Positions 1 to 20,550 of a DNA stretch of 20,550 nt are shown one piece after another. This DNA is from a virus, in IMG/VR virus record IMGVR_UViG_3300042868_001908, positions 1 to 20,550 of that record, one strand, 5' to 3'. Made by a program: the position numbers and the translations under genes. Under the pieces are notes generated by a model, which was not told the origin of the DNA, did not search any database, and was given only the letters and a program-made list of their open reading frames with translations. Each line of letters starts with the position of its first letter. Within the stretch, counting starts at the first letter, position 1.

Positions 1-266
1 TGGCCGCTGCTATTACGGCTGGTTTAGTAAACGTTAAAAAGATTGCATCTCAACAGTTTCAAACAAGTGGAACAACGCCAAGTGGCGGTTCAAACGCACC
101 AACTGGAGCAGCTCCTATGACTGCGAATTTTAATACAATCGGATCGAGCGGAATAAATCAGTTAGCGCAATTACAACAAACGCCTACACAAGCTTACGTA
201 GTTAGTGGCGAGGTAACAAGCGCACAAGCCTTAGACCGAAATAGAGTACAAAACGCTACATTATAA
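1..266 (+). CDS. Tail tape measure-like protein, C-terminal fragment
   Basis: This is an open frame entering from the left edge (first full codon at base 3), giving 87 residues to the TAA at 264-266. It is rich in Gly, Ser, Thr, Ala and Gln, then ends with a segment containing AYVVSGEVTSAQALDRNR. An ending of this kind (a short strand, then a small helix with a Q/N-x-L pattern) is what I associate with the C-termini of long tape-measure proteins of Bacteroidota phages. Tape-measure proteins set tail length and are ejected with the DNA. The assignment rests on this tail only, since the helical and membrane-like parts lie outside the window. A fibre or other long tail protein is possible. The next gene starts 11 bases downstream. 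Confidence 0.5.
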   Translation, partial: AAAITAGLVNVKKIASQQFQTSGTTPSGGSNAPTGAAPMTANFNTIGSSGINQLAQLQQTPTQAYVVSGEVTSAQALDRNRVQNATL

Positions 267-277
267 GTTTAATAGTT

Positions 278-1171
278 ATGGCAAAAGTTGAAATAATAGA
301 ACTACTAATAGACGACACAAAATTAGAAGCTGGTATTAATGCGGTTTCAGTTGTTGAAAGTCCAGCGATTGAAGAAAACTTTATAGCGTTAAAAAAGCAC
401 GAAGTTGAACTAAAAGAAGTAGATGCGGAAAAACGTATTTTGATGGGTGCGGCTTTAGTGCCTAATAAACAAATTTACCGTAGAAACAAGGACAAAGAAT
501 TCTATATTTACTTCAGTGAGGACACGGTACGCAAAGCAAGTGAATTGTTTTTGATGCGCTCAAATCAAAACAACGCTACCTACGAACACGAACGCAAAAT
601 ACTTGACGGAATGAGTGTAGTTGAAAGCTGGATAATTGAAGACGAAAAGACGGATAAAAGCCGATTATATAACTTTAATTTACCAAAGGGAACTTGGATG
701 ATTTCAATGAAAGTAAACAACGACGATGTTTGGCAAAAGGTAAAAGACGGCGAAGTAAAAGGATTTAGTATTGAAGGACACTTTGTAGACAAGTACGAAA
801 TGAGTTTACAACAAAACGAAGAAGACGAAATAATAGCATTCCTAAAAGAAATACTGGATACTAAATTAGAAACGTATAACGACTATCCGAAAGAAGCAAG
901 CGAAAACGCGAAGATAGCATTACGCTACGCTGAAGAAAACGGTTGGGGTGACTGCGGTACGCCCGTAGGAAAAGCACGTGCTAATCAACTTGCAAACGGC
1001 GAAAATATAAGTAGAGAAACTATTTCTCGAATGGCTTCATTTGCACGCCACAAAGAAAATTCACAAAAGGAATTAGGGGACGGCTGCGGACGTTTAATGT
1101 GGTTAAGTTGGGGAGGAGATGCAGGCATTGAGTGGGCGCAAAGAAAATTAGAACAAATAGATAATAAATAG
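278..1171 (+). CDS. Prohead protease, XkdF-like, with C-terminal capsid-associated domain
   Basis: 297 residues. Residues 50-170 look like the XkdF/S78-type prohead protease fold: GAALVPNK near 57, a YEHE motif with candidate catalytic His104, and GFSIEG with candidate nucleophile Ser164. Such proteases cleave scaffold and capsid N-termini during head maturation. Residues 200-294 form a separate domain (YPKEASENAKIALRYAEENG, then GTPVGKARANQL, then GCGRLMWLSWGG) that I recognise as a recurrent C-terminal module of phage head proteins; its function is unknown. Residues 38-48 carry KHEVEL, shared with the next small genes. The position directly before scaffold and capsid genes supports the role. 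The third catalytic residue was not identified. Confidence 0.8.
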   Translation: MAKVEIIELLIDDTKLEAGINAVSVVESPAIEENFIALKKHEVELKEVDAEKRILMGAALVPNKQIYRRNKDKEFYIYFSEDTVRKASELFLMRSNQNNATYEHERKILDGMSVVESWIIEDEKTDKSRLYNFNLPKGTWMISMKVNNDDVWQKVKDGEVKGFSIEGHFVDKYEMSLQQNEEDEIIAFLKEILDTKLETYNDYPKEASENAKIALRYAEENGWGDCGTPVGKARANQLANGENISRETISRMASFARHKENSQKELGDGCGRLMWLSWGGDAGIEWAQRKLEQIDNK

Positions 1172-1174
1172 AAT

Positions 1175-1615
1175 ATGAAAAAAATGAATAACATTTTAAA
1201 AATGATTTCGCAAATGGATGCGAATGCTAACGAAGTAAAGTTAGCAAAACACGAAGTTCAATTAAGCGCTTTCGATAATTTAGAAAAAAAGTTTAAAGAT
1301 GTTAATTTAGAATTGTCTAATTTTTTAGATAAAGAAATAACTGAAATAAATAATGTAATATCAAGAAGTTCAAATATCAAAACTATTATAGACCAATATA
1401 AGCCTTTACAAGACGAAATGGAAAAGTTAAGTAAAATGATAAAGGAATTAGGGCTTGGAGATACATTTACTCATAACGCTTTTGCAATTAGTGTTAACGC
1501 AAATAATAGAATTAAAAATTATAATAAGCATTTAACTGATACGGTTCAAAAATTAGAATCAGCAAGAAGTAATTTTAAAATGATTGGTATTCCTGACGCT
1601 ATCAAAAACAAATAA
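1175..1615 (+). CDS. Small helical head-region protein (HEVEL motif)
   Basis: 146 residues, predicted almost entirely helical with heptad-like Leu/Ile spacing, so probably coiled coil. Residues 24-42 (LAKHEVQLSAFDNLEKKFK) match the N-terminal part of the protein at 1848-2201 (LASHEVELGAIDDLQNKYK), which makes the two likely paralogues. It lies three bases after the protease and directly abuts the next gene. Its place between protease and capsid genes suggests an assembly, scaffold-like or internal head protein, but that is inferred from position. The ATG at 1175 follows the upstream stop with no strong ribosome site; a second in-frame Met at codon 4 is an alternative start. Confidence 0.7.
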   Translation: MKKMNNILKMISQMDANANEVKLAKHEVQLSAFDNLEKKFKDVNLELSNFLDKEITEINNVISRSSNIKTIIDQYKPLQDEMEKLSKMIKELGLGDTFTHNAFAISVNANNRIKNYNKHLTDTVQKLESARSNFKMIGIPDAIKNK

Positions 1616-1810
1616 ATGAGAACAGCAAGTAAAGTTAGTCCGCGTGGTGGTAAACGTGGGTGCCTATGTAAAGACGGAAAATACCACAAAGATTGTTGTG
1701 ACGGTAGTTTAGAAGCGCAAGGAATAGGTAAAACAGCCAGCGTAACGCCTCAAAATGTAACGATAACAGATAACAACGGAGTACGCACGATAGTACGTCA
1801 AAACGGCTAA
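1616..1810 (+). CDS. Short Cys-rich protein of Bacteroidota phage head regions
   Basis: 64 residues. It has a basic N-terminus and a compact cluster CLCKDGKYHKDCCDG containing four Cys and one His, followed by AQGIG, then a polar beta-like C-terminus with NVTITDNNGVRTIV. The Cys/His cluster looks able to bind a metal such as zinc, or to form a redox site. I recognise this motif as recurrent beside capsid genes in Bacteroidota phages, but no function is known to me. The ATG immediately follows the upstream TAA (TAAATG), so the two are translationally close. A minor virion component or assembly factor is the likeliest role. Confidence 0.7.
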   Translation: MRTASKVSPRGGKRGCLCKDGKYHKDCCDGSLEAQGIGKTASVTPQNVTITDNNGVRTIVRQNG

Positions 1811-1847
1811 AAAAGGAACAAGTAAAAATTTTAAAAGTTAATAAGTT

Positions 1848-2201
1848 ATGAATACACTAAAAACAGTTTTCGGAAAACTATTCAAAGAAGAAACACAATT
1901 GGCTTCGCACGAAGTTGAATTAGGAGCTATTGACGATTTGCAAAACAAATACAAAGCTATTGCAAGTAAAGCACCTAAAATAAAAGAATTGTTATTGTCA
2001 AATGCAACTGAATTAAGAAAAGTTGTAAAAGAATTAAATGATTTGCAAAGTGATTCTCAAAAATTAGTTGAGATGGCTAAATTTTTAGGAGCTGATTCAG
2101 TAGAAAAAACAGCCGCACAATTATTTGAAACTACTGGAAATTTAGCAAGTTCTTGGGGTTCTTTAGCAATTAACATTGAACAATCAGTAAAGAAAATATA
2201 A
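1848..2201 (+). CDS. Small helical head-region protein, paralogue of the 1175-1615 product
   Basis: 117 residues, nearly all helical. Residues 17-35 (LASHEVELGAIDDLQNK) align with residues 24-40 of the 146-residue protein upstream, and the same HEVEL core appears at residues 41-45 of the protease. The remainder is a Lys/Glu/Leu-rich amphipathic helix bundle ending in Ser/Asn-rich helices. Position between protease and scaffold suggests a role in head assembly or as an internal protein; no enzymatic motif is visible. The start is preceded by an A-rich leader (AAGTTAATAAGTT). Confidence is high that it is a gene and low for function. Confidence 0.7.
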   Translation: MNTLKTVFGKLFKEETQLASHEVELGAIDDLQNKYKAIASKAPKIKELLLSNATELRKVVKELNDLQSDSQKLVEMAKFLGADSVEKTAAQLFETTGNLASSWGSLAINIEQSVKKI

Positions 2202-2211
2202 ATAAATAAAA

Positions 2212-2787
2212 ATGAAAAATAGCCTAATCAATCAAATCAAAACTTTACTTGGAATGGAAGTAAAACTTGAACAAATGAAACTAATGGATGGCGTAACAGT
2301 TCTTGAAGCTGATATGTTTGAAGCTGGTAACGAAATATTCGTAGTAACGGAAGACGAACAAAAAATACCCGTGCCAGTAGGAGAATACGAAATGGAAGAC
2401 GGTCGTATGTTAATCGTTGTTGAAGAAGGAATTATTTCCGAAATTAAAGAAAAGGTTGAAGAAGAAGAAGTAGAAGTTGAAGAACCTATCGAAGAAGAAG
2501 CGAAAAAAGAACAAGAAATGGAAACAGCTAAAAGCGCTCCTAAAAAAGTAGTTGAAAGCACAATCAAAGAAAGTTTCTTTTCGGAAATTGAAGCGTTAAA
2601 AAAAGAGAACGAAACGCTAAAAGCTGAATTAAGCAAATTGAACGAGGTTAAAGAAGTTGAACTATCTGAAGAAGTTAAACCAATTTCTTTTAACCCTGAA
2701 AACGAAAACAAAGTTGAGTCTATAAAATTTGCGTCTAAAAGACCACGCACAATTATGGATTCAGTTTTAAACAAACTAAATAAGTAA
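2212..2787 (+). CDS. Capsid scaffold-like protein
   Basis: 191 residues in three parts. Residues 20-80 form a small beta-rich domain (VTVLEADMFEAGNEIFVV, then KIPVPVGEYEMEDGRMLIV). Residues 80-105 are extremely acidic, dominated by Glu and Val. Residues 115-150 are a coiled coil (EIEALKKENETLKAELSKL), and a basic C-terminus follows (KFASKRPRTIMDSVLNKLNK). Acidic, helical, with a basic C-terminal helix-turn-helix-like tail and located just before the capsid gene: this is the usual profile of a scaffolding protein, whose basic tail binds the coat protein. The N-terminal domain is a common companion in Bacteroidota phages. The role is inferred from composition and position. Confidence 0.6.
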   Translation: MKNSLINQIKTLLGMEVKLEQMKLMDGVTVLEADMFEAGNEIFVVTEDEQKIPVPVGEYEMEDGRMLIVVEEGIISEIKEKVEEEEVEVEEPIEEEAKKEQEMETAKSAPKKVVESTIKESFFSEIEALKKENETLKAELSKLNEVKEVELSEEVKPISFNPENENKVESIKFASKRPRTIMDSVLNKLNK

Positions 2788-2807
2788 TAATTTAAAAAAC
2801 AAAAAAA

Positions 2808-3230
2808 ATGAGTACAACATTAACAAGTATCTCAAATGATTCTTTACGTCAAGTAGGTGTAATTGAAACATTGACAGGTGCAACAACTTTAACTGCTGAA
2901 GATAGCGGTAAAGTATTTATCTTAAACGCTGCTGCTGGAGCGCAAATTACACTACCAGCGGTTGCTGATGGCGCTGGACAATCTTACAAGTTTGTAGTGG
3001 GTGGATTATTTGCAACAACTGCTTGGACTATTAAAGCGGCTACAAACAAAATTCAAGGTGGTGTTATCGTGAATAGCGTTAACGTACCTGGTGCTGATGA
3101 AAACACGATTACGTTTTCGGCTTCTAATGACACAATCGGAGATTTCGTTGAATTAGTAGGTGACGGAACAAACTGGTATGTTTTCGGATTGGGAACTGCT
3201 TCTGGAGCAATTACTTTAACCGTAGTATAA
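2808..3230 (+). CDS. Beta-rich capsid decoration-like protein
   Basis: 140 residues rich in Ala, Thr, Gly and Val, with the pattern LTAEDSGKVFILNAAAGAQ, TLPA, YKFVVG, TIKA and NWYVFG that repeats in phage beta-sandwich surface proteins. It lies 21 bases before the capsid gene, the place taken by decoration proteins in many siphophages, so it may coat the mature head. A domain of the same layout occurs in the product at 7845-8288 (ADANKIIKVDN, LRIP, TLIKIGTNEWVLSGD). A fibre or knob protein is the alternative. The upstream leader is a pure A-rich run. Confidence 0.55.
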   Translation: MSTTLTSISNDSLRQVGVIETLTGATTLTAEDSGKVFILNAAAGAQITLPAVADGAGQSYKFVVGGLFATTAWTIKAATNKIQGGVIVNSVNVPGADENTITFSASNDTIGDFVELVGDGTNWYVFGLGTASGAITLTVV

Positions 3231-3253
3231 ATAAAATAAAAAACTAAATAAAA

Positions 3254-4219
3254 ATGGAAAAAATTAACCTATCAACTACTCAAAGCATTACTACAACGTA
3301 TGCTGGTGAGTTCGCTGGAAAATATATCGCTGCGGCTTTGTTAAGCGCTCCAACCTTGGAGAAAGGCGGTATTACTATTATGCCTAACGTGAAATATAAG
3401 CAGGTAATTAAGCGTGTCAGTACAGATGACATCATCAAAAATGCGACGTGCGATTTCGACCCTACGTCAACAGTTACTTTAACTGAAAAAATTCTTCAAC
3501 CTGAATCTTTTCAAGTTAACTTACAATTGTGTAAATCTGATTTTAGACAAGATTGGGATGCAATTCAAATGGGATATTCTGCATTCGACGTTTTGCCAAA
3601 ATCATTTGCTGATTTCTTAATCGCTCACGCTGCTGAAAAAGTTGCTGCTGGGATGGAAACTTCTATTTGGAGAGGTGTTAACGCAACTGCTGGACAATTC
3701 GCTGGTTTAATGACACAATTAACTACTGACGCTGCTTTACCAGCTGCTCAAGAAATTGCTGGTACTACTGTTGACGCTACTAACGTTGTTGCTCAATTAG
3801 GTTCAATCGTTGACGCTTTGCCAGCTGCATTGTACGGTAAAGAAGATTTAACTTTGTATGTTTCTAATAACATTTATAGAGCTTACGTTCGTGCTTTGGG
3901 TGGCTTCGCTGCTTCAGGAGTAGGAGCTAACGGTTATGACAACAAAGGAACAAACCAAGTATTAAATGACTTGTATTTCGATGGTGTTAAAATATTCTTA
4001 GCTAACGGACTTGCTGCCAATACTGCGTTACTTTCTCAAACTTCTAACTTGTACTTTGCGACTGGTTTAATGAATGATATGAACGAAGTTAAAGTTATTG
4101 ATATGGGTGATATTGACGGTTCGCAAAATGTACGCGTAGTAATGCGATTTACTGCGGATGCGAAATACGGTTTTGCTTCTGACTTAGTTACTTACGGAAT
4201 CGTTAACTCGGCTAACTAA
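3254..4219 (+). CDS. Major capsid protein (HK97 fold)
   Basis: 321 residues with the layout of Bacteroidota-phage HK97-type coat proteins: an N-terminal arm (TTTYAGEFAGKYIAAALLSA), the segment LCKSDFRQDWDAIQMG, then SFADFLIAHAAEKVAAGMET followed by IWRG, a large middle region with the Ala/Gly-rich A-domain, and a C-terminus ending in strands (QNVRVVMRFTADAKYGFASD). Codon use is the most GC-rich in the region (many GCT codons), as expected for a very highly expressed product. The gene is followed at once by a strong terminator, which fits capsid being the end of its transcription unit. It forms the icosahedral shell after protease maturation. Confidence 0.9.
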   Translation: MEKINLSTTQSITTTYAGEFAGKYIAAALLSAPTLEKGGITIMPNVKYKQVIKRVSTDDIIKNATCDFDPTSTVTLTEKILQPESFQVNLQLCKSDFRQDWDAIQMGYSAFDVLPKSFADFLIAHAAEKVAAGMETSIWRGVNATAGQFAGLMTQLTTDAALPAAQEIAGTTVDATNVVAQLGSIVDALPAALYGKEDLTLYVSNNIYRAYVRALGGFAASGVGANGYDNKGTNQVLNDLYFDGVKIFLANGLAANTALLSQTSNLYFATGLMNDMNEVKVIDMGDIDGSQNVRVVMRFTADAKYGFASDLVTYGIVNSAN

Positions 4220-4234
4220 AAAACATAAACTATA

Positions 4235-4270
4235 ATAAAGGGTGGTGCAATATACACCACCTTTTTTTTT
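4235..4270 (+). terminator. Rho-independent terminator after the capsid gene
   Basis: A perfect 7-bp GGTGGTG (4241-4247) / CACCACC (4255-4261) stem has a 7-base loop and nine T residues following. It ends the scaffold-decoration-capsid unit. Confidence 0.9.
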
Positions 4271-4293
4271 GTTAAACTTTAAAAAATAATAAA

Positions 4294-4869
4294 ATGAGCT
4301 GTGATATAACAAATGGTAGAATAGAACAATGTAAAGATTCCGTTTCGGGATTGAAAGCAATTTACTTCATTAACTACGATGACTTAAATTCCGACGATGT
4401 TACGTACGACGCTACGGACACGGACTTAATAAATGACTGGACGCCTATTGGAACTGGTGCTTTACAGTTGTATAAGTACGAATTAAAAGGTGCTAATAGT
4501 TTTGAAACTACAATCAATTCAAGCCGCGATAACGGTACTACTTTCTTTCAACAAACACTTACTATTCAATTAAAAAGACAAGACGTTACAACGCATAAAA
4601 ACGTAAAACTACTTGCTTACGGACGTCCGAGAATAGTTGTAAGAACAATGACTGACCAATTCTTTTTGATGGGACTTACACAAGGTGCTGATGTTACTGC
4701 GGGGACTGTATCGAGTGGTAGTGCCTTAGGTGATTTTAATGGTTATAATTTGACTTTCGAAGCGATGGAAGTTTCACCTGCTAATTTCCTTGACATTACT
4801 GACGAAGCTGGTTTAAAAACTTTGTTTGAAGACGGTACAGGAACGGACGCACAAATAGTTACTGCTTAA
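4294..4869 (+). CDS. Probable tail tube (major tail) protein
   Basis: 191 residues, beta-rich, beginning MSCDITNGRIEQCKDSVSG. Later segments include SFETTINSSRDNGTTFFQQT, then TIQLKRQDVTTHKNVKLLAYG and GYNLTFEAMEVSPANFLD. This family is common just after the capsid gene in Bacteroidota phages, and its strand pattern (a central sheet and the late GYxLTFxAxE strand) suits a tail-tube fold. The assignment is from recognition of the family and its strand pattern, not from a catalytic motif. It is isolated between two terminators (4235-4270 and 4895-4924), so it may be a single-gene unit fed by readthrough. Confidence 0.55.
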   Translation: MSCDITNGRIEQCKDSVSGLKAIYFINYDDLNSDDVTYDATDTDLINDWTPIGTGALQLYKYELKGANSFETTINSSRDNGTTFFQQTLTIQLKRQDVTTHKNVKLLAYGRPRIVVRTMTDQFFLMGLTQGADVTAGTVSSGSALGDFNGYNLTFEAMEVSPANFLDITDEAGLKTLFEDGTGTDAQIVTA

Positions 4870-4894
4870 TTTCTTTCTTCTATATACTTGCGCA

Positions 4895-4924
4895 AAAGAC
4901 ACTTACTTCGGTAGGTGTTTTTTG
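4895..4924 (+). terminator. Rho-independent terminator, TTCG tetraloop
   Basis: Stem ACACTTAC (4899-4906) / GTAGGTGT (4911-4918) with one G.T pair and a TTCG loop, followed by a T-run. It is closely related in sequence to the terminator at 10548-10576. Confidence 0.85.
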
Positions 4925-4948
4925 TTTAAGCACAAAATCGTACTTTTG
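4921..4948 (+). promoter_or_regulatory. Bacteroidota-type promoter candidate before the portal operon
   Basis: TACTTTTG at 4941-4948 matches the -7 consensus TAnnTTTG. TTTG at 4921-4924 could serve as the -33 box, but the 16-base spacer is shorter than the usual 17-23 and it overlaps the terminator tail. The next gene starts 13 bases after the -7 element. Confidence 0.5.
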
Positions 4949-4961
4949 ACGTTTATAATAT

Positions 4962-5294
4962 ATGATTATTCTAACTACTTCTACAAATGACCAAGACTTT
5001 GTGTTTATACCACGAAATAAAGTTTTTGATTATGTAGCTATTACGGACGATCAAACGAACGTAACAACTGAAATAACTGGTTACACTTACACACAAGGGG
5101 AATATTACGATACGTTTGAAGCTGAATTTAATTTAGTAGAAAATCATTTTTACGATTTGGTATTTATTAACGGTGCTACGGTAGTTTATAAGGATAGGAT
5201 ATTTTGTACTAATCAAAGTGTTTCGAGTTTTTCAGTAAACAAAAACCAATATACTGCTAATAGTACCACAAATGAATTTATAGTTTATGAGTAA
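4962..5294 (+). CDS. Small beta-sandwich protein upstream of the portal
   Basis: 110 residues, almost wholly beta by pattern (DFVFIPRNKVFDYVAITDD, then FEAEFNLVENHFYDLVF, then VVYKDRIFCTNQ). I recognise similar proteins next to portal genes in Bacteroidota phages but know no function. It overlaps the portal by 8 bases in another frame, so the two are co-translated. A neck, tail or head-surface component is plausible. The ATG at 4962 comes 13 bases after the -7 box, which would leave a very short 5' leader. Confidence 0.65.
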   Translation: MIILTTSTNDQDFVFIPRNKVFDYVAITDDQTNVTTEITGYTYTQGEYYDTFEAEFNLVENHFYDLVFINGATVVYKDRIFCTNQSVSSFSVNKNQYTANSTTNEFIVYE

Positions 5295-7050
5295 TATACA
5301 CGTTTTAGAATTAAGTTCTTATACAACGCCCGTAATTCAAGAGTCGAAAAGAGACGCTTGGGTTGAGTTTGGCGAAGATAATAATTACTTTCAGTTTATC
5401 ATTGATAGGTACGTTAATTCAACTACTAATAGCTCGGTAATAAACAACGTTAATAGATTAATTTACGGTCGTGGGTTGAGTGCGTTAGATGCAAGTAAAA
5501 AGCCAAATGAGTACGCTCAAATGATGGCTTTATTTCATGCTGATTGTATTCGTAAAATAGTACTGGATAGAAAAATGTTTGGTCAATTTGCAATGCAAAT
5601 ACATTATTCACAAGACCACAAAAGAATTTTAAAAGCATATCATATACCAGTGAATTTATTACGTGCTGAAAAGTGTAATAAGGACGGTGAAATAGAAGGT
5701 TATTATTATTCAGATAATTGGTTGGACGTAAAAAAATACGCACCTAAAAGAATACCAGCTTTCGGATATTCAAACGAACAAATAGAAATTCTTTATTCAA
5801 AGCCGTATGCGGTTGGAATGAAATATTACGCTTTGCCTGATTATCAGGGAGGGTTACCGTATGCAAAGTTAGAAGAAGAAATTGCTGATTACCTAATTAA
5901 TGAAGTTCAAAAAGGCTTCGCTGGACGGGTTGTAATTAACTTTAATAATGGCGTTCCAACTGAAGAACAACAACAAATTATTACGGGAAAAGTAAAAAGT
6001 CAATTAACTGGGCCGCGTGGCGAAAAGGTTATTATAGGATTTAATAATAACCAAGAAAGCAAAACAACGGTTGACACAATGCCAGTTAACGATGCTCCAG
6101 ACTTGTATAATTCATTAAGTGAGGAATGCGTAAAGAAAATTATGTTAGCGCATAACGTTACTTCGCCGCTTCTTTTCGGTTTAGGTTCGGCTAATGGTTT
6201 TAGTTCAAACGCTGATGAATTAAAAAACGCTTCTATTTTGTTTGACAATATGGTTATTAAACCTATTCAAGACCAAATAATAGATGCCTTTGATAAAATT
6301 TTAGCATTTAACAGTGTTTCTTTGAAGTTATTCTTTAAAACGTTACAACCTTTGGAGTTCGTAGATTTAGAAAACGCACAAAACGAAGAGCAAGTTGCTG
6401 AAGAAACAGGAACGGAACTAAGTAAAGATTTTAAGATAGCTGAAGCGTTAATTAATTTAGGCGAAGACGAACCCGAAAACTCGATTCTAATAGACGAATA
6501 CGAAGTAGATTATGATTCGGACGACAAAGAGAATGAAACGCTTTCTAAAGAGCCTAAACAATCGTTTTTAAGCAAAATAGTAAACTTAGTTTCAACGGGC
6601 GACAATAGACCTAATATTTCAAGTAAGCAAGACGAAGTAATTGAAGGTATTAAATTCATTACAAGATACGTTTATGCTGGTAAAACAAGCGCTGATAGTC
6701 GTGAATTTTGTAATAGAATGATAGCGGCTAATAAGATTTACCGTAAAGAAGATATTATTAAAATGGGTTCTGAAGTAGTAAACAAAGGTTGGGGACCACG
6801 TGGTGCAGATACATATTCAATTTGGTTCTATAAAGGTGGTGGTAATTGTAACCACCGTTGGAATAAACGTGTTTACGCTACATTTAGCGGTAAAGCAATT
6901 GACGTTAATAGTAAAGAGTTAAAACAAGTTGCGGTACGTAAAGCTGAAAAGTTAGGGTACGTCGTAAAGAATGATTCTAAAGTAAGTCAATTACCTAAGG
7001 ATATGCCAAATAACGGATTTTTACCAACTAATAAAATATACGGGGAATAA
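5287..7050 (+). CDS. Portal protein with C-terminal Cys/His head domain
   Basis: 587 residues. Residues 1-400 follow the portal layout: an N-terminal wing, VIPVNLLR-like strands around 118-124, TGPRGEKVIIGF (238-249), then the helix-rich stem SEECVKKIMLAHNVTSPLLFGL and the clip/crown region. The portal forms the dodecameric DNA gate at the head vertex. After an acidic linker (about 410-445), residues 448-540 form an extra domain with REFCNRM (Cys near 475) and GGGNCNHRW (Cys near 521, His near 523). That pattern I associate with C-termini of phage minor head/morphogenesis proteins, and it could bind metal. The gene lies downstream of capsid, reversed from the common order, and overlaps the next gene as TAATG. 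Confidence 0.8.
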   Translation: MSNIHVLELSSYTTPVIQESKRDAWVEFGEDNNYFQFIIDRYVNSTTNSSVINNVNRLIYGRGLSALDASKKPNEYAQMMALFHADCIRKIVLDRKMFGQFAMQIHYSQDHKRILKAYHIPVNLLRAEKCNKDGEIEGYYYSDNWLDVKKYAPKRIPAFGYSNEQIEILYSKPYAVGMKYYALPDYQGGLPYAKLEEEIADYLINEVQKGFAGRVVINFNNGVPTEEQQQIITGKVKSQLTGPRGEKVIIGFNNNQESKTTVDTMPVNDAPDLYNSLSEECVKKIMLAHNVTSPLLFGLGSANGFSSNADELKNASILFDNMVIKPIQDQIIDAFDKILAFNSVSLKLFFKTLQPLEFVDLENAQNEEQVAEETGTELSKDFKIAEALINLGEDEPENSILIDEYEVDYDSDDKENETLSKEPKQSFLSKIVNLVSTGDNRPNISSKQDEVIEGIKFITRYVYAGKTSADSREFCNRMIAANKIYRKEDIIKMGSEVVNKGWGPRGADTYSIWFYKGGGNCNHRWNKRVYATFSGKAIDVNSKELKQVAVRKAEKLGYVVKNDSKVSQLPKDMPNNGFLPTNKIYGE

Positions 7051-7784
7051 TGGCAGAAGCTTTACTCATAACACGACAAGACGTTGTTAAGTTCACTGCA
7101 ATGAACGGCAACGTGGACACTGACAATTTTATTCAGTACGTCAAAATAGCGCAAGACATTCACATTCAAAATTACTTAGGTACTGATTTACTTGAAAAAC
7201 TAAAATCTGAAATTATTTTAGCGGCTTCAGGAATACCGACAGCAATTACAATAAGCAACCAAGGAACGGGATACACTACAGGAACTGCTATAAATACAAC
7301 AAGCGCAACGGGAACGGGTCTAAAATTAAATATTACTGCGGCTGGTGGTTTAATTACTGCGGCTACAATTGACACGGCGGGTACGGGTTACACGGTAGGA
7401 GGTACGGCAACGGTAACGGGCGGCACAAATGGAGCGGTTACAATAAGTTCAATTTACACAATACCAACTGATTACAATAATCTTTTAGTTAACTATGTAA
7501 AACAAATGCTTATACACTGGGCAATGGTTGAATATTTACCCTTTGCGGCTTATACAATAGCGAATAAAGGGGTGTACAAACACAATTCGGAAAACGCTAC
7601 TAATGTAGAAAAAGTAGAAATTGATTTCTTAATAGAAAAAGAGCGTTCTATTGCACAACATTACACTGAAAGGTTTATAGATTATATAAGCTTCAACAAT
7701 GATTTATTTCCTGAATATAATAGTAATTCAAACGGGGATATGTACCCCGATACAAATAATAATTACACTGGCTGGTATTTATGA
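7050..7784 (+). CDS. Head-tail adaptor-like protein with an inserted Gly/Thr repeat domain
   Basis: 244 residues, starting in a TAATG overlap with the portal. Residues 1-58 (LLITRQDVVKF, then FIQYVKIAQDIHIQNYLGTD) and 138-244 (NNLLVNYVKQMLIHWAMVEY, then HNSENA) look like the helical adaptor/connector family that sits between portal and tail. Residues 61-137 differ completely: Gly/Thr/Ala-rich beta repeats with two GTGYT motifs at 72-76 and 111-115. An insertion in a loop of a helical connector would place the repeats on the particle surface. Connector function is inferred from the helical parts and the position after the portal. Confidence 0.6.
   Translation: MAEALLITRQDVVKFTAMNGNVDTDNFIQYVKIAQDIHIQNYLGTDLLEKLKSEIILAASGIPTAITISNQGTGYTTGTAINTTSATGTGLKLNITAAGGLITAATIDTAGTGYTVGGTATVTGGTNGAVTISSIYTIPTDYNNLLVNYVKQMLIHWAMVEYLPFAAYTIANKGVYKHNSENATNVEKVEIDFLIEKERSIAQHYTERFIDYISFNNDLFPEYNSNSNGDMYPDTNNNYTGWYL
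7230..7460 (+). repeat. Internal protein repeat (GTGYT type) inserted in the adaptor
   Basis: This stretch encodes residues 61-137 of the adaptor. It has two approximate copies of the pattern (T/A)-x-I-x-(N/T)-x-GTGYT followed by a Gly/Thr-rich strand (TSATGTGLKLNI and TVTGGTNGAVTI). Composition is richer in GGN and ACN codons than the flanking helical parts. Such repeats recur in structural proteins of aquatic phages as surface Ig-like or beta modules. Confidence 0.65.
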
Positions 7785-7888
7785 AGAACTACAAACCAAA
7801 AGACGAAAACATAAAGAAATTATTAACGTATTTAAGTAAGCAAAATGGCAAACGTAAAGATAAGTCAATTAACGGCAAAAGGAAGTAA
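7781..7888 (+). CDS. Very short basic protein (35 residues), uncertain
   Basis: An open frame starts in an ATGA overlap with the adaptor stop and encodes a 35-residue, strongly Lys-rich peptide (MKNYKPKDENIKKLLTYLSK at its start). The translational coupling favours a real gene, but its last 44 bases overlap the start of the following gene in another frame, which is long for this genome. It could simply be the coupling leader for the downstream gene. No known family. Confidence 0.35.
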   Translation: MKNYKPKDENIKKLLTYLSKQNGKRKDKSINGKRK

Positions 7889-8288
7889 TTTAGTTGCTTC
7901 GGATAGGTTCGCAATTGCTGAAGATGCTGGAGGCGGAACGTTTGCAAGTAAATACATTACGGGAGCTGAAATAGTAACTAAAAATATTAACACTTATTCG
8001 AGTACGTTAAACAATTTAGTTTTAGCCGATGCGAATAAAATCATTAAAGTAGATAATAATTCTGCTAACGATTTAAGAATACCAACAAACACAAGTCAAC
8101 CGTTTCCAATAGGCACGGAAATAATTGTAATTCAGTATGGTACGGGACAAACTACGGTAGCACCAACTGCGACGGTAACAATGCGAAGTAGTGGGGGCAA
8201 GAATAAACTTTCGGCACAATATTCACAAGCTACGTTAATAAAGATAGGAACTAATGAATGGGTTTTATCTGGAGATATAACAACTTAG
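7845..8288 (+). CDS. Fibre/knob-type beta protein
   Basis: 147 residues. The N-terminus VKISQLTAKGSNLVASDRFA is a common opening of phage fibre-associated proteins. The rest matches a recurrent beta knob (ADANKIIKVDN, DLRIP, FPIGTEIIVIQYG, then TLIKIGTNEWVLSGD). The ending resembles the decoration-like protein at 2808-3230 (TNWYVFG), suggesting the same fold was used twice. It is followed four bases later by the larger fibre gene, so the two may form one tail-tip or fibre structure. Function inferred from family resemblance and neighbours. Confidence 0.55.
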   Translation: MANVKISQLTAKGSNLVASDRFAIAEDAGGGTFASKYITGAEIVTKNINTYSSTLNNLVLADANKIIKVDNNSANDLRIPTNTSQPFPIGTEIIVIQYGTGQTTVAPTATVTMRSSGGKNKLSAQYSQATLIKIGTNEWVLSGDITT

Positions 8289-8292
8289 AAAA

Positions 8293-9174
8293 ATGGCAAA
8301 TGCAAACGGATGGGGCGACGGTGCTTCAAATAATAATATAGGATGGGGAAAAGGTGCTGATAATGCTATTGGCTGGGGTTCGGTTTATTCCGTTTCTGAA
8401 GCTGGTGCAACTGATATTGTAGGAACTCCAGCGGTTGACCCAGATGCTCAAGCATTCATAACAGCGGCTGCAATTACAGACCCTACTCAACAAGGTGCAA
8501 TTAATACTTTGGTAGTTGACTTAAAAGGATATTCACTTTGGACAAAGTTCAAAGCAATTTATCCAATAGTTGGTGGTACTGCTGCAAGTCATGCGGTTAA
8601 TCTTAAAACTCCAGGAACTTATAATTTAACATTTTCAACTGGCTGGACACACGCAAGTACTGGCATGACACCGAACGGAACGAGTGCTTATGCTAATACT
8701 TCATTAGCTCCATCATCACAATTATCTTTAAATTCAACGCATATTTCTGGATATATAAGAACTAATTTAGTATCACAAGCTCCAATGTTAAGTTCTGAGA
8801 ATGCGGGAAGTTATGACAATGGATTGTACATTTGGCCTCTACAAAGTCAGGGTTATTATTCAGTTAGAATAAATGACAATACAAGTACATTTTCAACTGT
8901 TACTTACGATATTAGAGGTTTTCATTTAGCGACAAGAACAGCATCTAATGTTAAAAAATATAGGGTAAACACTGCACAAATATTTAACGATACAACTGGC
9001 TCAACAGCTTTAAACACAAGTAGTATCTATATTGGTGCATCAAGAAATAATGCTAATTATTTTAACAATCAAATAGCTTTTAACTCAATAGGAGACGGTT
9101 TAACAGATACGGAAGCAGCTAACTTTTATACAGCAGTACAAGCATTTCAAACAACTTTAAATCGCCAAATCTAA
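8293..9174 (+). CDS. Tail fibre / receptor-binding-like protein with GWG repeats
   Basis: 293 residues. Residues 1-32 contain three GWG units (NGWGDG, IGWGKG, IGWGSV) spaced 11-12 residues apart. A helical linker follows (residues 45-90), then a Ser/Thr/Asn-rich beta region from about 95 to 275 resembling concanavalin/LamG-like folds (STHISGYIRTN, then SSIYIGASRNN) of carbohydrate-binding phage proteins. It ends in a helix (EAANFYTAVQAFQTTLNRQI). The position at the end of the structural genes and before lysis genes fits a host-recognition protein. The sugar or receptor target cannot be read from sequence. Confidence 0.55.
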   Translation: MANANGWGDGASNNNIGWGKGADNAIGWGSVYSVSEAGATDIVGTPAVDPDAQAFITAAAITDPTQQGAINTLVVDLKGYSLWTKFKAIYPIVGGTAASHAVNLKTPGTYNLTFSTGWTHASTGMTPNGTSAYANTSLAPSSQLSLNSTHISGYIRTNLVSQAPMLSSENAGSYDNGLYIWPLQSQGYYSVRINDNTSTFSTVTYDIRGFHLATRTASNVKKYRVNTAQIFNDTTGSTALNTSSIYIGASRNNANYFNNQIAFNSIGDGLTDTEAANFYTAVQAFQTTLNRQI

Positions 9175-9401
9175 TGGAAGGTAGAATAGTAACAAACCAA
9201 ACAGCAGAGGAACTACAGGGAGTGTTCTTTGATTCAGATACATTCTTTAATTTTGTTCAAGATATTAATGATGTATATTTTTTATTCTTAAGTGAACAAG
9301 ACGAAGCGGATATTGCACCAACTGAATATGCTTATTTATTAGATATTCCTTTGAGTCCGTTCGAGCCTAAGCCTTCACCTTTTCCACCAATTGAAAACTA
9401 A
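9174..9401 (+). CDS. Small acidic protein after the fibre gene, unknown
   Basis: 75 residues, strongly acidic and aromatic (FFDSDTFFNFVQDINDVYFL), ending in a Pro-rich tail (SPFEPKPSPFPPIEN). It starts in a TAATG overlap with the fibre gene, so it is translated with it. Small genes in this place are often fibre-assembly chaperones or tip proteins, which is inference only. No family recognised. Confidence 0.6.
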   Translation: MEGRIVTNQTAEELQGVFFDSDTFFNFVQDINDVYFLFLSEQDEADIAPTEYAYLLDIPLSPFEPKPSPFPPIEN

Positions 9402-9403
9402 TT

Positions 9404-9655
9404 ATGAAAATGATACCTATTACACAATTTTTAGAAGTGATAAAAAAACAAGGCGCAGTCGGAGTACTTGCATTATGGTTAACGTACACGCATTTCGAGG
9501 TGCAAGACGTTAAAGAGCGTTTATACAACTGTTTAGATAAAAACGAATATTACAATAGAAAACCTATTGAAGAAAAACAACCACCTTTACCAAGTGTAAA
9601 AAGTGATACGGTTGCGGTAATTGAAAATAAAAGCCGTAAATTAGCGAAAAAATAA
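9404..9655 (+). CDS. Single-helix membrane protein, holin-like
   Basis: 83 residues with one hydrophobic helix near the N-terminus (GAVGVLALWLTYTHF, about residues 18-32), then a charged segment with one Cys (LYNCLDKNEYY) and a Lys/Pro-rich basic C-terminus. It lies three bases before the endolysin gene. A one-helix protein beside an endolysin is the standard profile of a small holin or a lysis accessory protein. It has no signal-peptidase II lipobox, so it is not an obvious o-spanin. Function is inferred from membrane topology and position. Confidence 0.5.
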   Translation: MKMIPITQFLEVIKKQGAVGVLALWLTYTHFEVQDVKERLYNCLDKNEYYNRKPIEEKQPPLPSVKSDTVAVIENKSRKLAKK

Positions 9656-9658
9656 TTT

Positions 9659-10207
9659 ATGACAAACGTAAAGAATTACACGGATAAACAACTTTTAGAC
9701 AAGGCAAAGAGTTTGCCTACGTTTAAATATATTCCAGCTGGTATATGGCTTTTATTTGTGCGTTCAAACGAAGATGCAAATAATGTTTTTGACGATAAAG
9801 TGTATATCTTTAAAAGCCAAGCGTTCCAATTTGTTACTTCATGCACAACAAACAAAGGAAACAAGGGAACGGCTGTAATGGAGTTTGATCGTTGGAATTA
9901 TGATTCACACGCTTACGGACTTCATAAAGGTAAAATGGAGGCACTTAGACAAATAAAAGGTGTTCCATATCGTAGAGACTTTACAAACGACCTTAAAACG
10001 AATCCCACGACTGAAATAAAAACGGATAATATTTTCATGAATATTCACGGTGCAACTTATAATAAAGGCAGTCAACAGGTAGCTACTCAAATTGGTGGTT
10101 GGTCTGAAGGGTGTTTAGTATTAAATAATAATACAGATTACGAAAGAATGGTAAAACTTGCAAAAGATTACCCAAGTATTTCAACTTGTTTAATAAACGA
10201 ATTTTAA
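9659..10207 (+). CDS. L,D-transpeptidase-fold endolysin candidate
   Basis: 182 residues, no signal peptide. Residues 124-156 carry the YkuD-type active-site signature in relaxed form: NIFMNIHGA with His130-Gly131, then GGWSEGCLVL with Ser149, Gly151 and candidate nucleophile Cys152. In cellular L,D-transpeptidases HG...SxGC forms 3-3 peptidoglycan crosslinks; in phages the same fold can act as a peptidoglycan-degrading enzyme. Position after a holin-like gene and after all structural genes supports a lysis role. Residues 1-120 hold a conserved-looking N-terminal half (IPAGIWLLFVRS, then MEFDRWNYDSHAYGLHK). Hydrolase versus transferase activity cannot be decided here. Confidence 0.6.
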   Translation: MTNVKNYTDKQLLDKAKSLPTFKYIPAGIWLLFVRSNEDANNVFDDKVYIFKSQAFQFVTSCTTNKGNKGTAVMEFDRWNYDSHAYGLHKGKMEALRQIKGVPYRRDFTNDLKTNPTTEIKTDNIFMNIHGATYNKGSQQVATQIGGWSEGCLVLNNNTDYERMVKLAKDYPSISTCLINEF

Positions 10208-10209
10208 AA

Positions 10210-10494
10210 ATGGCAAAGAAAAAAATTACAATTGACACGGATAATTTAGACGTGAATTTAGAAAAAGACGGAACGAGCTTAAAAGTAGATATTGACACAA
10301 AGAACGTAGATATTAAAATAGTGCGTGACGAAATAAACAAAGAATTTAATTTAGATTCTAAAAACATTGATATAGATATTAAAAAGACGCCCGACGGTGT
10401 CGAGGTGAAAGTCGATGCCCAAGGCGCACTTTGGAAAGCAATTGCTAAAAGAATAGTAAAATTTATTTTAAGGCGTTTTAAAGTAGGAAAATAA
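10210..10494 (+). CDS. Acidic beta-repeat protein with a cationic amphipathic C-terminal helix
   Basis: 94 residues from the ATG at 10210, which I prefer over an in-frame ATG at 10186 inside the endolysin gene because it has an A-rich leader. Residues 6-70 alternate short strands with Asp and Lys (ITIDTDNLDVNL, KVDIDTKNVDIKIV, NIDIDIKK, VEVKVDA), a repeating V/I-D-I-D pattern. Residues 73-94 are a different world: an amphipathic helix with eight Lys/Arg and no acidic residue (LWKAIAKRIVKFILRRFK). The profile of the helix is that of membrane-active cationic peptides. The gene directly follows the endolysin and ends just before a terminator, so a lysis function is plausible. No established family function is known to me. 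Confidence 0.75.
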   Translation: MAKKKITIDTDNLDVNLEKDGTSLKVDIDTKNVDIKIVRDEINKEFNLDSKNIDIDIKKTPDGVEVKVDAQGALWKAIAKRIVKFILRRFKVGK

Positions 10495-10499
10495 TTTTT

Positions 10500-10507
10500 T
10501 ATATTTG
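10500..10507 (+). promoter_or_regulatory. -7 element TATATTTG without a clear -33 box
   Basis: Perfect TAnnTTTG match followed by TAC, as at 12396-12403. At the expected distance upstream there is only TTTTA rather than TTG. It lies about 40 bases before a terminator, so it would make a very short RNA. Confidence 0.45.
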
Positions 10508-10547
10508 TACGCATTTCATACGATGCTTTGTTTAATTTATGATTGAA

Positions 10548-10576
10548 AGACCTCTACAACGGTAGGGGTTTTTTTA
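10548..10576 (+). terminator. Rho-independent terminator closing the lysis operon
   Basis: Stem ACCTCTAC (10550-10557) / GTAGGGGT (10562-10569) with a four-base loop and seven T residues. Compared with 4899-4918, one stem pair has changed in a compensatory way (A-T to C-G), which supports both hairpins. Confidence 0.88.
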
Positions 10577-10614
10577 TGCTCAAAAAAAAATATTAAAAAA
10601 AAATACTAAAAAGT

Positions 10615-10644
10615 TTGCTATATTAAATTTTTATATTAATTTTG
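10615..10644 (+). promoter_or_regulatory. Strong Bacteroidota-type promoter of the small-gene operon
   Basis: TTG (10615-10617), a 19-base spacer and TAATTTTG (10637-10644) form a full match to the TTG-N19-TAnnTTTG consensus. It belongs to a family of three matching promoter-leader units in this window. The first gene starts 23 bases after the -7 element, behind AATTAAAAACAAAGG. Confidence 0.8.
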
Positions 10645-10667
10645 GTCTATAATTAAAAACAAAGGAT

Positions 10668-10817
10668 ATGAAAAAATTAAATCAACAAAAAGAAATTTAT
10701 TTTAAAGGTCAGTTTTGTACTTTTATTTACTGGGAAACATTAACATCAAAAAATGAAGTAGCGGTAAAAATAGGAACTGGAATTTATAGTGTAAATATTA
10801 AATCATTAAAAAACTAA
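10668..10817 (+). CDS. 49-residue small protein, first gene of the small-gene operon
   Basis: The open frame runs from the ATG directly behind the strong promoter and the AAGG-containing leader. The product is basic, with a beta-like middle (GQFCTFIYWETL, then VAVKIGTGIYSVNI). No family recognised. Promoter placement makes it likely to be real and expressed early; small early phage proteins of this size often act on host functions, which is only a general expectation. Confidence 0.6.
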   Translation: MKKLNQQKEIYFKGQFCTFIYWETLTSKNEVAVKIGTGIYSVNIKSLKN

Positions 10818-10819
10818 TT

Positions 10820-10966
10820 ATGAAAAAACGAACAGGAATTTTAATTAACTCAATAATTATTTTGTTGGGTGCTAACTACGAAAGCTATTTATTATTAGGT
10901 GCTGGCGTATTATGTTTATCTTTAGTATTAATTTCTAAAACTAAAAGACATGAACTCAAAAATTAA
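10820..10966 (+). CDS. 48-residue membrane protein with two hydrophobic segments
   Basis: It starts two bases after the previous stop. A short basic N-terminus (MKKRTG) precedes two hydrophobic stretches (ILINSIIILLGA and YLLLGAGVLCLSLVLI) separated by NYES, then a basic tail (SKTKRHELKN). This gives a helical hairpin with both ends inside. No function known; inner-membrane accessory proteins of this type are common in phage early regions. Confidence 0.6.
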   Translation: MKKRTGILINSIIILLGANYESYLLLGAGVLCLSLVLISKTKRHELKN

Positions 10967-11120
10967 AAACGTGGTTAACACGTATTTTCCTCACCGTCCT
11001 AACGTAGCTTATTTAAAGCGCAAGTGGGTAACTAAAATTTGTCCTGAAGACAAAGGCGGTTCCTTCAACGAAAAGCTATACAATGATTATTTAGACGCTA
11101 TAATAAATTACACAAAATGA
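10950..11120 (+). CDS. 56-residue basic protein, unknown
   Basis: It overlaps the previous gene by 17 bases and joins the next by an ATGA overlap. The product has a basic N-terminal half (TYFPHRPNVAYLKRKWVTKI) and an acidic helical C-terminus (FNEKLYNDYLDAIINY). No family recognised. Overlaps at both ends and preserved reading support a real gene. Confidence 0.55.
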   Translation: MNSKIKNVVNTYFPHRPNVAYLKRKWVTKICPEDKGGSFNEKLYNDYLDAIINYTK

Positions 11121-11386
11121 ACTGGCAAATTAAGCAAAAACGAACAAAACAAGTAAGCGTTACGTTCGAGTGGACAGAGAAAGGCGATTTAATAGCTATT
11201 TTAAGCGATTTAAGCGCGTTAATTAGCTCGGGAGTAGAAACGTACCACAATCAAAAGAAAAGCATTCTAACGGCAGATAAATGGCACGAAATAGAATTTA
11301 GCCAAAAGTACGTAGATAAAATTCACGAAGAAGTAGAATCCGATATTAATGGAGAATTAAAATTAGTAATAAAAAGTAAGATATGA
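11117..11386 (+). CDS. 89-residue protein, unknown
   Basis: An alternating beta-strand N-terminus (IKQKRTKQVSVTFEWTEKGD) is followed by a helix (LIAILSDLSALISSG) and a Lys/Glu-rich C-terminus. Coupled by ATGA overlaps to both neighbours. No motif or family recognised. It is typical of the small uncharacterised early-region genes of these phages. Confidence 0.6.
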   Translation: MNWQIKQKRTKQVSVTFEWTEKGDLIAILSDLSALISSGVETYHNQKKSILTADKWHEIEFSQKYVDKIHEEVESDINGELKLVIKSKI

Positions 11387-11559
11387 AAACAGCAGTAGAA
11401 TGGTTATTTGAGCAATATGTAAACAAAAGTATTATTACTATTAAAGACATTGAACAAGCCAAAGAAATGGAGAAAGAGCAGATGATTGAATTATGGAATA
11501 TAGCAGTAACTTGTGAATCATTTGAACAATACTACAACGAAACCTTTAAATCAGAATAG
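11383..11559 (+). CDS. 58-residue conserved-type Bacteroidota phage protein, unknown
   Basis: The sequence MKTAVEWLFEQYVNK, then DIEQAKEMEKEQMIELW, then SFEQYYNETF is a pattern I recognise as very widespread in Bacteroidota phage early regions, usually as a stand-alone protein of about 60 residues. It is predicted helical throughout with a conserved-looking YYNETF end. No function is known to me. ATGA coupling with the upstream gene. Confidence 0.65.
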   Translation: MKTAVEWLFEQYVNKSIITIKDIEQAKEMEKEQMIELWNIAVTCESFEQYYNETFKSE

Positions 11560-11560
11560 A

Positions 11561-11656
11561 ATGGCAGAAGAAGCAAAAATGGCTTTATTACTGGCTGCGG
11601 TTGGTTTTATAGCAATAGTAATTGGATCTATTTATAATAAAATAAACGAAAAATGA
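11561..11656 (+). CDS. 31-residue single-pass membrane peptide
   Basis: Begins one base after the previous stop and overlaps the next gene as ATGA. An acidic start (MAEEAK), one hydrophobic helix (ALLLAAVGFIAIVIGSIY) and a short charged tail. Size and coupling suggest a real membrane peptide. No function known. Confidence 0.5.
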   Translation: MAEEAKMALLLAAVGFIAIVIGSIYNKINEK

Positions 11657-11946
11657 AAACAGAAGTAACTTTAAAAGAATTGTATTTAACACGTACGCCT
11701 TTTGCTATTATAAAAGCGGAAGAATTCGGAGGCACAATTTACTCTTTAGTATTTAGAAATCAGGGAATCAAAACCTTTGAAATAGAAAAAGACGAAATAA
11801 ACTATTTCTTTACTATTCAATCTAAGGCTAAGAAAATAGATTTTGGATATGAAGGTAGCGTGTTTGAATTCTTTGACTTTAAAAACAAGTTAAGCGTAGT
11901 AACAAGACATCAATTTATTGAAGGTTTAAGACGTGGCGTAAGATGA
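11653..11946 (+). CDS. 97-residue protein, unknown
   Basis: Mixed alpha/beta, aromatic-rich (FAIIKAEEFGGTIYSLVF, then SVFEFFDFKNKLSVV), with a basic C-terminus (GLRRGVR). ATGA-coupled on both sides. The pattern of short strands could be a small OB- or SH3-like fold, but no motif supports a function. Confidence 0.6.
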   Translation: MKTEVTLKELYLTRTPFAIIKAEEFGGTIYSLVFRNQGIKTFEIEKDEINYFFTIQSKAKKIDFGYEGSVFEFFDFKNKLSVVTRHQFIEGLRRGVR

Positions 11947-12071
11947 AAGTAAGACGTAATTTAACGCGGTTTAAACTACCTTCAAAGTGTGTAAGGTATA
12001 AATACTTAATGCGCAGCTGGAAAAGTAATTTAAAATTAATAATAAAAACAATCAATAATGAGTTCGACTAA
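11943..12071 (+). CDS. 42-residue highly basic peptide, uncertain
   Basis: It starts in an ATGA overlap with the previous gene and ends 14 bases inside the next. The product is very basic (KVRRNLTRFKLPSKCVRYKY), with Lys/Arg in about a third of positions, so it could bind nucleic acid. Length and overlap leave room for doubt that it is translated. Confidence 0.4.
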   Translation: MKVRRNLTRFKLPSKCVRYKYLMRSWKSNLKLIIKTINNEFD

Positions 12072-12384
12072 AGAAAAATTAAAGCTACAATTTGAAAATT
12101 ATAATGGTTCGAGTTTATTTATAGAATTGTGTTTTAAAGCATTTGAGAAATGCGGCATTAAGGAAAAGCAAACAACTTATTTTATAAACAATCATTTTAG
12201 ACAAGAACAGAAATTAGAAAATAATTGCGACTATGCCGCCATGCGTAAATTAGCAGCGCACTGGAATAACGTTTCCTTTGATAAATTAAATAATTTTGAC
12301 TATATAAATTATCAATATTGTTTGTTTACGGTGGCGAAATATAGAATTATTGCAAAAGAATTTGAATGGTTCGAGTCTGAATAA
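12058..12384 (+). CDS. 108-residue helical protein, unknown; last of the small-gene operon
   Basis: Helical, with aromatic and Cys residues (FIELCFKAFEKCGIKEKQ, then FDYINYQYCLFTVAKYRIIA). No signal or membrane segment and no motif recognised. It is the last gene before the regulatory gap at 12385-12520, and a -7 element starts 11 bases after its stop. Confidence 0.6.
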   Translation: MSSTKEKLKLQFENYNGSSLFIELCFKAFEKCGIKEKQTTYFINNHFRQEQKLENNCDYAAMRKLAAHWNNVSFDKLNNFDYINYQYCLFTVAKYRIIAKEFEWFESE

Positions 12385-12395
12385 GAAATTATTTG

Positions 12396-12403
12396 TATAT
12401 TTG
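12396..12403 (+). promoter_or_regulatory. -7 element TATATTTG, weak -33
   Basis: TATATTTG followed by TAC, the same 11 bases as at 10500-10510. A degenerate -33 (TTCG at 12370-12373) lies 22 bases upstream. It would start transcription about at 12409, at the edge of the inverted repeat described next. Confidence 0.5.
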
Positions 12404-12408
12404 TACAT

Positions 12409-12503
12409 GGTTAGAGTCTCAAACATAGTTAACCTAAGGAAATTATTAACCCTTTCAATGATGCTGACGTGAGACTCCAGCTGATTTGATTGGGTTTTTT
12501 TAT
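12409..12503 (+). ncRNA. Candidate short structured RNA or attenuator leader
   Basis: A perfect 8-base inverted repeat GAGTCTCA (12414-12421) / TGAGACTC (12470-12477) encloses about 48 bases. Inside, GTTAA (12428-12432) can pair with TTAAC (12446-12450), while GGTTA (12409-12413) can instead pair with TAACC, so two folds compete. The stretch ends in GGGTTTTTTTATGC, nearly the same as after the terminator at 10548-10576, but the hairpin before the T-run is weak (TCCA/TGGG). It stands between a -7 element and the replication genes. It could be a small RNA, an attenuator or only a leader; no known RNA family was recognised. Confidence 0.35.
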
Positions 12504-12520
12504 GCTTAAAATTTTAGAAA

Positions 12521-13165
12521 ATGGCAAAAGACAAAAAAGGATTTATTTTGTACGCTGATCAAAAAGCAATTTTTGAACAACTACCTAATGAGAAAGCGGG
12601 TGAATTGATAAAGTTTATATTTTCATATGTAAATGATGAGAACCCAGAAACAGACGATTTAATTATTAAGTTAGGATTTACACCTATTCAACAACAATTA
12701 AAAAGGGACTTGGTAAAGTACGAAGAAACTAAAGAAAAACGAAGTGAAGCGGGCAAAGCTGGTGCTAACAAAAGATGGCAAACAATAGCAAACGATAGCA
12801 AACGCATAAATGATATAGCAAAAATAGCTGATAATGTAAATGATAATGTTAAAGATAAAGAATATATAGATTTTCAAGCGTTGCTTGAGGTTATTAATTT
12901 TTCTTTTAGTAGAAAGTTTGAAATGATAAATGAAGTTACACAAAAGAAATTCAACAAGCTTTTAAAAGATGGATATAAAAAACAAAATATTCTATTTGCT
13001 ATAAAAAATTGTGCAAACGATACCTTTCATAAAGAAAATAATTATAAATATTGCACTCCTGATTATTTTGCAAGACCTAAAACAATTGATATGTACGGTA
13101 ATGATTTACCAATTGGTATTGTAGAAGAAAAAAACGCAAACAACACTTTCGCATGGGACAGATAG
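12521..13165 (+). CDS. Replisome organiser-like protein (DUF6291-type N-domain, Phg_2220-type C-domain)
   Basis: 214 residues in two domains. Residues 5-85 (KGFILYADQKAIFEQLPNEK, then LGFTPIQQQLKRDL, then KRSEAGKAGANKRW) match a DUF6291-type domain found in phage replication regions. Residues 118-192 (FQALLEVINFSFSRKFEMIN, then LLKDGYKKQNILFAI, then YKYCTPDYFARPKTIDMYG) match the conserved phage replication C-terminal domain (Phg_2220_C type) that recruits the helicase or loader. Between them, residues 86-112 are a low-complexity Asn/Asp/Ile linker encoded by tandem DNA repeats. The gene overlaps the helicase gene by 13 bases. It likely opens the origin and loads the replicative helicase. Confidence 0.72.
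   Translation: MAKDKKGFILYADQKAIFEQLPNEKAGELIKFIFSYVNDENPETDDLIIKLGFTPIQQQLKRDLVKYEETKEKRSEAGKAGANKRWQTIANDSKRINDIAKIADNVNDNVKDKEYIDFQALLEVINFSFSRKFEMINEVTQKKFNKLLKDGYKKQNILFAIKNCANDTFHKENNYKYCTPDYFARPKTIDMYGNDLPIGIVEEKNANNTFAWDR
12778..12808 (+). repeat. Iteron-like tandem 10-base repeats inside the replication gene
   Basis: Three adjacent units GCAAACAATA (12778-12787), GCAAACGATA (12788-12797) and GCAAACGCATA (12798-12808); an imperfect fourth, GCAAAAATA, lies at 12818-12826. The 10-base period matches one DNA turn, as for initiator binding sites, and does not match the codon period. Confidence 0.7.
12830..12865 (+). repeat. AT-rich 12-base tandem repeats next to the iterons
   Basis: GATAATGTAAAT (12830-12841), GATAATGTTAAA (12842-12853) and a weaker GATAAAGAATAT (12854-12865). 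Being AT-rich and directly beside the iterons, they look like a DNA-unwinding element. Confidence 0.6.
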
Positions 13166-14208
13166 ACGGATTTAAAATAACTGAAACTTCAGATGTAATA
13201 GATAAAATCTTTAAACACCGAGATAATTACCACGTCAAAGGCAAGTATTTAGGATTTGAAGTAATGGATAAACACTATTCAATGAGTTTAGGTAATTGCA
13301 CGGATTGGACGGGTTTTCCTATGAGTGGTAAAACGCAAGTATTAATGGAGTGTTTAATGAATACTTCTAAATTTTACGGTTGGAAACATTTAGTTTATTT
13401 TCCCGATGTAGGTAACAACGTTGAAATATTAGCCGATTTATTACACAAAAAAACGGGTAAAAGTTTTGACCCGAAAGCACATAACACAATAACGGACGCT
13501 GAAATTACCCGTGAAATGGACTGGGTGCTAAATCATTTTAAAATATTAACACGAAAAGACACAAAAGGAAAAATAACACCCGTTGACTTTTGGAAAATGG
13601 CGGTTGAATTAAAGTACGAAGAAGGACTTCATACGGCTTCAATTGATAGTTGGAAGGACTTAAATCACGAATACGAAAAATACGGTGGTTACGCACAATA
13701 TTTAGAATACGTTTTGCCTTTGAGAAATTATTTAGCTGAAGAAAACAATCTACATTTTCATACAATAATACACCCTAAGCTAACTGAAAAGGAAAATGGT
13801 AAAAGAAACGCACCTACGCCGCATGATTTAAAAGGTGGTAGTGAATGGTTTAATTCAGGCAAGTGCATGATAACAGTACACCGTGAAAACCCGAGTACAA
13901 ACGAAGTACAAATTTATTTCAATAAGATTAAGCCACGATCGATAGGCGAAGTAGGAGAAATATTACTACGTTTTGATAAAAGTAAATTTGTGTATTACGT
14001 TGATGAATGGCAAGGTAACCAAAGTTTCAATAAGTACGCACAAGAAAAACACGAATCAAATAGTTTTCCTGTTAAACAATCTGTATTAAAGCCTGATATT
14101 GTAAACGGAAAAGAATTACTTTCGTTTAGCGAACGAATGAAGCAAGGCGCATTTGAAGAATTAAAACCAATTGAAAACAAGAATGGCGAAATGACTATGC
14201 CTTTTTAA
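13153..14208 (+). CDS. DnaB/RecA-fold replicative helicase
   Basis: 351 residues. Walker A at 54-61 (GFPMSGKT) after a short N-terminal segment; a Walker B-like strand at 159-166 (LHTASIDS) with Asp165; then HTIIHPKL (203-210) and DLKGGSEWF (225-233), which correspond to the DnaB/Twinkle motif region H3/H4 (HP-K...DLKGS). Its length suits a stand-alone DnaB C-terminal helicase core without the N-terminal collar domain. It overlaps the organiser gene by 13 bases, so the pair is co-translated, in keeping with organiser-helicase loading. A RecA-like ATPase with another role is the alternative. Confidence 0.78.
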   Translation: MGQIDGFKITETSDVIDKIFKHRDNYHVKGKYLGFEVMDKHYSMSLGNCTDWTGFPMSGKTQVLMECLMNTSKFYGWKHLVYFPDVGNNVEILADLLHKKTGKSFDPKAHNTITDAEITREMDWVLNHFKILTRKDTKGKITPVDFWKMAVELKYEEGLHTASIDSWKDLNHEYEKYGGYAQYLEYVLPLRNYLAEENNLHFHTIIHPKLTEKENGKRNAPTPHDLKGGSEWFNSGKCMITVHRENPSTNEVQIYFNKIKPRSIGEVGEILLRFDKSKFVYYVDEWQGNQSFNKYAQEKHESNSFPVKQSVLKPDIVNGKELLSFSERMKQGAFEELKPIENKNGEMTMPF

Positions 14209-14218
14209 ATTAAGAAAT

Positions 14219-14506
14219 ATGTTAGAAATGATAAAACGTAAAGCTGGTTTAAACGTAGTTTACTGGAAAATAAACAATACTCTGGAAGAAATAAAGCAAA
14301 AAAGACCTGACCGTAAAGACCTAATTGAATCAATGGAAAAGAGTTTAACTCAAGTAGGCGAAGCGGTGCAATATTTAAACCACGTAGATAAAATGCTGAT
14401 GGCTACGAATAGACGAAACCACGAATTAGAACTTGAAAACATAATGCTAAAACAAGAGAATAAAAGCTTAAAAATAAATGTAGAAAAATTAATTGAAGGA
14501 ATATGA
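14219..14506 (+). CDS. Coiled-coil protein of the replication region, unknown
   Basis: 95 residues, helical, with the C-terminal half a long heptad coiled coil (HELELENIMLKQENKSLKIN). No enzyme motif. It is co-oriented with the helicase (10 bases after it), and its stop codon forms the ATGA junction at which the HNH gene is inserted. A helicase accessory or structural role is conceivable, from position only. Confidence 0.6.
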   Translation: MLEMIKRKAGLNVVYWKINNTLEEIKQKRPDRKDLIESMEKSLTQVGEAVQYLNHVDKMLMATNRRNHELELENIMLKQENKSLKINVEKLIEGI

Positions 14507-14509
14507 CAA
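14500..14509 (+). repeat. Direct repeat AATATGACAA, left edge of the HNH insertion
   Basis: Identical to 14955-14964. It includes the stop of the coiled-coil gene and the start of the HNH gene. Confidence 0.75.
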
Positions 14510-14961
14510 GAGAAGAAAAATGCAAATTAGCAATAGAAAGAGGATTTACTTATAATCCTGAAACTGGAGATATTTTATATAATAATGTTAAAAAATATAT
14601 CTATACTTGTTTTAACGGTTATATTATATTACATATTTATTTTAATAAAAAATTATTTATTTTAAAGGGTCATCAATTTTCTTGGTATTGGGTTAATAGA
14701 GAATGTGTTAATGAATTAGACCATATCAATGGTATTAGAGATGACAATAGAATTTGCAACTTAAGAAGTGTAAATAGACAACAAAATAATTGGAATAGAG
14801 CAAGGTCAAAAGGATTTTATAAAACATCTTATAAGAATTCAATATATTATATAGCTCAAATTAGATTAAATAATAAAACTATTCATATAGGTTGTTTTGA
14901 TACTGAAGAAAAAGCACGTAACGCATATTTAGAAGCAAAACAAAAATACCACGTAATATGA
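14503..14961 (+). CDS. HNH homing endonuclease with AP2 DNA-binding domain
   Basis: 152 residues. An HNH core is seen at 57-98: the helix HQFSWYWVN, then ELDHINGIRDDNRICNLRSV with His74, Asn76, Asn82 and Asn86, then NRQQNNWN. An AP2-like domain follows at 104-150 (GFYKTSYKNSIYYIAQI, then TIHIGCFDTEEKARNAY), the usual fusion in free-standing phage homing enzymes. Base composition is more AT-rich than its neighbours (frequent TAT, AAT, ATA codons). The ORF fits precisely into an ATGA junction between the coiled-coil and ninG genes and is bounded by a 10-base direct repeat. It would cut DNA of related phages lacking the insertion. Confidence 0.85.
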   Translation: MTREEKCKLAIERGFTYNPETGDILYNNVKKYIYTCFNGYIILHIYFNKKLFILKGHQFSWYWVNRECVNELDHINGIRDDNRICNLRSVNRQQNNWNRARSKGFYKTSYKNSIYYIAQIRLNNKTIHIGCFDTEEKARNAYLEAKQKYHVI

Positions 14962-14964
14962 CAA
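14955..14964 (+). repeat. Direct repeat AATATGACAA, right edge of the HNH insertion
   Basis: Identical to 14500-14509. It includes the stop of the HNH gene and the start of ninG. Confidence 0.75.
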
Positions 14965-15491
14965 AAACACGAAAATGTCGTTATTGTAAAAAACAATTCC
15001 AACCAATTACAACGCTACAAAAGAACTGTTTTGAGCCTAATTGCGTAGCTGAATGGATAAATGATGTAAAACAAAAGAACTGGCAAAAGAAAAAAGCGAA
15101 GTTAAAAGCCGATTTAATGACCGTTCAGGACTACATAAAATTAGCGCAGCAAGTATTTAATAAATATATCAACCTACGAGATAAAGGATTGCCTTGTATA
15201 AGCTGCGACAAGCCAATTACAGGACGCGTAAACGCTTCGCATTACTTTAACGCTAATAACCATTGGAACGTTCGTTTTAATGAATTTAACGTACATTCAT
15301 CTTGCATTACGTGCAACCAGTATTTAAGTGGTAATTTAATCGAATATAGAAGTAGATTAATTAACAAGATAGGAATTGAACAATTAACACTTTTAGAGCT
15401 GGAAGCTAATAAAACACGGAAGTTTACAATAGACGAATTAAAGCAAATAATTAACAAGTATAAATTAAAGATTAAACAATATGGAAATTAA
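14958..15491 (+). CDS. ninG: NinG (Rap)-like recombination protein
   Basis: 177 residues. It has an N-terminal zinc-like Cys set (CRYC at 7-10, then Cys24 and Cys29), a Lys-rich linker, a helical segment (VQDYIKLAQQVFNKYINLRD), then a second set with CISC at 80-83, ASHYFN (His95) and CITC at 116-119. This order is the lambda NinG/Rap layout, a protein that promotes phage recombination by nicking or resolving branched DNA in the RecBCD-related pathway. The HNH-like His with CxxC pairs indicates a metal-dependent nuclease. The gene sits just before the ERF-exonuclease operon, which fits. Confidence 0.82.
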   Translation: MTKTRKCRYCKKQFQPITTLQKNCFEPNCVAEWINDVKQKNWQKKKAKLKADLMTVQDYIKLAQQVFNKYINLRDKGLPCISCDKPITGRVNASHYFNANNHWNVRFNEFNVHSSCITCNQYLSGNLIEYRSRLINKIGIEQLTLLELEANKTRKFTIDELKQIINKYKLKIKQYGN

Positions 15492-15663
15492 ATTAAAATG
15501 GATTTACCCAACTAAGGTAAAAAACAAGTATGGTTACGTTTATAATTATTTTTACGTTCGTAGGAATAGGCAGTATCTTTATTCAAGTCAAAGGTTAGAA
15601 GATGCGCAAGACTTTGTAATTCGATATGCTGAAAAGAATAACATTAAAAACATTTACAAATGA
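15481..15663 (+). CDS. 60-residue small basic protein, unknown
   Basis: Overlaps ninG by 11 bases and the next gene by 4. Rich in Tyr, Lys and Arg; three short strands (LKWIYPTK, YGYVYNYFYVR, RQYLYSSQ) precede a helix (LEDAQDFVIRYAEKNN). That strand-strand-strand-helix order resembles AP2/integrase-Arm type DNA-binding folds, so DNA binding is possible. Resemblance is by pattern only. Confidence 0.55.
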   Translation: MEIKLKWIYPTKVKNKYGYVYNYFYVRRNRQYLYSSQRLEDAQDFVIRYAEKNNIKNIYK

Positions 15664-16019
15664 TTACGGGATTTGAAGAACACACCAGCGAATTAACAGC
15701 TGAAGAAATGGAAATACTAAATATAGTAATTCACGGATTTAGACAGTACAAGAAAAACAATCCGATTAAGAGCGAATTAATAGTAACACGAATGAATCAG
15801 TATCTACAATTACACGGATACAAAATTAAAATGACTGGTCCGCGTTTACGCAAAATGGTTAATTACATACGTTCAAATGGCTTAATTCCTTTAATAGCTA
15901 ACTCACAGGGATATTTTACAAGCGATTGTAAGCAAACTATACTTGAACAAATAACAAGCCTTCAGGAACGCGCAAATTCAATTGAACGCTGCGCACAAGG
16001 ATTAAAGAAATTTTTGTAG
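15660..16019 (+). CDS. Winged-helix-like protein of Bacteroidota phage replication regions
   Basis: 119 residues: an acidic N-terminus, then helices with a turn (PIKSELIVTRMNQYLQLHG, then KMTGPRLRKMVNYIRSNGLI), a wing-like strand pair (LIANSQGYFTSD), and a C-terminal helix with RANSIERCAQGLKKFL. The order helix-helix-helix-wing fits a winged-helix DNA-binding protein. I recognise the family as common in Bacteroidota phages; its partner and target are unknown to me. Last gene before the promoter of the recombination operon. Confidence 0.6.
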   Translation: MITGFEEHTSELTAEEMEILNIVIHGFRQYKKNNPIKSELIVTRMNQYLQLHGYKIKMTGPRLRKMVNYIRSNGLIPLIANSQGYFTSDCKQTILEQITSLQERANSIERCAQGLKKFL

Positions 16020-16035
16020 TTTTTTTTAAAAGCTA

Positions 16036-16065
16036 TTGTTATATTAAAAATTAATATTATATTTG
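16036..16065 (+). promoter_or_regulatory. Strong Bacteroidota-type promoter of the recombination operon
   Basis: TTG (16036-16038), a 19-base spacer and TATATTTG (16058-16065). The start codon follows 21 bases later behind AATTAAACAAAG. Same architecture as 10615-10644 and 17962-17991. Confidence 0.82.
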
Positions 16066-16086
16066 TAGAAAATTAAACAAAGTTAT

Positions 16087-16611
16087 ATGAAACATTTATT
16101 AAAAAGTCTGGCAGCGTTCCAACAAGAAGTAAAAGTAATTCACAAAGAAACACAAGGATATGGTTACTCATATTCGGATTTACCAAAAATATTTAGCGAA
16201 GTAAATCCATTACTACAAAAACACGGATTAGGATTCACACAACTAATTAACTCACAAGACGGATTAAACTATCTTAAAACGATTTTATTTCACGTTGAAA
16301 GCGGCGAAATGATTGATTCAAATACTTTAATTCCATACGTACAATTAAAAGGCATGAATGATTTTCAAAGTTTCGGTTCTGGAGTTACGTATTTTCGTAG
16401 GTACTGTTTAAGTTCAATTTTAGGATTAGTTACTGACAAAGACACGGATGCTTCAGGAGAACAAGTTAAAACAAAGAAAAAGCCTAAAATTGACAATGAT
16501 AGACTTGAAAAAGCAATTGCAGCCGTTAAAAGTGGTAAATATGAATTAGCTGATATACCGTTAAACTTTGATTTAACTGATGAACAAATAGAAATGCTTG
16601 GGAAAATATGA
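16087..16611 (+). CDS. ERF-family single-strand annealing protein
   Basis: 174 residues. An N-terminal helix (LKSLAAFQQEVKVIHKETQG), then YSYSDLPKIFSEVNPLLQKH, the strand pair around YLKTILFHVESGEMIDS, and the signature QSFGSGVTYFRRYCLSSILGL, then DTDASG: this is the ERF superfamily order (SxGSAxTYxRRYxLxxxLG). ERF proteins anneal complementary single strands during phage recombination. A lysine-rich C-terminal extension and helix follow (KIDNDRLEKAI). Its 4-base ATGA overlap with the exonuclease gene confirms the pair. Expressed from the promoter at 16036-16065. Confidence 0.88.
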   Translation: MKHLLKSLAAFQQEVKVIHKETQGYGYSYSDLPKIFSEVNPLLQKHGLGFTQLINSQDGLNYLKTILFHVESGEMIDSNTLIPYVQLKGMNDFQSFGSGVTYFRRYCLSSILGLVTDKDTDASGEQVKTKKKPKIDNDRLEKAIAAVKSGKYELADIPLNFDLTDEQIEMLGKI

Positions 16612-17282
16612 AAGTACGTTGTTCACAAATCGGAAAAATAATGACGAACCCCCGCACAAAGGGGGAACGTCTTTCTCAAACTACTAAAAGCTATATTTTA
16701 GAATTAGCAATACAAGAAAAATACGGAATACACAAAGAGTTCTGGAGTAGATACACGGACAAAGGAAACGAAGTAGAACCCGAAGCGATTAAATTAACTG
16801 AAAGTGTTTTAGACGTAGGCTTTATTTACAAGAATGAAGAACAATTTTATAATGAATGGGTAACAGGAAAGCCCGATGTAAACACGGACGTACTGATTGA
16901 TGTTAAAAGTTCTTGGGATGCGTTTACGTTTTTTGACAAGGTAATAGAAAACGAACTAAACAACAAAGATTATTACTATCAACTTCAGGGTTATATGTGG
17001 CTAACGGACAAACAAGAGGCTTTGTTATGCTATTGTTTAATCGATACACCTTTACAAATTGTTGATGATGAAGTTAGAAGAGAACACTGGAAACAAAATG
17101 TAATAGGAGAAAGCGACGATATAAGAGCCTTTGTAGAAGATAAACACACTTTCATGCACATACCTAAGGAAAAGCGCGTTAAAACGCACGTAGTAAAGCG
17201 AGACGATGAAGTAATCGAAGCTATTAAAACACGAATTGAAGAATGTAGAGAATATTATAACAACTTAATTCAATTAATATGA
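16608..17282 (+). CDS. PD-(D/E)XK exonuclease (YqaJ/lambda Exo-like) partner of ERF
   Basis: 224 residues. Candidate active site: a KGNEVEPEA helix (52-60), GKPD with Asp90, DVKSSW with Asp98 and Lys100, and YQLQGYMWL with Gln127 and Tyr129 in the helix after the core. This is the PD-(D/E)XK arrangement of lambda-type exonucleases and YqaJ domains. With the annealing protein it would form a two-component recombinase (exonuclease plus annealase). It is coupled to both neighbours by ATGA overlaps. Confidence 0.8.
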   Translation: MKVRCSQIGKIMTNPRTKGERLSQTTKSYILELAIQEKYGIHKEFWSRYTDKGNEVEPEAIKLTESVLDVGFIYKNEEQFYNEWVTGKPDVNTDVLIDVKSSWDAFTFFDKVIENELNNKDYYYQLQGYMWLTDKQEALLCYCLIDTPLQIVDDEVRREHWKQNVIGESDDIRAFVEDKHTFMHIPKEKRVKTHVVKRDDEVIEAIKTRIEECREYYNNLIQLI

Positions 17283-17440
17283 ACCCCGAAGTAAACCAAG
17301 AAATACAAGAATTAAAAAAAGAACTAAAAGAATTAAACCAATTAGTAAAAGCCTTATTAACGGTAACAGATGAAGGCGGTACTGTAAATGCTGATTCTTT
17401 AGTAATTAAAATGTTAAAAGTAAAAATAAATAAAAAGTAA
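17279..17440 (+). CDS. 53-residue helical protein, unknown
   Basis: ATGA-coupled to the exonuclease gene. A charged helix (QEIQELKKELKELNQLVKAL) suggests a short coiled coil, followed by a loop rich in Gly/Thr and a basic end. No family recognised. Location inside the recombination operon suggests a helper role, unproven. Confidence 0.55.
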   Translation: MNPEVNQEIQELKKELKELNQLVKALLTVTDEGGTVNADSLVIKMLKVKINKK

Positions 17441-17441
17441 A

Positions 17442-17687
17442 ATGGAACAAAAAAACTACGGTAGTCTATCTACCAACAAATTTAAAAAACAAGATTCACA
17501 CCCTGATTTTAAAGGTAGTATAACAATAAACGGAATTAAGTACGAATTAGCTGGTTGGAAAAAACAAGGCGACAACGGAGCTTATATAGGTTTACAAGCA
17601 CAATTACCAAGGGATAATCAAAACACCGTTAAACAGCCTCAAACACAGCCTAAAAACGATATTTCCGATTTCTTAAATGATTTCTAA
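17442..17687 (+). CDS. Small beta protein with SSB-like acidic tip
   Basis: 81 residues. The core (SHPDFKGSITINGIKYELAG, then WKKQGDNGAYIGLQA) has the strand pattern PDFKGxxxxxGxxYxLxxW found in small phage proteins of recombination regions. A Gln/Pro-rich linker (QPQTQPKND) precedes the C-terminus ISDFLNDF. An acidic-hydrophobic tip ending in Phe after a flexible linker is the hallmark of bacterial SSB proteins (DDDIPF), where it recruits repair partners. A single-stranded-DNA-binding role beside the ERF/exonuclease genes is therefore plausible. The OB fold is not proven. Overlaps the regulator gene by one base (TAATG). Confidence 0.6.
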   Translation: MEQKNYGSLSTNKFKKQDSHPDFKGSITINGIKYELAGWKKQGDNGAYIGLQAQLPRDNQNTVKQPQTQPKNDISDFLNDF

Positions 17688-17896
17688 TGAAAGCAAGTAA
17701 AATAATAGCAAATAGCGACGAGTTAACGCGTAAAATGTTACGGGAGTACTTACAAAAAAACGAACTATCATTAAATGCTTTTTGTTTGGATGCTAAATTG
17801 CACCAGTCAAATATTCACACGTTTTTAAACGGTAAGTCTTTAACAAGTAAAACTATTCAACGTTTAGCGAAATACCTAAACGAAAAAGGAATGTAA
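17687..17896 (+). CDS. Small helix-turn-helix protein (Cro/XRE-like)
   Basis: 69 residues. Residues 16-66 form a compact helix set with HTH at about 28-50 (LSLNAFCLDAKLHQSNIHTF, then LNGKSLTSKTIQRLAKYL): an S-x-x-x-F start, an SNI recognition turn and an FLNG turn, as in XRE/Cro proteins. The basic N-terminus is short. It ends the recombination operon and is followed by a terminator and the third promoter-leader unit, which it could control. Confidence 0.72.
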   Translation: MKASKIIANSDELTRKMLREYLQKNELSLNAFCLDAKLHQSNIHTFLNGKSLTSKTIQRLAKYLNEKGM

Positions 17897-17917
17897 CTAA
17901 GGCTCGGCAAAGTCAAA

Positions 17918-17953
17918 GGTGCGGAACGTAAAAAATTCCGCATTTTTTTTTTC
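17918..17953 (+). terminator. Rho-independent terminator after the regulator gene
   Basis: A perfect 7-bp stem TGCGGAA (17920-17926) / TTCCGCA (17936-17942), a 9-base A-rich loop and a run of T. Ends the ERF-to-regulator operon. Confidence 0.9.
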
Positions 17954-17961
17954 TAAAAGTA

Positions 17962-17991
17962 TTGTTTATTTAAAAAGTTATATTAATTTTG
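17962..17991 (+). promoter_or_regulatory. Strong Bacteroidota-type promoter, third copy
   Basis: TTG (17962-17964), a 19-base spacer and TAATTTTG (17984-17991). It starts about 10 bases after the terminator T-run; the first gene follows 23 bases after the -7 element behind AATTAAACAAAGCACT. Confidence 0.82.
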
Positions 17992-18014
17992 AAGAAATAA
18001 TTAAACAAAGCACT

Positions 18015-18218
18015 ATGAAAACACAAACTGAAGAATTTAAACAAGCTAAATTACTTGAAATGCAAAGAGATGATTTACGCGCTATGTTACAGGCAAAAAC
18101 ACGAACAGGTGGATTTGATAAAGCAAATAATGAATTATTGCAAAGGTTGGATAAATTGTTTTTTTTACACTGTACAAATAATGGTATAGAATTAAGTAAA
18201 TTTGGAAGGTTAAAATAA
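18015..18218 (+). CDS. 67-residue helical protein, unknown
   Basis: I chose the ATG at 18015; a longer frame from a GTG at 17919 would run back through terminator and promoter. A helical product (EEFKQAKLLEMQRDDLRAML, then FDKANNELLQRLDKLFFLH). No family recognised. It is the first gene of the third promoter's operon. Confidence 0.65.
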   Translation: MKTQTEEFKQAKLLEMQRDDLRAMLQAKTRTGGFDKANNELLQRLDKLFFLHCTNNGIELSKFGRLK

Positions 18219-18233
18219 TTAAAACAAAGCACT

Positions 18234-18581
18234 ATGAAAACACGTAATTGGAAAATTGAAGCGGTAGATTTTTACAACCGTAAAGGATATTTTGATATTA
18301 ACTTAGGTAGGTTTGGCTCAATGGAGTTTCAATTTGAAGTAGAATTTACAAGAGATGGAAACGAAGTAGAAGATTTACAAGTTTATATTACGAGATATGA
18401 TTTATACGACCACGAAGGTAGTTACGTAAAACACGGAATATTAAACAACCGTAATTCAAAACTAATTTGTGAAACATTAGAGGAATTAATTTACGAAGAT
18501 CCAACAGAGTTTGGTTTTGAGTACGAAGATGAAGCTGAAGAAATTTTACACTACCAAGAATTAATGCGCGACGATAGATAA
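18234..18581 (+). CDS. 115-residue acidic protein, unknown
   Basis: Preceded by the leader AATTAAAACAAAGCACT, an almost exact copy of that before 18015, and both coding regions begin MKT. Beta-rich first half (YFDINLGRFGSMEFQFEVEF, then LQVYITRYDLYD), very acidic C-terminus (DPTEFGFEYEDEAEEI). No motif recognised. Acidic small phage proteins can mimic DNA or bind host proteins, but nothing here proves it. Confidence 0.6.
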   Translation: MKTRNWKIEAVDFYNRKGYFDINLGRFGSMEFQFEVEFTRDGNEVEDLQVYITRYDLYDHEGSYVKHGILNNRNSKLICETLEELIYEDPTEFGFEYEDEAEEILHYQELMRDDR

Positions 18582-18595
18582 TTAAAAAAAAAGTA

Positions 18596-18603
18596 TAACT
18601 TTG
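18596..18603 (+). promoter_or_regulatory. -7 element TAACTTTG, no -33 box seen
   Basis: TAnnTTTG match followed by TAG. No TTG is found at 17-23 bases upstream. The predicted RNA start coincides with the GTG codon of the next gene, so the mRNA would be leaderless. Confidence 0.45.
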
Positions 18604-18607
18604 TAGT

Positions 18608-18808
18608 GTGAGATACATTCTACTACTACCGTTTTTGATAACCCTATTTATTTTAGATAGGGTTTTTCTTGTTTTGGTATATTGGAAAAGTGCGCATAAA
18701 TTTGAAAGGTGGGTATATAAAGACGAATTAATATTGGAATCAATGTTTCGTGTTACAATAGGTTTATTAAGTTTTTTAGTTATTCAGTTATTTATTTCGA
18801 TTTGGTAA
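18608..18808 (+). CDS. 66-residue membrane protein, GTG start, unknown
   Basis: The reading frame opens at GTG 18608 (MRYILLLPFLITLFILDRVF at its start), no ATG being available upstream. Two hydrophobic segments: the N-terminus to about residue 25, and residues 48-66 (TIGLLSFLVIQLFISIW); between them a charged loop (KSAHKFERWVYKDE). A terminator-like hairpin lies inside it (18640-18667). It overlaps the sigma-like gene by 7 bases. It may be a membrane protein, with the hairpin acting as an attenuator; alternatively the first 60 bases act only as RNA. Confidence 0.5.
   Translation: MRYILLLPFLITLFILDRVFLVLVYWKSAHKFERWVYKDELILESMFRVTIGLLSFLVIQLFISIW
18640..18668 (+). terminator. Terminator-like hairpin inside the 66-residue gene
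   Basis: Stem AACCCTAT (18640-18647) / ATAGGGTT (18657-18664) with a 9-base loop, then TTTTC. It begins about 32 bases after the predicted transcription start. Confidence 0.65.
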
Positions 18809-19341
18809 ATGAAAAGTTTTTATTAGAACTAAGTAAACACCACAAAGACTGGATTAAAATTGTAGGCACTTTTGGAGAGGAATTTTACTCTGAAGATATA
18901 GTTCAAGAAATGTATTTAAAAATGGCTGTAATAAATAACGTTGAAAGGTTTTATTTAAACGATAAACTGAATAAGAACTTTGTTTGGACTGTTTTAAGAA
19001 ACATGACTTTTGATTATAAAAAAAGCAAAACACGAATAACAAAAGTAAGCATAACGGAAGCCTACCAACTGAAAGACGAATACTTGCCTGAAATACTTGA
19101 AGCAAAGAAACGATTAGAAATAAAGATAAACCAAGAGGTTAAACAATGGCACTGGTACGATCAACTATTATTTGACCTTTACCGAACTTCAGGAATGAGT
19201 ACAAGGCAAATTGAAGGCGTAACGGGTATAAGTTTTAAAAGCGTATGGAAAACAATTAAGACTTGCAAAGAACGCTTAAAAGATAATGTAAAAGAAGATT
19301 ACGAAGATTTAATTAACCAGGATTACGAATTAATAAAATAA
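18802..19341 (+). CDS. Phage RNA polymerase sigma factor-like protein (sigma-70/ECF type)
   Basis: 179 residues with a TTG start at 18802; an ATG at 18809 is out of frame. Residues 23-72 resemble sigma region 2 (FGEEFYSEDIVQEMYLKM, then FVWTVLRNMTFDYKK). Residues 121-162 resemble region 4 with a helix-turn-helix (LLFDLYRTSGMSTRQIEGVT, then GISFKSVWKTIKTCKERL). The spacer and size fit an ECF sigma. It ends four bases before the following Cys-rich gene. In Bacteroidota phages such proteins stand just upstream of packaging genes and may switch the polymerase to late promoters. Whether it binds host core polymerase cannot be read here. Confidence 0.65.
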   Translation: MVNEKFLLELSKHHKDWIKIVGTFGEEFYSEDIVQEMYLKMAVINNVERFYLNDKLNKNFVWTVLRNMTFDYKKSKTRITKVSITEAYQLKDEYLPEILEAKKRLEIKINQEVKQWHWYDQLLFDLYRTSGMSTRQIEGVTGISFKSVWKTIKTCKERLKDNVKEDYEDLINQDYELIK

Positions 19342-19345
19342 AAAC

Positions 19346-19744
19346 ATGACAAGAAAAAGACGAACAAAAGCCGAAATATTAGCGGCTAAAAGCGAAGGAT
19401 TAGGGGACACAGTAGAAAAGGTTTTAGAAGCTACAGGAGTTTCAAAAGTTGCTAAATGGTTACTTGGTGAAGACTGTAAATGCGACGAACGTAAAGCAAA
19501 GTTAAACGCTTTATTTCCGTACCGTAAACCTGAATGCCTACTAAAAGACGAATACGAATATTTAAAAGAATGGTATTCTGAAACACGTTATTCAATGAAG
19601 CCTACCGAACAAAAGGAACTATTAAGAATTTACAATAGAGTATTTAAAGTAAATATGCAACCAACTTCTTGCGGTAGTTGTTTACGTGATGTAATGAATA
19701 AATTAGAAATATTATTTAACACGTACCAAGATGCCAATTCCTAA
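19346..19744 (+). CDS. Cys-rich protein of Bacteroidota phage packaging regions, unknown
   Basis: 132 residues: a basic N-terminus (MTRKRRTKAEI), a helix (VEKVLEATGVSKVAKWLL), then CKCDERKAKLNALFPYRKPE with Cys44, Cys46 and Cys64, and a second pair at Cys109 and Cys112 (SCGSC). The two Cys pairs could bind zinc. I recognise this family beside ParB-domain and terminase genes in Bacteroidota phages, where it is usually called hypothetical; a small-terminase role is conceivable but not supported by an evident HTH. Coupled by a 14-base overlap with the next short gene. Confidence 0.6.
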   Translation: MTRKRRTKAEILAAKSEGLGDTVEKVLEATGVSKVAKWLLGEDCKCDERKAKLNALFPYRKPECLLKDEYEYLKEWYSETRYSMKPTEQKELLRIYNRVFKVNMQPTSCGSCLRDVMNKLEILFNTYQDANS

Positions 19745-19901
19745 ACCACGAAAAGACGAAAGCAAAAAAGACTTCGTTCAAAGATGCATGATTGACGATA
19801 CAATGACTTTTGAATATGAAGATATAGACCAACGTTTAGCGGTATGTTCAACAACTTACGAAGAAAAATTAAATGAAGTTAGTAAAGATAAGCGAGGTTA
19901 A
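19731..19901 (+). CDS. 56-residue phage protein with conserved RCM...DQRxAVC motif
   Basis: MPIPKPRKDESKKDFVQRCM, then DDTMTFEYEDIDQRLAVCST. This KxxFVxRCM...F.D..QR.AVC pattern recurs as a stand-alone small protein or as a terminal piece of head proteins in many phages, and I have no proven function for it. It overlaps both neighbours (14 and 29 bases) in other frames, the sign of a compact, genuine gene. Two conserved Cys residues (19 and 39) could pair or bind metal. Confidence 0.65.
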   Translation: MPIPKPRKDESKKDFVQRCMIDDTMTFEYEDIDQRLAVCSTTYEEKLNEVSKDKRG

Positions 19902-20394
19902 ACCCAACCCGAAGAACCCAAGAATAATAAAAGACGGAAAATTTCAAAAGTTAGTTAAGTCTATTCAAGAATTTCCTGATATGCTAAATAAACGCCCGTT
20001 AGTGGTTTTTACTGACGTAGATAATAAATACGTTGTATTAGGTGGTAATATGCGTTTAAAAGCCTGTAAAGAGATAGGGTTAAAAGAAATTCCTATTATA
20101 ATAGCAGACGAATGGACGGAGGAACAAAAAAACGAATTTTTAATAAAAGATAATGTAGGTTTTGGGGAATGGGATTGGGATAGTTTAGCAAATGAATGGG
20201 ATGCTGAGAAATTAGAAGATTGGGGATTAGATATTCCTATATTTAAAGACGATGAAACTGAATTAAAAGATTTATCAAGTACAATAGATAATTTATATCG
20301 TATTGAAATTGTATGTAAAGACGAAGAACATCAAGAAAATAGCTATAACAAATTAATAGAACAAGGATACGAATGCCGACTTTTGACATTATAA
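19873..20394 (+). CDS. ParB/Srx-domain protein
   Basis: 173 residues. Residues 1-90 are a ParB N-terminal-type domain: VKISEVKPNPKNPR, then LVKSIQEFP, then RPLVVF, then VVLGGNMRLKACKEIGLKEI, with the GGNMRLKA nucleotide-binding motif at 57-64 and a following PIIIADEWTEEQ. A Trp/Asp-rich helix follows (GFGEWDWDSLANEWDAEKLE), frequent after phage ParB domains, where DNA methylases are often fused; no methylase is present here. The family can bind DNA or nucleotide (CTP) and has been linked to nicking, methylation and packaging. It overlaps the P-loop gene by 22 bases. Confidence 0.78.
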   Translation: MKLVKISEVKPNPKNPRIIKDGKFQKLVKSIQEFPDMLNKRPLVVFTDVDNKYVVLGGNMRLKACKEIGLKEIPIIIADEWTEEQKNEFLIKDNVGFGEWDWDSLANEWDAEKLEDWGLDIPIFKDDETELKDLSSTIDNLYRIEIVCKDEEHQENSYNKLIEQGYECRLLTL

Positions 20395-20550
20395 AAGAAG
20401 TAAAACCAAATAAAACATTTAGAGTTGCTTCAGTAATTGGTAAATTTGATTTACAATCTGAAAATATAGTTGAACATTTTAAAGGAGATATTGATATTCC
20501 TGATAATTGGCAAATAGGTTTAATTGTAGGAAAAAGCGGAACTGGAAAAA
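20373..20550 (+). CDS. P-loop ATPase (COG2401-like), N-terminal fragment cut by the window edge
   Basis: 59 residues, running off the right edge. MPTFDIIKEVKPNKTFRVAS, then IGKFDLQSENIVEHFKGDI, then QIGLIVGKSGTGK: a beta lead-in and a Walker A motif GKSGTGK at 53-59. The start pattern resembles COG2401 (ABC-type ATPase fused to a GNAT acetyltransferase domain), which I associate with ParB-domain genes of Bacteroidota phages near the terminase. The acetyltransferase half, if present, lies outside the window. Overlaps the ParB gene by 22 bases. Confidence 0.6.
   Translation, partial: MPTFDIIKEVKPNKTFRVASVIGKFDLQSENIVEHFKGDIDIPDNWQIGLIVGKSGTGK

Follow-up and report, generated by a model that had tools for sequence, protein, structure and literature searches.

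A probable phage replication origin within the coding region of a DUF6291 protein gene

The question raised by this locus is why the middle of a phage gene should carry tandem repeats of 10 bp, a period that does not match codons. The window analysed here is a 20,550-nucleotide stretch of viral DNA (IMG/VR record IMGVR_UViG_3300042868_001908, positions 1 to 20,550). The gene in question lies on the plus strand at 12521..13165 and encodes 214 aa, in the order DUF6291 (PF19808) N-domain, basic arm, repeat-encoded linker and C-terminal helical domain. An earlier note, made from the letters alone, had taken the repeats for a candidate origin. We favour the same reading, with a probability of roughly 0.83: 12521-13165 would encode a phage replication initiator, and the segment coding for its linker, 12775-12859, would be its own origin, bound at iterons, melted at an AT-rich run and loaded with the helicase.

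The array occupies 12775..12833 (plus strand) and is built of 10-bp units of the form ATRGCAAACR, with consensus ATAGCAAACG. A unit ATGGCAAACA at 12775-12784 is followed by two copies of ATAGCAAACG (12785-12794 and 12795-12804), a degenerate unit (12805-12814), ATAGCAAAAA (12815-12824) and a last unit, ATAGCTGATA (12824-12833), which comes after a 9-bp step and runs into the AT-rich run. TRF reports 12769-12804 at period 10 (3.6 copies) and 12829-12858 at period 12 (2.5 copies). The 10-base and 12-base tandem units that the earlier note had placed here are therefore borne out by the sequence, by TRF and by a repeat search. Its count of three units and an imperfect fourth describes real units, but the array begins about 3 bases earlier and extends further.

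A 10-bp period rotates the reading frame, so that every third unit falls in frame and would place a TAG there. Among the TAGC arrays that were examined, units lying in frame carry TGG or AAG where the others carry TAG, and GCAA is retained. In the window gene, the TGG codon of Trp86 (12776-12778) is such an in-frame member of the array. Avoidance of stops in third units also explains the unit that had appeared imperfect: the third unit, earlier taken to be 11 bases long, has 10, and ATA stands at 12806-12808, where the next unit would have placed its TAG in frame. A pattern scan with TAGCAAANNNTAGCAAANNNTAGCAAA was discarded, as it returned zero ORFs on the matched strand; three successive TAGs 10 bp apart put one in every frame, so that such a scan is self-defeating for coding arrays.

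Is it the DNA or the peptide that imposes the register? The null model used here keeps the protein exactly and redraws the codons from the usage of the locus itself. Tested by itself, the window gene exceeds synonymous recoding in lag-10 self-match with p=0.012 and 0.025, which is only modestly significant, and it is the family result that settles the reality of the repeats. In 103 non-redundant DUF6291 genes (<70% identity; IMG/VR contigs, GTDB genomes and phage records), the linker lag-10 self-match is 1031, against 481 under the synonymous null (z=36), and lag 20 gives z=32. Apart from lag 19 (z 10), no other out-of-frame lag between 7 and 23 departs from zero by more than about 1.5; the in-frame lag 9 reaches z 8.7. 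Among out-of-frame lags, 10 or 20 scores highest in 88.5 of the 103 genes; in 36 of them, taken singly, lag 10 does not reach significance. A few of the 103 represent the same contig twice (L053/L154, L060/L162, L063/L164), which leaves the result unchanged. No lag-10 excess was found in the control segments, whether N-domain (z -1.4), C-terminus (z -2.1) or neighbouring genes (z 0.0, n=94), and the same test applied to lambda O as a positive control recovered its known iterons, at lags 20 and 23 (p 0.002). Selection on the DNA, which the earlier note had suspected from a period out of phase with codons, is thus observed at the scale of the family. The homologues also behave in the opposite way to what would have refuted that note, namely a conserved linker peptide without tandem repeats: the peptide is changed or lost, and the 10-bp repeats and the AT-rich run are kept. 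Relatives of only 127-138 aa retain the N-domain, arm, repeats and AT-rich run without the C-terminal domain, and the segment is therefore not merely an inter-domain linker.

The array is the best lag-10/20 self-match within the 20.5-kb window. Compared over whole genomes, the corresponding array takes first place in the window, Flavobacterium phage 11b, CRP19 and D478, second place in lillamy9-1 and third place in Olleya phage Harreka_1; as it is not top-ranked in every genome, we regard this ranking as supportive only. The bare 10-mer is not rare in the window (7 matches with at most one mismatch, against 6.15 expected), and the signal is the tandem 10-bp register, not the 10-mer as such. 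An exact additional copy of GCAAACGATA lies at 13013-13022, within the region coding for the C-terminal domain; it could be a chance occurrence or an outlying site.

Hundreds of relatives preserve the DNA pattern through changes of the repeat sequence and of the amino acids it encodes. At least seven unrelated repeat sequences share the 10-bp spacing, the position and the subsequent AT-rich run. By subfamily, the repeat units are TAGCAAA, TAACAAA, TCAAC, TCGCA, CGAAGC, ACCCA and ATGCGA, plus rarer ones, and the 10-bp signal per class is z 25 for TAGCAAA, 18 for TCGCA, 10 for TCAAC, 9 for ATGCGA, 9 for ACCCA, 8.5 for CGAAGC and 7 for TAACAAA. Some classes are also repetitive in peptide. In the TAAC group, a concerted G-to-A change (TAGC to TAAC) runs across the array at differing codon positions, converting GCA to ACA, AGC to AAC and GCT to ACT (A to T, S to N). 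The same base change thus affects units at different codon positions, which indicates that amino acids change to preserve one DNA motif. On the N-domain tree we count at least 59 class changes, against 85 with shuffled classes, and there are too few columns to place the switches. One gene (L118, positions 2501-3703 of a record titled Woesebacteria) has a linker of about 170 residues made almost wholly of GAAGCGAACGCTTCAAATTCGAAGC-type repeats, inverted copies included; plasmid relatives were sought with this query and none was found.

The array gives way to the AT-rich run GATAATGTAAATGATAATGTTAAAGATAAA (12830..12859, plus strand, 17% GC, peptide DNVNDNVKDK), a candidate DNA-unwinding element. 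Within the gene, the 40-bp segment of lowest stability begins at 12831, and only 1.2% of the 40-mers of the window are less stable than 12830-12869. Across the family, 98 of 103 genes have an AT-rich run after the array, and its codons are biased: GC3 is 42/1280 in the run, compared with 3557/12426 where these amino acids occur outside it, and Asn is encoded by AAT in 353 of 360 cases, against 876 of 1490 elsewhere. Variation within the hexamer of the run is found at the non-synonymous positions 2 and 5, and the synonymous positions are fixed as A or T. The 12-bp repeat period of the run is in frame. AT-rich tandem repeats are also seen elsewhere in the window, at 10582-10612 and 10619-10643 (both of period 13), in a region devoid of long ORFs (10515-10949). 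A 21-bp tandem repeat of 2.6 copies occupies 17288-17341, in a 53-aa ORF adjoining a single-strand-binding-protein-like gene.

If the repeats are binding sites, which part of the protein reads them? The candidate is a basic arm, residues 69-86 (ETKEKRSEAGKAGA-NKRW, 12725..12778, plus strand), directly upstream of the repeats. Using a 14-residue arm (window residues 69-82) that ends where the repeats start, and a nearest-neighbour assignment over 90 genes, we predicted the repeat class correctly in 92% of cases, against 47% with the N-domain and 20% with shuffled labels; the arm still reached 87% once genes with similar N-domains were excluded. For an out-of-sample check, IMG/VR was scanned with DNA patterns only, and the ORFs found were then inspected. 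The class of the arm matched the DNA pattern in 45 of 48 (lenient version). When only residues upstream of the pattern were admitted, the arm succeeded in 31 of 41, against 5 of 41 for the nearest N-domain; this strict test failed in five of the eight CGAAGC cases. The residue signatures proposed to go with each class are G-A-xxRW with TAGCAAA, G-M with TAACAAA, S-A with TCAAC, G-N-LKRW with TCGCA, GG-xKSGE with CGAAGC and NGxxGGRPK with AACCCAAAAA. The arm signatures are spelt with diverse codons, which indicates conservation at the protein level. The statistical coupling of arm and repeat class is an observation; that the arm contacts the repeats is probable, and is inferred in the absence of binding data. 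Arm and repeats are physically adjacent, and linkage may account for part of the association. A broader proposal, for which we consider the chances to be even, is that the arm is a short portable DNA-reading element with a simple residue code, and that arm and origin form a single cassette that evolves or moves as a whole across initiators of the DUF6291 and Lin1244 types, letting phages switch replication specificity with the rest of the initiator kept.

The N-terminal domain had been called DUF6291-like, and this is confirmed by Pfam: the window protein matches PF19808 with E 9.8e-24 (83.8 bits, against a cut-off of 27.2) over residues 7-84, the match spanning the N-terminal 79 profile positions. 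A fold search with this domain gave no recognised DNA-binding relative and no fold match, which is not proof of a new fold. The AF2 model of the window protein has a mean pLDDT of 82, falling below 50 for linker residues 104-110. The C-terminal helical domain (about residues 115-200, 12863..13120, plus strand) bears a weak likeness to the DnaD C-terminal region and to Phg_2220_C; it aligns to DnaD 9a5c_B with a VIA-align Z of 5.1 over 68 residues, at 4.0 A. The Phg_2220-like assignment of the earlier note has indirect support only: the homologue L107 has a weak match to Phg_2220_C (2.5e-5, 24.7 bits, under the cut-off of 27), but the window protein itself gave no profile match to Phg_2220_C / TIGR02220. 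The domain is entirely absent from some relatives.

The next gene (13153..14208, plus strand) encodes a RecA/DnaB-like ATPase related to primase-helicases (phrog_5482, 2.3e-70), with further matches to the DNA primase/helicase families phrog_239 (4.7e-11) and phrog_18375 (1.5e-10). Among ten downstream genes scanned in relatives, eight were DnaB-like, Toprim primase-helicase or DnaC-like loader genes. Position and neighbours fit the replication organiser that had been proposed. On the other side, the stretch 12408-12500, just 5' of the initiator gene, contains an inverted repeat (GAGTCTCA ... TGAGACTC) followed by a run of seven T, which is possibly a terminator, an attenuator or a structured leader.

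Taken as an origin, the segment would work as follows. Copies of the initiator would bind side by side on the 10-bp iterons, one per helical turn and all on one face of the helix, the iterons probably being read by residues 69-86. The bound complex would melt the adjoining run at 12830-12859, where the product of the next gene, the helicase, would be loaded. Each of these steps, from binding of the protein through melting and loading of the helicase to the firing of the origin, is an inference from sequence and its comparison. GC skew, one of the checks suggested by the earlier note, was dropped as evidence for an origin: raw minima lie near the gene in two phages (0.19 kb in Harreka_1 and 0.41 kb in CRP19; Fisher p 0.005), but the signal vanishes after correction for gene strand (p 0.13, six phages).

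Among the nearest known arrangements is that of the lambda origin in gene O, with iterons in mid-gene and an AT-rich tract alongside; the order of iterons, AT-rich tract and helicase gene in the window resembles that of lambda O/P (PMC7466680), and our synonymous-null test detects the lambda iterons too. In the Bacillus phage SPP1, oriL likewise consists of direct repeats and an AT-rich unwinding element inside gene 38, which encodes the origin-binding protein gp38, acting with the loader gp39 and the DnaB-type helicase gp40 (PMC6316719). Three features of the lambda O-type layout put forward in the earlier note are present: intragenic tandem iterons kept by selection on the DNA, an adjoining AT-rich run and a helicase-related next gene. 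There are also differences. The four lambda iterons are 18 bp long and stand some 20-24 bp apart, whereas the window units are 10 bp long and abutting; the window protein has no match to a Pfam O-domain (to E 0.1) or to the PHROG O family (to E 0.01); and a frame rotation that avoids stops, together with many repeat classes and an arm coupled to them, further distinguishes the present arrangement. The best explanation, by analogy, is an arrangement working like lambda O and SPP1 oriL, outside the lambda O protein family, with initiator binding and firing inferred. Iterons and an AT-rich unwinding region bound by a cognate initiator are also known from plasmid origins (F, R6K, P1), where the iterons are usually 17-22 bp long and lie outside the rep gene.

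A comparable design is found with another N-terminal domain family, Lin1244_N (PF14297, DUF4373), in which 28 genes for phage or prophage replication proteins have repeats at lag 10, out of frame, downstream of the N-domain (z=24). In this family L289 and L287 carry KSA/KRSA-type arms, and TCAAC repeats were read directly in L289. The AT-rich run differs in being mostly of SKVK type; among the Lin1244_N prophage proteins with 10-bp repeats (L281-L290, L297-L317), many have SKVKESKVK-type AT-rich runs. The 10-bp pattern thus spans different initiator families. Two IMG/VR contigs (L250, L251) contain an ORF of about 450 aa with a winged-helix-looking N-terminus, a linker of TCGCA repeats 10 bp apart and then a poly-Glu run, which suggests that the intragenic-origin design reaches yet another family.

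Several other explanations of the segment must be weighed. The repeats could be operators, through which the protein or another factor regulates transcription of its own gene or acts as a roadblock, the origin being elsewhere. The DNA-level repeat data fit this equally, and there is no direct evidence of firing. An intragenic operator, however, needs no melted run, and an easily melted one, with codons pushed to A/T, stands right after the array in nearly all genes; the layout is moreover that of the proven lambda and SPP1 origins. We therefore hold operators to be unlikely, though less so than the remaining alternatives. It could also be argued that A-tracts phased at 10 bp produce intrinsic curvature, sequence-specific binding of the units not being the point, as the units have A-runs once per turn and the lambda iterons are intrinsically bent (PMC7466680). 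This leaves unexplained why the non-A cores (TAGC, TCGC, ACCC, TCAAC, CGAAGC) are kept within each array, change in concert and match the protein arm, and we consider it very improbable.

No greater weight is given to the possibility that selection maintains a low-complexity linker in the protein, the DNA repeats being a by-product of slippage or of peptide constraint. Peptide-level repetition in some classes and the in-frame period of the AT-rich run speak in its favour. Against this, the exact-peptide null yields less than half of the lag-10 signal, the repeats rotate through all three frames with third units avoiding stops, the same 10-bp DNA design accompanies different peptides, and proteins of 127-138 aa retain it although they have no C-terminal domain to be linked. 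The segment might finally be a partition (centromere-like) or recombination site inside the gene, since iterons and AT-rich DNA occur at partition sites too. It lies, however, within a replication module, adjoining helicase, primase and loader genes, and in the window its neighbours include no recognised pair of partition genes; this possibility is the faintest of all. The intragenic origin thus remains our preferred reading.

Our literature search found no paper on DUF6291, and none treating direct repeats and a replication origin together in a Flavobacterium phage. The present reading gives this domain of unknown function a role, as a phage replication initiator, and places a probable origin in numerous phages and prophages of Bacteroidota, as well as in certain relatives from Bacillota and Vibrio. 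It would also be a case of dual coding, DNA sites at the helical period of 10 bp being threaded through an ORF, with every third one edited against a stop. The coupling of arm and repeats, finally, makes a possible protein-DNA recognition code directly testable on dozens of natural variants.
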